Below the pieces are notes generated by a model. That model did no database searches. It saw nothing but the letters and a program-made list of their open reading frames with translations, and was not told the DNA's origin. The translations under genes were made by a program, and so were the position numbers. A stretch of 64,000 nucleotides of DNA from Dehalococcoidia bacterium (lineage in GTDB: Bacteria; Chloroflexota; Dehalococcoidia; Tepidiformales; Tepidiformaceae): positions 1-64,000 of the forward strand of contig JADYYG010000026.1 in assembly GCA_020853755.1 (NCBI GenBank). The letters are read 5' to 3'. Positions 1 through 64,000 of this stretch are shown here, piece after piece. How positions within the stretch are numbered: position 1 is the first letter of the stretch; each line of letters begins with the position of its first letter.

Positions 1-264
1 CTTGCGCGGTGTGGAGGGTCTCCGTCGCAGCCGCTCAAGCCGCGCCCGGTCATCACCCGCTAACTCGAACCGTATCCCATGTGCCATACTACTATCGTAC
101 TAGACAATATGGTTACAGTACACTAGCGGCCTTTCCCGAAGCAGCGGTTTCCTTGCGTGACCGTGCGCCTCGCGGCAACCTGTCACTACTGAAGCCGGGT
201 GGGGACGCCCGGACTGAGCAGAGCACCAGCTGGCGCGAGCGCCAGAAAGGCCACGAAGCGTCAC

Positions 265-1203
265 ATGACTTTCGCTCAGCGTCTCGCGGTTGCCACCGCA
301 TTGGCCACCCTTGTGCTTGTCGCCGTCGGTGTGCTCGTGCGCGCCACAGGTTCGGGCCTCGGTTGCCCCGATTGGCCGACGTGCCACGGCGGCGCGGTCC
401 CGCCCGCTCATAAGCATGCCATCATTGAATTCTCCCACCGCTTCGTCGCGATGCTTGTTGGCTTCATGGTCATCGGTGTCGCCATCTGTGCGTGGAAGTT
501 CTACCGGCACGTCCCGTTCCTCGTCTGGCTAGCGACCCTCACTGTGCCGCTCGTTGGCATCCAGGGGCTGCTCGGGGCGCTCACGGTTGTTCGCGAACTC
601 CCGCCGGAAGTCGTCGCCACCCACCTGTTGACGGCAATGCTGGTCCTCTCCTGCGAGGTCGCTGTTGCCGTCGCGATGTTCGTTGAAGATCCGCGCCGAA
701 CCGACTCGCCCGCGATGCGCGTGGCTGCTCGGCCAATCGGCCGCCTTGCGCTGGTTGCTATCGTCTGGATGGCGGCTGTGCTCTGGATTGGCGGGTACAT
801 GACCGAAAGCGGTGCGGCAACGGCCTGTTCCGGTTGGCCGCTCTGCAACGGCTCCGTATTCCCCGCCGCGGAAGAGCACGAAGTCGTCCACATGGTTCAC
901 CGTTACCTGGCGGGCGCGTTCATCTTCCTCATCGTGCCGCTGGTCCTGACCGCCTGGAAGCAGCGGGACGCAGTGCGCTGGGCCGAACCCGTGGCGATCG
1001 CCGTCGGCGCGCTCTACGTGGTGCAGGTGACCGTCGGCGCCCTGAACGTCTGGTACACCTTCCCTGACGCGCTGACCATTTCGCACCCGGTGATAGCGGC
1101 CCTGATTTGGTTTACGCTTTCAGGAGCAATCGCGTTGTCGTTCTATGCGCCGGCCATCGCCGCGCATTCGAAGCCACTCCAGAAAGCCGGGGCAGTTGTG
1201 TGA
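265..1203 (+). CDS. ctaA: Heme A synthase (CtaA/COX15 family)
   Basis: MTFAQRLAVATALATLVLVAVGVLVRATGSGLGCPDWPTCHG... and a second CSGWPLCNG motif; multi-TM; ATG at 265 is preferred over the ORF start at 199; followed by ctaB. Confidence 0.93.
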   Translation: MTFAQRLAVATALATLVLVAVGVLVRATGSGLGCPDWPTCHGGAVPPAHKHAIIEFSHRFVAMLVGFMVIGVAICAWKFYRHVPFLVWLATLTVPLVGIQGLLGALTVVRELPPEVVATHLLTAMLVLSCEVAVAVAMFVEDPRRTDSPAMRVAARPIGRLALVAIVWMAAVLWIGGYMTESGAATACSGWPLCNGSVFPAAEEHEVVHMVHRYLAGAFIFLIVPLVLTAWKQRDAVRWAEPVAIAVGALYVVQVTVGALNVWYTFPDALTISHPVIAALIWFTLSGAIALSFYAPAIAAHSKPLQKAGAVV

Positions 1204-2102
1204 CCAGCGAAGCCATGACGTTTGCCCGGTCCGATTTTGCCGCAACGGTCCGCAACTACGTCTCGCTGACGAAGCCGCGCATCATCTCGCTCTTGCTCGT
1301 CACGACCGTCCCGGCAATGGTCGTCGCCCAGCGTGGTTGGCCATCAACGTGGCTGGTGCTCGCAACCGTCATCGGCGGCACGCTCTCCGCCGGGGGCGCG
1401 AACACCATCAATTGCTGGTACGACCGCGATATCGACGCGGTCATGCGGCGGACACAGCGGCGACCGCTGGTCACCGGAGAGATCGAACCGGCCCACGGCC
1501 TGGCCTTCGGGATAGTCCTCGGTGTGGTGGCATTCGTCTTTATGTGGGCGACCACCACGCTGGCGGCGGCGCTGCTCTCGCTTGCCGGACTGCTCTTTTA
1601 CGTCTTCATCTACACGATGTGGCTGAAGCGCCGCACGCCGCAAAACATCGTCATCGGTGGCGCCGCCGGGGCCTTCCCGCCGCTGGCCGGATGGGCCGCC
1701 GTGACCGGCGACGTGTCGTTCGCCGCCATCGTTATGTTTGCGATCATCTTCTTCTGGACGCCGCCGCACTTCTGGGCGCTTGCCCTGCGTATCGAAGGCG
1801 ACTACGCCGAAGCCGGCGTGCCGATGCTGCCGGTCACCAACGGCGATGCGTACACGCGCCTGCAGATCCTTGTCTACAGCGCGCTCCTCGTACCGATCAC
1901 GCTCGCCCTCGGGCCAGCCGCCGACCTTGGATGGATCTACTACGGAACAGCCATTGTGACGGGGCTGCTCTTCGTCTGGTATGCATTTCAGCTCTTCCGC
2001 CGGCCGGAGACGACGCCGCCGATCCGGCTGTACAAGTACTCGCTGCTCTACCTCGCGCTCGTCTTCATCGCGATGGGCCTGGACGCCGCAATCCTCGGCT
2101 AA
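1200..2102 (+). CDS. ctaB: Protoheme IX farnesyltransferase (heme O synthase)
   Basis: YVSLTKPRIISLLLVTTVPAM, NTINCWYDRDIDAVMRRTQRRPL, and WTPPHFWALAL motifs; GTG at 1200 overlaps the ctaA stop, ATG at 1215 is the alternative start. Confidence 0.94.
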   Translation: MTSEAMTFARSDFAATVRNYVSLTKPRIISLLLVTTVPAMVVAQRGWPSTWLVLATVIGGTLSAGGANTINCWYDRDIDAVMRRTQRRPLVTGEIEPAHGLAFGIVLGVVAFVFMWATTTLAAALLSLAGLLFYVFIYTMWLKRRTPQNIVIGGAAGAFPPLAGWAAVTGDVSFAAIVMFAIIFFWTPPHFWALALRIEGDYAEAGVPMLPVTNGDAYTRLQILVYSALLVPITLALGPAADLGWIYYGTAIVTGLLFVWYAFQLFRRPETTPPIRLYKYSLLYLALVFIAMGLDAAILG

Positions 2103-2127
2103 GAGACTCGAACCCACCGCGCCCGAA

Positions 2128-3174
2128 CTAGTGTGAACCGCCCGCCGCCGCTGCTTTCTCACGTTCGCGGGCGCGGTCCTGGCGCTTTGCCTCGAGTTCT
2201 TCGTGCTTGACCCACGCAGCCACCACGAAGCCAACCGCTGCCAGGAAGAGGATGTCGCCAATCACCCACATCGTGATTCCGGCGAGTTGCTGGTCGGCCA
2301 GCGGAGTAGGGCCCCAGGTTCGCTGGGTCGTCGCGTAATGGCGATAGAGCACCCGGTCAGTCCCGTAGATGGATAGCGCCAGGAATGAGTTCTGCGGCAT
2401 CTGGAGGAAGACGTAGAGCATCCGGATGGGGTGCGCCATGCGCCACGGCGTCGGGTCCAGCCCGATCACCTGCCACCAGAACATCAGCGCCACCGTGACG
2501 TACAGCACGTGTTCGAGCCAGTGGAGCCACTCGTGTTCGAGCGCCGCGTTGAAGAGCGGTGAGTAGTGCGACCCCCACATCGTCCCCGCGAACAGTAGCC
2601 AGGCCACGACCGGGAACGTCAACGCGCGAACCACGCGGCTGTGCAGGATCGGCAGGATGACGTTTCGCCGTGTCTCGGGGCTGACTGCCCGCATCAGTAA
2701 CGTAATGGGCGTGCCGAGGAGCAGCAGGGGCGCGGCCACCATCATGAGCAGGATGTGCTGCCACATATGGACGGTGAACAGCACTCCGTCATAGCTGAAT
2801 GGCGGCGAAGTGACGGCGAACGCCATCACCCCGATGCCCGAAAGAAAGAACGCCAGCCGCTTCTTTGGCCACGGCGCAGCGGGGTGTTCGCGTGAGACGC
2901 TGCGCGCTGTTGCGACGTACCACCAGGTGGCCCCGCCCGCGAAGAGGATGAAAACGGGGTCGAACTCCCACCGCGTGAGGAGCGCGGAGAGCGATGGTTT
3001 CGGCGCATCCGTGCCGTGCGCGAGGGCTGCCGAAGGGGCCAGAGCGAGGAAGAACGCGGCAAGACCGGCCAACGCTCCCCGGCGGCTGCCGGGAGAAAGC
3101 CAACGGAATCGGGTCACGGCGACAAGTCTCGCACGGAAGACAGGCGACCGCGATGGATGGGAAAGACGGCCCAT
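2128..3174 (-). CDS. ctaG: Cytochrome c oxidase assembly factor CtaG (caa3_CtaG family)
   Basis: Multi-TM protein with FTVHMWQHILLMMVAAPLLLLGTPITLLMRA and PQNSFLALSIY; lies inside the oxidase cluster. Confidence 0.85.
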   Translation of the reverse strand: MGRLSHPSRSPVFRARLVAVTRFRWLSPGSRRGALAGLAAFFLALAPSAALAHGTDAPKPSLSALLTRWEFDPVFILFAGGATWWYVATARSVSREHPAAPWPKKRLAFFLSGIGVMAFAVTSPPFSYDGVLFTVHMWQHILLMMVAAPLLLLGTPITLLMRAVSPETRRNVILPILHSRVVRALTFPVVAWLLFAGTMWGSHYSPLFNAALEHEWLHWLEHVLYVTVALMFWWQVIGLDPTPWRMAHPIRMLYVFLQMPQNSFLALSIYGTDRVLYRHYATTQRTWGPTPLADQQLAGITMWVIGDILFLAAVGFVVAAWVKHEELEAKRQDRAREREKAAAAGGSH

Positions 3175-3348
3175 CCGGACAGATCCGAAGGGGCCAATTG
3201 GACATTGCTGAACCTGATAGGCGGGCTTTCCGCTTCCTTGACACCCGGCAGACCCCGCCCTATAACTCCGATTGCGACGCCGTTCACAACCGGGTCTTTG
3301 CGCGCTCTGAAGCGCGACCGAAGCACGGGTCGGGAGAGGGCCAGAGGG

Positions 3349-4155
3349 ATGCGTTCACCAGTCGTAATGCGGCACAGCCGCCGGATTCTCGTCTTCCTCG
3401 CCGTTGCCATGCTGGCGATTGCGATGCTCAGCGGCGCCTCAGCGCAGACCGTGCAGCCACCGGGCATCACAGATGAAGCCCGCAAGATGCACGACCTCTA
3501 CCTCTTCGTGACGGCCATTGCCATCGTCGTCTTCATCATCGTCGAAGGTGGCATCATCTGGGCCATCTTCCGCTACCGGAAGCGAGGCGACGGCCTTCCT
3601 ACCCAGACGCACGGCAGCACCCTGCTCGAAATCATCTGGACGGCCATCCCGGTGCTCATCACCACCTCGGTCTTCACTTATTCGTTCATCGTGCTGCGCG
3701 AAGTCGAAAACAAAGCCGACCCGAACGACCTGACCGTCCACGTCCAGGGCTTCCAGTTCCAGTGGGGCTTCACGTACGACCTCAATGACCTCGGCACGAA
3801 GACCGCCGACCGGAACGCAACCGGCCAGATCCAGATCCTTGGCACGGCGGCCCAGGAGCCTACGCTCGTCATCCCGGCTGATGAACCGGTCGAGTTCGCG
3901 CTCTTCTCGAATGACGTTATCCATTCGTTCTACGTGCGCGATTTCCTCTACAAGCTCGACGTAGTCCCGGGGCGGGACAACCGCTTCGTCGTGACCGCCC
4001 GCGAGATCGGCGAGTTCCACGCCCAGTGCGCCGAACTCTGCGGCCTCGACCACTCCTTGATGCGCTTCAAGCTCAAGGTTGTCTCGCGCGCAGACTTCGA
4101 CAAGTGGGTCTCCGAGCAGAAACCGACGCAGCCGTCGGTCCAGAAAACACAATAA
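3349..4155 (+). CDS. coxB: Cytochrome c oxidase subunit II (CuA)
   Basis: Signal/TM segment; GFQFQWGF; CuA motif HAQCAELCGLDHSLMRFKLKV; no CxxCH heme c motif in the ORF. Confidence 0.93.
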   Translation: MRSPVVMRHSRRILVFLAVAMLAIAMLSGASAQTVQPPGITDEARKMHDLYLFVTAIAIVVFIIVEGGIIWAIFRYRKRGDGLPTQTHGSTLLEIIWTAIPVLITTSVFTYSFIVLREVENKADPNDLTVHVQGFQFQWGFTYDLNDLGTKTADRNATGQIQILGTAAQEPTLVIPADEPVEFALFSNDVIHSFYVRDFLYKLDVVPGRDNRFVVTAREIGEFHAQCAELCGLDHSLMRFKLKVVSRADFDKWVSEQKPTQPSVQKTQ

Positions 4156-4230
4156 GGCTCTAAGCCGTCCCGTCCGGGAGGAATCGCCCCGGACACGAAC
4201 GCTCATGGGCCCTGCGCCCGGGAGGAAACA

Positions 4231-5841
<1,611 letters not shown>

Positions 5842-5883
5842 CCCGCGACGGGTTCGCATGCAGACACTTCCAGGAGCAACTCG

Positions 5884-6483
5884 ATGACCGCACACGCCGG
5901 CACCCAGCAGAAACAGGAACTGAGCAATGGAATGCTCGGATTCATCCTGTTCCTCGCCTCTGAGGTGATGTTCTTCGGCGGCCTGTTCGCCGCCTACTTC
6001 ATCGCCCGGGCGGATTCGCCGCAGTGGCCGCCCGCGTTGAGCGCCGCCCAGGAAGCCCGCGGCGTCGAACTCCACCTCGAGTTCGCGCTGCCATTCATCG
6101 CGACCTGCGTCCTCGTGCTCAGTTCGGTCACGATGCAACTCGGGGTCTGGGCCATCCAGAAGGGCGACCGGTCAGCGCTCATCCGCTGGCTGTTTATCTC
6201 CATCGTGCTGGGCCTCGCCTTCCTGACGGCCCAGATGTACGACTACAGCCAGCTGCCGTTTAAGTCTGGCGACACTATCTACGGGACGACGTTCTACACG
6301 TTGACCGGGTTCCATGGCGCACACGTGGCCGGGGGCATCATCTTCATGATGGTCATACTCGTGCGCTCGTTCGGAGGGCAGTTCTCAGCACAGCGGCACG
6401 AAGGCGTGGAGGCGTGTTCCTTCTACTGGCACTTCGTCGATGTGATCTGGCTGGCCCTCTTCACTACCCTCTACATCGTATAA
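5884..6483 (+). CDS. ctaE: Cytochrome c oxidase subunit III
   Basis: LGFILFLASEVMFFGGLFAAYF, GFHGAHVAGGIIFM, and YWHFVDVIWLALFTTLYIV. Confidence 0.95.
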   Translation: MTAHAGTQQKQELSNGMLGFILFLASEVMFFGGLFAAYFIARADSPQWPPALSAAQEARGVELHLEFALPFIATCVLVLSSVTMQLGVWAIQKGDRSALIRWLFISIVLGLAFLTAQMYDYSQLPFKSGDTIYGTTFYTLTGFHGAHVAGGIIFMMVILVRSFGGQFSAQRHEGVEACSFYWHFVDVIWLALFTTLYIV

Positions 6484-6518
6484 CGCGTAGGCTCAGCCCC
6501 CGGGAGACTGAAAGCTCG

Positions 6519-7655
6519 ATGGATCATCCAGTAAGCGAACACGGCGAACAGCACGACATCCACCTTCCAGATCCGAGTATCTGGCCCCTGGTCGTAGGGT
6601 TTGCGGCCTTCGTGTTGGGCGCAGCCCTCATCTTCTACTCGCGAGACCGCAGCAATGACTGGGCTGGCCCACTTCTCGGCGCGGCAGCGGCAATCACGCT
6701 GTTCGCCGCCGGCGGCTGGGCGTTCGAAGACGGCCGGATGAAGAAGAAGGCCGAAGAAGGCGACCATAGCAAGCCGCGCAACGCGCGCTACACGCAGGTC
6801 GTCACCTTCGCCATCCCCGAAGGCGGCTACGTCGCTTCTCGCCAGGACGGCGGCATCATCAGCCAGCTCGAATCCCGCGACAGTACTCTGCGAGACCTCG
6901 ACGGATTTCAGGATCTGCGCGTCATCGTTTCTCCGGCTGAAGCCGGGCCTTCTCAAGTCCTCGTCGAAACGACGTGGGCTGACCGCGAAGGCCTCGCTAC
7001 CTACGAGCAGACCCGCAAGACGATGCTCGAAATCCTCTCGCAGACGCCTGATCAGGTGGTCCCTGGCTCGGTGCAAGTCTTCGACATGGAAGTCGTCCGC
7101 GACACCAAGGACACCTCGTTCACCTTCGGGCTCGGCCCGATGGTCGCGACGTTCGGCGCGCTCATCGTCGGCGGCTTCATGGTCGGCGCGGGCCTGAACA
7201 TGTTCGGCAGCGACAAGGCTGTGGCAGGCGGCGGCGAAGGCCCGACCGGTCCCGCTGCGCCCGCTGGCAACGTCATCACGGCCAAGGGCACGAAGTTCAC
7301 CACTGGGACCACGATTACGGCGCCCCCGAACACGAAGATCACGCTTTTCTTCGACAACCAGGACACGTCGCCGCCGCACAACGTCCAGATCTTCGCCGGG
7401 TCCCAGGCGTCGGGTGGCCTCCTCAAGGGCTGCACGGCCGGTTGCGAAGGCGACGAGGTCTCTCTGCCGCTGAAGGGCGGTCCGGAGAAGGTCGAGTTCA
7501 CCTTCACCACACCAGCTGTCGGTACCTATGCGTTCGACTGCGCCGCGCACCCAACGCAGATGACCGGCAAGCTCGTCATCCAGGACGGCGCAGCCGTTCC
7601 CGGCGGCGGTGGGGCAGCGGCTCCCGCAGCAAGCGCGACAACTCCGGCCAAGTAG
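6519..7655 (+). CDS. Fusion protein: CoxIV-like two-TM segment + ABM-like domain + TM + C-terminal cupredoxin
   Basis: N-terminal IWPLVVGFAAFVLGAALIFYS..WAGPLLGAAAAITLFAAGGWAFED; middle YTQVVTFAIPEGGYVASRQDGGIISQLESRDSTLRDLDGFQDLRVI..LVETTWADREGL; C-terminal cupredoxin with PPHNVQIF and FDCAAHPTQMTGKL. Confidence 0.75.
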   Translation: MDHPVSEHGEQHDIHLPDPSIWPLVVGFAAFVLGAALIFYSRDRSNDWAGPLLGAAAAITLFAAGGWAFEDGRMKKKAEEGDHSKPRNARYTQVVTFAIPEGGYVASRQDGGIISQLESRDSTLRDLDGFQDLRVIVSPAEAGPSQVLVETTWADREGLATYEQTRKTMLEILSQTPDQVVPGSVQVFDMEVVRDTKDTSFTFGLGPMVATFGALIVGGFMVGAGLNMFGSDKAVAGGGEGPTGPAAPAGNVITAKGTKFTTGTTITAPPNTKITLFFDNQDTSPPHNVQIFAGSQASGGLLKGCTAGCEGDEVSLPLKGGPEKVEFTFTTPAVGTYAFDCAAHPTQMTGKLVIQDGAAVPGGGGAAAPAASATTPAK

Positions 7656-7682
7656 CTCGCAAGAGTTCTCGCTCACGAGAAG

Positions 7683-7710
7683 AAGGCCCCCGCCAATTGG
7701 CGGGGGCCTT
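7683..7710. terminator. Bidirectional intrinsic terminator between convergent genes
   Basis: aaggcccccgccaattggcgggggcctt, perfect stem, followed by T-rich tcgtgttttg. Confidence 0.8.
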
Positions 7711-7737
7711 CGTGTTTTGCCCTGAGTTTGCTACGCC

Positions 7738-9027
7738 TTACTCGAACGCGCCGTCCGCCAGCAGTTCGTAGTACTCGTCTTCACCGATCCCAAGAAGTTT
7801 CCTGTAGACGTACTCGTTGTCTTCGCCCAGGGTTGGCGCGGCCTTGGTCAACTCAGCCGGCGTCTTCGAGAGGCGGAATCCCGGCGCGTCATACTGGCGA
7901 AGCCCCATGTAGGAGTGCTCCAGCGGCCAATAGTGGCCACGCGCCACGATCTGCGGGTCCGATGCAAGATCCTCAGCCGATTGGACGATGCCGCAGGGCA
8001 CACCGAACGACTGGAAGAGCTCGACCACCTGCTTCGTCGTGAACTTCCGGATCGGCGGTCCATCGAAGCCCTCCTCCGTCTGGAACTCGTCTTCGGCCTC
8101 TGCACGGGTGAAGTCCGCGAACCAGTAGCCGAGGTGCCGGTCGATCTCCTTCTGCTCGTTGAGCCGCTGCCAGCGCCGTCGCATGCGGTCCATGTCGCAC
8201 CATTCGGGGCGGCCGAGCGCGGCCTTGAGGCCTTCCCAGTGCTTCTCCGTCGCGCAGGCCACGACGACCCACTTGCCATCCTTGCAGCGGTAGGCGTTAT
8301 GTGGGGCGGCCTCCGAGTCATGGTTGCCGATCCTGGTCTGCTCGTGCCCATTGGCCGTCCAGTCCACGATCGCGGTCCAGAGGCCCAGGACGCCTGCCTC
8401 AAGCTGACTGAAGTCGATGTACTGGCCCTTTCCGGTGCGCCGCCGGTAGTCCAGCGCGGCGATGAGCGCCGTGGCCGCTATGTGCGGCACGAGGAAGTCC
8501 GTGTACGCCACGCCGGTGCCGATTGGGGGGCCATCCTCCCAGCCGGTGAGATGATTGAACCCGGCTGCCGCCTGCAACACGTGCCCATAGCCCATGTAGC
8601 TCGCCCAGGGGCCCGTCTGGCCGTACAGCGGCATCGAGATCATCAGCAGATCTTCCCGGTCAGCCTTGAGGCTCTCGTAGTCCAGCCCGAACTTCGCCAT
8701 CGTTCCCGGCGTGAATGACTCGGTCACGATGTCGCACTTCGCGACGATGCGCTTCGCCAGTTCGGGGCCGCGCGGGTGCTTCAGGTTCACCGAAGCGCCA
8801 AGCTTCGAACTGTTGAAGTTGGCGTAGTACCCGGAGCCGTCGATATGCGGCGTATCGTTAACAAAGGGGGGCACGCGGCGCAGCGCCTCAGGATAGGTCG
8901 AAGACTCGATGCGAATCACTTCGGCGCCGTGGTCGGCCAGGTACTTCGAGACAAGCGGGCCAACACCCACCCAGGCGAAATCCGCCACCCGGAGTCCTTC
9001 GAACGGCTTCTTTAGCGTTCCTGCCAT
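7738..9027 (-). CDS. CaiB/BaiF family III CoA-transferase
   Basis: LRVADFAWVGVGPLVSKYLADHGAEVIRIES, NFNSSKLGASVNLKHPRG, GTGVAYTDFLVPHIAATALIAAL. Confidence 0.9.
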   Translation of the reverse strand: MAGTLKKPFEGLRVADFAWVGVGPLVSKYLADHGAEVIRIESSTYPEALRRVPPFVNDTPHIDGSGYYANFNSSKLGASVNLKHPRGPELAKRIVAKCDIVTESFTPGTMAKFGLDYESLKADREDLLMISMPLYGQTGPWASYMGYGHVLQAAAGFNHLTGWEDGPPIGTGVAYTDFLVPHIAATALIAALDYRRRTGKGQYIDFSQLEAGVLGLWTAIVDWTANGHEQTRIGNHDSEAAPHNAYRCKDGKWVVVACATEKHWEGLKAALGRPEWCDMDRMRRRWQRLNEQKEIDRHLGYWFADFTRAEAEDEFQTEEGFDGPPIRKFTTKQVVELFQSFGVPCGIVQSAEDLASDPQIVARGHYWPLEHSYMGLRQYDAPGFRLSKTPAELTKAAPTLGEDNEYVYRKLLGIGEDEYYELLADGAFE

Positions 9028-10307
9028 CAAATCACCATCTTCATCTTCAGGCGCCGCTGCTCGGCTGCATCGATACCGAGCAAGCCCAAGACTTGTTCGT
9101 TATGTTCGCCAAGGTGGGGCGCCCGACCACGCTGCTTCCACGGTGTTTCGCTCAGCTTGAACGGCGCGCCGGGGTAGATGAACGACTCGCCAAGGTCCTC
9201 GTGATGAACCCGCACCCAGTACTCGCGGGCTGCCAGTTGCTTGCTGTCCACAATCTCACGCGGGCCGAACACGGGCGCCCAACCAGCTCCCCGCCGCTGC
9301 GCCTCGGCAACCAACTCTTCCTTCTTCCTGGTCCGGCAGAACGCCTGCATCGTCGCTTCGATTTTCTCCCGGTCCTGCGGCGGAAATGGGCCGCCTGCGA
9401 CCAGTCGGGCGCGCCACTCCAGGCTGTCGAGGCCTTGGGCCTCACCGGTTTCGGCCAGCCAGTCGATGATTGGGTCTGCCTTGGGACCGACGAGGCCGCC
9501 AACCTGGAGCGCTGTGATCCAGCCGTCTGCGGTCTCGAACAGGTACCGCCCTGCCACGATGCCGGCGTTCTGACGCCGCTCACCGGGACCGACGGTGTTC
9601 ACCCGGCGGATATCCCAGGTCGGCCCCGCGTGGTCCATCGTGACCATCATCGCCTCTTGCATCGAGACGTCGACATGCTGGCCGGCGCCATCGTTCACCG
9701 CGCGCGCGTACAGCGCCGTCATCGCGCCGACCGCCGCCTGTACGTTCGCCTGGGCGAACGCCTGCGGTACGGTGCTGCGCAGAGGCCCTCGTTCCGGGTC
9801 TCCGCTCACGTGCATCTGGCCGCCCATGGCCGAACCCACAATGTCGGTCGCAGCCCACTTCGCATACGGCCCGGCCTGGCCGAAGTTCGTAACGCTGACG
9901 AGGATGGCCCCCGGGTTGGCGGCGCTCACGCTCGCGTAATCGAGACCGAGGCTCGCGCTTTCGCCGGGCACGCACGTCTCGACGACGATGTCGGACATCG
10001 CGATGAGCTTGCGAAGGATCTCGCGCCCGGCTTCGAGCTTCAGCTGGAGCGTGATCGAGCGCTTCCCGGCGTTCATGACCCACCAGTAGATGCTGCGGTC
10101 CGGTTCGGCTTCGCCCCGGAAGAACGGGCCGTTCTGGCGCGTGGGGTCGCCATCTCGCGGGGGTTCAATCTTGATGACGTCGGCGCCGAGTTCGGCGAGC
10201 AACCGCGTGCAGAGCTGGCCCTTCTCGTCGGCAAGGTCGAGCACGCGGTAACCGGTGAGCGGCCCATCCGCGTGCTCGAATGGGATGGGCGGGCTGTCTG
10301 CTGTCAT
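9027..10307 (-). CDS. CaiB/BaiF family III CoA-transferase (paralogous partner)
   Basis: YRVLDLADEKGQLCTRLLAELGADVIKIEPPRGD-type N-terminus, MNAGKRSITLQLKLEAGREIL; overlaps the next gene by TGATG. Confidence 0.9.
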   Translation of the reverse strand: MTADSPPIPFEHADGPLTGYRVLDLADEKGQLCTRLLAELGADVIKIEPPRDGDPTRQNGPFFRGEAEPDRSIYWWVMNAGKRSITLQLKLEAGREILRKLIAMSDIVVETCVPGESASLGLDYASVSAANPGAILVSVTNFGQAGPYAKWAATDIVGSAMGGQMHVSGDPERGPLRSTVPQAFAQANVQAAVGAMTALYARAVNDGAGQHVDVSMQEAMMVTMDHAGPTWDIRRVNTVGPGERRQNAGIVAGRYLFETADGWITALQVGGLVGPKADPIIDWLAETGEAQGLDSLEWRARLVAGGPFPPQDREKIEATMQAFCRTRKKEELVAEAQRRGAGWAPVFGPREIVDSKQLAAREYWVRVHHEDLGESFIYPGAPFKLSETPWKQRGRAPHLGEHNEQVLGLLGIDAAEQRRLKMKMVI

Positions 10308-10338
10308 GGGGGTGTTCTACCGGTTCCCCGGCCGGGGT

Positions 10339-11532
10339 TCAAACGGCGCGGCCGACGAGTGCAGCGAGTTCGCCCGAGTCTTCTTCCAGGTCGCCGTCGA
10401 GCGCGGCCTCGATACGCCGGCGCAGGGCGTCCAACCCCCACCTCTGGGCTGCTGAAATGAGCGCAACGTTCGGCGGCGGAGCGCCCGCGCCGAGGATGAT
10501 CGCCTTCGCATGATCGAAGTCCTCAGCAACGTTCCCATCTTCATCGCGCAGGCGGTCGACCTTGTTCAGGGCGAGCAGCACGGGCTTCCCATCCACGCCA
10601 AGGTCGCGCAGCGTCGACTCCACTGTCTGCGTCTGCTCGAAGGCGTTCGGGTGAGAGATATCTACCACATGCAGCAGCAGGTCGGCCTCGGAGAGTTCCT
10701 CCAGGGTGGCGCGGAACGCAGCGACAAGCTGCGTTGGGAGCTTCTGGATGAAGCCGACGGTGTCGGTCAGGAGCACGACCTCACCGGACGGCAGGCCCAG
10801 CCTCCGCGTGACCGGGTCGAGCGTCGCGAACAGCTTGTCCTCGGCCAGCACGTCTGCCCCGCTGAGGGCCCGCATGAGCGTCGATTTGCCGGCATTCGTG
10901 TACCCGACCAGGGCGACCACGGGGACGTTGTTCCGGGCGCGCCGCCGCCGGTACAACTCCCGCTGCTGGCTCACCTCGCGGAGGTCCCGGCGCAGCTTCG
11001 CGATCCGGCTGTTAATCAGGCGCCGGTCGGTTTCGATCTGCGTTTCGCCCGGGCCGCGGGTGCCGATGGCGCCTTCCATTCGTTCGAGGTGCGCCCATTG
11101 GCCCGCCAGGCGCGGCAGCAGGTACTGCATCTGGGCCAACTCCACTTGCAGGCGGCCTTCGCGCGTCTGGGCTCGTGTCGCGAAGATGTCGAGAATGAGC
11201 GCCGTCCGGTCGATGACCTTCACGCCGAGCGCTTTTTCCAGGTTCCGCTGCTGCGACGGCGACAACTCGTCATCGAAGATGACCACGTTCGCGTCGAGCC
11301 GCTTTCGCTCCTCGATGATTTCGTCGACCTTGCCGCTCCCGACGTAGGTGGCCACATTCGGGTGTTCGAGTTTCTGCACAGATGAACCAACAACAACGGC
11401 GCCGGCCGTTTTCGCCAGTTCACCGAGTTCGTTCAGGCTTTCAGTCGCTGGCAGGAGCGCGTTCGGCAGACTCGCGGCCACCAGGAAGGCACGGTCGGCG
11501 ATGGCAGCGGTCGAGTGGAGCCTTTGTGGCAT
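10339..11532 (-). CDS. hflX: GTPase HflX
   Basis: VGSGKVDEI, FDDELSPSQQRNLEKALGVKVIDRTALILDIFATRAQTREGRLQVELAQ, GPGETQIETDRR, GYTNAGKSTL, DTVGFIQKLP. Confidence 0.95.
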   Translation of the reverse strand: MPQRLHSTAAIADRAFLVAASLPNALLPATESLNELGELAKTAGAVVVGSSVQKLEHPNVATYVGSGKVDEIIEERKRLDANVVIFDDELSPSQQRNLEKALGVKVIDRTALILDIFATRAQTREGRLQVELAQMQYLLPRLAGQWAHLERMEGAIGTRGPGETQIETDRRLINSRIAKLRRDLREVSQQRELYRRRRARNNVPVVALVGYTNAGKSTLMRALSGADVLAEDKLFATLDPVTRRLGLPSGEVVLLTDTVGFIQKLPTQLVAAFRATLEELSEADLLLHVVDISHPNAFEQTQTVESTLRDLGVDGKPVLLALNKVDRLRDEDGNVAEDFDHAKAIILGAGAPPPNVALISAAQRWGLDALRRRIEAALDGDLEEDSGELAALVGRAV

Positions 11533-11573
11533 CACGCTACAGGGTAACCGGCAACGGCCTGACCCCCAAGCGG

Positions 11574-12263
11574 CTACTGCGCGTGCCACCCTTCGGGGGG
11601 CGCCGGGTGCCAGGCAATCCCCAGCAGCGAGTCTCCATGGGAGCGATCGACGGGCTCGAACATCGCCCATTCTTCCGGTGTCGCATCGATGTCGATTCTC
11701 GGCCAGCCAATCGGGACGCCTGAGCCTTTCACAACGAAGGTCTCCGGGTCGAATCCCGGCGAGCCGTACGCTTCGGCGATCGCAATTCCCACCTCGCGCT
11801 GCCATTCGGTCGGCCTGGCGCCGCGCTGTGGCACGGCATCAGGGTTGTGAAAGAAGCCGCGAAAGCTCGCCGGGTGCGCGCACCGCCCGCACGAAAGGTT
11901 GCGGTCGACCCGGGCCGGCCTTCCCGCGCCGAGCGCCTGCCGTTCAAGTTCGCGGAACAGGCCATGACGGCGGTAACCGGGGCTGACGCAGCACAGGCCG
12001 GCAAGGTTGACTACGGTCGCGGGAAGCCGCGGCAGATCCATCATCCGGCACTCGCCGAGTGCGAATCCTGCCAATTTCCCGGCTTCGTCGTGCGCGGTCG
12101 ACAGGAATTTCAGCTTCCCGGCGTTCTTCTCGAGGTAGGCGATGTTCGCGTCACGGTAGTTCTCGGCGAAGACGTTCGCTATCTGCCCGAACAGCACCTG
12201 ATCGATGGATGCGGTCTCATGGACGCGCATTGTGAAACCGGAGAAGTCACGTTCACCCATCAT
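11574..12263 (-). CDS. GNAT-fold N-acetyltransferase-like protein
   Basis: VNLAGLCCVSPGYRRHGLFRELERQAL resembles GNAT motif A; start codon uncertain. Confidence 0.5.
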   Translation of the reverse strand: MMGERDFSGFTMRVHETASIDQVLFGQIANVFAENYRDANIAYLEKNAGKLKFLSTAHDEAGKLAGFALGECRMMDLPRLPATVVNLAGLCCVSPGYRRHGLFRELERQALGAGRPARVDRNLSCGRCAHPASFRGFFHNPDAVPQRGARPTEWQREVGIAIAEAYGSPGFDPETFVVKGSGVPIGWPRIDIDATPEEWAMFEPVDRSHGDSLLGIAWHPAPPEGWHAQ

Positions 12264-12325
12264 TCCGTCCCAGAGGAGGACTGTACGGGGGTACCATGCG
12301 CGCAACAAGAGGAGGCGAGCCACCG

Positions 12326-13090
12326 ATGACCGTCAGCTTCGAAACCGAAGGCCCAATCGCCATCGTCACCATCAACCGCCCTGACGTTCGGAACGCCGTC
12401 GACCGGGCGACCGCAGCCGCACTGGCCGAGGCCTTTCGCCGATTCGACGCCGATGAAGCGTTGTCTGTCGCCATCCTCACCGGCGCCGGCGGCTACTTCT
12501 GCGCCGGGGCGGATCTCAAAGCGGTTGCGTTGGGCGGCGGAAACCGGACCGCGAACGATGGCGATGGCCCAATGGGTCCGTCACGAATGCGGCTCTCGAA
12601 GCCGGTCATTGCGGCGGTCGAGGGCTTCGCGGTTGCCGGCGGACTCGAACTGTCTCTCTGGTGCGACATGCGGGTGGCGGCCCGAGACGCCGTCTTCGGC
12701 GTGTTCTGCCGGCGCTGGGGCGTCCCGCTGGTCGATGGCGGCACCGTGCGCCTGCCGCGCCTCATCGGCGAAAGTCATGCGCTTGACCTCATCCTCACCG
12801 GGCGAGGGGTCAGCGGCGACGAAGCGCTCCGAATGGGACTCGCGAACCGTATTGTCGAACCCGCCCAGGCGCTGAATGCTGCGAAGGAACTTGCGCTGCA
12901 GATCGCGGGCTTCCCCCAGCGTTGCCTGCGCAGCGACCGGCTATCCGCACTCGAACAGTGGGACCTTGTCTTCGAGGAAGCGATGGCCAATGAAACCCGG
13001 CGCGGACTCGAGGTCATCGCCTCGGGCGAAACCCGCGAGGGCGCGAGCCGATTCGCAAGCGGCGCCGGGAGGCACGGGGCGTTCGCTTAA
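12326..13090 (+). CDS. Enoyl-CoA hydratase/isomerase family protein
   Basis: GPIAIVTINRPDVRNAVDRATAAALAEAF, ILTGAGGYFCAGADLK, KPVIAAVEGFAVAGGLELSLWCDMRVA. Confidence 0.93.
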   Translation: MTVSFETEGPIAIVTINRPDVRNAVDRATAAALAEAFRRFDADEALSVAILTGAGGYFCAGADLKAVALGGGNRTANDGDGPMGPSRMRLSKPVIAAVEGFAVAGGLELSLWCDMRVAARDAVFGVFCRRWGVPLVDGGTVRLPRLIGESHALDLILTGRGVSGDEALRMGLANRIVEPAQALNAAKELALQIAGFPQRCLRSDRLSALEQWDLVFEEAMANETRRGLEVIASGETREGASRFASGAGRHGAFA

Positions 13091-13695
13091 CCGGCTCGCT
13101 CAGCCAGCACGACCGTGCGGAACGCGTACTCGCCCTCGTTCGGCGGCCCGCTGCACGTCATGAGGGTGACGCTTTCGAAGCCCTCGCGACCGTGCAGGAT
13201 TGCCCCCATGTCGATGGCTGCGAGCGCGTACTCAACTACCGACGTCACCTGATACCGGTACTCGTCTCCGCCCGTGAGGCCGACGGTGAACTCGTCCCCT
13301 TGCTTGAGCTGCGAGAGGCGGGCGAAAACGCCAGGCCGCCCTCCGAAGCTGACATGCGCTGCGAGGAACGTGGCACCCCCGGACCCTGGCAGCGAGCAGA
13401 AGGCAGGGTTCCAGCCCACTGTCGTTGTGTCCTGGGGAACATCAAGCCTGCCGAACGCGTCGAGGCCGTACCGGGCCACGTTAGCCCGGGTGATGCCGAG
13501 GACCGGGACGGTGAGCCAGGCGATGTCCACCGGCCCCGGCGGAGGCGGCGGCACCGGATCACGGGCATCCTGGCCGTACCGCTCGATGGCGCGCTCCGTC
13601 TCCGCGATGAAGCGGTCGTTCACACGCGCCGGCATCCCCGTGAGCGGGTCACGCCCCACGTAGCGCAGTTCCTCTCCGAATCCCGGGTGCGTCAT
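13087..13695 (-). CDS. Sortase-fold protein (class E/F-like)
   Basis: VPVLGITRANVARYG, ATFLAAHVSFGGRPGVFARLSQLKQGDEF (His), VTLMTCSG (Cys), YAFRTVVLAE (Arg). Confidence 0.75.
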   Translation of the reverse strand: MTHPGFGEELRYVGRDPLTGMPARVNDRFIAETERAIERYGQDARDPVPPPPPGPVDIAWLTVPVLGITRANVARYGLDAFGRLDVPQDTTTVGWNPAFCSLPGSGGATFLAAHVSFGGRPGVFARLSQLKQGDEFTVGLTGGDEYRYQVTSVVEYALAAIDMGAILHGREGFESVTLMTCSGPPNEGEYAFRTVVLAERAG

Positions 13696-13777
13696 TCCCC
13701 AAGTGTACCCTCAGGCAAGTGGTCGCTGGACTGTGTGAACCGCCGCACATAGCGAAAGCGTTGTCGAAACTTTTCGA

Positions 13778-13806
13778 TTGACAGTTAACCCTCGGACCTC
13801 TACGTT
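13778..13806 (+). promoter_or_regulatory. Sigma70-like promoter
   Basis: TTGACA (13778-13783), 17 nt spacer, TACGTT (13801-13806). Confidence 0.55.
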
Positions 13807-13850
13807 CGTTTCCTAGAACAAGCGCGGCAACGCCAGACAGGAGTTTCAAC

Positions 13851-13904
13851 ATGGTCATTGATATCCGTACCGTGGCGATCGCTTGCGGAGTGTCGGGCAG
13901 GTAG
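13851..13904 (+). CDS. Candidate 17-aa micro-ORF
   Basis: ATG with upstream caggag; translates MVIDIRTVAIACGVSGR; promoter upstream and terminator downstream. Confidence 0.35.
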   Translation: MVIDIRTVAIACGVSGR

Positions 13905-13932
13905 CAGTCCTCGATCAGTAGGACGGCCCCCG

Positions 13933-13959
13933 ACGCCGTACCGCCAGGCGGTACGGCGT
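13933..13959 (+). terminator. Intrinsic terminator
   Basis: acgccgtaccgcc a ggcggtacggcgt followed by ttctgttttcg. Confidence 0.7.
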
Positions 13960-14157
13960 TTCTGTTTTCGCAAGAAAGCCCTCAACCAGCGTTACGACGA
14001 AGGCCCTCACGGGTTATCTATTCGCCTGCTGTGCCGCCCCGTACAGCTCGAAGCATCTCCGTTTCTTTCTGTTGCAACAGCGAACTTCCTGCTGTTGTAG
14101 GGACTCCGTATTCCCTGTTCCAGGACAGGCCAGAAGCACTCACAAGGAGTGATAGCT

Positions 14158-14343
14158 GTGTTGAACCTCGTTATGACCGTTTCTGCGGAGCACGCTGCAA
14201 TGGCAATGAATAAGCCGTTCGGCGAAACCGTCGCCGCCAAGCCCGGAAGGTTGCACCAGCTGACCTGGCGCCGGCAGGTGCGGACCGCACGCGACCACGC
14301 CGCAGGCGCAACCAACGACCCCCTCGTCCCGCAACGTGTCTAA
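14158..14343 (+). CDS. Candidate small protein (about 61 aa), GTG start
   Basis: aaggag 8 nt upstream of GTG; translates (V/M)LNLVMTVSAEHAAMAMNKPFGETVAAKPGRLHQLTWRRQV... Confidence 0.4.
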   Translation: MLNLVMTVSAEHAAMAMNKPFGETVAAKPGRLHQLTWRRQVRTARDHAAGATNDPLVPQRV

Positions 14344-14410
14344 CCGCCGGGACGCCACTGAACCAGAGGCAGCGCCGCCGCAAGGCGGCCTCTTGAAAGG
14401 AGACACCACC

Positions 14411-14632
14411 ATGCTGCAGACACTTATCCACCTTTCGAGCGGGCGACTCTTCATCACCCATGACGGGCGCCTCGCCCCGGCAGGCCAGCCGGAACCGGAG
14501 TTCCTCAGGCGGCGTTACGAGCACGCCCAGGCCCTCCGCGAAGCGCGCAAGGCTGAACGGCTGGAGCGCACCCTGGCCACCGAATCGCAGAGCTTTGTCG
14601 AGCGGCTTCGCATTGCACTCGGGCTTTCCTAG
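14411..14632 (+). CDS. Small hypothetical protein (73 aa)
   Basis: Strong SD aaaggag; MLQTLIHLSSGRLFITHDGRLAPAGQPEPEFLRRRYEHAQALREARKAERLERTLATESQSFVERLRIALGLS; terminator downstream. Confidence 0.6.
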   Translation: MLQTLIHLSSGRLFITHDGRLAPAGQPEPEFLRRRYEHAQALREARKAERLERTLATESQSFVERLRIALGLS

Positions 14633-14661
14633 CGCCGGCCATGCACCGGTCCAAACAAAGA

Positions 14662-14687
14662 AGGGGCTCCCCGGCCGGGGAGCCCCT
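14662..14687. terminator. Intrinsic terminator
   Basis: aggggctcccc ggcc ggggagcccct followed by cttcatac. Confidence 0.75.
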
Positions 14688-14711
14688 CTTCATACCTATG
14701 GCGACCAAGCC

Positions 14712-15923
14712 TCAGGCGAGCATGTCCTTCATGCGGCCATTGAGGTGGGTACGGGTGAACGTGGCGTCCTTCAGGTCCTGGACGTAGTTCTGAACCTGGA
14801 GTTTGCGCAGTTCCTGCAGCTTAGCCTGGCCCTGGGCAATCTTGTCCCGGCCGCCGCCGAGGAGGATAGCCAGGGGCTCCCAGACCGCGCTGTCGCCCCA
14901 GTCCTTGACCATCTTGGCCTCGGCCCGGGCGAAGTAGAGGTCCTGCTCACCGCGGCGATCCGGAGTCTTGAAGAGGAAGTGCTTCAGGCGCTCCACGTGG
15001 TACTGCCGCATGCGCGCCCGATCCTTCGCCACCAACTGGTACATCTGGCGCTCGAGGTCGTTCTGGGCGAACTGGTCACCCTGGCTGAAGAGCGTGTACA
15101 GCATGCTGTCCTGGACGAACAGCACGGCAGCGAGTTCGATGAAGCTCCGGGCCTCCTGGGCGACGCGCGAGTAGTCGGTTGGCGCCTGGAGACCGAGGCC
15201 GCCGCAGTTGGAAAGGGCGCGCTTGCGGAACGCCTCACTGTGGCGGGCAAGGTCGTAGATGACGGTGGAAAGGAAGAGCTTGAGCTCGAGGAAGCCATAG
15301 CTGATGTCCGGGAGCCAGCCTGACCAGAGAGCGCCGACAAAGTACGCGCGCTCGCTCTGCTCGGTCATGAACTGGCAGACGGCCTTCTCGAGGTCGCCAG
15401 GCAGGGCCTCGAGACCGGCCCAGTTCAGGTCCGTCGCCGAGACCCAGCGGTCGCGGATCGCGTCTTCGTAGAGCGGGACGCAGCAGTCGGCCCAGACCAC
15501 GGCCTTCTCGAAGATGGTGTAGCCCATGTCTTCGTTCAGCGGGTTGGGATACGAACCACGGGCAATCTCGGAACGGTTCGTCCAGACATCCGGGATATCG
15601 CCGTAGGTGCCAACATTCAGGTCGCCGATGGCGAGGCCAAGGGCCGGGTCCGCTGCCTTCGCCCGGATGCCCCACTCTGTCGGAACCTTCATCCAGCTGA
15701 AGTCACGCGGGGCCGCGGACTGGCCATGGACGAGGAACTCTTTGGCCTGGGCGCCGGTGACGCCGCCCTTGAGCGCCTGCCAGATGATGGCAAGGCTGTG
15801 ACCTTTTTCGACAGCGAGGTCGATCAGGTCGTCATCCCAGCCCAATTCGCGAGCCTTGTCGCGGGCATCCTGGGGGACCTGGGATCCTTCTCGCGCACGG
15901 GCGAGCGCTTCTCCTGTAGACAT
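14712..15923 (-). CDS. Ferritin-like superfamily protein lacking most diiron ligands
   Basis: Clear paralogue of the next gene (LYEDAIRDRW, LEALPGDLEKAVCQ, IYDLARHSEAFRKRALSNCGGL, PLAILLGGGRDK) with ligand positions substituted. Confidence 0.75.
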   Translation of the reverse strand: MSTGEALARAREGSQVPQDARDKARELGWDDDLIDLAVEKGHSLAIIWQALKGGVTGAQAKEFLVHGQSAAPRDFSWMKVPTEWGIRAKAADPALGLAIGDLNVGTYGDIPDVWTNRSEIARGSYPNPLNEDMGYTIFEKAVVWADCCVPLYEDAIRDRWVSATDLNWAGLEALPGDLEKAVCQFMTEQSERAYFVGALWSGWLPDISYGFLELKLFLSTVIYDLARHSEAFRKRALSNCGGLGLQAPTDYSRVAQEARSFIELAAVLFVQDSMLYTLFSQGDQFAQNDLERQMYQLVAKDRARMRQYHVERLKHFLFKTPDRRGEQDLYFARAEAKMVKDWGDSAVWEPLAILLGGGRDKIAQGQAKLQELRKLQVQNYVQDLKDATFTRTHLNGRMKDMLA

Positions 15924-15989
15924 GCCTAAACCTCCAGCCGCGGAAGTGCGGTGGTGAACTTATGCGCGGAGCGGCAGCGATTCCTCGGC

Positions 15990-17033
15990 TCAGGCCGGGT
16001 CGAGGAACTGGGCCATCAGCGGGCCAAGCCGGTCGCGCCGGTCACCGAGGCCAGCCACGCCGAGCCGGTGCACGTACTCGTTGATCTGGCGCTTTCGGAG
16101 GAGCAGGAACTTCTGCAGGCCCTCGTCGAACTTGTCGGCGCCGCCGCCGAGGAGGAGGCAGAGGGACTCGAAGACTGGCGGGAACGTCACATCGCCCGAA
16201 CCGCCGCCGGCAGCGTCGCCTTCGGCCTTGTCCAGGTAGTGGTGAATCTCTTCGCGGCGATCCGGCTCGGTGTCGAGCACGTACTTCAGGTGCATGACGC
16301 CGAAGGCCAGGTGCCGAGACTCGTCCTGGGCGCTCATCCGGAAGATGCGCTTGTCGGCGTCGGTCTGGCCGATCAGTTCGCCCATGCGGAACATGGACTG
16401 CACGAAGCCTTCGGCCTGGACGTGCATGAGCACGGACATCTCGGTGAAGTCGCGAGCCTCGATGAGGGTCCGGAGGCCGAGCCCGGCGCCCTGGGCGAGG
16501 AGGCCGCCGCCATTGGCAAGGGCGCGCTTGCGGAAGACGTCGGTGTGGCGCGCTTCGTCCATGATCTGGCTCATCAGGAAGAGCCCGGCTTCGAAGTCCT
16601 GCGCGCTCACGAACGGCATCCACTGCCCGGGAACGTCACCGGCGATGAACTCGACTTCGGTGAGCATCGTGCAGAGCTGGCACATCGCGCGCTCGATCTC
16701 GTCGGGGAGCGCTTCGAGGGTTTCCCACGGGATGTCGCGGGCGGATGACCACTGGCGCTGCGTGGCCTCTTCGTAGAGCATCACGCAGTTTTCCGACCAG
16801 ACGTCGGCCTTCTTCTGGTAGTTCGGCCCGAATCGCTGGGCGCCGGGGCGGGGGATGGCGCCGCGGGTGCGATAGGTCATATCGCCCAGGCCCCGGCGGT
16901 CATCGGCGTATTTACCGAGGTTGATCTCCTTCAGCGTGAGGCCCTTCTTACCGGGCACTGCGGAAGTCGGTTCGTCATACAGGTTGAGCCAGGATAAATC
17001 CAATCCTGACTCGGTTACGGGGTTCGCGGCCAT
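15990..17033 (-). CDS. Ferritin-like/R2-like diiron protein
   Basis: LTEVEF, IMDEARHTDVFRKRAL, HVQAEGF, and AQDESRHLAFG, consistent with a four-helix carboxylate-bridged diiron site. Confidence 0.85.
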   Translation of the reverse strand: MAANPVTESGLDLSWLNLYDEPTSAVPGKKGLTLKEINLGKYADDRRGLGDMTYRTRGAIPRPGAQRFGPNYQKKADVWSENCVMLYEEATQRQWSSARDIPWETLEALPDEIERAMCQLCTMLTEVEFIAGDVPGQWMPFVSAQDFEAGLFLMSQIMDEARHTDVFRKRALANGGGLLAQGAGLGLRTLIEARDFTEMSVLMHVQAEGFVQSMFRMGELIGQTDADKRIFRMSAQDESRHLAFGVMHLKYVLDTEPDRREEIHHYLDKAEGDAAGGGSGDVTFPPVFESLCLLLGGGADKFDEGLQKFLLLRKRQINEYVHRLGVAGLGDRRDRLGPLMAQFLDPA

Positions 17034-17231
17034 GGGCACACTCCTGCTGAGGTTTGCGGCGAGGCCAAGTGTACGCCGATCAGTGAAAGGTGAGAAGAGA
17101 AATAACTACCGGTCAGTAAAATCATCTATGACCGCAAAATCGGCCCCGCTCGCATTGAAACGCCTTTACCACCCCTCTTCCACCGGCCGCGCCCTGTCGA
17201 TAGCTAGGATAGACACCGGGAGGTAACCCGC

Positions 17232-17423
17232 ATGCCACGTTTCGAAGATGCCTGTCCATTCGATACTCAGTCCCGCGCGAACCGCTGCAGCGGGTGCGTC
17301 GCAACCAATGGAGTACCGCCATGCGCAGCGGCCTTCCTCTCCGGGCGCGCCCGGCCCGAGACCGAAAACGTCATCCAACTTCGCCGGGTGGAAGTCGCCA
17401 CGCCTCAGCGGAAGGCTGCGTAA
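17232..17423 (+). CDS. Candidate Cys-rich small protein (63 aa)
   Basis: gggaggt SD upstream; MPRFEDACPFDTQSRANRCSGCVATNGVPPCAAAFLSG...; fits the gap before the DtxR gene. Confidence 0.4.
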   Translation: MPRFEDACPFDTQSRANRCSGCVATNGVPPCAAAFLSGRARPETENVIQLRRVEVATPQRKAA

Positions 17424-17483
17424 CCTCATCTTCAAACCAGTGGCTATCCCTGCAGCGGTCTTCGTGGCACGATCAGCCGCGCC

Positions 17484-18152
17484 ATGCCCAAGCAGGTCAC
17501 GAACGTTGCCACCGACGACTACCTCACAGCGATCTACCGCCTGAGCCACGACGAGGGGCAGGATGTCATCGCCGTGCGGCTGGCTGACCGGCTTGAGATC
17601 ACGCCGCCGTCAGTTGCCGGGATGCTCAAGCGTCTCCTGCGGGACCACCTGGTCACGCTCGATTCGAAGAAGCTGATCCACCTGACTCCGGAAGGGCTGC
17701 GCCGCGCCGAACAGATGGTGCGCCGCCACCGGCTGGCCGAGTGCCTGATTACAGATGTGCTGAAGGTGCCCTGGTGGCGCGCGTACGAAGAAGCGCACCT
17801 CCTCGAACACGGCATCTCCGATATCACCGAACCCCACCTCTACGAAACGCTTGGGCGGCCCCAGCACAGCCCGTTCGGCTACCCCATCCCGGGTCACGGC
17901 GCACCACGCCGGCTCTCGATGACCACGCTGGCCGACATCTCCGAGGGTGAGAAGGTCGTGATCGACCGCGTGTTCGAAGAAGACGAGCAACTCCTCCAGT
18001 TCTTCGACGAGGAGGGCATCCGCCCGGGCATGCCCGTCGTCCTCGAGTCCGTCGCTCCCTACCGCGGCACAGTCACCGCGCGCGTTGGCGAACGCTCGGT
18101 CGTCATGGGGACGCAGGTCGCCGGGCGCATCTGGGTAAATCGCGCAAAGTAG
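17484..18152 (+). CDS. DtxR/MntR-family metal-dependent transcriptional regulator
   Basis: TDDYLTAIYRLSHDEGQDVIAVRLADRLEITPPSVAGMLKRLLRDHLV..LTPEGLRRAEQMVRRHRLAECLI; C-terminal FeoA/SH3-like domain. Confidence 0.92.
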   Translation: MPKQVTNVATDDYLTAIYRLSHDEGQDVIAVRLADRLEITPPSVAGMLKRLLRDHLVTLDSKKLIHLTPEGLRRAEQMVRRHRLAECLITDVLKVPWWRAYEEAHLLEHGISDITEPHLYETLGRPQHSPFGYPIPGHGAPRRLSMTTLADISEGEKVVIDRVFEEDEQLLQFFDEEGIRPGMPVVLESVAPYRGTVTARVGERSVVMGTQVAGRIWVNRAK

Positions 18153-18208
18153 GTTCGCGGTCACCGTTTCCTCCTGCGCAGCCAGGCCAGCGTGCCGACA
18201 ATCACGGG

Positions 18209-19747
18209 GTGGAACCTCTTCTCTGGCGGGGCGGTCATGGAGCGCTGCGAGTCCTCGTCATCGAGGATGACCCCGCGCTCAGCAGGCTGATCCAGCTCGT
18301 CCTCGGCCAGCACACGCCAAATGTAACGGTCGCGCGGAGCGGCGCAGCGGCCCTCGAAGCGGTGCGAACGCAACAGTTCGATGCCGTCGCCTCTGACATC
18401 TCACTGCCGGACATGTCCGGACTCGACGTCATCAACCAGACTCGCGCCCTGCTACCAACAGCCGGCATCGTCGCCATCACCGGGTTTGTCGATGTCGACG
18501 TGGCCGTCCGCTCGATGAAAGCGGGCGCCGACGATTTCCTCGGCAAGCCGTTCGACGCAGAGATCCTCTGGCACATCCTCAACAAGGCCGTCGACTCCCG
18601 CGCCAGCCAGATCGAAGCCGAGCAGGCGGCGGTCTACCGCAAACTCGCCTATACCGACGCGCTCACCGGCTGCCCGAACCGGCGATTCATCGATGAGTTC
18701 ATCGTTGAGTCGGTGGGCGCCGCCCTGCGCGAGAACACTCCGCTCGCCGTCGCCTATCTCGACATCGACAACTTCAAACTGCTCAACGACTTCGTTGGCC
18801 ACGAAGAAGGCGACCGGGTGTTGCAGCGGGTGGCTACCACGCTCGAACGGCACATCAGCCTGCCGGCACGCTTTGGCCGGTTCGGCGGCGACGAGTTCGT
18901 CGTCGTGTTCCCGGGCGTGACCGAGCGAGGCGCTCAGCGCGCCATGGATCGCGTCCGCCGCGCCGTGGCTGAAATCGAGGTGGTGAACGGCGCACGGGTC
19001 ACCCTCCCGACCCGCGTGAGCTATGGCGTTGCGGGCTTCCGCGGCGATGGGTCACCCCGCAGCCTCATCGCCGAAGCTGAGGACCAGATGTACCTCGACA
19101 AGTCGATGTCCCCGGTGTCGATCCTCGGCGCAGCAGCCGCAGAATCTCCTGAATCGCTGCTCAAGGTCGACAGCCTGAAGGCGTTGCGAAACCTCGTGAA
19201 AGCGATCGACCGGCGCGACAGCTACACGCGCTTCCATAGCGACCACGCGACCCAGTTGGCCGTGCGCGTGGGCCACGACCTCGGCTTCAGCGAAGAGCAG
19301 ATCAAGGCGCTGGCGATCGGTGGCCCCATCCACGACCTCGGCAAGATTGTTGTCCCCGATGACATCCTCCGAAAGCCGGGGCCGCTGACCGCAGAGGAAC
19401 GAAAGAGCATGCAGGAGCACCCGATCATGGGCGCAGCAATTGCGGCCGCGATCACGGACCACGACGCCGTGGTCGAACTCGTCCGCCACCACCACGAGCG
19501 TTTTGACGGCGACGGTTACCCCGGACGCCTGAAGCAACACGAAGTGAGCGCGCCGACCCGGCTCTTCACCCTCGCCGACGCCTACAGCGCGATGACAACG
19601 GATCGCCCGTACCGGAAGGGCTTCGACGCCGACCGGGCCATCGCGGAGATCCTGCGCGGCCGTGGCTCCCAGTTCGACCCTGAACTTGCCGACGTGTTCG
19701 TCCGGCGCGTCGAGCGAGAGTACCAGGCGCCGGGAGCAGCGGCGTGA
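18209..19747 (+). CDS. Response regulator receiver-GGDEF-HD-GYP fusion protein
   Basis: REC: VLVIEDDPALSRLI..SDISLPDMSGLDV..KPFDAEIL; GGDEF: RFGRFGGDEFVVVF; HD-GYP: GPIHDLGKIVVPDDIL..HHHERFDGDGYPGRL. Confidence 0.93.
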   Translation: MEPLLWRGGHGALRVLVIEDDPALSRLIQLVLGQHTPNVTVARSGAAALEAVRTQQFDAVASDISLPDMSGLDVINQTRALLPTAGIVAITGFVDVDVAVRSMKAGADDFLGKPFDAEILWHILNKAVDSRASQIEAEQAAVYRKLAYTDALTGCPNRRFIDEFIVESVGAALRENTPLAVAYLDIDNFKLLNDFVGHEEGDRVLQRVATTLERHISLPARFGRFGGDEFVVVFPGVTERGAQRAMDRVRRAVAEIEVVNGARVTLPTRVSYGVAGFRGDGSPRSLIAEAEDQMYLDKSMSPVSILGAAAAESPESLLKVDSLKALRNLVKAIDRRDSYTRFHSDHATQLAVRVGHDLGFSEEQIKALAIGGPIHDLGKIVVPDDILRKPGPLTAEERKSMQEHPIMGAAIAAAITDHDAVVELVRHHHERFDGDGYPGRLKQHEVSAPTRLFTLADAYSAMTTDRPYRKGFDADRAIAEILRGRGSQFDPELADVFVRRVEREYQAPGAAA

Positions 19748-19968
19748 GGGTGCAGTCCTACCGGCTGTTCGAGACCGTTTCGTGGCCCGCCGCGGTGTGG
19801 TGTGGCTTCGAAGTCCTCCTCAGGAGCGCAACCGGCGACGTTGCAGGCGGCGCCGCTCCAGCGCTGCTCTTCGGGATGGCAGCACTCACGATCACAGCCT
19901 GCCGCCTCAGGTCGAGGCAAATCTGCACACCGTCCCACCCCGTTCCGGTCGAACCAACCGGGCGATAG
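19744..19968 (+). CDS. Possible small membrane protein
   Basis: Overlaps the upstream stop; one hydrophobic stretch (AAPALLFGMAALTITACRL); no family recognised. Confidence 0.3.
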   Translation: MRVQSYRLFETVSWPAAVWCGFEVLLRSATGDVAGGAAPALLFGMAALTITACRLRSRQICTPSHPVPVEPTGR

Positions 19969-20005
19969 CACGTACACTCCGGCAACCAAACTTCCCGGAG
20001 TTTCC

Positions 20006-20554
20006 ATGACACGCATCCCGCTAACCCAACGCTCTGACATCCCTGAAGAGCTCCAGTACGTTTGGGACCGGAACGCAGCCAGCGGGATGCCCGCCAACAT
20101 CTTCCGCCTGATGGCGAACAGCCCCGAACTCTGGCGGCAGTACATGCGTATGGGCGGGAGCGTTTGGAGGGAGTGCGGCCTCAGCCACCAACAGCGCGAA
20201 CTCGTCATCCTGCGGACCGCCATCCTCCACCGGTCAGCCTACGAATGGCATCAGCACGTCCGCATCGGGCGCGACGCCGGACTGACCGATGAACGTATCG
20301 TCGCCCTCCACAACTGGCGGCAGAGTTCGCTGTTCTCACCGGCCGAGAAGGCGCTCCTCAGCTACGCCGACGCAGTCAACGCCAGCGACCATCCGTCCGA
20401 CGACGTGCACAACGCGCTCGCGGAGCACTTCGATGCCGCGGCTATCGTCGGGATAAACCTGCTCACCGGCTGGTACACCCTCACCGCCCGGTTCCTCGGC
20501 GCGATGGAAGCCGAAACTGAGGAGCCCTTTGTGGGCTGGCAACTGAACGGATAG
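20006..20554 (+). CDS. Carboxymuconolactone decarboxylase (CMD/AhpD-like) family protein
   Basis: MANSPELWRQYMRMGG, ELVILRTAILHRSAYEWHQHVRIGRDAGLTDERI; no CxxC. Confidence 0.85.
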   Translation: MTRIPLTQRSDIPEELQYVWDRNAASGMPANIFRLMANSPELWRQYMRMGGSVWRECGLSHQQRELVILRTAILHRSAYEWHQHVRIGRDAGLTDERIVALHNWRQSSLFSPAEKALLSYADAVNASDHPSDDVHNALAEHFDAAAIVGINLLTGWYTLTARFLGAMEAETEEPFVGWQLNG

Positions 20555-20566
20555 GAAGAGAACGCG

Positions 20567-22513
20567 ATGACTGACAGCGTCACGATCACTGGCATTGGAC
20601 CGGAACGCCTGGCCGGGCAGGGTCTCGACCACAACCAGGAAGAGTCGGGCAACCTCGCCATCCACAAGCTGCTGACCACGACCGACGGCACGGCGTGGAC
20701 CGACTTCGTGGCAACCGCGCGCCAGGCCCGGGACGGTTCGTGGCGATACGAGGCGTGGGCCGCGCGCGGCATGGTCGCCTGGGTGCGAACCCACGCTGCG
20801 GGTGGCGGCTACGACTACACCGTTGTCGAAACGGTCGGTGAGAATCCCCTGGCGAACCAGGATCATCGTGCACTGAGCACACTCGCCGATGAACTCGCGG
20901 CCGGTTCAGGCGATTCCGAGACGAACTACGTCGAGCCGCATGCGCTCACATATCCATACGCCTACGAACGGCTCTCTCAACTGTTTGACAGCCCGAACGG
21001 CCCGGACCTCGCTGTGAATCCACGGTCGTACTGCTACGGACGGCAGCCGGGGCAGCACGGCGCGCTGGACGTCATCCAGTCACGCTCACCGCTTGTCTTC
21101 TCCGGCCCCGGCGCGAAACGCGGAATCACCTCTGACGCTGCTTCGCGCCAGGTCGACGTGGCGCCCACCATCGCGCGCCTGATGAAGCTGCCGCTCATCG
21201 ATGGAAAGGACGTGACTGGCCGCACATCGACCGAGCGCGGCGTGGCGTCCGATGTGTACTTCGCCCGGCAGGACGGGCGGGTGCTGACCGACGTCCTCGA
21301 TCCGTCTACCGGGTCGCCGGAGCGGGTCTATCTCATCCTCCTGGACGGCCAGTCGCACACCGAACTGCGCCACCGGCTCGCCACCGAGCCGGGCGCCATC
21401 CCGAACCTTCGCCGCCTCATCGACCGCGGCGTGATGATGACCTACGGGAGCATCACCAACTTCCCGAGCATCACGTGGCCGAGCCACAACGCTATCGGCA
21501 CCAGCGCGTGGTCGGGCCACCACGATATCGTGAACCCGAGCTACTACCTCCGCGAGACGCAGGAAACGGTCTCGCCGCAGGGTCAGCAGTTCGACACGGG
21601 CCGGTTCCTCAACCCCGGCGTCGAGACGCTCTTCGAGGCGTTCCACCGCGTCCACGGTGAATGGGACGGGCACAGCGGCGTCCTCACGGCTTCGATCAAC
21701 GAACCGTGCACGCGTGGCGCCGGTCACGCATCGCTCGAACGGCGGCTGGTCGGCGACCGCGGCCACCTCATCATGCTGACGAAAGAGACCGAGCACGAGA
21801 TCAACCCGCGCTGGTTCAACGAACTCGAAGAGGACGGGCACAAGCTCCAGGGGCAGATCGACAACCGCGCGCTCGCCCAGGCGCGTCAACTCTTCCTCGA
21901 CCAGTCGCACCCGGCGCCGATCTTTACCTACCACGAATTCGCCCAACCCGATTCGAGCGCACACGACTACGGCCCGCACCACGAGGGCGCGCGCGCGGCC
22001 CTCGACGAGACGGACGTCCGTGTCGGGCACTTGCTGCGAACCCTCGAGGACTGCGGGCTCTTCGAGTCGACGCTCTTCGTGATCACCACGGACCACGGGA
22101 TGGCGCAGCAGGACGTCTCTCTGAAGGCGAACCCGGCGCGCATCCCCCAGCGCGACGGCATGGAGGCGGTCACCACCGAGCCGCTTATCTACCTGCGCGA
22201 CCTCGACGTGCAGATCGTCGCGCAGGCGGACGGCCGGACCGCCACGGTAACCGTCCTCGACAACGACGCCGGGGTCTCAGGTGAGAAAGCTCCCATTGCG
22301 AAGGCCGAGATCCTCGTCACCGACCGCCGGGACGGGAAGGTGGCGCGCGTCCTGACGGACGCAAACGGCGTCGCCGGGATCTCGGTTCCAGCAGACCTGA
22401 CCCCGGCGGACCTCCGACTACGCGTGCAGGCCAATGGGTTCAACCCGCGGCACATGCTCCTCGACGGGAGTAACCTCGCGCTCGACCTCCGGCGCGTCCT
22501 GTACGGGATGTAG
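20567..22513 (+). CDS. Alkaline phosphatase superfamily (NPP-like) hydrolase, apparently circularly permuted, with C-terminal Ig/carboxypeptidase-regulatory-like domain
   Basis: PGQHGALDVIQSRSPLVFSGPGAKRG..VDVAPTIARLMKLP precedes LILLDGQSH, NFPSITWPSHNAIGTS, QPDSSAHDYGP and TTDHGM. Confidence 0.8.
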   Translation: MTDSVTITGIGPERLAGQGLDHNQEESGNLAIHKLLTTTDGTAWTDFVATARQARDGSWRYEAWAARGMVAWVRTHAAGGGYDYTVVETVGENPLANQDHRALSTLADELAAGSGDSETNYVEPHALTYPYAYERLSQLFDSPNGPDLAVNPRSYCYGRQPGQHGALDVIQSRSPLVFSGPGAKRGITSDAASRQVDVAPTIARLMKLPLIDGKDVTGRTSTERGVASDVYFARQDGRVLTDVLDPSTGSPERVYLILLDGQSHTELRHRLATEPGAIPNLRRLIDRGVMMTYGSITNFPSITWPSHNAIGTSAWSGHHDIVNPSYYLRETQETVSPQGQQFDTGRFLNPGVETLFEAFHRVHGEWDGHSGVLTASINEPCTRGAGHASLERRLVGDRGHLIMLTKETEHEINPRWFNELEEDGHKLQGQIDNRALAQARQLFLDQSHPAPIFTYHEFAQPDSSAHDYGPHHEGARAALDETDVRVGHLLRTLEDCGLFESTLFVITTDHGMAQQDVSLKANPARIPQRDGMEAVTTEPLIYLRDLDVQIVAQADGRTATVTVLDNDAGVSGEKAPIAKAEILVTDRRDGKVARVLTDANGVAGISVPADLTPADLRLRVQANGFNPRHMLLDGSNLALDLRRVLYGM

Positions 22514-22541
22514 CCGAGGCTCCGCGGACAGGGTTACTGGC

Positions 22542-23927
22542 TCACTCGGGCCAACCTTCGGCTGCCTCAGCGACGAGTGGCTCGACATCGCGCGGCATCA
22601 GGACGCCGGCCGCAACGGACCTGGCGGCGGCCTCCCGGAACTTCGCGAGAAACACATCCTTCGAGCCGTAAAGGTCGCGGATCTTTTCTGCCGGGAACGG
22701 ATGGCTGGATCCGCCGAGGTACGCATAGATGTCGTCTCGCAGCGGGATTGCGCTGTTTTGCGCGACCGGCACGTCGGCCTGCGGCAGGCGGATGCCGCCC
22801 CTCGCGATGCCGTGCTCATCGCGCCCAACCTCTGGCGGATCACCGGCGAATTCGACCTTCGGCTGTGACGGCGGCGGCGTCCCGGTTGTAAGCCAGGCCT
22901 GCATGTGGTGGTAGGCCGCGTCATAGAGCGGGATGATCGGGATACGGTTGATTCCCTGGGCGAGCGGGAGCGTGCGAACCTGGTCCCGGTCGAGCCGCGC
23001 CTGCCGGTCACGCTGGCCCTGGGCCGAGACGTGGCAGGTCCCCGCGGACTCCCAGTAGCAGAACAGCGGACCATCAGGCTGGCGAACTTCGTAGCAAGCC
23101 ATGGCTTCCAGTTCGGAATTGACCACGAACACCGGCACACCAAGGTTCTGCCGCAGGAGGTTGCTGCCCCGGAGACGGGCGCTCGGCGACTGCGCCTGGG
23201 GCACGTTGATGTTAATGACCGTGTCCCCCACTTCGAGCGCGGCGCCGCTCCCGAAGTAAATCGTCAGCATGAAGCCGTCCAGCGCCCGGGTGAGCGGCTG
23301 GATAGCGTTGACGTACGTCCCGAGGCGCCCGGCAGACTGTGACGCACCCTGGGCGACCACACGCTCCACGGGCAGGCCGCCCATCGGGTCGGCAGTCCCG
23401 CGAGGGCGGTCCTTGCCGACAGCCCGGGCAGCCTGCGTGAAAATGTCGTACGAATAGTCGTCGCTCGGGATCGAGAGCGAACCGTACCGTTCGGGATCCC
23501 AGGCCGCCAGCCCCTGCGGCACGGGCGGCAGACCCTCGATCCCGACCTTCTGGGTGGTCAGGCAGGCAAGCGCGAATCCGCCGTCGAACAGTTCGAGGCT
23601 CTCGGCGCCGAACAGGTCATAGCCCGCGGTCACGTTGTTCCAGGTGAGGACCACCGTCCCGTTGAACCGGGCGGGGTCGGCCGGACGGTAGACCAGGATG
23701 CGTGTCCTGTACCGGGCGGTCCCCGCTGGCTCGACTTCCCAGTGCCCATCCCGGGTCAACTCGGCTCCGGGGGCGAGGCGGTAGCGCGTGGCCTCACCTT
23801 CGAGGAAGTACTCCGCCTCCACGTATCCGAGCGCCTTCACGTCCAGCATCGAAGCAGCGAACGGCCAACCGCGCTTCCCACCGGTGATCGGGCCTGAGAC
23901 GGTTGGGGACGAGACCGTGTGTGCCAT
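22542..23927 (-). CDS. Alpha/beta hydrolase domain-containing protein
   Basis: RILVYRPADPARFNGTVVLTWNNVTAGYDLFG, VVAQGASQSAGRLGTYVNAI (GxSxS nucleophile elbow-like). Confidence 0.75.
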   Translation of the reverse strand: MAHTVSSPTVSGPITGGKRGWPFAASMLDVKALGYVEAEYFLEGEATRYRLAPGAELTRDGHWEVEPAGTARYRTRILVYRPADPARFNGTVVLTWNNVTAGYDLFGAESLELFDGGFALACLTTQKVGIEGLPPVPQGLAAWDPERYGSLSIPSDDYSYDIFTQAARAVGKDRPRGTADPMGGLPVERVVAQGASQSAGRLGTYVNAIQPLTRALDGFMLTIYFGSGAALEVGDTVININVPQAQSPSARLRGSNLLRQNLGVPVFVVNSELEAMACYEVRQPDGPLFCYWESAGTCHVSAQGQRDRQARLDRDQVRTLPLAQGINRIPIIPLYDAAYHHMQAWLTTGTPPPSQPKVEFAGDPPEVGRDEHGIARGGIRLPQADVPVAQNSAIPLRDDIYAYLGGSSHPFPAEKIRDLYGSKDVFLAKFREAAARSVAAGVLMPRDVEPLVAEAAEGWPE

Positions 23928-24098
23928 AGGGACACCTCCGTACCTGCGTTGTGTGCCCGGATTAGAGAGCATCGCTGCTCAGGCGTCGAATCGACCGCTC
24001 GGAAACTTGCCGAACAGTGCCATTACCGGTAGACATGATCGTTGCATTCATAGCCGGAACCCACTTCGGGCCCGGACTCCACGCACTGGCAGGTACGT

Positions 24099-24512
24099 TT
24101 GACCGACTACACCCGCGTGGCCCCCAAGGCCACACCCGAGACCAGGCCCTACTGGGACGGTCTCCGGGAAGGCAAGCTGATGATTCAGCGCAACAAGAAG
24201 ACCGGCAAAGCCTATTTCCCGCCGCGCCCATTCGACCCCTCCGACCCCTGGGCCGACGTTGAGTGGTTCCAGGCGAGCGGCCGTGGAACGCTTCTGAGCT
24301 ACGTGATCAACCACCGGCCCCCTCCAGGTTTTGAGGGCCCCACGGCCGTGGCCGTCGTCCAACTCGAAGAGGGCGTGAAGATGGCGAGCAACATCGTCGA
24401 ATGCCCGCAGACGCCCGAAGCCCTCCAACTCGACATGGCGCTCGAATTGGCTCCGACGAAAGTAAACGACGATATCTCGCTGCCCACGTGGCGCCCGGCG
24501 ATGGGGTCCTGA
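24099..24512 (+). CDS. DUF35 OB-fold protein (acyl-CoA associated), zinc-ribbon cysteines absent; TTG start
   Basis: TRPYWDGLREGKLMIQRNKKTGKAYFPPRPFDP..GRGTLLSYVINHRP..VAVVQLEEGVKMASNIV. Confidence 0.8.
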   Translation: MTDYTRVAPKATPETRPYWDGLREGKLMIQRNKKTGKAYFPPRPFDPSDPWADVEWFQASGRGTLLSYVINHRPPPGFEGPTAVAVVQLEEGVKMASNIVECPQTPEALQLDMALELAPTKVNDDISLPTWRPAMGS

Positions 24513-24515
24513 GCG

Positions 24516-25667
24516 ATGCCGAAGCCTGGAAACGTAGCAATCGTCGGCGCCGCCGAGTTGGTCAGCCCGCTCGGCGTCTTCCCTGAGTACTCACAGCTCG
24601 GCCTCCACGCCGAAGCGGCCATCCGCGCGATGAAGGAAGCCGGCCTCAAGCCGTCCGACATCGACGGCGTGGCCTGCGCCGGCGCGAGCCCTGTGGAAAC
24701 CGCCTTCTACCTCGGCATCACCCCGACCTACGTCGACGGGACGCAGGTCGGCGGCTGCTCATTCATGGTCCACGTCCGGCACGCCGTCGCGGCAATCGAG
24801 TCCGGACTGGCAAAGACCGTCCTCATTACCCACGGCGAAAGCGGCAAGTCAGGCATCGGCCGGGGCGGCTGGCCTGGCGGCGGCGGACAGTCCATCCAGG
24901 CCCAGTTCGAGCAGTGGGTCGGCACGAGCGGCCCGCCCTCAACCTTCACCATCCCGGTGATGCGCTACCTCAAGAAGTACAACGTCACGGAAGAAGACCT
25001 CGCAACGGTGGCGGTTGTCCAACGCGAGTACGCCGCGCGTAATCCGAACGCCATGATGAAGGACCCGATCACGGTTGATGACGTCCTGAACTCGCGCATG
25101 ATCGCCTACCCGTTCCGGCTGCTGATGTGCTGCCTCGTGACGGACGGCGCCGGCGCCCTCATCCTCACCTCGGCGGACCGCGCGAAAGACTTCCCGACGA
25201 AGCCGGCATACATCCTCGGCACCGGTGAATCGGTCGAAACCCCAATGGTCACGCAGATGGAGGACTTCACGTCCTCGCGCGCGTTCCGGGTGGCTGGCCC
25301 AACGGCCTTCCGTGAGGCCGGCATCACCCATGACGACGTTGACCACCTGATGATTTATGACGCGTTCGCCCACCTGCCGCTTTACGGCCTCGAAGACCTC
25401 GGGTTCGTCGGGCGCGGCGAGGCAGCCGCGTTCATCAAGGCTGGCAACACGCGGCCCGGCGGCAAGCTTCCGCTCAACACCAACGGCGGTGGCCTCAGCT
25501 ACACGCACTCCGGCATGTACGGCATGTACGCTCTCCAGGAGAGCCTGCGCCAGGTCCGCGGCGTGGCGCCGGCACAGATCCCGGGTGTGAAGATCAGCGT
25601 AGCCCACGGTGTTGGCGGCATGTTCGCCGCCTCCGGCACCGTCATCATGTCGAACGAGCGGCCCTGA
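24516..25667 (+). CDS. Thiolase-like (SCP-x/Ltp type) protein
   Basis: VAIVGAAELVSPLG, VGGCSFMVHVRHAVAAIESGLAKTVLITHGE, LNTNGGGLSYTHSGMYGMYALQESLRQVRG. Confidence 0.88.
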   Translation: MPKPGNVAIVGAAELVSPLGVFPEYSQLGLHAEAAIRAMKEAGLKPSDIDGVACAGASPVETAFYLGITPTYVDGTQVGGCSFMVHVRHAVAAIESGLAKTVLITHGESGKSGIGRGGWPGGGGQSIQAQFEQWVGTSGPPSTFTIPVMRYLKKYNVTEEDLATVAVVQREYAARNPNAMMKDPITVDDVLNSRMIAYPFRLLMCCLVTDGAGALILTSADRAKDFPTKPAYILGTGESVETPMVTQMEDFTSSRAFRVAGPTAFREAGITHDDVDHLMIYDAFAHLPLYGLEDLGFVGRGEAAAFIKAGNTRPGGKLPLNTNGGGLSYTHSGMYGMYALQESLRQVRGVAPAQIPGVKISVAHGVGGMFAASGTVIMSNERP

Positions 25668-25692
25668 TCCGCTTAACGCGCCAGGATCACAG

Positions 25693-25719
25693 GAGCCCGG
25701 GCCGCAACGGTCCGGGCTC
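25693..25719 (+). terminator. Intrinsic terminator
   Basis: gagcccgggcc gcaac ggtccgggctc hairpin followed by tcttcg. Confidence 0.55.
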
Positions 25720-25737
25720 TCTTCGCGAAGGACGGGG

Positions 25738-26187
25738 TCAGGCACCGTTGTAGGCGGCCTGCAGCCCGGCGATGTCCAGCTTCTTCATCTGGAACATCGC
25801 CTGGATCATCTGCTGAACCTTCTCCGGATCGCCCCTCATCATCGCTTCGAACTCGCGCGGAACGATCTGCCAGGACATGCCGAAGCGATCTTTCAGCCAG
25901 CCACACTGGCTCTCCTCGCCCCCATCGGCGGTCAGGTAGTCCCAGTACCGGTCGACCTCCGCCTGGCCTTCGCAGGACACGTAGAACGAAACGGCTTCGC
26001 TGAAGGTGAATGGCTGCGGGCCGCCTTTCAGGAGCATGAAGCGCTGCCCTTCGATGGTCACGGTGGCCGTCATGAGACTACCGTCAGGCATCCGGCCTTC
26101 GGCCTCGACGGCGAAGACGCCGGAGTAGTAGGAAATAACCTCGTCGACGTCTCCGACGACCCAAAGGCACGGGGTGATCGTTGGCAT
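25738..26187 (-). CDS. VOC superfamily PhnB-like protein
   Basis: MPTITPCLWVVGDVDEVISYYSGVF..FMLLKGGPQPFTFSEAVSFYVSCEGQAEVDRYWDYLTADGGEESQCGWLKDRFGMSWQIVP. Confidence 0.9.
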   Translation of the reverse strand: MPTITPCLWVVGDVDEVISYYSGVFAVEAEGRMPDGSLMTATVTIEGQRFMLLKGGPQPFTFSEAVSFYVSCEGQAEVDRYWDYLTADGGEESQCGWLKDRFGMSWQIVPREFEAMMRGDPEKVQQMIQAMFQMKKLDIAGLQAAYNGA

Positions 26188-26326
26188 GGCTCACCTTCCT
26201 ATTAACAACTGTAGGTAAATTATACTTGGTTTATTGCCTCGTCAAGCACCCCGGCTGCCCGGCGCAGTTGCATATCGCGAGGGTCTCCCCCAGATTCTTG
26301 GACACACTTCTCTTCTCCGGTGTCAC

Positions 26327-27085
26327 ATGACTGAACCAACAACAGCCCCAACCGAGTCCATGAAAGGCCCCCTCGTCATTGGGCTGGCCGGCACGATTGC
26401 AGCCGGCAAATCGACGGTCGGGCAGATCCTCGTCGAACGCGGCGCCCATCACTGCGACGCAGACAAACTGGTCCACCGCCTTTATGACCCGGGCACGCCC
26501 GGCTTCGATCGCGTGGTCGAAGCGTTCGGCAGAGAGGTGGTCGGCCCTGACGGTTACGTCGACCGGAAGATCCTCGGCGCGAAGGTCTTCGGCAAGCCGG
26601 AGGAGATGAACAAGCTCACCCGGGCCATGGGCTCCATCACCGAAGCGATCAAGGGCGAGATTGACCGCTGGCGAGAGACCCTCGGCGAGAACGAACTGTG
26701 CGTTATGGAAGCGGTGAACCTGATGGAGCCGGGCTATGCCCGCTGGTGCAACCAGACCTGGCTGATCGGCGTCGACGACGCCATCGCGCGGACTCGCCTC
26801 CTGGAAACCCGCGGGATGACCGAAGCCGAAGCCAACCAGCGCCTGGCCTCCATGATCCCGCTGGAAGTCCGCACCCCCGGCGCCGACTGGGTGTACAAGA
26901 ACAACGGCAGCCTCGATGAACTCCGGGCAGCCGTCCACGGCGAACTCGATCGACTGCTGGACGCCCGGAGCAAAGGTGAGCCGCTTCCCACGGTCTTCCA
27001 CGCCTGGTGGGCAGTCTTCCTGGAGAAGAACAAGGAGCGACTGGCCCGCGCCGGCACGCCAGTCGAGGGCACGAAGCAGAACTGA
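26327..27085 (+). CDS. coaE: Dephospho-CoA kinase-like protein
   Basis: IGLAGTIAAGKSTVGQILVERGAHHCDADKLVHRLYDPGTPGFDRVVEAFG, LLETRGMTEAEANQRLASMIP; about 30-aa C-terminal extension. Confidence 0.85.
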   Translation: MTEPTTAPTESMKGPLVIGLAGTIAAGKSTVGQILVERGAHHCDADKLVHRLYDPGTPGFDRVVEAFGREVVGPDGYVDRKILGAKVFGKPEEMNKLTRAMGSITEAIKGEIDRWRETLGENELCVMEAVNLMEPGYARWCNQTWLIGVDDAIARTRLLETRGMTEAEANQRLASMIPLEVRTPGADWVYKNNGSLDELRAAVHGELDRLLDARSKGEPLPTVFHAWWAVFLEKNKERLARAGTPVEGTKQN

Positions 27086-27100
27086 GCGCGCTCCAAACCA

Positions 27101-28369
27101 CTACACGGCGGGGATGACGTCGATCCCCATGTATGGCTGCAGGGCCTCTGGGACGCCGATGCTGCCATCCTCCCGCTGGTAGTTCTCCATGACGGCGATG
27201 ACCGTGCGAGGGAGGGCGAGGCCGCTGGCGTTGAGCATGTGCGGATACGCCGTTGGTGCGTCGGCTGCCGTGCGGTAGCGGATATTGGCCCGCCGCGCCT
27301 GGAAGTCGAGGCAGTTCGAGGCTGAACTGACCTCCAGCCATTCGCCCTGGCCGGGCGCCCAGATTTCCAGGTCGAACGTCTTCGTTGAGTTGAACCCGAT
27401 GTCCCCCGAGCAGAGCGCGAGGACGCGATACGGCAGCCCCAGCTTCTCCGGGATGGAGCAGGCGCGTACGAGGAGCGCCTCAAGCTCCTCCCCGCTCTGC
27501 TCCGGTTCGCAGTAGACGAACATCTCCACCTTTTCGAACTGGTGGCCGCGCTTGATGCCGCGGACGTCGCGGCCGGCGCTCATCTTTTCGCGGCGGAAGC
27601 AGGGCGTGTGGCCGACGAACCGCATCGGCAGTTGGCCCGGCGGGATGATCTCGTCGCGGTAGAGGTTCACGAACGCGACTTCGGCCGTGGGGATGAAGAA
27701 GTAGTCTTCCTCGGCGTCGCGGTACAGGTTGTCGCGGAACTTCGGCAGCTGCCCGGCAGCGTAGAGCGACGCTTCACTCAACATGTAGGGCAGGTACGAC
27801 TCCGTGAAACCGGCCTTACTGTGTTCGTCGAGCATGAACTGGATGAGGGCCCGTTGCAGCTTCGCCAGCGGGCCGCGCAGGGTGTAGAAGCGCGAACCGG
27901 ACATCTTGGCGCCCCGTTCGATATCGAGCCCGTTCACCAGTTCACCCAGCTCCCAGTGCGGTCGCGGCGCGAACGAGAACTCCGGGATGCTTCCCACGAC
28001 CGCGACGACCTCGTTCGAGGTTTCGTCCGGGCCGCGCGGGACGCTGGGGTCGAGGATGTTCGGAACCTCGTACAGCTTCGCCTGCAACTCCGTCTCCACG
28101 CCCTTGAGGCGCGCGTCAAGCTGGTTGATCTCGTCCCCGACAACGCGCATTTCGGCGATGCGCTCGTCTCGGCCTGCGGCGTCCTTCGAAGCGCCGATCG
28201 CCTTGCTGGCGGCGTTGCGGCGGGCGCGGAGCGCCTCAACCTGCTGGAGGACCTCCCGGCGCTCTTCGTCGAGTTGGAGGATGCGATCGATGGGTGCAGT
28301 GGCGTTTCGCAGCAGCACGTCTCGCTTCACGCGGTCCACGTTTTCGCGAATGTACTGCAGGCTCAGCAT
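27101..28369 (-). CDS. serS: Seryl-tRNA synthetase
   Basis: MLSLQYIRENVDRVKRDVLLRNA, RFYTLRGPLAKLQRALIQFMLDEH, TPCFRREKMSAGRDVRGIKRGHQFEKVEMF, NASGLALPRTVIAVMENYQREDGSI. Confidence 0.97.
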   Translation of the reverse strand: MLSLQYIRENVDRVKRDVLLRNATAPIDRILQLDEERREVLQQVEALRARRNAASKAIGASKDAAGRDERIAEMRVVGDEINQLDARLKGVETELQAKLYEVPNILDPSVPRGPDETSNEVVAVVGSIPEFSFAPRPHWELGELVNGLDIERGAKMSGSRFYTLRGPLAKLQRALIQFMLDEHSKAGFTESYLPYMLSEASLYAAGQLPKFRDNLYRDAEEDYFFIPTAEVAFVNLYRDEIIPPGQLPMRFVGHTPCFRREKMSAGRDVRGIKRGHQFEKVEMFVYCEPEQSGEELEALLVRACSIPEKLGLPYRVLALCSGDIGFNSTKTFDLEIWAPGQGEWLEVSSASNCLDFQARRANIRYRTAADAPTAYPHMLNASGLALPRTVIAVMENYQREDGSIGVPEALQPYMGIDVIPAV

Positions 28370-28372
28370 CGG

Positions 28373-28876
28373 TCAGGGCTCCTGGTTGGCGGCATGAAGT
28401 GCGCGGATCCCGAGGAGACGCACGTCCTCGGCCACGCGGACGAGCGTACCATCGGGCGCGGGCAGCGAAAACGACTGCTCGAGTTCGGCCAGTGTGAGCC
28501 ACCGGCACGGACCGTGTGGGATCGGCGCGGCGAAGTCCACCCGCGGCACAGCCCGCGTGAAGTACACGTGGTCGATGTGCTGATGAAACGGTTGGTCTGC
28601 CCGGACGATATCCTCGATGAGGATGCAGGCCGGCGGCGGGAGGACCACGGGCGTCTCAACGGCGATCAGGCCCGGCGGCGGGAGAACAGCAACCTCAAGG
28701 CCGGTCTCTTCATAGGCCTCACGGACCGCGCCCTGGACCGGGTCTTCGTTCGGCTCAAGGTGGCCGCCCGGCGGGAGCCACATGCCCAGCTTTCGATGCC
28801 AGAGAAGCAACGTCCGGCCGGTCGCAACTACGTACGCTGTCGCCGTGTGATGCCGTTCGAACGCCGCCCCGGTCAT
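28373..28876 (-). CDS. NUDIX hydrolase
   Basis: GGHLEPNEDPVQGAVREAYEETGLEVAVL (NUDIX box). Confidence 0.92.
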   Translation of the reverse strand: MTGAAFERHHTATAYVVATGRTLLLWHRKLGMWLPPGGHLEPNEDPVQGAVREAYEETGLEVAVLPPPGLIAVETPVVLPPPACILIEDIVRADQPFHQHIDHVYFTRAVPRVDFAAPIPHGPCRWLTLAELEQSFSLPAPDGTLVRVAEDVRLLGIRALHAANQEP

Positions 28877-30342
28877 TCCTTCAGCGACTTCAACGGCGGG
28901 AAGAGAATGACCTCGCGAATTGAGGGCTGGCCGGTGAGCAGCATGATCAGGCGGTCGATACCCATGCCAAATCCGCCGGTGGGCGGCATCCCGTGTTCGA
29001 GCGCGAAGAGGAAATCCTCGTCGACCAGTTCCACCTCATCGTCTCCGGCCTCCTTGAGGGCCAGCTGCTGCTCGAACCGCGCCCGCTGCTCGATCGGGTC
29101 GTTCAACTCGGTGTAGGCGTTGCCGCATTCGAACCCGGCCATAAAGCACTCGAACCGTTCGACCAGCCGGTCGTTCCCTGGCTTCCGCTTCGCCAGCGGG
29201 GAGAGCTCGACCGGGTAGTCGAGCAGGAATGTTGGCTGGACCAGGTTCGGTTCGACGTAGTGCGACATGGCCTCGTCGCACAGCTTTCCGTAGCCCGCCG
29301 TCGTCGGGGCATCGACCCCACGCTTTCGCAGTTCGTCCCGCAGGGCGTCTGCGGTCGTAAACACGTCGAGGTCCGGCCCGCCGTACTCCTTCATCGCATC
29401 GAGGAAGGTCACCCGCCGCCAGGGCGCCTTCAGGTCGATTTCCATATCGCGGAAGGTGATCTTTGTCGTCCCCAGGACGTCCTCGGCGACGCTGCTGACC
29501 ATCTGCTCGACCATCTCGGCGACTCCGAGGTAGTCGGTGTACGCCTCGTAGGTCTCGATCATCGTGAACTCGGGGTTGTGCTTGAAGCTCATCCCCTCGT
29601 TGCGGAAGTTCCGGCCAATCTCGTAAACGCGTTCGAACCCACCGATAACGAGCCGTTTGAGGTGGAGTTCGAGGCTGATACGCAGGACACGGTCTTCATC
29701 GAGTGCGTTGAAGTGGGTGTAGAACGGCCGGGCCGCTGCACCGCTTTCGGACTCCTGCAGGATCGGTGTTTCGACTTCGAGGAAGCCGCGCGCATCGAGG
29801 AAACGCCGGATTGCAGCGACCACGCGGCTGCGGATAGTGAAGACGCGGCGCGTCTCCTCGTTTGCCATCAGGTCGAGGTAGCGCCGGCGCTGGCGCGTTT
29901 CCGCGTCCGAGAGGCCGTGGAACTTCTCTGGCGGAGCATGGAGCGCCTTGGTAAGCATGGCCCAACTCGTCGCGGCGACCGTCGCCTGGCCGGTACGCGT
30001 TCGCATCGGGACGCCGTGGACACCGATGAAGTCGCCGAGGTCGATGAGTCGAAGCGTGTCGTAGTCGGCGAGCGCATTCTGCCGGAGGAGCACCTGCACA
30101 CGGCCGCTGCCGTCCTGGAGGTCGATGAAGGTGGCCTTGCCCATGTCGCGCTTGGCCACCACGCGCCCGGCAACGTCGGCGTCAATGCCCTTTACCTCGG
30201 CCTCCCCTTCGGCGAGGCCATCGACCAGGGCGGCGATTTCGGCGGCTGTGTGGGTTCGGGCCGTGCGCAGGGGGTACGGGTCGATGCCGGCATCCCGCAG
30301 TTCCTGGGCCTTGGCCGCCCGCAGCGCCATAAGTTCGTCCAC
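28873..30342 (-). CDS. lysS: Lysyl-tRNA synthetase (class II)
   Basis: LMALRAAKAQELRDAGIDPYP, RRRYLDLMANEETRRVFTIRSRVVAAIRRFLDARGFLEVETPIL, RVYEIGRNFRNEGMSFKHNPEFTMIE, GGFGMGIDRLIMLLTGQPSIREVILFP; GTG start with aaggggg upstream. Confidence 0.97.
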   Translation of the reverse strand: MDELMALRAAKAQELRDAGIDPYPLRTARTHTAAEIAALVDGLAEGEAEVKGIDADVAGRVVAKRDMGKATFIDLQDGSGRVQVLLRQNALADYDTLRLIDLGDFIGVHGVPMRTRTGQATVAATSWAMLTKALHAPPEKFHGLSDAETRQRRRYLDLMANEETRRVFTIRSRVVAAIRRFLDARGFLEVETPILQESESGAAARPFYTHFNALDEDRVLRISLELHLKRLVIGGFERVYEIGRNFRNEGMSFKHNPEFTMIETYEAYTDYLGVAEMVEQMVSSVAEDVLGTTKITFRDMEIDLKAPWRRVTFLDAMKEYGGPDLDVFTTADALRDELRKRGVDAPTTAGYGKLCDEAMSHYVEPNLVQPTFLLDYPVELSPLAKRKPGNDRLVERFECFMAGFECGNAYTELNDPIEQRARFEQQLALKEAGDDEVELVDEDFLFALEHGMPPTGGFGMGIDRLIMLLTGQPSIREVILFPPLKSLKE

Positions 30343-30412
30343 ATGTCCCCCTTCAAGACGAACGAACCGCCCTGGTGGGCGGCTCGCTTGCACTCCCGCC
30401 AGGAATCCGAGT

Positions 30413-30880
30413 TCAGTCGATCTTGAGCACTTTGACCTTGATCAGCCCACGAGGGGCGTTGATCTCGATGACATCGCCAACGGCCTTTCCAAGCAAGGCC
30501 GAGCCCACAGGCGATTCGTTCGAAATCTTGCCATGGGCAGCATCAGCCTCGGGCGCGCCGACGATCTGGTACTGGCGCTCGGCTCCATCCCAGTCCACGT
30601 GGGCGACACTGCCGATCATGATCCTGCCCGAAGCGCGGCCGCCGTCCTCGTCGATGATCCTGGCCCGGCGGATGATGTCCTCGAGTTCAAGGATGCGGCC
30701 TTCAACACGGCCCTGCTCCATCTTGGCGTCGTCGTATTCGGCGTCGTTCTGGCTCGTGCCCTGTTCCTGGGCGTTGTGGATCATCTCGGAGACTTCGCGG
30801 CGGCGCACGCGCAGGTCTTCGAGTTCCTGTTCGAGCTTTGCTTTTCCTTCACGCGTGAGGGGAACGGGCCTGTCAGTCAT
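30413..30880 (-). CDS. greA: Transcription elongation factor GreA
   Basis: PLTREGKAKLEQELEDLRVRRREVSEMI..AEYDDAKMEQGRVEGRILELEDII..VGSALLGKAVGDVIEINAPRG. Confidence 0.95.
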   Translation of the reverse strand: MTDRPVPLTREGKAKLEQELEDLRVRRREVSEMIHNAQEQGTSQNDAEYDDAKMEQGRVEGRILELEDIIRRARIIDEDGGRASGRIMIGSVAHVDWDGAERQYQIVGAPEADAAHGKISNESPVGSALLGKAVGDVIEINAPRGLIKVKVLKID

Positions 30881-30905
30881 GCACTACCCTACGGCCTGCG
30901 CCGAT

Positions 30906-30942
30906 AAAAAAACGCGACCGAGGGCCAGAAATGGCCTCAGTC
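30906..30942 (-). terminator. Terminator-like hairpin plus U7 in the greA leader (candidate attenuator)
   Basis: Minus strand gactgaggccatttctggccctcggtcgcgttttttt, upstream of the greA ATG at 30880. Confidence 0.6.
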
Positions 30943-30952
30943 AGCGAGCCGA

Positions 30953-30982
30953 AGTATACGTTCGGAGTCGATCGCGCGGCAA
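30953..30982 (-). promoter_or_regulatory. Sigma70-like promoter for greA
   Basis: Minus strand TTGCCG (30982-30977), 18 nt, TATACT (30958-30953). Confidence 0.5.
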
Positions 30983-31003
30983 ACCTCCAAGGGGGCCTGG
31001 AAC

Positions 31004-32245
31004 TTGCCCGGAGACCTGCACGAACCACCGCCAGCACCCTCGGGCGAGGCTTCCCCCTTGGCGCAGAATGACCGTTGGCGCCCGCCGGACCGCCATGCCA
31101 CGAATCTCGCGAATCTCGCCGTTAATCCGGCGCCGGAGGCCACTCCCGTCCCGGTGACCCGGGCGGCAAGGACGAGTTGGCTGCTGCTGGGAGGAGTCGC
31201 GCTGGTGGCAGCGACCTTCGGCGGACTGATTGGCGGACTCACAGTCACACGATTCGAACGGCAGGAGGCGGCACAGCCGGCAGGTTCACCCTCCCGTGCT
31301 GTCACCATCGAACAAACGAGCGCTATCGCCGAGGCGGCAGCGGCTGCACGCCCATCGGTCGTCCGCATTGAAAGCACGAAGCGTTCCGCAGGCGGGGTCG
31401 AACAGGACGTCGGCTCAGGCGTTGTGCTCGACCACGAGGGGCACATCATCACCAACGCGCACGTTGTTCTTGGGACCGATTCGCTCAAAGTGGTGCTTTC
31501 CGACGGAAGCGAGCGCGGCGCCATCCTGCTCGGCCACGACTCGCCGTTCACGGACATTGCGGTGCTCCAAATCGCTCCCGGGAACTTGACCCCCATCGAG
31601 ACCGGAGATTCGGACGTCCTGAAGCTCGGCGAGTCCGTCATTGCCATCGGCAACCCGCTCGCCGAGTTCGATGGCTCGGTCAGTGTTGGCGTCGTAAGCG
31701 GCCTCCGCCGCGTCCGGACGTTCGATGGCGTCCGCCAGGAGGACCTCATCCAGACCGATGCTGCAGTCAACAACGGCAACAGCGGCGGCGCGCTGGTGAA
31801 CCTCCAGGGGCAGTTCGTCGGTATGCCCACGGCCGTGCTGCGAGTGAACCGCGGAGGTGCTGACGTCGAAGGGATCGCCTTCGCCCTCCCCGCTAACCGC
31901 TTGCTCGCCATCGCGAAGGGGATCATCGAAAGCGGGGGGTTGTATCCGCGCCCCTCGCTGCAATTGGCCCACCAGGACATCACGCCCGAAGTCCTCGCGC
32001 GGTTCAACCGTCTGCCCGCCACCGAGGGCGCACTCGTCCTCGCCCTTTCCCCGAACGGGTCAGGCGACCGGGCCGGAATCCAGCCCGGAGATATCATCAG
32101 CAGCATCAACGGGCAGGTCGTGGGTTCTGAGTCGCCGCTGCTCAACGTGCTCGGCGGCTTCGCCCCGGGGGACACCGTAAAGGTTGTCCTCAATCGCAAT
32201 GGCCGGATAATCGAGACCGAGGTTCAACTTGCCCTGCGTTCCTGA
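31004..32245 (+). CDS. Membrane-anchored HtrA/DegP-type trypsin-like serine protease with PDZ domain
   Basis: N-terminal TM; VVLDHEGHIITNAHVV (His), DSPFTDIAVLQI (Asp), QTDAAVNNGNSGGALVNLQGQFVGM (Ser); PDZ GSGDRAGIQPGDIISSINGQ; TTG start. Confidence 0.95.
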   Translation: MPGDLHEPPPAPSGEASPLAQNDRWRPPDRHATNLANLAVNPAPEATPVPVTRAARTSWLLLGGVALVAATFGGLIGGLTVTRFERQEAAQPAGSPSRAVTIEQTSAIAEAAAAARPSVVRIESTKRSAGGVEQDVGSGVVLDHEGHIITNAHVVLGTDSLKVVLSDGSERGAILLGHDSPFTDIAVLQIAPGNLTPIETGDSDVLKLGESVIAIGNPLAEFDGSVSVGVVSGLRRVRTFDGVRQEDLIQTDAAVNNGNSGGALVNLQGQFVGMPTAVLRVNRGGADVEGIAFALPANRLLAIAKGIIESGGLYPRPSLQLAHQDITPEVLARFNRLPATEGALVLALSPNGSGDRAGIQPGDIISSINGQVVGSESPLLNVLGGFAPGDTVKVVLNRNGRIIETEVQLALRS

Positions 32246-32278
32246 CGCTTCCGCCCGCCCCGACGGTGATCTTCGCGC

Positions 32279-33985
32279 ATGACGCGCAGAGGGGGGCGCT
32301 TGCCCTGGGGAGCATCAGGCGGCGGGTTGTACGGGAGTCCCCGGCGCTCGACGAACTATGGCCGGGTGGCCGCTCTTGGCCTCATCGCACTCGGTGTCGT
32401 GCTCATTGTCTTCTGGCTTGCCGGGCGCATGTGCAACAGCTCGAGTTGCGAGGACTTCTACTGCCCCTCAGACCGGAACATCGCCGCCCTCGACGGTTAC
32501 GAGTTCGCCTCGCGGATCTTCACGTACAACAAGGACAAGGGAGCGGTCAGCGGCAACACCAACCTCGGCATCACCGTCAAGCTTTCGAAACCGGTCAGTG
32601 ACGGCCAGTCGCTGACGTTCTTCGGGTACGTCGATGAAACGCGCACGTGGGAGCCGATCACACCGGCCGTGCTCGAACCGCAGGGGAAAGTGGTGACAGC
32701 GACGTTCACCTCGCCCCCCGCAATCATGGCCGTCATGCGGCGGACCGCTCCCGGCGGCAACACCGTTGCCTACCTGCCGCACAATACGCCGCTCGCCAAG
32801 GGCGCCGCCGGGCATGTGTCCATCGTCCACACGCTCGACTTCAAGCCGCTCGCCGACGGCACGATCGATGGCGATCTGAGCACACTGAAAACGGACGGAT
32901 CATTCGAGCTGTATCCCGTGATCTCGGCCAATAACCGCAACCGCGGCGACGTGGCGATTGTCGAGAATATCCTCTCGAACGCGGACTCCCGATCGAACCA
33001 CGTCAACAAGATTGTCCAGAAGGTGACCGAGTCGAATCTCAAGGGCATCGACATCGCCTACATGGATCTCACGGTCACTTCCCGCACGTCGTTCACGCTC
33101 TTCGTCGGCGAGCTGTACGACAAGCTGCACGCGCAGAGCAAGCAACTCACACTCACGCTCCCATCGCCGATCAAGGCGCAGAACCGCATCGACGAAGGCG
33201 CCTACGACTGGGCCGAACTGGGCAAGCGCGCCGATCTCCTGAAAATCGCCCCCTACCGCGACCAGGCGACCTACCGGCTGACGATGCCCGACATCCTCGC
33301 CGACCTCAGCGCGAAGGTTCAGCCTGGGAAGCTGATCCTGACCGTCTCACCGTACGCGACGGAGACCGGGGGCGACACGATCAGCACCATGCCCCTCGCG
33401 GCGGCCATGGCAATTGCCACTCGGGTCACCGTCCGGGCCAACGCCGACGAAATCGTGACATCGAGCCTGGTCAAAGTCGCCGGCACGAATATCGACCGGG
33501 ATGAGGGCCTTTCTGGCTTGCGCTGGTCGCCGGAGACTGCCACGGTCGCCTTCAGTTACAAGCAGCCTCAGGGCGGCGGCAGCCGCACGGTCTATCTCGA
33601 GAACTTCTTCAGCATTGGCTTCAAGCTCGAGATGATCCGCACCTACCACCTGGGCGGCGTCGCGGTGGAAGACGCCTCGGATGACCCGTTCCTCGGGGAT
33701 ATCTGGAGTGCGCTTGTGCCATTCGTCACGAGCGGCACGCCGATCCTGTTCCAGCCGAACGCCCAGGATCTCGCGCCCAAGTGGAAGGTGGGCAACAACC
33801 AGGGGACCATCGAAGACACCGGTCGCGGTTCGGCCAACTGGTCGACCCCGGCGCAGCCCGGCAGCTACACCATCTCCCTAACCCTGTCGGATGGTGTTGC
33901 CTTGTTCGAAAACTCCGTGGATGTCAGCGTAAAAGCGAAGACCGTTTCCGCTTCACCCACGCCATCTCCGACGGCCGGGCGCTGA
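32279..33985 (+). CDS. Membrane-anchored GH18/YaaH-like protein with C-terminal Ig-like domain
   Basis: TM VAALGLIALGVVLIVFWLAG; NLKGIDIAYMDLTVTSRTSFTLFVGELYDKLHAQSKQLTLTLPSP; YDWAELGKRADLLKIAPYRD; C-terminal PGSYTISLTLSDG. Confidence 0.65.
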   Translation: MTRRGGRLPWGASGGGLYGSPRRSTNYGRVAALGLIALGVVLIVFWLAGRMCNSSSCEDFYCPSDRNIAALDGYEFASRIFTYNKDKGAVSGNTNLGITVKLSKPVSDGQSLTFFGYVDETRTWEPITPAVLEPQGKVVTATFTSPPAIMAVMRRTAPGGNTVAYLPHNTPLAKGAAGHVSIVHTLDFKPLADGTIDGDLSTLKTDGSFELYPVISANNRNRGDVAIVENILSNADSRSNHVNKIVQKVTESNLKGIDIAYMDLTVTSRTSFTLFVGELYDKLHAQSKQLTLTLPSPIKAQNRIDEGAYDWAELGKRADLLKIAPYRDQATYRLTMPDILADLSAKVQPGKLILTVSPYATETGGDTISTMPLAAAMAIATRVTVRANADEIVTSSLVKVAGTNIDRDEGLSGLRWSPETATVAFSYKQPQGGGSRTVYLENFFSIGFKLEMIRTYHLGGVAVEDASDDPFLGDIWSALVPFVTSGTPILFQPNAQDLAPKWKVGNNQGTIEDTGRGSANWSTPAQPGSYTISLTLSDGVALFENSVDVSVKAKTVSASPTPSPTAGR

Positions 33986-33987
33986 CC

Positions 33988-34548
33988 GTGGCAGCTCGTG
34001 GCGTTCGCATTTCCGGCGGGAGCGCACGGGGAGTCCCCCTCACCGAACCTCGCGGTGTCCGCCTCAGGCCCACCTCCGGGCTGGTCCGCGAAGCGATTTT
34101 CAACATCCTCGGCGAGCGCGTGAGCGATGCCCGCGTGCTTGATCTCTTTGCAGGGACGGGAGCGCTAGGCATTGAAGCGCTGAGCCGCGGCGCCGCTCAC
34201 GCGACCTTCTACGAAGCCGAACCCGGCGCGGTCACAGCCATCCTCGCGAGCCTCGCCAGGACAGGCTTCAGCGAGTCGGCCACCGTTCTTCGTGGCCGGC
34301 TGCCGGCCGCCCTCTCCGCCGTAACAGCCCAATTCGACATCGTCTTCCTGGATCCGCCGTATGGCGACGAAGCCGCCGAGCCAACCCTCATGGCCGTCGA
34401 CCGCCTCCTCGCGCCCGCCGGCGTGGTCGTCTACGAACACGCGAGCCGGTACAATCCGCCGCAACGTCCAGCGCGGCTCCAGATACTGGACCGCAGGGTG
34501 TACGGCGATACTGCGGTCGCCCTGTACGCCCTCCAGGAGGGTGAATGA
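33988..34548 (+). CDS. rsmD: 16S rRNA (guanine966-N2)-methyltransferase RsmD
   Basis: GVRISGGSARGVPLTEP..RPTSGLVREAIFNILG..VLDLFAGTGALGIEALSRGA..FDIVFLDPPYG; GTG start. Confidence 0.95.
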   Translation: MAARGVRISGGSARGVPLTEPRGVRLRPTSGLVREAIFNILGERVSDARVLDLFAGTGALGIEALSRGAAHATFYEAEPGAVTAILASLARTGFSESATVLRGRLPAALSAVTAQFDIVFLDPPYGDEAAEPTLMAVDRLLAPAGVVVYEHASRYNPPQRPARLQILDRRVYGDTAVALYALQEGE

Positions 34549-35027
34549 GGATCGCGATCTACCCGGGTGGTTTCGACCCCGTGACCAACGGCCACCTGGA
34601 TCTGGTGAGCCGCATGACTCACCTGTTCGACCGGGTTGTTGTTGCCGTTGTAAAGGGCCGTGACAAAGGTTCGCTGTTCGAGTGGAGTGAACGCATCGAG
34701 CTTGTCCGCCAGGCGGTCGCCGGGCTCCCCACAGTAGAAGTCGATGGCTTCGACGGACTGATGGTGGAGTATGCCCAACGAAAGGGCGCCGTGGCAGTTG
34801 TCCGCGGTATCCGCGCTGTGAGCGACTTCGAAGCCGAGTTCGACATGGCGATGATGAACCACAAGATGGCCCCCAACATCGAGTCCGTTTACCTCATGGC
34901 GCGGCAGGAACATCTGCTCATCAGCGCCACCCGCATCCGCGAAGTCTCACGGCTCGGCTATGACGTGTCTGACTTCGTCCCAGCACACGTGTGGGCGGCG
35001 CTCCGCCAGAAGTACGGCCAGGAATAA
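34545..35027 (+). CDS. coaD: Phosphopantetheine adenylyltransferase
   Basis: RIAIYPGGFDPVTNGHLDLVSRMTHLFDRVVVAV..VVRGIRAVSDFEAEFDMAMMNHKMAPNIESVYLMARQEHLLISATRIREV. Confidence 0.97.
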   Translation: MRIAIYPGGFDPVTNGHLDLVSRMTHLFDRVVVAVVKGRDKGSLFEWSERIELVRQAVAGLPTVEVDGFDGLMVEYAQRKGAVAVVRGIRAVSDFEAEFDMAMMNHKMAPNIESVYLMARQEHLLISATRIREVSRLGYDVSDFVPAHVWAALRQKYGQE

Positions 35028-35051
35028 GCAGTGAGCCCGGAAGGGGCCCAC

Positions 35052-35564
35052 ATGGAGATCCTCGACCTCATCGATACGCTCGAGGAACTTGTCATCCAGG
35101 CCCGCAGGCTGCCCGTTGGCGGCAACCTCGTGGTCGACCGCAAGCGGATGCTCGATGTGATCGACCAGATGCGGCTGGCGGTGCCATCGGACCTTCGCCA
35201 GGCGCAACAGGTGCTCGAAACGCGCGAGCAGATCATCACTGATGCACACGAATCAGCACGCGCAACTCTTGATCGGGCGGAAACAGAACGGGAACGCAGA
35301 ATCGAAGAGAATTCGGTTTCGCGGGAGGCTCAGGAGCGCAGCAAGCAACTGCTGATGGATTCCGAGGCAAGAGCCCGCCAGGTGATTGCAGAAGCCGACG
35401 CCACCGCCGCCGCGCACCTCAGCGAGGCCGCCGAGGCAGCAAGCAAACAACTCGATGATGCGGACCAGTACTCACTCGAAGTGCTACGCCGGCTGGAACA
35501 CCAGATTGAGTCGTTTCTCGATTCGATCCGTATCAGCATGGGAGGGCTGCAGGAGAAGCGGTAG
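35052..35564 (+). CDS. Coiled-coil protein (DivIVA/ATP synthase b-subunit-like helical protein)
   Basis: Long Ala/Glu/Arg-rich helix: ITDAHESARATLDRAETERERRIEENSVSREAQERSKQLLMDSEARARQVIAEADATAA. Confidence 0.7.
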   Translation: MEILDLIDTLEELVIQARRLPVGGNLVVDRKRMLDVIDQMRLAVPSDLRQAQQVLETREQIITDAHESARATLDRAETERERRIEENSVSREAQERSKQLLMDSEARARQVIAEADATAAAHLSEAAEAASKQLDDADQYSLEVLRRLEHQIESFLDSIRISMGGLQEKR

Positions 35565-35645
35565 CGCTGTGTCTCAATCCAGTGCACAATTCGTGTAGCT
35601 CGCGAACGCACCCCTTCGCGGTAAATTTCTTTCCGGAGGGCCTCC

Positions 35646-35900
35646 TTGGCCGAATTCTCAGTGATCAAAGAAACCGAAGCGCCCCGCCCCGCACGCCAGA
35701 CCGGACGGCTTGCGACGCGCATGCGAGAGTACGAAAAGTTCGTCGAAGCAGTAGGGACCGGCAAGGTCGGCAAACTGGTTCCTGCCCGCGGCGAGACTGC
35801 GCGCGGGGTTGCCCTGCGCATTAGCCGCGCAGCAAAGCGCCAGAACAGGGCCAGCGAAACCTGGGTTGTCGACGGTACGGTCTACTTCAAGACTTCCTGA
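35646..35900 (+). CDS. Small hypothetical protein (84 aa), TTG start
   Basis: ggaggg SD upstream; MAEFSVIKETEAPRPARQTGRLATRMREYEKFVEAVGTGKVGKLVPARGETARGVALRISRAAKRQNRASETWVVDGTVYFKTS; terminator follows. Confidence 0.7.
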   Translation: MAEFSVIKETEAPRPARQTGRLATRMREYEKFVEAVGTGKVGKLVPARGETARGVALRISRAAKRQNRASETWVVDGTVYFKTS

Positions 35901-35924
35901 CCTGCCAGCCGGACACACGAACGA

Positions 35925-35949
35925 AAGGGGCGCCGTAACGGCGCCCCTT
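35925..35949. terminator. Intrinsic terminator between convergent genes
   Basis: aaggggcgccg taa cggcgcccctt followed by ctctatt. Confidence 0.75.
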
Positions 35950-35974
35950 CTCTATTCCGGGCGAGCAAACCGCA

Positions 35975-36631
35975 TTAGTTGCGGTCTGCAGTGGCCCCAT
36001 CTGATGCGACAATCGCGAACGACGGCAGGTCGCGCCGGGTTGTACGGGAGACGGTCCCTGTTTCACGAACTGCTGGCCGTTCTTGCGCTTCTGGTGCAGC
36101 CACTGCACGCGCAGGCGCCGTGCCCGCCGCGACGGTTTCCACAGTGCCCGACAGTGCAGCGCCTTCTTCGACGACCAGGATCGCCGCCTTCAGCGTCCCC
36201 GTGACCTGTGCAGTCGCGGCAAGCAGCAATTTGCCGGAACACACCAGATCACCCTCGAAGCGTCCAAGGATGTGGGCATCGCGAGTCTGGACGCGAGCGC
36301 GGGCGGTCGCATCCTTCTTCACAGTGAAGAGCCCGCGGCAGGTTACTTCGCCGCTGATCTGGCCATCGACGCGCAGATCCTGTTCAGTCTCGAAACGGCC
36401 ATCGAACGAAGAATGCTGGTCGATGACGCTCTCCGAGCGCTGAGAAGCCGTGCGCTCACCGGACTCGCCCTGCGAAGCGGCAGGAGTTTGCACGCCACTC
36501 CGGGCTGGACGAACGGAAAACGACTCCGGCGCATCACCGAACTGGTCGGTTGAATCGGATGCATAACCGGTCTGTTCGTACTGAGCGGCGTCGGGGTAGT
36601 GGGCGTCGCGGGTGTTCTTCTTGATTTGCAT
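35975..36631 (-). CDS. Bactofilin (polymer-forming cytoskeletal) family protein
   Basis: SVIDQHSSFDGRFETEQDLRVDGQISGEVTCRGLFTVKKDATARARVQTRDAHILGRFEGDLVCSGKLLLAATAQVTGTLKAAILVVEEGAALSG. Confidence 0.9.
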   Translation of the reverse strand: MQIKKNTRDAHYPDAAQYEQTGYASDSTDQFGDAPESFSVRPARSGVQTPAASQGESGERTASQRSESVIDQHSSFDGRFETEQDLRVDGQISGEVTCRGLFTVKKDATARARVQTRDAHILGRFEGDLVCSGKLLLAATAQVTGTLKAAILVVEEGAALSGTVETVAAGTAPARAVAAPEAQERPAVRETGTVSRTTRRDLPSFAIVASDGATADRN

Positions 36632-36797
36632 TGAGCCCTCCTTCCGTCGGCCGGCGAAGGATTCGCGCGGGGAGCGGCGCGGCCGATGGCTTGCACCATA
36701 TTCGCGCCTTCACCCACCGTCCACCCATGGCGCGCGGAATTTGACGAACGATTTACAGTCACCGTACGGCCGGGACGCGCGGGGTGACCCTCGGGAC

Positions 36798-39242
36798 TCA
36801 GACCACGATGTTGATAAGCCGGTCGGGCACGAAGATCTGCTTCCGCACCGTGCGCCCTTCCACGGCCTGTTGCACGCGGGGAAGCGCCAGGGCGGCCGCG
36901 CGCACGGCCGCCTCCGAGGAACCCGCCGGCAACGACAGGCGGTCGCGAACCTTGCCGTTGACCTGCACCACGATTTCGACTTCATCGTCGTGTGCGAGGG
37001 CACGGTCCGCTACGGGCCAGGCCTGTGTGTGGACGCTGTAGCCGTTGCCCAGGCGCTCCCAGAGTTCCTCGGTGATGTGCGGCGCAAGCGGCGCGGTCAG
37101 GAGGACGGCGGTGCGAACGCCTTCGTCCCACGCGGCGCGGTCCACGCTGCCCGCCTCACGAGCTCGCTGGAGGGCACTGGAGTGCTCCATCAGCCGCGAA
37201 ATCATCGTGTTGAAGCGGAACTCCTCCACCTCCTCCGTGACCGCGACGATGGTCTTGTGCGTCGCCCGGCGCAGCTCCCTGGTCGCCGGCGCGTCAGGCA
37301 GGTCAATCAGCGACGGCGGCTCGACCACGAGCGACCAGAGGCGGTTCAGCCAGCGCGAGATGCCCGACATCCCGGTCGGGTTGTACGGCCCGCCCTGGTC
37401 CCACGGCCCGACGAACATGAGCTGGCAGCGGAAGCAATCGGCGCCCCACTTCTCCACCTGGTCGTCGGGCGCCACCACATTGCCGCGGCTCTTCGACATA
37501 CGGTTGCCATCAGGCCCAAGAACAACGCCCTGGTTGAAAAGCCGCGCCATCGGCTCATCACCTTCGACAAGGCCCATGTCGCGTGCGGCCTTCCAGAAGA
37601 AGCGCGTGTAGAGCAGGTGCATCACGGCGTGTTCGGCGCCGCCCGTGTACTGGTCCACAGGGAACCATTTCCGCGCAGCCTCGGCGGAGAACGGCCGCTC
37701 CGGGTTGTGCGGGTCCGCGTAGCGCATCTGGTACCAGCTCGAACACATGAAGGTGTCGAGGGTGTCTGTCTCCCGGCGGGCCGGTCCAGAGCAGTTCGGA
37801 CACGGCACATTCACCCACTCTTCGGAAAGCGTCAGCGGGGACTGGCCGGTGGGCATGAACTGCACCTTCTCAGGCAGCACCACGGGCAGGTCACTATCCG
37901 GCACCGGTTGCGTGCCGCACTTCGCGCAGTGAATAAACGGGAGCGGCGCTCCCCAGAATCGTTGGCGGGAGACGGACCAGTCGCGCAGGCGATAGGTCAC
38001 CGCGCCTTTGCCGAGCCCTCGCTCCTCGGCGTACGCCACGACCTTCGCCACGGCCTCAGCCTCAGGCGTGCCGTCGAACGGCCCCGAATTCGCCATGGCC
38101 GTCCCGTGAGGGAACGCAGCCGCGATCGGCGTCGTTATGTCGACATTCGGGTGCGTGTAGACCGGGATAACCTCGAGGCCGTACTTGCGGGCGAACGCGA
38201 AGTCGCGCTCGTCGTGGGCCGGGACTGCCATAATCGCGCCGGTGCCGTAGGTGACGAGCACGTAGTCCGCGATCCAGATGGGCACGTGCGCGCCGTTGAA
38301 CGGGTTAACTGCGTACGCCCCGGTGAAGACGCCCGTCTTCTCGCGCTCGGTCGAGAGGCGGTCGATCTCGCTCGCCCGGGCTGTGGCCGCTACATAGTCG
38401 TCCACCGCCGCCCGTTGCCCGCCGGTGGTAATACGCTCAACGAGCGGGTGCTCCGGGGCGATGACCATGAACGTCGCGCCAAAGACGGTATCGGGACGCG
38501 TCGTGAATACAGTGAGCGGCTCCGTTGCGCCCGGGACATCAACCTTGAAATCGAGGTGCGCCCCTTCGGAGCGGCCAATCCAGTTGCGCTGCATGTTACG
38601 AATACGCTCCGGCCACTCGATGCCGTCGTAGCGCAGGAGTTCCTCGGCGTAGGCGGTGATCTTGAAGAACCACTGCCGCATCATCTTCCGCTGGACCACG
38701 TCGTCCGACCGCTCACAGCGGCCATCGACGACCTGCTCGTTGGCGAGGACCGTCTGGCAGCCGGGGCACCAGTTCGCGAGCGACTCGGCCTGGTAGGCGA
38801 GGCCATGCTTGTAGAACTGCAGGAACCACCACTGGGTCCACTTGTAGTACTCGGGGTCGCTGGTCACCACCTCGCGGTCCCAGTCGAAGCTTGCGCCCAT
38901 CAAGCGGAGCTGGCCGCGCATCCGGTCGATGTTCTGGTAGGTCCACTCCCTGGGGTCGATGCCACGCTTGATGGCGGCATTCTCAGCCGGCAGGCCGAAG
39001 GCGTCGAAGCCCATCGGGAACATCACGTTGTGGCCGAGCATTCGCCGGTATCGCGCGCCCACGTCGCTCGGGGCCATGGCATACCAGTGACCGGTGTGGA
39101 GGTCGCCCGACGGGTACGGGAACATGGTGAGGGCGTACCACTTCGGGCGCGGATCATCGTCGGGGGCGGCGTAGAGCCGAGTCTCCTCCCAGCGCGCCCG
39201 CCACTTCGGTTCAATCACATGGGGTTCATAACGATCGGCCAC
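36798..39242 (-). CDS. leuS: Leucyl-tRNA synthetase
   Basis: EPKWRARWEETRLY, TMFPYPSGDLHTGHWYAM (HIGH-like), MSKSRGNVVAPDD (KMSKS); GTG start. Confidence 0.97.
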   Translation of the reverse strand: MADRYEPHVIEPKWRARWEETRLYAAPDDDPRPKWYALTMFPYPSGDLHTGHWYAMAPSDVGARYRRMLGHNVMFPMGFDAFGLPAENAAIKRGIDPREWTYQNIDRMRGQLRLMGASFDWDREVVTSDPEYYKWTQWWFLQFYKHGLAYQAESLANWCPGCQTVLANEQVVDGRCERSDDVVQRKMMRQWFFKITAYAEELLRYDGIEWPERIRNMQRNWIGRSEGAHLDFKVDVPGATEPLTVFTTRPDTVFGATFMVIAPEHPLVERITTGGQRAAVDDYVAATARASEIDRLSTEREKTGVFTGAYAVNPFNGAHVPIWIADYVLVTYGTGAIMAVPAHDERDFAFARKYGLEVIPVYTHPNVDITTPIAAAFPHGTAMANSGPFDGTPEAEAVAKVVAYAEERGLGKGAVTYRLRDWSVSRQRFWGAPLPFIHCAKCGTQPVPDSDLPVVLPEKVQFMPTGQSPLTLSEEWVNVPCPNCSGPARRETDTLDTFMCSSWYQMRYADPHNPERPFSAEAARKWFPVDQYTGGAEHAVMHLLYTRFFWKAARDMGLVEGDEPMARLFNQGVVLGPDGNRMSKSRGNVVAPDDQVEKWGADCFRCQLMFVGPWDQGGPYNPTGMSGISRWLNRLWSLVVEPPSLIDLPDAPATRELRRATHKTIVAVTEEVEEFRFNTMISRLMEHSSALQRAREAGSVDRAAWDEGVRTAVLLTAPLAPHITEELWERLGNGYSVHTQAWPVADRALAHDDEVEIVVQVNGKVRDRLSLPAGSSEAAVRAAALALPRVQQAVEGRTVRKQIFVPDRLINIVV

Positions 39243-39489
39243 GACCGGTCACCTCGCTTGGGTCATTCGAAAACACAGAGCAGGCGTGCCTGCCCGCGAA
39301 AAGCTTGCTGGTCCGGGAAAGGACGCCCCGCCGGCTATGCGCCGCGGGGCCGGAGAAGGGCGAGGCCGTACGGTGGATGCCCTGGCGACGGGGTGTACGG
39401 ACCGAAATTCACAGGCAATCGCCCTCGCGACAGATTGGCACGCACATGGCATGCCAGGTTGCCATCGTAGCCGAGCGCGCCCGGTTCCG

Positions 39490-39966
39490 TCACCGTCCTG
39501 CTTCGGGCGATGGGCCGCCACTGTCCTGCGCTGAACCAGCACGCGCCTTCCGGCGAGCCTTCGACCGCGCCAGCAGCCGGTCGGAGACTGGCGAAAGTTC
39601 GAGGACAGCGATGATGGTGACCGTACTCAGGAGGGCCAGCAGCCAGAGCTGCGAGGCTACCACAAGGCCCACTGCAGCGATTGCCCAGACGGTCGCCGCG
39701 GTGGTCACACCCTTGACGCTGGCGCCGCGCTGGAACACGAGCCCCGCTCCGAGGAACCCGATCCCCTGGACCACGCCGGCGGCGACACGCGTATCTCCGA
39801 GTGAGGCGCTCATCTGGCCGAACAGCGCTGCTCCGCCGCAGACGATCGCGGTCGTCCGAATCCCGGCTTCGTGGCCGCGAAATTCGCGCTCCAACCCGAC
39901 GGCTGCGCCGAGGCCGAGCGCGTAGAGCACCCAGAGGAACAGTTCGAGTTGTTCGCGCTCACTCAT
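39490..39966 (-). CDS. MgtC/SapB family membrane protein
   Basis: LGAAVGLEREFRGHEAGIRTTAIVCGGAALFG..VQGIGFLGAGLVFQRGASVKGVTTAATVWAIAAVGL. Confidence 0.92.
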   Translation of the reverse strand: MSEREQLELFLWVLYALGLGAAVGLEREFRGHEAGIRTTAIVCGGAALFGQMSASLGDTRVAAGVVQGIGFLGAGLVFQRGASVKGVTTAATVWAIAAVGLVVASQLWLLALLSTVTIIAVLELSPVSDRLLARSKARRKARAGSAQDSGGPSPEAGR

Positions 39967-40514
39967 TTGGCCGCCCGGTAATGCGCGACCACCAGGGTTT
40001 CGAAGTTCCTGGCGCGGGAGCATTCACGGCAGGTGAGGTACCAGACCCACGTTTCGTCCGGCTTTCTGCCGAACCGCAGTCGCGCTTCCTGAGCCGTGCT
40101 GTCCACGGCCTTGCCGAGACTGCCGAGCGGGGCATCGAGCAGCCTCGTGTAGACGAATCCTCCCGGGCGAACCACACCGTCGCCGTCGCGGGCGCCCTCG
40201 ACCTCGAGCATAATCGGCCGACGGAACTTGCCCGAGCCGTTGAGGAGCATCGCGTCTTCCGGGACGGTGGCGCCGAGGGCCTCGGCTCGCGCCCGCAGTT
40301 CGTCTCGCACCTTGTCATACCCGACTGGCACGCCCAGTACAGCGTTGGTCATCGCTTTCACGAACGTGATATCGGTCCAGTCGCTCTCCGCATGGTCCCA
40401 GTCAGCCGGGTCCAACACCGGGCAATCACACGGACCAACGGACTCTTCGGGCACATCCTCTTTGCGGACGGGCAGACCGGAGTCATCGAGCTTCACGCGG
40501 CGGCGCTGAGTCAT
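39963..40514 (-). CDS. Conserved-looking hypothetical protein with CxC and CxxC motifs
   Basis: MTQRRRVKLDDSGLPVRKEDVPEESVGPCDCPVLDPADWDH..WYLTCRECSRARNFETLVVAHY; overlaps the MgtC gene by 4 nt. Confidence 0.65.
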   Translation of the reverse strand: MTQRRRVKLDDSGLPVRKEDVPEESVGPCDCPVLDPADWDHAESDWTDITFVKAMTNAVLGVPVGYDKVRDELRARAEALGATVPEDAMLLNGSGKFRRPIMLEVEGARDGDGVVRPGGFVYTRLLDAPLGSLGKAVDSTAQEARLRFGRKPDETWVWYLTCRECSRARNFETLVVAHYRAAK

Positions 40515-40540
40515 GGCAGGAGGATAGCGCAGCCCGCGCG

Positions 40541-42148
40541 TTAGAGGACGACTGCGGCCCCGAACGGACCTACCGTCACGGAGCTTTCGCAGCGTGTCCC
40601 TTCTTCTGCTGCGATCGTCGAAAGGATGACCGATCCGGGCCGCCTGAGCGGCACAACAACCGCGGCGCCAGAGGTGTTCACCACGACGGTGGCTGTTTCG
40701 GGCCCGGCGAATCGCTCGAATGCGAACACGCCTGCCGGTGCGTCGATCTCCCGGTAAGCGCCCTCGCAGAGGACGGGAGTGCTCTTTCGAAGCCAGATCG
40801 CCCGGCGAGTGAGCGCGAGCAGCGAGTCGCTCTGCGCACTGGCGTCCTGAACGTTCCGGTCGACCCTTCCGTACGGCAGCCACGGCTCCACGGTGGAGAA
40901 GCCGCGCCCGGGCGACTGGTCCCACTGCATCGGCGTACGTTCCGGGTCGCGCCCCGTGGTTCGGAAACGTGCCGGGTCCTGTAGGCGTTCTTCTGGGACG
41001 TCGACGTCCTCCATGCCGATCTCCTCGCCATAGTAGAGGAACGGCGTATTCCGAAGAGCCAACAACATGACGGTGGCTGCCCGGGCACGAGCCGCGCCGT
41101 GTCCGTCCTCATTGTTGCGGGAGATAAACCGGGACCGGTCGTGGTTGGCCAGGGCGTAGCACGGTTGGGCCCCCGGGGGCAGGGTTGCCTCGGCGTTGTG
41201 CACGATTCTTCGCAGCGTCTCCGCCTCCCACGGCGTGTGGACAGGTTCGTGCTCGTGGATGAACTGGAAGTTGAACGCGAGGTGCAACCCCGGCTCTTCG
41301 TCGGAGCCGTAGTAGTCCGCCACCTCCTGCGAGGTCCCGAAGACCTCTCCGACGGCAACCCGTGCCTCGTATTCGTCGAACACCTTGCGGATGCGCTTCA
41401 CGGCAGGATAGACATCGGGGTAGTTGCGGTTGTTCACCCAGAGCTGGCGGCTGACGCGCGGTCCGTCGGGCGTCCAATCCGGGTTGGGCGGGTTATCCGC
41501 CAGGTTCGGCTCCTTCACAATGCCGCCCATCACGTCGATCCGGAACCCGTCGATGCCGCGTTCGAACCAGAAGCGCAGAACGTCGTGCATCGCCCGCTCG
41601 ACTTCCGGGTTGCGCCAGTTCAGGTCCGGCTGCTCGCGCAGAAACGAGTGGAGGTAGTACTCGCCGGTCGTCTCATCGAGCGTCCAGGCCGGGCCGCCGA
41701 ACGATCCGCGCCAGTTGTTCGGCAATGACCCATCGGGCTTCGCGGGCCGCCAGTAATACCAGTCGCGCTTCGGGTTGTCGCGGGAGGAACGGGATTCGAT
41801 GAACCACGGGTGCTGGTCAGAGCTGTGGTTCGGAACCCAGTCCAGCAGGACCTTGATTCCGCGCTTGTGACATTCCGCGATGAGCCGGTCCATCGTCTCG
41901 AGCGTGCCGAACGCCGGGTCGACACCGCAGTAGTCCGAGACGTCGTAGCCGAAGTCCGTCATCGGCGACGGGAAAGTCGGCGAGAACCAGAGAGCGTCGA
42001 TGCCGAGGGACTGTTCGGTGCCGTCGTTCAGGTAGTCGAGGCGCTGGATGATGCCCTCGAGGTCACCGATCCCGTCGCCGTTGCTGTCCTGGAAGCTGCG
42101 CGGGTAAATCTGGTAGACGACCGCGTCCCGCCACCATTCGCGGCTCAC
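40541..42148 (-). CDS. GH13 alpha-amylase family glycosidase (alpha-glucosidase-like)
   Basis: WWRDAVVYQIYPRSFQDSNGDGIGDLEGI, DWVPNHSSDQHPWF, GFRIDVMGGI, NHDRSRF. Confidence 0.95.
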   Translation of the reverse strand: MSREWWRDAVVYQIYPRSFQDSNGDGIGDLEGIIQRLDYLNDGTEQSLGIDALWFSPTFPSPMTDFGYDVSDYCGVDPAFGTLETMDRLIAECHKRGIKVLLDWVPNHSSDQHPWFIESRSSRDNPKRDWYYWRPAKPDGSLPNNWRGSFGGPAWTLDETTGEYYLHSFLREQPDLNWRNPEVERAMHDVLRFWFERGIDGFRIDVMGGIVKEPNLADNPPNPDWTPDGPRVSRQLWVNNRNYPDVYPAVKRIRKVFDEYEARVAVGEVFGTSQEVADYYGSDEEPGLHLAFNFQFIHEHEPVHTPWEAETLRRIVHNAEATLPPGAQPCYALANHDRSRFISRNNEDGHGAARARAATVMLLALRNTPFLYYGEEIGMEDVDVPEERLQDPARFRTTGRDPERTPMQWDQSPGRGFSTVEPWLPYGRVDRNVQDASAQSDSLLALTRRAIWLRKSTPVLCEGAYREIDAPAGVFAFERFAGPETATVVVNTSGAAVVVPLRRPGSVILSTIAAEEGTRCESSVTVGPFGAAVVL

Positions 42149-42492
42149 TTCCCGAGAGCCGCCTGGACGGCCGCGATGAGGTCGGGCCGCGTCGCGAGCA
42201 GTGCGTGCGAGATGTAGCTGACCGCTTCGATCGGGTGACCCTTGGCGAGGCGATCCTGGAGATAGGCCTCGCCGGCGGCCTGCGCGGCGAGCGCGCGAAA
42301 CTCGTCGCCGTCCTCAGCACCGACTTCGGAGGCCAGTTGCTTCGCCGCCGGATCGTTCAGGAGGATAGCGACCTCCTTGGCGTGGTTCGGCGGGAGCGAG
42401 ACGAGGAAGTTCGCCTGTGTGGCGCCCCAGATCTCGGTGCCGACGCCGATGCTTTGGAACATCACGGCGCCAGTCGTTTCGGTGGTAGTCAC
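42145..42492 (-). CDS. Hypothetical protein (115 aa)
   Basis: MTTTETTGAVMFQSIGVGTEIWGATQANFLVSLPPNHAKEVAILLNDPAAKQLASEVGAEDGDEFRALAAQ...; 4-nt overlap with the GH13 gene. Confidence 0.65.
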   Translation of the reverse strand: MTTTETTGAVMFQSIGVGTEIWGATQANFLVSLPPNHAKEVAILLNDPAAKQLASEVGAEDGDEFRALAAQAAGEAYLQDRLAKGHPIEAVSYISHALLATRPDLIAAVQAALGK

Positions 42493-42495
42493 AGC

Positions 42496-43743
42496 TCAGG
42501 CCCCCTCTGCATGCTCAGCCGGCATCGCGATGCGGAGCGCGTTGGGGAGGTCTGCCAGGAGCTGCGTGCGCACCTGTGTGCGGGTTTGCAGCCCCCAGAT
42601 GTTGATGAACCCAACGGCCGCCGACTGGTCATATGTGTCCCCTCGATCATACGTCGCGAGGCCGCGGTCGTAGAGCGAGTGCACCGCCTTGCGGCCAACC
42701 ACGATGGCCCGGCCGCGCTGGAGCTTCACCCGCACGACCCCGGTCACATGGCGCTGCGTGCTCGCCACGTAGGCCGCGATGTCCTGGTGATGGGCGCTGA
42801 ACCAGAGGCCGTTGTAAATCAACTCGGAATATTCGGCCGCGAGAACCTTCTTCAGCCGGACCTGCTGCTTCGAAAGGGTCATCGCTTCGAGCGCACGATG
42901 AGCGCTATGGAGAATCAGCCCGGCTGGCGCTTCGTAGATCTCGCGGCTCTTGATGCCGACGAGCCGGTCCTCGATGTGGTCGATACGGCCGACCCCGTAC
43001 TTGCCGCCAAGGTCGTTCAGGTGCTCCACCATGTCGACGGGACCGATGTCCTTGCCATCGAGGCGGATGGGCATCCCTGACTGGTACTCGATCTCGACAT
43101 AGGCGGGCGAGGACGGCGCCTGCTCCGGGTCGACTGTCCACTCGTAGGCCTCGGCCGGCGGTTCGGTCCACGGGTCTTCGAGGACTCCGGCCTCGGCGCT
43201 CCTGCCCCACATGTTCTCGTCGATGCTGAACGGGCCTTTCGCCGCCCACGGGATATCGACGCCGTGCTCCTTCAGGTACTCGATCTGGTACTCGCGGGCC
43301 ATGGCGTTTTCGCGCGTCGGCGCCACGATGGTGAGCGAGGGGTCGAGCGTCTGGATGCCGACATCGAACCGCACCTGGTCGTTGCCCTTACCGGTGCAAC
43401 CGTGAGCGACGGCAGTAGCGCCTTCTTCGTGCGCCACATCGACCAGCAACTTGGCCATCAGCGGGCGGGCGAGCGCAGTCGCTAGCGGGTAGACATCCTG
43501 GTACATCGCGCCAGCCGCCAGCGCCGGGAACGCGAAGTAGCGAATGAAGTCCTCGCGCGCGTCAATCACGCGGACCTTCAGCGCGCCGGCCGCCATGCCG
43601 CGCGATTCGACGACAGGCTGCTCCTTGCTGCGGCCAACATCAATGTTGAGGGCGACGACTTCGTAGCCCTGTTCGACGGTCAGCCACTTGATGGCAGTAG
43701 TGGTATCGAGGCCACCGGAATAGGCGAGGATGAGCTTGGGCAC
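42496..43743 (-). CDS. argG: Argininosuccinate synthase
   Basis: PKLILAYSGGLDTTTAIKWL, AHGCTGKGNDQVRFD, YQIEYLKEHGVDIPW, SAYVEIEY-type region; GTG start. Confidence 0.97.
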   Translation of the reverse strand: MPKLILAYSGGLDTTTAIKWLTVEQGYEVVALNIDVGRSKEQPVVESRGMAAGALKVRVIDAREDFIRYFAFPALAAGAMYQDVYPLATALARPLMAKLLVDVAHEEGATAVAHGCTGKGNDQVRFDVGIQTLDPSLTIVAPTRENAMAREYQIEYLKEHGVDIPWAAKGPFSIDENMWGRSAEAGVLEDPWTEPPAEAYEWTVDPEQAPSSPAYVEIEYQSGMPIRLDGKDIGPVDMVEHLNDLGGKYGVGRIDHIEDRLVGIKSREIYEAPAGLILHSAHRALEAMTLSKQQVRLKKVLAAEYSELIYNGLWFSAHHQDIAAYVASTQRHVTGVVRVKLQRGRAIVVGRKAVHSLYDRGLATYDRGDTYDQSAAVGFINIWGLQTRTQVRTQLLADLPNALRIAMPAEHAEGA

Positions 43744-43832
43744 GGGCTGTTCCTGGACGACAAGAGGTACCGCTGAGTATGGCCCGCCACACGGCAACCG
43801 TCAGCCATGGCGTCGTCACCGCTGGCAGTTGT

Positions 43833-44189
43833 CTACCGGCCGAGAGCCGCCTTCGCGCCGCGCACGCCCATGACCCAGGAGAGCAGCGCCGAGCCGGCCA
43901 GGACCAGCGCAATGGCGAAAACCACGGCCGCGGAGAAGCCGTTCGGCAGTTTGCCCGCGAGCGAAAACGGGAGCATGGCGAGTGCCGCCGCAAAACTCGC
44001 TACCCCGCCGAACACCATGTACGGGCCGCCGTAGCGGTGCACCGCGTACCACTGCTCATCGTTCGCCATCGAGTACGGGGTACGAATACCGGCCCAATAC
44101 TGCCGCGGCAGCTTCTCCTGCAGCGCCCGCCATCCAACGACGGTGACAAGCGCCGACCCGGCGAGGACAACCAGAAAGGCAACCCACAT
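43833..44189 (-). CDS. SdpI-family-like membrane protein
   Basis: Three to four TMs; YWAGIRTPYSMANDEQWYAVHRYGGP resembles the SdpI signature (GIRTPWTLSSEEVW..NRFGG). Confidence 0.75.
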   Translation of the reverse strand: MWVAFLVVLAGSALVTVVGWRALQEKLPRQYWAGIRTPYSMANDEQWYAVHRYGGPYMVFGGVASFAAALAMLPFSLAGKLPNGFSAAVVFAIALVLAGSALLSWVMGVRGAKAALGR

Positions 44190-45265
44190 CAGTCAGCCAC
44201 CATGCTGTGGCGAAGGCTGAGGTCAAGGTCATCAAGCGCGCCGAGGAGGTCGACGGAGTTCGTAATATCGCCGGAGACGATGGCGCTGCGGATTCGCTGG
44301 ACCTTCGCCTCCGCGCCGTCGAATGAGGCGACCCGCTTCGGCGTGCGGTTCACGCGGAACTCGAACACGTCAGGCCTGGTGTAGTGCCCCGCGTGGTCGG
44401 CGATCATCTTCTGGAACATGACCGTTCCGGTGTTCGCTTTCGCCGTCAGGATGGTCTCCTCGTTGAAGACCGGCCCGGCGAGGTAGTCGCCGTTCGGGCC
44501 AATGATTCCCGACGCGCCGTCGCAGGGCATGATGACGTGCCGTTCGACGCCGTCGATGTTCATCTTCAGCGCCCGGATGTCGTCCGGCATGTCCTCCTCG
44601 CGGAGAAGCCCGCCGGACATCACGACATACGCGCTCGACTGCATGGCGAAGGCGCGCGAGAGCACTTCCTGGCGGGTGAAGCGGCCGCCGGGCCAGACCC
44701 CCGCGTGCACCTGCAGGCCCTGGCTGATGAGCGCATAGCCGGGAAGCACCATCTGGTGTTCCCAGCAGTTCAGGCCACCCAGCCGGCCGTAGGGACGGTC
44801 GTAGAGGCGCAGTGAACTGCCATCGCCTTCGCCCCAGACCGTGCGTTCGAACATCGTTGGCTTGAGTTTCCGGTGCTTGCCGAGGATTTCGCCTTCACGG
44901 CCGATGAACAGGAGCGTGCAGTAGATGCTCCCGCCCGTCGTCGTGTCCCGCTCGGCGACGCCGATGGCCACGTCACAGCCGGCACGGCGCGCCGCCCGGC
45001 AGAGGGCGTCTGTCGCCGGGGAAGGCACTTCGACACCGTTGAGCACGAACTTCTGGAGCAGCGGGCCGAACGCCGGGTGGTTCGCCCAGCCAGCGAACGA
45101 GGCGTACCCGCTGACCCAGGTCTCACCAAAAACAGCGAGATCCGCGCCGAGCGCGCCGGCCTGCTCAATCAGCCCGCAGGCCTTTTCGATGCTGGCATCC
45201 CGGTCGAGGTAGACCGGGGCGGCCTGCACGGCAGCCAGCGTAAAGTCACGGAATTGGTCTCCCAC
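44189..45265 (-). CDS. Nitrilase/carbon-nitrogen hydrolase family protein
   Basis: TLAAVQAAPVYLDRDASIEKACGLIEQAGALGADLAVFGETWVSGY (Glu), HRKLKPTMFERTVWGEGDGS (Lys), LGGLNCWEHQM (Cys). Confidence 0.95.
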   Translation of the reverse strand: MGDQFRDFTLAAVQAAPVYLDRDASIEKACGLIEQAGALGADLAVFGETWVSGYASFAGWANHPAFGPLLQKFVLNGVEVPSPATDALCRAARRAGCDVAIGVAERDTTTGGSIYCTLLFIGREGEILGKHRKLKPTMFERTVWGEGDGSSLRLYDRPYGRLGGLNCWEHQMVLPGYALISQGLQVHAGVWPGGRFTRQEVLSRAFAMQSSAYVVMSGGLLREEDMPDDIRALKMNIDGVERHVIMPCDGASGIIGPNGDYLAGPVFNEETILTAKANTGTVMFQKMIADHAGHYTRPDVFEFRVNRTPKRVASFDGAEAKVQRIRSAIVSGDITNSVDLLGALDDLDLSLRHSMVAD

Positions 45266-45296
45266 GGGAACGCCTCCTGCCCCTGGACGGGGGCCG

Positions 45297-46499
45297 TTAC
45301 TTCGTCACGGCCGCAGTGCTGGCCGCAATCGCCTCTTCGAGGATGTCACAGGCCCGGTCGAGTTCGTCGTCGGTCACGTTCAGCGGCGGCATCAGGCGGA
45401 TAGCGTTGGGACGGACATTGTTCACGAGCAGGCCCTTCCGCCGGCAGGCATCCATCACGTCCGTCGCGCAGTCCCGGCTGAACGCGACCGCGATGAGCAG
45501 GCCACGCCCGCGCACTTCGGTGACAACGTCGAACCGGTCCTCCATCGAGCGGAGGCGCGCCATCAATCGGTCTGAAGCTGCCCGGCAGCGCCCGGACAGG
45601 TCCTCGTCGATGACATGCTTCACGGTTGCGTAGCCGGCGGCGGCGGCAAGCGCGTTGCCCCCAAAGGTGGACCCGTGGTCGCCCTTCACGAGGTGCGAGG
45701 CGATGCTCTCGCGGGCCATGAACGCCCCAATCGCGACGCCGCCAGCAAGGCCCTTCGCCAGCGTCATGATGTCCGGTTCGACGCCCTCCTGTTCGTAGGC
45801 GAACAGGGAGCCTGTGCGGCCGATGCCGGTCTGCACCTCATCGAAGATGAGCAGGATGCCCTTCTCGTTGCACCAGTCGCGGATGCCTTGCAGGTAGCCG
45901 GGCGCGGGCATGTTCACGCCGCCTTCGCCCTGGATCGGTTCGACCATGATGGCGGCGGTCTTCTCGTTGGTCGCCGCCTTGATCTGGTCGAGGTCGTTCC
46001 AGGGGACGTGGTGGAAGCCGGGCATGAGCGGCCCGAATGGCTCCCGGTAGCGTGCGTTGCCGGTCGCCGCGAGCGCCCCGAGCGACCGCCCGTGGAAGCC
46101 GTCGATGGTCGTGATGATCTCGTGGGCGCCGTTCCTGGTGTCGAGGCCCCAGCGCCGTGCCAGCTTGATCGCACCTTCGACAGCTTCGGTGCCCGAGTTG
46201 CAGAAGAATACGCGATCCAGGCAGGAGTTCTCCACGAGCAACTTCGCCAGCTGGATCATCGGCTTCGTGTAGAACAGGTTCGAAGCGTGGATCAGCGTCT
46301 GCGCCTGCTCAGCCGCCGCTTTCGCCACGACCGGGTGGGCATGCCCGAGGATGTTGACGGCCACGCCACCGACGAAGTCGAGGTACTCGTGGCCCTCGGT
46401 GTCCCAGACGCGCGTGCCTTCTCCACGGTCGAGGACGATGGGCTGGCGCCCATAGTTCTGGAAAAGGTACTGCTGTTCGTCGGCAACCCAGTCGGTCAT
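45297..46499 (-). CDS. argD: Acetylornithine/succinylornithine aminotransferase
   Basis: FCNSGTEAVEGAIKLARRWG, FHGRSLGALAATGN, LLIFDEVQTGIGRTGSLFAYE, LAKGLAGGVAIGA. Confidence 0.95.
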   Translation of the reverse strand: MTDWVADEQQYLFQNYGRQPIVLDRGEGTRVWDTEGHEYLDFVGGVAVNILGHAHPVVAKAAAEQAQTLIHASNLFYTKPMIQLAKLLVENSCLDRVFFCNSGTEAVEGAIKLARRWGLDTRNGAHEIITTIDGFHGRSLGALAATGNARYREPFGPLMPGFHHVPWNDLDQIKAATNEKTAAIMVEPIQGEGGVNMPAPGYLQGIRDWCNEKGILLIFDEVQTGIGRTGSLFAYEQEGVEPDIMTLAKGLAGGVAIGAFMARESIASHLVKGDHGSTFGGNALAAAAGYATVKHVIDEDLSGRCRAASDRLMARLRSMEDRFDVVTEVRGRGLLIAVAFSRDCATDVMDACRRKGLLVNNVRPNAIRLMPPLNVTDDELDRACDILEEAIAASTAAVTK

Positions 46500-46554
46500 T
46501 TCGTGCTCCTTTGGCTGTGATGGTATCCGCTGAGGCGCGATTTCGAAACGCCAA

Positions 46555-48714
46555 TCAGGCGAATGGGGCCTGGGCCAATAGCTGTTCGTGCGAACCAGGG
46601 GCTTCCACAGCCGGGTCCCGCGTCCACTGGGCATCGCAGAGCCGCCAGCCCTGGCGGCGGTCTTCGAGGAGCAACTCGAGAAGGTCAAGCAATTGCTGCC
46701 GGTGTTCCGGAGCGCGCACCGGTGTCAGCACTTCGATTCGTTCGTCGAGGTTCCGCTTCATGATGTCGGCGCTGCCGATGAAGAAGTCGGGGTCACCATC
46801 GTTCTGGAAGTAGTAGACACGGGAGTGTTCGAGGAACCGGCCGATGACGCTGACGGCGCGGATCCGCTCGCTCAGCCCCGGCAGGCCCGGGCGCAACCGG
46901 CAGATCCCGCGGACGACGAGGTCCACCTGGACCCCGGCCTGCGCGGCGCGGTAGAGCAGCCGGCAGGTCTCGAGGTCCTCGACCGCGTTCACCTTGAAGA
47001 CGACCCGCGCGGGCCGCCCTGCCGTGGCGTGCGCGATTTCTCGCTCGATGCGTTCGGCGATGCCACTGCGCAGGTTCGCCGGCGCAACGAGCAACACGCC
47101 GGACTCGTTCAGCTCGCCGTAGCCGGTGAGGAAATTGAAGATGCGGACCAGGTCGCCGCAGATCTGCCGGTCGGAGGTGAACAGTCCGAGGTCGGTGTAC
47201 AGCCGGGCGGTGCGCGAGTTGTAGTTGCCGGTACCGATGTGGGCATACATGGTCACGCCGGCGGGCTCTTCCCGGACGACGAGACAGATCTTGGAGTGGA
47301 TCTTCAGGTTCGGGAGTCCGTAGGCGACGTGCACCCCGGCGTTCTCCAGCTTGCGCGCCCATTCGATGTTGTTCGCCTCGTCGAACCGCGCTGTCAGCTC
47401 GACGAGCACGGCAACCTGCTTGCCCCGGCCGGCGGCTTCGATCAATGCCTCCAGGATGGGCGAGTCCGGTGATGTCCGGTACATCGTTTGTTTGATGGCG
47501 AGGACGGCGGGGTCTTCGGCCGCCGCCTCGATAAACTCGACCACCGTCGTGTCGAACGACTCGTACGGGTGATGGACGAGGATGTCGCGGTCACGCAGCG
47601 TCGAGAAGAAGGCTGCGGCATCGAGCGTTCCCTGGAAGACCGGGGGCGTCGCCTGCGAAAGTGGCGGGTCACGCAACTCGGGAAGCGGCAGGTTAGAAAG
47701 CTGGAAAAGATCGGCCAGGCCGAGCGGGCCCGGGTTGAGGTACACGTCGCGGGATTCGAGTTCGAGTTCTTCGAGCAACAGTTCACGCCGGACCGGCGAG
47801 AGATCCCCCGCTACCTCGAGGAGCACCGCCTCGGCCAGGCGGCGGCGCCGAAGCGCACTCTCGATGACTTCGAGCAGGTCGTCCGCTTCTTCGCCTGGAC
47901 TCCCCATCTCTGCGCTCCGGATCACGCGGAGGGCGTGCCACTCCGTCACCTGCATGCCCGGGAAGAGCATGTCGACGTGCGAGGCGATGAGGTCTTCGAG
48001 CAGGACGAAGCGCGAATCGCCGGCGTCAACGAAGCGAGGCCGGTTGGCCGGCACTTTGATGCGGGCGAACCGGTCCTGTCCGGTGCCCGGGTGCCGCACG
48101 TTCAGTGCGAGCGAGAGGCTGGCGCTCGAGATGAACGGGAACGGATGCGCTGGATCCACCACCAACGGCGTGAGCACCGGGTAGATGGCTTCGACGAAGT
48201 AGTCCCGGAGCCGGGCCTTCGCCGCCGAGTCGAGGGTACTGAACCGGACGATGTGGACCCCAGCGGCCGCGAGCGCAGGCGAAAGCTCATCGCGCCAGGC
48301 ATCGTCGATTTCCCGGTGCATCACGGTACAGCGGTCGATCACGAGGGCCATCTGCTCGGCGATGGTTCGGCCGTCAACCGTAGTCGTTGTCGGATCCTTG
48401 CGGTAGGCCTGCTTCAGCCAGCCCATCCGCTTCGTATAGAACTCGTCGAGGTTGCTTGCCGCGATGGCAAGGAACTTCACCCGTTCGAGGAGCCGGTTTC
48501 GGGGGTCGTGCGCCTCCGCAAGCACCCGCTGATTGAACTCAAGCCAGCTCAACTCGCGGTTCAGGTACAACGTCGGGTCCGAAAGGTCCCAGTCCGGGAC
48601 GTCCGTCTCCCCCAGCGAGGGCCGCGCAGGAGACCGCGAAACAACCGCGGCGGCATCATCGACGAGACTTCCTTCGGCTTGCACAGGCGTCCTCAAAGCA
48701 AAGGATACCGCCAA
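46555..48714 (-). CDS. ppk: Polyphosphate kinase 1
   Basis: LYLNRELSWLEFNQRVLAEAHDPRNRLLERVKFLAIAASNLDEFYTKRM, HHPYESFDTTVVEFIEAAAEDPAVLAIKQTMYRTS, YAHIGTGNYNSRTARLYTDLGLFT. Confidence 0.96.
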   Translation of the reverse strand: MAVSFALRTPVQAEGSLVDDAAAVVSRSPARPSLGETDVPDWDLSDPTLYLNRELSWLEFNQRVLAEAHDPRNRLLERVKFLAIAASNLDEFYTKRMGWLKQAYRKDPTTTTVDGRTIAEQMALVIDRCTVMHREIDDAWRDELSPALAAAGVHIVRFSTLDSAAKARLRDYFVEAIYPVLTPLVVDPAHPFPFISSASLSLALNVRHPGTGQDRFARIKVPANRPRFVDAGDSRFVLLEDLIASHVDMLFPGMQVTEWHALRVIRSAEMGSPGEEADDLLEVIESALRRRRLAEAVLLEVAGDLSPVRRELLLEELELESRDVYLNPGPLGLADLFQLSNLPLPELRDPPLSQATPPVFQGTLDAAAFFSTLRDRDILVHHPYESFDTTVVEFIEAAAEDPAVLAIKQTMYRTSPDSPILEALIEAAGRGKQVAVLVELTARFDEANNIEWARKLENAGVHVAYGLPNLKIHSKICLVVREEPAGVTMYAHIGTGNYNSRTARLYTDLGLFTSDRQICGDLVRIFNFLTGYGELNESGVLLVAPANLRSGIAERIEREIAHATAGRPARVVFKVNAVEDLETCRLLYRAAQAGVQVDLVVRGICRLRPGLPGLSERIRAVSVIGRFLEHSRVYYFQNDGDPDFFIGSADIMKRNLDERIEVLTPVRAPEHRQQLLDLLELLLEDRRQGWRLCDAQWTRDPAVEAPGSHEQLLAQAPFA

Positions 48715-48732
48715 TCGGGCCGTTCGAAGCAG

Positions 48733-49500
48733 CTAATCCGGCAGAAAGGTGGTGCCTGCGCCCTCGCTGGCCAACAGCATCCCTGACGCCCGGCCATCGA
48801 CCACCTGGGCCGGGACGCCAAGTCCGGCAGCGTGAAGGCACGCTTCGACCTTCGGGATCATGCCGCCGGAGATCGTGCCGTCGGCGATGAGCTCCCGCGA
48901 CCGCGCCGCCGTCAGGCTCGGGATGACCGCGCCGGAAGCATCGCGAACGCCATCGATGTCCGTGAGGAACACGAGCTTCCGGGCCTGCAGGGCCGCCGCG
49001 ACATTTCCCGCCACCGTGTCGGCGTTGATGTTCACGAGCTGGTCTGGCCCCTCGCCGGGCACGCACCCGATCGGGCCGATGACCGGAATAATCCCGGCCT
49101 GGCGAAGAGCGGTGATCGCCCGTGTGTTCACGGTCACCGGGTCGCCGACGAAGCCCAAGTCCGGGTCCGCGATGCGGCATTCAAGGATGCGGCCATCGGC
49201 GCCGCACATCCCGGCGGCCAGGGCCCCATTGCCATTGATCGCCGCGACGATCCGCTTGTTCACGAGCCCGGCAAAGACCGCGACGACGACCGGCAGCACC
49301 CGCTCGTCGGTCACCCGCAGGCCGCGTTCGAATCGCGACGGGATGCTCATGGCTTCGAGCCAGCGGCTGGCCTCTGCGCCTCCGCCGTGGACGATGACCG
49401 GCACATCGCCCGACTTCGCGAGTTCGGCAACGTCGCGGAAGGTCGTATCGGCCGAGCCGAGGGTGCTTCCCCCGATTTTGATGACGAGCGGGCGGATCAT
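48733..49500 (-). CDS. argB: Acetylglutamate kinase
   Basis: RPLVIKIGGSTL, VIVHGGGAEASRWLEA, NINADTVAGNVAAALQARKLVFLTDIDGV, GGMIPKVEACLHA. Confidence 0.95.
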   Translation of the reverse strand: MIRPLVIKIGGSTLGSADTTFRDVAELAKSGDVPVIVHGGGAEASRWLEAMSIPSRFERGLRVTDERVLPVVVAVFAGLVNKRIVAAINGNGALAAGMCGADGRILECRIADPDLGFVGDPVTVNTRAITALRQAGIIPVIGPIGCVPGEGPDQLVNINADTVAGNVAAALQARKLVFLTDIDGVRDASGAVIPSLTAARSRELIADGTISGGMIPKVEACLHAAGLGVPAQVVDGRASGMLLASEGAGTTFLPD

Positions 49501-50702
49501 GTGTGGTAGTCCGCATTGATAGAGACGTACTCGGCGGTCAGGTCGCAGCCCCAGCCGGTGGCCTCGCCGGCGCCCGCACCAAGGTGGCACTCCACCGTGA
49601 CGAAGTCGCCGCGCATCTCCGCCGAGAGCTTCTCGGGGTCGAAATCGGTGGGGCATTCGTCTTCGAACACGCGGATGCCGCAAATTGAGACGGTTACGCC
49701 GGGTTCGTTCACAGTCAGACCGGACCGCCCGATAACTGCCGCGACACGGCCCCAGTTTGGGTCAGCGCCGTGGATGGCGCTCTTGAGGAGGTAGGAGGTG
49801 CTCAGGAGCCTGACGAGCGCGCGGGCTTCGGCCGTGGTCGCGCCGCCGGTCACCCGGAACTCGACGAGCTTCGTCGCGCCCTCGCCATCGCGCGCAATCT
49901 CTTTGGCGAGGTAGGTGGCCAGCAATTCGAGCGCCTCGCGGAACTGGCTCGCGAGCGGGCTGCCGGCGTCGATGACCCCGCCCCCGGCGGCGCCGTTCGC
50001 GAACAGCAGGACGGTGTCGCTCGGGCTCGTGTCGCCATCAACCGAGACGAGGTTAAAGGAGCGGTCGACGACTTCGCTGAGGGTCGCCTGCAGGAAGTTC
50101 TGCTCGACCGGCGCGTCGGTCGTGAGGAACGCCAGCATCGTCGCCATGTTGGGATGGATCATCCCTGACCCCTTGCAGCAACCGCCGAGGGTGTACTGCC
50201 CGAAGCGGACCGACGCGTGCTTCGGTCGGGTATCCGTGGTCATGATGGCGCGGGAGAACGGCTCCCCGCCCTCGCGGTCGAGGTTGAGCGCAGCAATCCC
50301 GGCCTGGAGTTTGTCCATCGGCAGGAAGTGACCGATAACGCCCGTGCTGCACACGAGCACCTCCGCCGGGTCGATGCCAATGCGTTCCGCGGCCCAGGCC
50401 GCCATTTGATAGCCATCATCGATGCCGCGCTGCCCGGTGCTCGAATTCGCCACGCCGGCGTTCACGATGACAGCGCGCGCCGGGCTGGCCGCGAGCTTCG
50501 CCCGGTTAATGTCGACGGACGCGGAGTGCAGCACGTTCTGGGTGTAGGTCGCCGCCGTCGTACATGGCAGTTCGGAGCTGAGCATGCCGACGTCGAGCTT
50601 GCCTTCGCCGTACGTCTTGATGCCGGCATACGTCGCGGCTGCGATGAAACCTTTCGGTGACGTAGCGCTGCCGGTCGTGTCGAGGGTGAGGGCTTCGCTC
50701 AC
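49497..50702 (-). CDS. argJ: Bifunctional glutamate N-acetyltransferase/ornithine acetyltransferase
   Basis: AATYTQNVLHSASV, VVNAGVANSSTGQRG, VLVCSTGVIGHFLPMDKL, GGCCKGSGMIHPNMATMLAFLTTDA; GTG start. Confidence 0.96.
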   Translation of the reverse strand: MSEALTLDTTGSATSPKGFIAAATYAGIKTYGEGKLDVGMLSSELPCTTAATYTQNVLHSASVDINRAKLAASPARAVIVNAGVANSSTGQRGIDDGYQMAAWAAERIGIDPAEVLVCSTGVIGHFLPMDKLQAGIAALNLDREGGEPFSRAIMTTDTRPKHASVRFGQYTLGGCCKGSGMIHPNMATMLAFLTTDAPVEQNFLQATLSEVVDRSFNLVSVDGDTSPSDTVLLFANGAAGGGVIDAGSPLASQFREALELLATYLAKEIARDGEGATKLVEFRVTGGATTAEARALVRLLSTSYLLKSAIHGADPNWGRVAAVIGRSGLTVNEPGVTVSICGIRVFEDECPTDFDPEKLSAEMRGDFVTVECHLGAGAGEATGWGCDLTAEYVSINADYHT

Positions 50703-51730
50703 GGGAACATCGCCGGGTGATCCAGGCCGGCCGGCTGGTCGAGTCCGAGCATGAGGTTCATGTTCTCGATGGCCTGACCGGCGGCGCCCTTCACGAGGTT
50801 GTCCAGCACTCCGACCGCCACCAACATGCCGTTCCGCTCGTCGACGACCGGATGCACCAGGCACATATTGTTGCCGAGCGTGTGCTTCGTGTGCGGTGGC
50901 GCCTCGGTCACGTTGGTGAACGGCGCATCGCGGTAGAAGTCGCGGTACAGGCCGGTCACCTCTGCCTGCGTCACCGGGCGGGCGAGCGGCGCGTAACAGG
51001 TTGCGTGAATGCCGCGCGTCATCGGGATGAGGTGCGGCACGAAGGTGACCTTCGGCGCCGGGCCTTCCCGGAGCCCTGCGAGCTCCTGCTGGATCTCGGG
51101 CTGGTGGTTGTGGTTCGCGATCTTGTAGGCCGACACGTCCTCGTTGACGTCGCCAAAGCCGAAGGTCCCGCCGCTCCCGCGGCCAGCGCCGGAGATGCCC
51201 GACTTCGCGTCGACAACGATCTGGGGGCCGACAATTCCCGCGGCGACCGCGGGCGCGAGCGCGAGGATCGAGGTAGCCGGGTAGCAGCCGGGGTTCGCCA
51301 CCACCCGGGCCTCGCGAATCCGGTCGCGATTCAGTTCGGGCAGGCCGTAAACCGCCTCCGAGAGCAACTCCGGCATTGGATGCGGCTTCCCGCCGCCAAT
51401 CCATTGTTCGAACGCCCCCGGCTCGCGCAGGCGGAAGTCCGCTGCGATGTCGATGCACTTGACGCCCTGCGCGATGAGCGGCGCGCAGGCCTTCGCACTC
51501 TCACCCGTCGGAAGCGCCGAAAAGACGATGTCGACGTCAGTCTCGATCTCTTCCGTGATGGTGAAATCGCCGTAGAGCGCGAGGTGCGGGAACGCGTCAC
51601 CGAGACGCTTCCCGGCGAGCGAACGGCCAGTCGCGGCGACGATGCGCGCGCCGGGGTGCTTCCAGAGAAGGCGCGCGGCTTCCATCCCTGCATAGCCGGT
51701 TACGTTGATGATGCCAATTCGATAGGTCAC
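50699..51730 (-). CDS. argC: N-acetyl-gamma-glutamyl-phosphate reductase
   Basis: RIGIINVTGYAGMEAARLLWKHPGARIVAATGRS, VVANPGCYPATSILALAP, SGISGAGRG, FVPHLIPMTRGIHATCY. Confidence 0.96.
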   Translation of the reverse strand: MTYRIGIINVTGYAGMEAARLLWKHPGARIVAATGRSLAGKRLGDAFPHLALYGDFTITEEIETDVDIVFSALPTGESAKACAPLIAQGVKCIDIAADFRLREPGAFEQWIGGGKPHPMPELLSEAVYGLPELNRDRIREARVVANPGCYPATSILALAPAVAAGIVGPQIVVDAKSGISGAGRGSGGTFGFGDVNEDVSAYKIANHNHQPEIQQELAGLREGPAPKVTFVPHLIPMTRGIHATCYAPLARPVTQAEVTGLYRDFYRDAPFTNVTEAPPHTKHTLGNNMCLVHPVVDERNGMLVAVGVLDNLVKGAAGQAIENMNLMLGLDQPAGLDHPAMFP

Positions 51731-51823
51731 GCATCGAATTGTGCCCCGGCGCAGTTCACGGGGCCACCCCTGTGAACCGCTTCACAGTCAGCGGACCCCC
51801 GGCGAGGGGTAGAGTACCCGCCG

Positions 51824-52555
51824 ATGACTGACCTCGACCTCCGCTTCATCGGCACCGGCAACGCCTTCGCCCCCGGCGGGCTGTGCTGGAACGGGTTCGT
51901 CCTCGAAGGGCGCTACCTGTTCGAAGCGCCGCCCCAGGCCCTCCAGTCGCTCAACGCGATGAAGATCGACGCCAACGACCTCGACGCAGTCGTCCTCAGC
52001 CACCACCACGGCGACCACTTCCTTGGCCTGCCGTTCCTGTTCCTGCAGTGGAAGTACAGCAAGCGGACACGCCCGGTGCGAATCATCGGACCGCGTGGCA
52101 CGAAGGAACTCGCCACCCAGATTGGCCGGCAGGTGTACCCGGGGCTCTTCGACACCCGCTTCGAAGTCGAATGGGACGAGCTCACCGGCGGCGAGGTGGC
52201 AACAGCCGGCGCCCTGAAGGTTTTTGCGGCCAACGTGAAGCACGACCAGCGGCTTTCGGGCACGCTCGGGTTCGGCATCGAAATCGCCGGCCGGCGCCTC
52301 GGTTATACCGGTGACAGCGCGCTTTGCGACGCTGTGCTCGACCTCGCGCGTGACTCTGAGGTGCTCGTGAGCGAGTGCGCTTCTGTGGACGAGACGGTGG
52401 ATGTGCACATGAACCTGCGCGACGACGTCCCCGTGGTTCGTGCCGCGATGAAGCCGGAAGCGCGTCTCATCCTCACCCACCTCGGGCCGGGAGTGGCCGC
52501 CGAGGGCCTTCACGGGGTCGAAGTTGCTCGGGACTTCGGGGTCTACCGCATCTGA
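51824..52555 (+). CDS. MBL-fold metallohydrolase (RNase Z-like)
   Basis: VLSHHHGDHFLGLPFLFLQW, LGYTGDSALCDAV, LILTHLGPGV. Confidence 0.9.
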   Translation: MTDLDLRFIGTGNAFAPGGLCWNGFVLEGRYLFEAPPQALQSLNAMKIDANDLDAVVLSHHHGDHFLGLPFLFLQWKYSKRTRPVRIIGPRGTKELATQIGRQVYPGLFDTRFEVEWDELTGGEVATAGALKVFAANVKHDQRLSGTLGFGIEIAGRRLGYTGDSALCDAVLDLARDSEVLVSECASVDETVDVHMNLRDDVPVVRAAMKPEARLILTHLGPGVAAEGLHGVEVARDFGVYRI

Positions 52556-52594
52556 GCCGCGCCGGTAGAATCGCCCGCAAAGGAGCCGTTACGA

Positions 52595-53782
52595 ATGGCA
52601 CACCCAATGCGCGGCGCGACCGCAATCACCGGTTTCGGGATGACCCCGATGGGGCGCATCTACAAGTCGACGATGGAGTTGGCAGCCGATGCGACCCGGA
52701 CAGCCCTCGCTGACGCGGGGCTGAAGAAGGATCAGGTTGATGGCCTGCTGATCAATGCCGGCATCACCGGCACCACCGGCGGCGGGCTCACCCTTGGCCT
52801 GCAGAACTACCTCGGCATGGGGAACCTGCGCCTGCTGAACCACATGAATGCCGCCGGTTCGACCGCCGCACAAATGGTGCAGTACGCGTCGCTCGCGATT
52901 GCCGCGGGGATGGCGAATCACGTCCTCTGCGTCTTCGCCGACGCGCCGCTCAAGGATGGGTCCTCGGCCGGTGCTGCGTACGGTGGCAGCGCCCGCAGTC
53001 CCCAGCGCCCGCGAGGCATGTCGGCCCTCTTCCCGGCTTCGGGCTATTACGGCGCGAACACCCCCTATGCGCTCGCCGCCCGCCGTCACATGGCCACGTA
53101 CGGAACCACCCAGGACCAACTGGGGACGATCGCTGTCGGCCAGCGCCAATGGGCAACCCGGAACCCGCTCGCCCAGATGCGCGACCCGATCACCCTCGAG
53201 GACTACCACAACTCGCGCTGGATCATCGAGCCGCTCCACCTGCTCGACTGCTGCCTGGTTTCGAACGGCGCGGTCGCGGTCATCGTGAGTTCGGCCGCAG
53301 CGGCGAAGGATATGCCACAGCCGCCGGTCTATGTGTGGGGAATGGGCCAGGGTCATCCCGGCGACAGCAACCGCACCGGCAGTGACTGGGAGACCGAGAC
53401 GGGCGCGAAAGCCGCAGCCCAGACCGCTTACGCGATGGCCGGCGTCGGCCCCGGCGACATCACCTGCGCCCAGTTGTACGACTGCTACACCTACACCGTG
53501 CTCGTCACTCTCGAGGACTACGGCTTCTGCAAGAAGGGCGAAGGCGGCCCGTTCGTCGAAGACGGAAAGCTTGGCCCCGGGGGTTCGCTCCCGACGAACA
53601 CCGGCGGCGGCGAGCTTTCCGCGTACTACATGTGGGGCATGACCCCGCTCAGCGAGGCGATCATCCAGGGGCGTGGCCACGGCGGCGACCGCCAGGTGAA
53701 GAACGACGTCATCCTCGCAACCGGAAACGGGGGCAGCCTGAGCTACCACGCCTGCCTCATCCTCAGCCCACACGCGAATTGA
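52595..53782 (+). CDS. Thiolase-like (SCP-x/Ltp type) protein without a Cys at the nucleophile motif
   Basis: TAITGFGMTPMGRIYKSTMELAADATRTALADAGLKKDQVDGLL, LLNHMNAAGSTAAQMVQYASLAIAAGMANHVLC, LPTNTGGGELSAYYMWGMTPLSEAIIQGRG. Confidence 0.88.
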   Translation: MAHPMRGATAITGFGMTPMGRIYKSTMELAADATRTALADAGLKKDQVDGLLINAGITGTTGGGLTLGLQNYLGMGNLRLLNHMNAAGSTAAQMVQYASLAIAAGMANHVLCVFADAPLKDGSSAGAAYGGSARSPQRPRGMSALFPASGYYGANTPYALAARRHMATYGTTQDQLGTIAVGQRQWATRNPLAQMRDPITLEDYHNSRWIIEPLHLLDCCLVSNGAVAVIVSSAAAAKDMPQPPVYVWGMGQGHPGDSNRTGSDWETETGAKAAAQTAYAMAGVGPGDITCAQLYDCYTYTVLVTLEDYGFCKKGEGGPFVEDGKLGPGGSLPTNTGGGELSAYYMWGMTPLSEAIIQGRGHGGDRQVKNDVILATGNGGSLSYHACLILSPHAN

Positions 53783-53790
53783 GGGAACCG

Positions 53791-54195
53791 ATGTCTGAAT
53801 ACCTGAAACCCCTGCCCGAAGCCGACGCCGCCTCGCAGCCATTCTGGGACGGCGCCATGGAGGGCCGCCTCGTCCTGATGAAGTGCTCCGACTGCGGCCA
53901 ATGGCGTCTTCCGTCACGCGCCCATTGCGACAACTGCCTCTCCGAGTCCTTCACCTGGGAAACGGCGAGCGGCGGCGGCACGGTCCGCACCTTTGGGGTG
54001 ATGTGGCAGAAGTACCAGCCCGGCTGGGCCGCGGAGACTCCTTACAACGTGACCATCGTCGAACTCGACGAAGGGCCACGGCTGCCGACGAATGTCATCG
54101 GGATTTCGAATGAAAACATCCGTGTTGGCATGCGCGTGAAGGTCGATTTCGAGAAACATGAAGATGTGGCATTGCCGAAATTCCGGCCAGTCTGA
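53791..54195 (+). CDS. DUF35 zinc-ribbon/OB-fold protein
   Basis: ASQPFWDGAMEGRLVLMKCSDCGQWRLPSRAHCDNCLSESFTWETASGGGTVRTFGVM..VELDEGPRLPTNVIG. Confidence 0.93.
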   Translation: MSEYLKPLPEADAASQPFWDGAMEGRLVLMKCSDCGQWRLPSRAHCDNCLSESFTWETASGGGTVRTFGVMWQKYQPGWAAETPYNVTIVELDEGPRLPTNVIGISNENIRVGMRVKVDFEKHEDVALPKFRPV

Positions 54196-54302
54196 GGTCA
54201 AATGAATCTTGCTTCACGTAAGTCACGTTGTTATGACTTGTTTCTGCAAACTACTTGACCTTTCGTTATAGTAATCCCTCTTCCGGGGAGAAAGGGCGCC
54301 CG

Positions 54303-54707
54303 ATGACTGCGAACCCCTCCTTCGGCGTAACCCTGTGGGCCACCGATGTCTTCGCCCTTGCGGACTTCCTGGTGGCGGTAGCGGGGATGGCCGTGGAGCA
54401 GCGGCACCCCGGTTTCGCGGCGCTCTCACGCGAGGGCGTCGCGATCCAGGTCCACGACGACGAGTCGTTCCGAGGGCACCCGTGGTACGACGCGCTCCGG
54501 CGCGAAGGCGTCGCGCGCGGAATCGGGGCAGAGCTGCGCTTCGAAGTGGATTCGACCGATGCTGCTTATTCCGAGGCGATCCGGCGGGGCGCCATCGCGA
54601 TCGCACCCCCTTACGAGTACGAGGGCACGCGCGAGTGTCTTGTCATGGGGCCTGACGGTTATGTAGTAAGCCTATGGCAGGCATGGAACCTTTCGACATC
54701 ACCCTGA
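54303..54707 (+). CDS. VOC (glyoxalase/bleomycin resistance) superfamily protein
   Basis: FGVTLWATDVFALADFLVAVAGMAVEQRHPGFAALSREGVAIQVHDDE..LVMGPDGYVVSLWQ. Confidence 0.8.
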   Translation: MTANPSFGVTLWATDVFALADFLVAVAGMAVEQRHPGFAALSREGVAIQVHDDESFRGHPWYDALRREGVARGIGAELRFEVDSTDAAYSEAIRRGAIAIAPPYEYEGTRECLVMGPDGYVVSLWQAWNLSTSP

Positions 54708-54797
54708 AATCGGTCGTCTTTGACCGAACCTGTGCCGATCCTTCTGATACGGTGGTTGTGAAAGCACGCACAATCAAACTCAGGAGGAGCCTTCACC

Positions 54798-54995
54798 ATG
54801 TTCAACCAACCTTACGCCCTCCAGCACATGACCCCCGGTGAGCCCACCCCCGCGGCACTCCACCGCGAGGAGTATTACCACGGTCAGCCTGCACCAGTCC
54901 GCACCGCGAAGCCGGTCATCGACTCCCGCATGCAGCGCCGCGCGCGCCTGCTCCGCGCCCAGATGATCACCGCGGTCGGCCGCTACTTCGCCTGA
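54798..54995 (+). CDS. Small hypothetical protein (65 aa)
   Basis: aggagg SD upstream; MFNQPYALQHMTPGEPTPAALHREEYYHGQPAPVRTAKPVIDSRMQRRARLLRAQMITAVGRYFA; own terminator. Confidence 0.65.
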   Translation: MFNQPYALQHMTPGEPTPAALHREEYYHGQPAPVRTAKPVIDSRMQRRARLLRAQMITAVGRYFA

Positions 54996-55020
54996 TCTGA
55001 ACAGCGGCTAAGAGACAGCG

Positions 55021-55046
55021 AACGCCCCCGAGAACTCGGGGGCGTT
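55021..55046. terminator. Intrinsic terminator
   Basis: aacgcccccga gaac tcgggggcgtt followed by ctgcgttgt. Confidence 0.75.
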
Positions 55047-55065
55047 CTGCGTTGTGAGGTAGCCC

Positions 55066-55848
55066 TCACCAGGCTGTCCAGCCTCCGTCCACCATCAGGG
55101 TGTGGCCCGTGACGTAGTCGCTGGCCGCACTCGCGAGGAAGATGACGGCCCCCGCTAACTCGTGCGGTTGGCCCCAGCGGCCCATGGGCGTTCGCCCGGT
55201 GATGAACGCGTGGCGCTCCGGGTCTTCGAATAACGGCCTCGTCAGATCGGTCTCGAAGTAGGTCGGGCCGATGGCGTTGACCTGCACGTTGTGCGGCGCC
55301 CACTCGATCGCGAGCACTTTCGTCAGTTGTTCGACCCCGCCCTTCGAGCTGGCGTACGCCGCCTGGTTGGCCAGCGCCACCCTTCCGAGGATGCTCGAAA
55401 TGTTGATGACCTTGCCGCTCCCCTGATCGACGAGCTTGCGGCCAACGGCTCGGGCGCAGTGGAAGTAGCCTTCGAGGTTCGTCGCGAGAACCTGCCGGTA
55501 CTCCTCCGCGGTTAGCTCGAGCACGGGCTTGCGAACGTTGACCCCGGCGTTATTCACGAGGATGTCGATGCGGCCAAGCCGTTCCACCGCCCCGCTGGCG
55601 AGTCGCTCGCAGTCGTGCGGGTCCGTGATGTCGGCCGTGATCGCCACGGCTCGCCGGCCCAGCGCCTGCACCTCAGTGCGAAGCGACTCGATCTCCCCGG
55701 GGGTACGGCTCGCCGCCACGATGTCCGCGCCCGCGGCGGCGAGGGCAAGCGCCATCGAGCGGCCAAGCCCTCGCCCGGCGCCGGTGACCACCGCTACCCG
55801 GCCCGTCAGGTCGAACAGTTGGACGCCGCGCAGTTCTTCGACAGCCAT
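55066..55848 (-). CDS. Short-chain dehydrogenase/reductase (SDR)
   Basis: GRVAVVTGAGRGLGRSMALALAAAGADIVAASR, ILVNNAGVNVRKPV, YASSKGGVEQLTKVLAIEWAPHNVQVNAIGPTYFETDLTRPL. Confidence 0.95.
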   Translation of the reverse strand: MAVEELRGVQLFDLTGRVAVVTGAGRGLGRSMALALAAAGADIVAASRTPGEIESLRTEVQALGRRAVAITADITDPHDCERLASGAVERLGRIDILVNNAGVNVRKPVLELTAEEYRQVLATNLEGYFHCARAVGRKLVDQGSGKVINISSILGRVALANQAAYASSKGGVEQLTKVLAIEWAPHNVQVNAIGPTYFETDLTRPLFEDPERHAFITGRTPMGRWGQPHELAGAVIFLASAASDYVTGHTLMVDGGWTAW

Positions 55849-55877
55849 CGGAGCCGAAGTCTACTCGCGCGGGTGCG

Positions 55878-58800
55878 CTACTCGTAGCGCAGCGCCTCCG
55901 CAACCGGAATGCGTGAAGCCGACCGCGCGGGGAGGAAGGTCATCACCATGGAGGCGACAAACGCGATGCCGCAAATGATGGCAAGGTTCAACCAGGGCAC
56001 GATGAACCCGACGCCCTTCGTCTCTTCGCCGAATTCACCCGTTACGAACAGCACCCATGCGAGCGAGAGCCCGAGCACGAGACCGAGAAGGATGCCGGAC
56101 AGCGCGATGAACCCCGATTCGAAGAGGAAACTCAGCGCGACCATGCTCCGCTGGTAGCCGATGGCACGGAGCATCCCGATCTGCTGACGCCGTTCGACGA
56201 CCGCCCGCGAGGCGATAACGGCCAGGGCCGCGATGCCGACGATGAGCCCAAGGCCCATGAACCCCTGGAACACGAGGATGAACCCGTTCTGCATCGCCTG
56301 CTGCTCATCGAGCAGGTCCTGGAGCGAGTTCGCCGAGGCCTGCACCATCGCCGCCTCCAACGTCTTCGCATACGCCTTCGCATCGACCCCCGGGTTGAGG
56401 GCGAGATAGAATCGCTGGCCCTTCGCATCGGGGAAGGCTGATTCGAATGTCTGTTCCGGGATGACGATTCCCGTCGCGAAATCCACGGTGCCGAGGCCGA
56501 AAAAGGTGTCCGCGGACTCGCTCATCTGGGCGATGACGGTCACCGTCGTCACCTTGTCGCTGCCGGGGTCGTGCAGTTGCAGCTGGAACGGTTCGAAGCC
56601 GTCCTCTACCGGCTTCAGGCGCAGCAGGTCTGCCGGGCCGCCGCCGCCGAATCCCTGGGGCGGCACCGTAACGGCTGCCGGGATCACGGCCAGCGAAGGA
56701 TCCTTCGCCAGCGCCTGCCAGACCTGGGCATCCGACGCGTATCCCTTCGCGTACATCTTCATCGTGACCTTATTGGTCTCGATAAACCGGGGATCGACGC
56801 CGAACACGGTGTACGGACTCCAGGGAGCGACGACCCGGTTCCCGTTGTCGTCCTCTTTGTTCTTGAACCCGTCCTTGTTGCCAACCTCGGCCTCGGTTGC
56901 ATCGGCGACGCGCACCTCGCCGAAGTCCTTCACTTTGCTGAAGTCGCCGCCGCCGTTCTCAACGGCCGCTTTCAGGTCCGGAATCTGGTTGTTCGGGTTC
57001 ACATCGATGACGGCGTCGTAGCCGCCCTTCGTATCCGAATTGAGGAAGAGCGCGCTGAAGTTGGTGTTGATCGCCGCCATCATGACGAGCGAGAACATGA
57101 TCAGCCCGATCATCGCCATCGTCATACCGGTTCGGAAGCGTGAGGTAAGTGGGTAAGCGACACCGGTCTTGAGTGCCGGCACCACCCTGCCGAAGCGCGA
57201 GCCAAGGCTGGCAATCGCGGGAAGCACGATGTCGGCGTTGTACACCATGATGAACGTGCCGCAGGTCACCATGACCATCCCACTCAGGAAGAAGAGTTCG
57301 ATCCCGCCGGTGAGCGGGCCGGTAATGGGTTCGGTGACGCTCGACGGCATGTACCAGATGACCAGCAGAAGCGCGCTCACCGCCGTGAAGGAAAGGCGCT
57401 CGGCAATCCCGAAGTAGCGCAGAGTCACCGCAAGCCAGAGGCCCAGCAGCGAGACGCCGAGCAGGAAGAAGAATGATGAGTTGTGGTCGAGGCCGCCATG
57501 GGTGAGCGCGACGCCCGCGATGCCGAGTGCGGCAGCGACCCCGGCACTCCAGGCGACCTGGGTCCGCCACGTCTGCAAAAGAACTGCGATGAACGCGACG
57601 GGCCACACCACCAGGGCCGCCACCTGGAGCCAGCGCGGGAGCGCCGCCGGCTTCCGGTCGCGGACAAGAACCACGAGGCCCACCGCAATCCAGTAGGGCA
57701 CAAGAATGAGCAACCAACCCACGACCGGAAGCACGAGGCCGAGGATCCACGGCCAGCGAGGGACACCTTCGTTCGTCCGGCGTTCTCGCGGGGCTGCTAC
57801 GTTCGCGTTTCGGAGCGCGTAGAACCAGGGCGAGACCAACCCAACCGCGACAAGCGGCGCACCGAGCATCATCCCTGGAGCACGGAAGAAGAAGAGCGAG
57901 AACCCGAGTGGCAGCGCCAGCGCAGCAATCCCGTTGATGACCGCACGGTAGTAGCCCTTCCACGTGGCAGCCTCCGGGTTCACCGGGTGCGATTCGGGGA
58001 GGTCCCGAATCGCGGCGGTAATGTTCAAACGGCTCGCCCGCCACGAACTAATGAAGATCACGAGGAAGGTGGCGATGACTCCCAGGCAGAACGCGACAAC
58101 CAGGCTTCGCAGCGTGAAGGTCACCGTCAGGTTGAGGCCGAGGTTGTCGCCGGCGAACGCCTTCAGGATCCCGACCATTGCGAAGGTCACGCCCATCCCG
58201 GCGAACAGCCCAACGATGGCCGCGCCAAGGTCATAGCCCATCCCCTCGGCAAGGAACGATTCAACAAGTTGGCGGCGCTTCGCCCCAACCGCCCGCGCCA
58301 TCCCCATCTCTGGCTTTCGCTCGGCTGCCAGCATTACGAAGATGAGGAAGATGAGCAGGATGCCAGCCGCGATGCTGAATAGCCCAAACACTACGAACAC
58401 CGTGGTGAACGCCGCGCCGATCAGTTCGGCGAACTTCACGAGGTTCTTCTTGAGTGGCGTGATCTCGTAATTCGTGTCGCGAAGCAGCGGCTTGAACTTG
58501 GCCACCGCGGCATCAGAGCGATCCATCCCCGACTTCACGCCGCCGTGGTTGGAGATCAGCACCGCATCGGCATTCTGGCCTCGGCCGGTAAGTTCGGCGA
58601 GCGTTTCGAAGCTGACGGCAGCACCGTGCTTGGCGCTCGGGTCGGCGGCGCCAGAAAGCGCCCCGGCCGGGACGATCGCGGTGACGGTGAACGCTACAGG
58701 CTCGCCTTTTTCATACAGGGTGACGGTGTCGCCAACCTTCGCGTCGATCTCTTCCGCGAGGTCCTTGTTCACGGCGATTTCGTTCCCGCTCAGCGTCACC

Positions 58801-59330
58801 GGCTTGCCCGACAGGTCGGTCAGTCCCCCGAGGGTCGCTGCATCGGCCGTACGGAAACCCACGACCCGGGCTGTTGGGTAGTTCAGCTTGGTCCGCGTAT
58901 TCACCACGGGGAGCGATTCGCGCTGGATCGGGACGATCGCCGCAATGTCGCTATCGCCTGCGAACTGCTTCTGCCACTCCTCCACCGTCGAAAGCGGGAT
59001 GACCTGCTGCTCTGGCGGCGCGGGATGGTTCTCGGCGTCCCACGAGACCCATTCGTCCGTCCGCCCGAGGATGTCGTAGACCTCAGCGGTCACGGACGTC
59101 GTCAACGTGTCCCCGGTGCCGAATGCGGCGCTCATGATGAGCGTCGACAGCATGAGGCCAACAACGATGAGCGCGGTCTGCGCCTTCCGTCGCGGGATGT
59201 TGCGGAGACCCATCTTGAACATCACCGGGTTTCGCCAGGCAATGAGGGCCACGAGCACGAAGATCGCCGCCGTCACCACGAGGCAGACGGCGGCGATGGT
59301 GTTCATCGAGACGCCGAACAGTTCGTTCAT
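55878..59330 (-). CDS. FtsX/MacB-type ABC transporter permease (1150 aa)
   Basis: NIPRRKAQTALIVVGLMLSTLIMSAAFGTGDTL; AVGAKRRQLVESFLAEGMGYDLGAAIVGL; AIGYQRSMVALSFLFESGFIALSGILLGLVLGLSLAW; PARSASRIPVAEALRYE. Confidence 0.93.
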   Translation of the reverse strand: MNELFGVSMNTIAAVCLVVTAAIFVLVALIAWRNPVMFKMGLRNIPRRKAQTALIVVGLMLSTLIMSAAFGTGDTLTTSVTAEVYDILGRTDEWVSWDAENHPAPPEQQVIPLSTVEEWQKQFAGDSDIAAIVPIQRESLPVVNTRTKLNYPTARVVGFRTADAATLGGLTDLSGKPVTLSGNEIAVNKDLAEEIDAKVGDTVTLYEKGEPVAFTVTAIVPAGALSGAADPSAKHGAAVSFETLAELTGRGQNADAVLISNHGGVKSGMDRSDAAVAKFKPLLRDTNYEITPLKKNLVKFAELIGAAFTTVFVVFGLFSIAAGILLIFLIFVMLAAERKPEMGMARAVGAKRRQLVESFLAEGMGYDLGAAIVGLFAGMGVTFAMVGILKAFAGDNLGLNLTVTFTLRSLVVAFCLGVIATFLVIFISSWRASRLNITAAIRDLPESHPVNPEAATWKGYYRAVINGIAALALPLGFSLFFFRAPGMMLGAPLVAVGLVSPWFYALRNANVAAPRERRTNEGVPRWPWILGLVLPVVGWLLILVPYWIAVGLVVLVRDRKPAALPRWLQVAALVVWPVAFIAVLLQTWRTQVAWSAGVAAALGIAGVALTHGGLDHNSSFFFLLGVSLLGLWLAVTLRYFGIAERLSFTAVSALLLVIWYMPSSVTEPITGPLTGGIELFFLSGMVMVTCGTFIMVYNADIVLPAIASLGSRFGRVVPALKTGVAYPLTSRFRTGMTMAMIGLIMFSLVMMAAINTNFSALFLNSDTKGGYDAVIDVNPNNQIPDLKAAVENGGGDFSKVKDFGEVRVADATEAEVGNKDGFKNKEDDNGNRVVAPWSPYTVFGVDPRFIETNKVTMKMYAKGYASDAQVWQALAKDPSLAVIPAAVTVPPQGFGGGGPADLLRLKPVEDGFEPFQLQLHDPGSDKVTTVTVIAQMSESADTFFGLGTVDFATGIVIPEQTFESAFPDAKGQRFYLALNPGVDAKAYAKTLEAAMVQASANSLQDLLDEQQAMQNGFILVFQGFMGLGLIVGIAALAVIASRAVVERRQQIGMLRAIGYQRSMVALSFLFESGFIALSGILLGLVLGLSLAWVLFVTGEFGEETKGVGFIVPWLNLAIICGIAFVASMVMTFLPARSASRIPVAEALRYE

Positions 59331-59348
59331 CGCACCCTCCCCCGGGGC

Positions 59349-60095
59349 TTAGTGGCCCGCTGCGGCCGCTACCATCACCGCCTGGCTGTCCTCGCGCAGG
59401 ATCACACCGTCGGCCATGTGGATGGTGCGATGGCACCGCGCCGCGACCTTCGGGTCGTGTGTGACGATGACGCAGGCCTGGTGCTCGGAGCGATTGAGGT
59501 CAACGATCAGGTCCATAATTTCGTTCGCCGTCTGGCTGTCGAGCGCTCCCGTCGGCTCATCGGCCCAGACGATTGCGGGCCGGTTTACGAGCGCCCGGGC
59601 GATGGTTACCCGTTGCCGCTGACCGCCAGAGAGCTGCGATGGCCGCTGGTTCGCCCAATCCCGCAGGTGGACGCGGTCGAGCGCATCGAGTGCCATCTCC
59701 CGCGCCTGCCTTGGCCTCGTCCCGGAGACGATCAATGGCAGTTCGACGTTCTCAGCAGCCGTCAGCACCGGCAAGAGGTTGTACGTCTGGAAGACGAAGC
59801 CCATCGATTTCGCGCGAAATTCGGTCTTTCGGTCATCGGCCATGCGCGTGATGTCCTCACCGTTGATGAGGACCACGCCGGAATCGAAGTCATCGAGACC
59901 GGAGAGGCTGTTCAGCAGCGTGGTCTTCCCACAGCCGGACGGGCCCATGATGGCGACCATCTCGCCGCGGCGAACCTGGATGCTTACGCCCTTGAGGGCG
60001 CGCACCTGGACGACGCCGGTGTCGTACGTTTTCACGACATCCCGGGCTTCGATAATCACGTCGCCCAGCGGTTGCCGGCCATCGTTTTCGCTCAT
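59349..60095 (-). CDS. ABC transporter ATP-binding protein (MacB/LolD-like)
   Basis: Walker [13 protein letters not shown], signature [15 protein letters not shown], Walker [14 protein letters not shown]. Confidence 0.96.
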
Positions 60096-60202
60096 TCGTA
60101 CCTCCCGGCCCAGGGCGAGCCTCGCAGCATTGTCCCGTGTGAAGGCGGCATGCGCCTCCCACTTTCGTAGGGGTTTCTTTCCCGAACCATCCGCTTGGAG
60201 TG

Positions 60203-60706
60203 TCACTCAGCGACGGTGATCGTCATTTCCTCGGCAACGCCATCGGCGTCGAAGCCCCACGCTCGCCAGCGCCGTGCTTCGGCAGGAAGTGCAATCAGAT
60301 CGAATTCGTAATGCGGCCGGCGTGCCAGGTCGAGCGTCGTCACGCCGTCGGGCCCCGCGGCCAGCACGCGGCCGTACATCTCTTCGGCGGCCCGGCAGAT
60401 TCGCTCAACATCGAACCCCATCGCTCCGTCCGGCCGGTAGGGCGCGAGGTAGGCCAGCGCCGTACGCAGGAGCCGTTCGCCGCCGATGTACTTCCCTCGC
60501 TGGAGGTGGACGAACGCCGCAGCCACCTGGATCAGACCCTTATAGAGGTCTCGAACGGGCCCCGTTTCGAGTTGCCAGACGTCCTCGAAGTGTTCGTGGC
60601 ACTCGAAGAAACGCTCGCTGTTGAAGTCGTCGCAGCCGAGGCGGAAGTTCCCCGGCACCGTGATGGTCTTCTGGACGAGGCGCTTCTTCGGAGCAGGCGA
60701 TGCCAT
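60203..60706 (-). CDS. DUF309 domain protein
   Basis: [60 protein letters not shown]. Confidence 0.88.
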
Positions 60707-60789
60707 CTGCCAAGCCTACCGCCCGTGAGCCCGCATGCACACAACCGCCCGGCGGGACACAATGCCTGAAGTCCCATTCGGAGCCCTCC

Positions 60790-60960
60790 ATGTCGGATAC
60801 CCACGATGCCCACGGCCATCACGACGACCCGAACAGCGCGCCGCTTCACACGGACGTGCGGCCCACGTTTTCGGGCGGCGCCGTGCTCTTCTGCTATGTC
60901 CTCGCCGCAATCACCCTCGTCGCCGGCGTGATCACTGGCCTCACTATCATCAACAACTAG
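60790..60960 (+). CDS. Small single-TM protein with His-rich N-terminus (56 aa)
   Basis: MSDTHDAHGHHDDPNSAPLHTDVRPTFSGGAVLFCYVLAAITLVAGVITGLTIINN. Confidence 0.6.
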   Translation: MSDTHDAHGHHDDPNSAPLHTDVRPTFSGGAVLFCYVLAAITLVAGVITGLTIINN

Positions 60961-61032
60961 ACAGTCGGATATTTCTGTCCAACTTCACGTAAGCGTCCCG
61001 CCTTAAGGCGAGGGCGTGTGTATCATCCCCGA

Positions 61033-61539
61033 ATGGACGCCCGCCCCGGCCCCTGTGCACTCCCCGGTTCACGCGCGCTCCTGCGTGCAACCAAGTACGA
61101 CGGCACCGCCCACTGGATCCAGCCCTTCCAGGTGGTCTCGGATGACGGCAACCTCCTGATTGCTGCCTATCGCGCACGGACGCCGATCTATACGAGCCGC
61201 GGAGAGTTCCGCTCACCCTACGATTCGCTGGTCTACTTCTGGCGCGACCGCTGGTACAACGTGTTCCGGCTCTCGCGGCCGGGCTGCGGCCTGGCACTCT
61301 GGTACTGCAACATCACCACGCCGCCGTCCTTCGATGGCTCGCAGATCGGCTACATCGACCTCGACCTCGACGTCACCGTGCGCCCCAATGGGGGCATCGA
61401 ACTGCTCGACCAGGACGAGTTCGACGCACATCAGACGAAGTACGGCTACCCCGAAGAAGTGATTGAGCGGGCCGAAACGGCCGCCCGGGACCTCATGGCC
61501 CTCGCCCGCCAGCGCGGCTACCCGTTCAGCGAAGGCTGA
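61033..61539 (+). CDS. DUF402 domain protein
   Basis: RATKYDGTAHWIQPFQVVSDDGNLLIAAYRA..SLVYFWRDRWYNVFRL..LWYCNITTPPSFDGSQIGYIDLDLDVTVRPNGGIELLDQDEF. Confidence 0.88.
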   Translation: MDARPGPCALPGSRALLRATKYDGTAHWIQPFQVVSDDGNLLIAAYRARTPIYTSRGEFRSPYDSLVYFWRDRWYNVFRLSRPGCGLALWYCNITTPPSFDGSQIGYIDLDLDVTVRPNGGIELLDQDEFDAHQTKYGYPEEVIERAETAARDLMALARQRGYPFSEG

Positions 61540-61596
61540 TTTCCAGGGTTCATGTGATTGTCGCCTTTGGCCGGGCACAGGTACGCTGTCGGTTCA

Positions 61597-63297
61597 ATGC
61601 CCGACACTCGAACCATCCAGGCACACCTCGCGGGCCTGATCGATCAGGCTGCACGCGCAGCCGTCGCCAACGGCGACCTGCCGGACGTCGCGCTGCCCGA
61701 ACCCTCGATCGACCGGCCGAAGGACGCCGCGAACGGCGACTTCGCCTCAGCCCTGCCAATGCGGCTGGCGCGAGCGGCGATGAAGCCGCCGCTCGAAGTC
61801 GCCAGGGCGATCGCCAGCCACATCCCGGCTGATGCGACGATCGACCCGCCCGAAGTTGCGCCGCCAGGGTTCATCAACCTGCGCCTCTCGAACGCGTTCA
61901 TCCAGGAGCAGGTCGAGCACGTGATTCGCGAAGGGGCCGCCTACGCGGACCTCGGACTCGGCAAGGGCAAGAAAGCCCAGGTCGAGTTCGTATCGGCCAA
62001 CCCGACCGGACCACTGCACGTCGGCAACGGCCGCGGCGCCGCCATCGGCGACGCGCTCGCCGCCGTCCTCGGCGCTGCCGGGTACGAGGTCAGCCGCGAG
62101 TATTACGTCAACGATGCCGGCACGCAGGCCGACACGTTCACGGACACCCTGTATGCCCGCTACCAGCAACTCTTCGGAAGAAGCGTGGAAATCCCCAAGG
62201 ATGGCTACCCCGGGGAGTACATGGTCGACCTTGCGAAGGCCCTCCGCGAGCGGGCGAGTGACGGCTACCTGCGACCCGAAGGCGAAGCCGCGCCGAAGGA
62301 GCTTGGCCCGGCAGGCATCGAACTGATGCTGCAGTCAATCCGCGCGGCGCTGGACTCGTTCGGCGTCCACTACGACACCTGGTACAGCGAGCGTTCGCTC
62401 TACGAGTCCGGCGGCGCATACGACACGGCGATGCGCATCCTCAGGGAGAAGGGCCTGCTGGCTGACCGCGAAGGCGCGCTCTGGTTCTCCTCGAGCGAAC
62501 TGGGCGAGGACAAGGACAACGTGGTCGTCCGCAGCGACGGCCACCCGACCTACTACGCCAGCGACATCGCCTACCACTGGGATAAGTTCATTCGCCGTGG
62601 CTACGACCTCGTGGTCGATGTCTGGGGCGCGGACCACCACGGCCACGTCTCGCGCCTGAAGACGGCCACCGGGGCAGTCGGCGCGGACCCCGAGGCGTTG
62701 CACATCCTTCTCTATCAGCTGGTCTTCCTGAAGCGGAGCGGCGAGGCCGTCAAGCTCTCAAAGCGGGCTGGCGAACTGGTCACGCTCAGCGAACTCATCT
62801 CCGACGTCGGCGCGGATGCCGCGAAGTTCTTCTTCCTGCTCCGTTCGCCGGGCGCCCAGATGGACTTCGATCTCGACCTGGCCGTCAAGCAGTCGGCAGA
62901 GAATCCTGTGTTTTATGTGCAGTATGCCCATGCCCGGCTCTGCTCGATCCTCGAGCGCGCGCGCGAACAGGGCATCACGCCGGACGGCGGCGACGTTTCG
63001 CTCCTGACCCAACCCGCAGAGCTGGCCCTCGTCCGGGAGATGATGCGACTCACCGACGTCATCGAAGTGGTCGCATCCTCGCTCGAACCGCAGCAGTTGC
63101 CCCACTACGCCATGTCCCTTGCGAACGCGTTCCACGCATTCAATGACTCGTTCAAGCAGGCCAACGACCCCTCGCTCAAGGTCATCACGGAGGACACGGC
63201 GCTCTCCGCGGCGCGCCTGCGGCTTGTCCTGGCGGCCCGAATCGCGCTGGCCCGTGTACTCGGCCTCATGGGTATGTCCGCACCGGAACGGATGTAG
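61597..63297 (+). CDS. argS: Arginyl-tRNA synthetase
   Basis: VEFVSANPTGPLHVGNGRGAAIGDALA, YYVNDAGTQADTF, YYASDIAYHWDKF, VWGADHHGHVSRLK, KLSKRAGELVTL. Confidence 0.97.
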   Translation: MPDTRTIQAHLAGLIDQAARAAVANGDLPDVALPEPSIDRPKDAANGDFASALPMRLARAAMKPPLEVARAIASHIPADATIDPPEVAPPGFINLRLSNAFIQEQVEHVIREGAAYADLGLGKGKKAQVEFVSANPTGPLHVGNGRGAAIGDALAAVLGAAGYEVSREYYVNDAGTQADTFTDTLYARYQQLFGRSVEIPKDGYPGEYMVDLAKALRERASDGYLRPEGEAAPKELGPAGIELMLQSIRAALDSFGVHYDTWYSERSLYESGGAYDTAMRILREKGLLADREGALWFSSSELGEDKDNVVVRSDGHPTYYASDIAYHWDKFIRRGYDLVVDVWGADHHGHVSRLKTATGAVGADPEALHILLYQLVFLKRSGEAVKLSKRAGELVTLSELISDVGADAAKFFFLLRSPGAQMDFDLDLAVKQSAENPVFYVQYAHARLCSILERAREQGITPDGGDVSLLTQPAELALVREMMRLTDVIEVVASSLEPQQLPHYAMSLANAFHAFNDSFKQANDPSLKVITEDTALSAARLRLVLAARIALARVLGLMGMSAPERM

Positions 63298-64000
63298 TCA
63301 GCGCCGCAACGGGACGGCGATGCAACCATTCGCCGCGTCTCCGAAGAATGCGAAGCCCTCGGCCCCGAACTGACACGCATGGTGCGCAGCCAGCGCGCAA
63401 GCCACCGCATCGAGCCGGTCTTCGAGGTCCTTCGCCTCTTTCCCGGAGGTGACCGGTGGCGGCGCCGTAAGCGTTTCCTGTGGGTCGTCGAGCAGGCAGG
63501 GTAATTGTTCTGTCGCATGGTCCCGGAGCAGGCCCTGGTAGCGCGTCATCGGGACCAGCCGCTCAGCGAGCCGGCCGCGTTTGTAGTCGATTGCGCGTTC
63601 CGCGCCGAGAAGTGACACCGTGATTGCCCGAGGAAACACCTCAATCGCGTACCGGCCCGGATGTGGAAGCCCGTCGAGGTCCAGCGTCCAGCCTGCTTCG
63701 ATGAGCAGGCTGCCGAGGGCCGGCCCTTCGGCGATGTTGTGCCGGGCGAGGAAGTCCGGGCGCGCAGCGTATGCGTAGACGCCCTGCTTCCCGAAAGCCC
63801 GGGCAAGCGAGCGTTCAGCATCCCGGTTGGCCTCGGCCAGCAACGGTGCATCGATGGCAGCGGTAACGTCGTCGCCCAGCCTCGCGAGCAACTCGGCGAC
63901 GGCGGCAGCGCCCCCTTCGGGGATGCACTCGAGCCGCTCCAGCCGTGAGCGGCCGTCCTCCATGGTAACGATGCAGATGCCCGTTGGATTCCGCCCGCTC
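63298..64000 (-). CDS. DUF429 domain protein, N-terminus truncated by window edge
   Basis: VTAAIDAPLLAEANRDAERSLARAFGKQGVYAYAARPDFL..HPGRYAIEVFPRAITVSLLG..DALDAVACALAAH-type C-terminus; frame stays open to the window end (SGRNPTGICIVTMEDGR). Confidence 0.85.
   Translation of the reverse strand, partial: SGRNPTGICIVTMEDGRSRLERLECIPEGGAAAVAELLARLGDDVTAAIDAPLLAEANRDAERSLARAFGKQGVYAYAARPDFLARHNIAEGPALGSLLIEAGWTLDLDGLPHPGRYAIEVFPRAITVSLLGAERAIDYKRGRLAERLVPMTRYQGLLRDHATEQLPCLLDDPQETLTAPPPVTSGKEAKDLEDRLDAVACALAAHHACQFGAEGFAFFGDAANGCIAVPLRR

Follow-up and report, generated by a model that had tools for sequence, protein, structure and literature searches.

The window, a stretch of 64,000 nucleotides of contig JADYYG010000026.1 from a member of the Dehalococcoidia, contains the operon of a heme-copper oxidase whose subunits are of the A-type according to Pfam and related profile searches; Pfam places ctaA, ctaB and the divergently oriented ctaG upstream of it. 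The operon and its neighbour comprise the following features.

2128..3174, minus strand: ctaG (caa3 assembly factor), the divergent neighbour; Pfam Caa3_CtaG 5.6e-72
3349..4155, plus strand: coxB, start estimated; CuA motif, without heme c or cupredoxin extension
4231..5841, plus strand: coxA, 536 aa; YSHPAVYI motif, without the C-terminal TM1-2 tail of the sister families
5884..6483, plus strand: coxC, 199 aa; five-TM subunit III without TM1-2
6519..7655, plus strand: fusion gene TM1-TM2 / ABM-fold / TM3 / cupredoxin, 378 aa (Pfam, structure search, AF2, family alignment)
6519..6770, plus strand: N-terminal segment, residues 1-84; HLPDPSIWPL motif and two TM helices, homologous to CoxIII TM1-2
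6774..7118, plus strand: ABM (dimeric alpha/beta barrel type, ferredoxin-like) domain, residues 86-200, predicted to be cytoplasmic (AF2, Foldseek, Pfam)
7131..7208, plus strand: third TM helix, residues 205-230 (AF2 helix, hydropathy)
7260..7586, plus strand: cupredoxin, residues 248-356; ligands H287 (7377), C341 (7539), H344 (7548) and M348 (7560)
7682..7711, plus strand: terminator-like hairpin at the end of the operon; 13-bp, GC-rich, strong

The reading frame of the fusion gene opens with an ATG at 6519 and closes with a stop codon at 7653-7655. Given the gap of ~35 bp between the coxC stop and this start, together with the hairpin downstream, we regard it as the last gene of coxB-coxA-coxC-x, as had been proposed in the first-pass annotation, which was made by a model from the letters of the DNA and a list of open reading frames. 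That annotation also read CoxB as a protein with a CuA site and no CxxCH heme c, and both points hold, since the CuA motif (CAELCGLDHSLM) lies at 4027-4062 and CxxCH is absent from CoxB. The coxC product matches Pfam COX3 (1e-40) in an alignment that begins at profile position 74, and it scores 1.2e-48 against aa3_CtaE_Actin, under that model's cutoff.

A match to the fusion protein was found in 35 of the 38 genomes of the GTDB family to which the source belongs, including all 22 of good quality, and nearly all of these matches possess the full architecture. Such agreement is not due to chance and speaks against an error of annotation or assembly, which we therefore reject; in this family the fusion is a fixed trait.

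Domain composition of the fusion protein

The AF2 model of the fusion protein comprises helices at residues 22-44 and 49-80, a beta-alpha-beta-beta-alpha-beta unit at 90-192, a further helix at 205-230 and the strands of a cupredoxin at 252-354. This AF2/Foldseek parsing agrees with the domain order first read from the sequence, including the additional TM segment ahead of the cupredoxin. The N-terminal helices are modelled with a pLDDT of about 74, and at a pTM of 0.39 for the full protein the arrangement of the domains is uncertain. Pfam matches to Cation_efflux, TctB and DUF4381 were set aside as TM-composition noise.

The N-terminus had been described as CoxIV-like; its two TM segments were recovered, but its identity with subunit IV was not. 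As a single sequence, residues 8-84 resemble the N-terminal part (residues 3-72) of subunit III from R. sphaeroides (1m56_C, 2.5e-4), and a profile of the segment, CoxA tails included, retrieves 1m56_C at 8e-8, then mitochondrial COX3 and, lower, the C-terminal part of subunit I of aa3-600 (6kob) and the region in Thermus caa3 where I and III are joined (2yev). The Pfam search gave no match of the fusion protein to PF12270 (CtaF) at E<=1, while two more distant relatives reach this profile below its cutoff. Given the missing PF12270 match and the homology to subunit III TM1-2, CoxIV family membership was rejected, and the segment is best described as CoxIII TM1-2, CtaF-like. In sister families within the class, CoxA is 620-669 aa long, as against 536 aa here, and its final ~70 residues are this same segment; the two versions are recognisably related (hhalign 98.3%; blastp 38-43% to CoxA residues ~552-663). 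None of the examined loci of the source genome's GTDB family has such a tail on CoxA. Hence, the gene that carries TM1-2 differs from one sister lineage to another.

A comparable division is known from M. smegmatis, in which CtaE and CtaF jointly make up subunit III, the TM1-2 subunit being separate (PMC8361435). The protein described here resembles CtaF of the actinobacterial aa3 oxidase in that TM1-TM2 is encoded apart from a five-TM, CtaE-like CoxC, but its helices run on into the ABM domain, a third helix and the cupredoxin. The subunit I extension of Bacillus aa3-600 (6kob) and the fused subunits I+III of Thermus caa3 (2yev) contain the homologous segment as well, whereas in the source family a protein other than CoxA carries it. 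Not every member of the family may dock at the subunit III position, as the HLPDPSxWP motif is eroded in two loci (L005 and L059), where the fusion gene follows ctaB and not coxC. In another Chloroflexota family, proteins with a weak PF12270 match join TM1-2 to a soluble domain of another kind (L157:7646-8440 and L159:6333-7136), and coxABC were not found within the fetched region around these genes. One further candidate for CoxIII (L025) was rejected, being a different protein composed of the TM1-2 segment and another soluble domain.

The middle region, which had been called ABM-like, is well supported as such. Modelled alone, it reaches a mean pLDDT of 90 (AF2) with the order beta-alpha-beta-beta-alpha-beta, and Foldseek returns 1tz0 as the best match (4e-7), then IsdI/IsdG from 2e-6, with many ABM entries among the hits. 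At the sequence level the evidence is weak but recurs: a profile of the domain matches 1tz0 at 1.2e-3, and Pfam ABM (PF03992) is reached at E<=1 by 21 of 33 relatives (best E 1.4e-4), the source copy scoring 14.3 bits and thus below the gathering cutoff of 23.1. The catalytic residues of IsdG-type enzymes are Asn-Trp-His. Throughout the 33 sequences the column of IsdI Trp66 holds Tyr or Phe, and the His76 position holds Ile, Leu, Val, Phe or Met but no His, which makes IsdG-type catalysis unlikely. The domain is akin to the IsdG-IsdI heme-degrading monooxygenases in fold and, weakly, in profile, but differs from them in lacking the catalytic Trp/His and in being membrane-tethered inside an oxidase subunit. 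Since Q8, G44, G58, E65, T66 and W68 (domain numbering) are invariant, it is under constraint, and it is probably a dimerisation or docking module and not an active monooxygenase.

The C-terminal domain matches Pfam Copper-bind above the cutoff (1.1e-5), and its nearest cupredoxin is auracyanin A (2aan), both by sequence (2.5e-7) and by fold (6e-7). His287-Cys341-His344-Met348 are invariant in 28 of 28 aligned family members, so that the type-1 H-C-H-M set noticed at the outset is confirmed; a tandem second cupredoxin is present in about ten of 35 members. Membrane-tethered auracyanin B (AuraB) has been proposed to serve respiration in Chloroflexus (PMC3150298). Unlike the auracyanins of Chloroflexus/Roseiflexus, which are not fused to an oxidase and have ACIII as their partner, the cupredoxin of the fusion protein would have a cytochrome bc complex as its partner.

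Seven Lys/Arg residues follow TM2, and stand-alone homologs begin with the ABM domain, with no signal peptide ahead of it. Subunit III starts on the cytoplasmic side. From these three points we infer that the ABM domain is cytoplasmic and the cupredoxin lies on the outer face, i.e., on the side of CuA.

Cupredoxins, heme c on CoxB and the bc complex

The idea of a copper donor was put as the question of whether heme c gives way to the copper domain, which was addressed in 80 CoxB regions of the class, 78 of them with the CuA motif. CoxB carries heme c in one of 27 cases in genomes with the ABM protein (source family included) and in 42 of 51 in genomes without it (Fisher 4.6e-12), with 26 and nine plain CoxB proteins, respectively; counted by family, the ratio of plain to heme c is 6/0 versus 4/20 (p 3.5e-4, with f19, which has one heme-c case among several plain ones, scored as plain), and since the sample includes the few loci that prompted the test and the genomes are related, this family-level value is the safer figure for a comparison that is correlational and not a controlled phylogenetic test. 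Heme c is absent from all ten CoxB proteins sampled from the source genome's own family. Among the nine plain-CoxB exceptions without the ABM protein, five have an anchored cupredoxin beside ctaG and one has a TM-cupredoxin after coxA, and a cupredoxin was not found nearby in three plain-CoxB clusters (G474, G424 and G454). The genome G531 is an apparent exception to the reciprocity, having a heme-c CoxB and the ABM protein on different contigs; a plain partner was not located. The first-pass annotation had suggested that the cupredoxin could replace cytochrome c at CuA, and the comparison lends this suggestion indirect support.

The ABM domain occurs in 62 of 394 genomes of the class. Outside the source family, it is mostly part of a separate ~340-aa ABM-3TM-cupredoxin gene, usually convergent with ctaG. 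Hence, the pairing of ABM domain and cupredoxin is wider than the fusion, and the initial impression that an ABM domain has no obvious precedent in this setting does not hold for the pairing, as a separate cox-linked gene of this kind exists in several related families. A full-text literature search found no description of the fusion protein, and the oxidase is not discussed in the main text of the Tepidiforma paper. In the family f134, five clusters with plain CoxB (L241-L244 and L248) have a membrane-anchored 3TM-cupredoxin gene without ABM beside or convergent with ctaG, and in a member of another class of Chloroflexota (L160) a protein with TM1-2 twice, one TM and a cupredoxin is encoded directly after coxC. 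Thus, the ABM domain is an optional part and the cupredoxin the constant one. The L160 cluster combines a tandem CoxIII TM1-2 / TM-cupredoxin gene with a second cupredoxin on CoxB (L160:3283-4455 and L160:6973-8148), and a cupredoxin directly on CoxB was found in two other Chloroflexota, L158 and L160.

Cytochromes c of the source genome (G000) were counted by Pfam searches. Only two proteins with cytochrome-c domains (Pfam cytochrome-c families) were found, in a draft that is 92.6% complete, so that a soluble cytochrome c may have been missed. One of them is the product of the gene that closes a cluster of cytochrome b, b C-terminal half and Rieske genes.

L113:7556-9409 (G000:C50), minus strand: bc complex c subunit; TM, heme c, five LysM and a C-terminal cupredoxin, family-conserved

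Its cupredoxin ligands are conserved as His, Cys and His in 28 of 28 covering sequences and as Met in 27, and the cupredoxin profile matches the set of c subunits at E 1e-6 to 1e-3. With both a heme c and a copper domain built into the bc complex, electron transfer may do without a soluble carrier. The LysM repeats suggest contact with peptidoglycan. The other cytochrome-c-domain protein is a CopC-CopD-FixH-like-cytochrome c fusion (L112:7061-9238, G000:C9). The genome also encodes a second heme-copper oxidase, coxB-coxA-coxC, whose coxA has an N-terminal extension (L155:6241-9743, G000:C27); a cupredoxin subunit was not found in that cluster.

Proposed role of the fusion protein

We consider it likely that the fusion protein is both a structural and an electron-entry subunit of the A-type (aa3) oxidase, bearing a tethered blue-copper donor to CuA. 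Its first two helices, placed by their homology, would fill the position of subunit III TM1-TM2, which coxC and coxA do not supply, and would anchor the protein to the oxidase complex. The ABM domain would then lie on the cytoplasmic side, probably as a dimerisation or docking part, and TM3 would lead back outside to the type-1 cupredoxin, whose ligands and fold are evident from sequence and model, on a flexible Gly/Pro/Ala linker. The cupredoxin would take electrons from the cytochrome bc complex and hand them to the CuA of CoxB, a task that falls elsewhere to soluble cytochrome c or, in caa3 oxidases, to the heme c domain. More tentatively, and with the odds rather against it, electrons might pass from the cupredoxin of the bc complex to that of the oxidase in a III-IV supercomplex that works without mobile cytochrome c, with the cytoplasmic ABM domain, kept at the proton-entry face by the subunit III helices, dimerising and gating or holding the supercomplex.

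The cupredoxin could instead be a copper-delivery or assembly factor for CuA/CuB, tethered for biogenesis. The cluster includes the assembly genes ctaA, ctaB and ctaG, and in related families the ABM/3TM-cupredoxin gene adjoins ctaG, by name a copper-insertion factor. We nevertheless hold this to be improbable, as the domain has the full type-1 His-Cys-His-Met set, its closest fold, auracyanin, is an electron carrier, and its alternation with the heme c of CoxB and the tandem cupredoxins of some genomes fit a relay better. Less probable still is a structural subunit with an auxiliary cupredoxin engaged in a side reaction or in docking, the cupredoxin of the bc complex reducing CuA directly: since the bc c subunit has its own copper domain, a second one is not strictly required, but none of the four ligands varies among 28 members, about ten members have duplicated the domain, and CoxB is devoid of heme c where the cupredoxin of the fusion protein is present.

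A further alternative concerns the ABM domain only and is compatible with the electron-donor reading, namely that the domain is an active IsdG-like heme-handling enzyme or monooxygenase that couples the assembly of the oxidase to the supply or turnover of heme. IsdI/IsdG are among its nearest folds, and the gene follows ctaB instead of coxC in L005, L059, L067 and L092. With the IsdG-type Trp/His missing from 33 sequences, and with otherwise equivalent proteins devoid of the domain in f134 and L160, we give this idea equally little credence.

The proposed donor arrangement has counterparts elsewhere. In caa3 oxidases (CoxB-cytochrome c), as would be the case here, the donor domain is covalently part of the oxidase and reaches CuA; here, however, the metal is copper instead of heme, it is borne on another subunit, and CoxB has no heme c domain. 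Halocyanin and sulfocyanin, the latter a constituent of SoxM, are established examples of blue-copper proteins that donate electrons to oxidases (PMC3062577). In Natronomonas the ba3 oxidase receives electrons from halocyanin, and some haloarchaea have halocyanin joined to helix IIa, so that the general idea of combining an oxidase helix with a blue-copper donor is already known (PMC3128077). By analogy, both the haloarchaeal fusion and ours may be seen as a small oxidase membrane segment combined with a blue-copper donor, but the former belongs to a B-type archaeal oxidase and has the single helix IIa and no ABM domain, whereas the source oxidase is A-type and the helices are CoxIII-like.

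The TM1-2 segment is a movable one, found on CoxIII, on CoxI and as the separate CtaF, and its fusion to a copper donor gives it a further home. If the family is Tepidiformaceae, cultured species exist for testing (PMC10284905). We herein describe a clear bacterial case in which oxidases appear to have replaced their tethered heme c by a blue-copper domain that is likewise tethered; since this heme-to-copper swap can be traced across one class, the question of what allows CuA to accept a different electron donor can now be tested.
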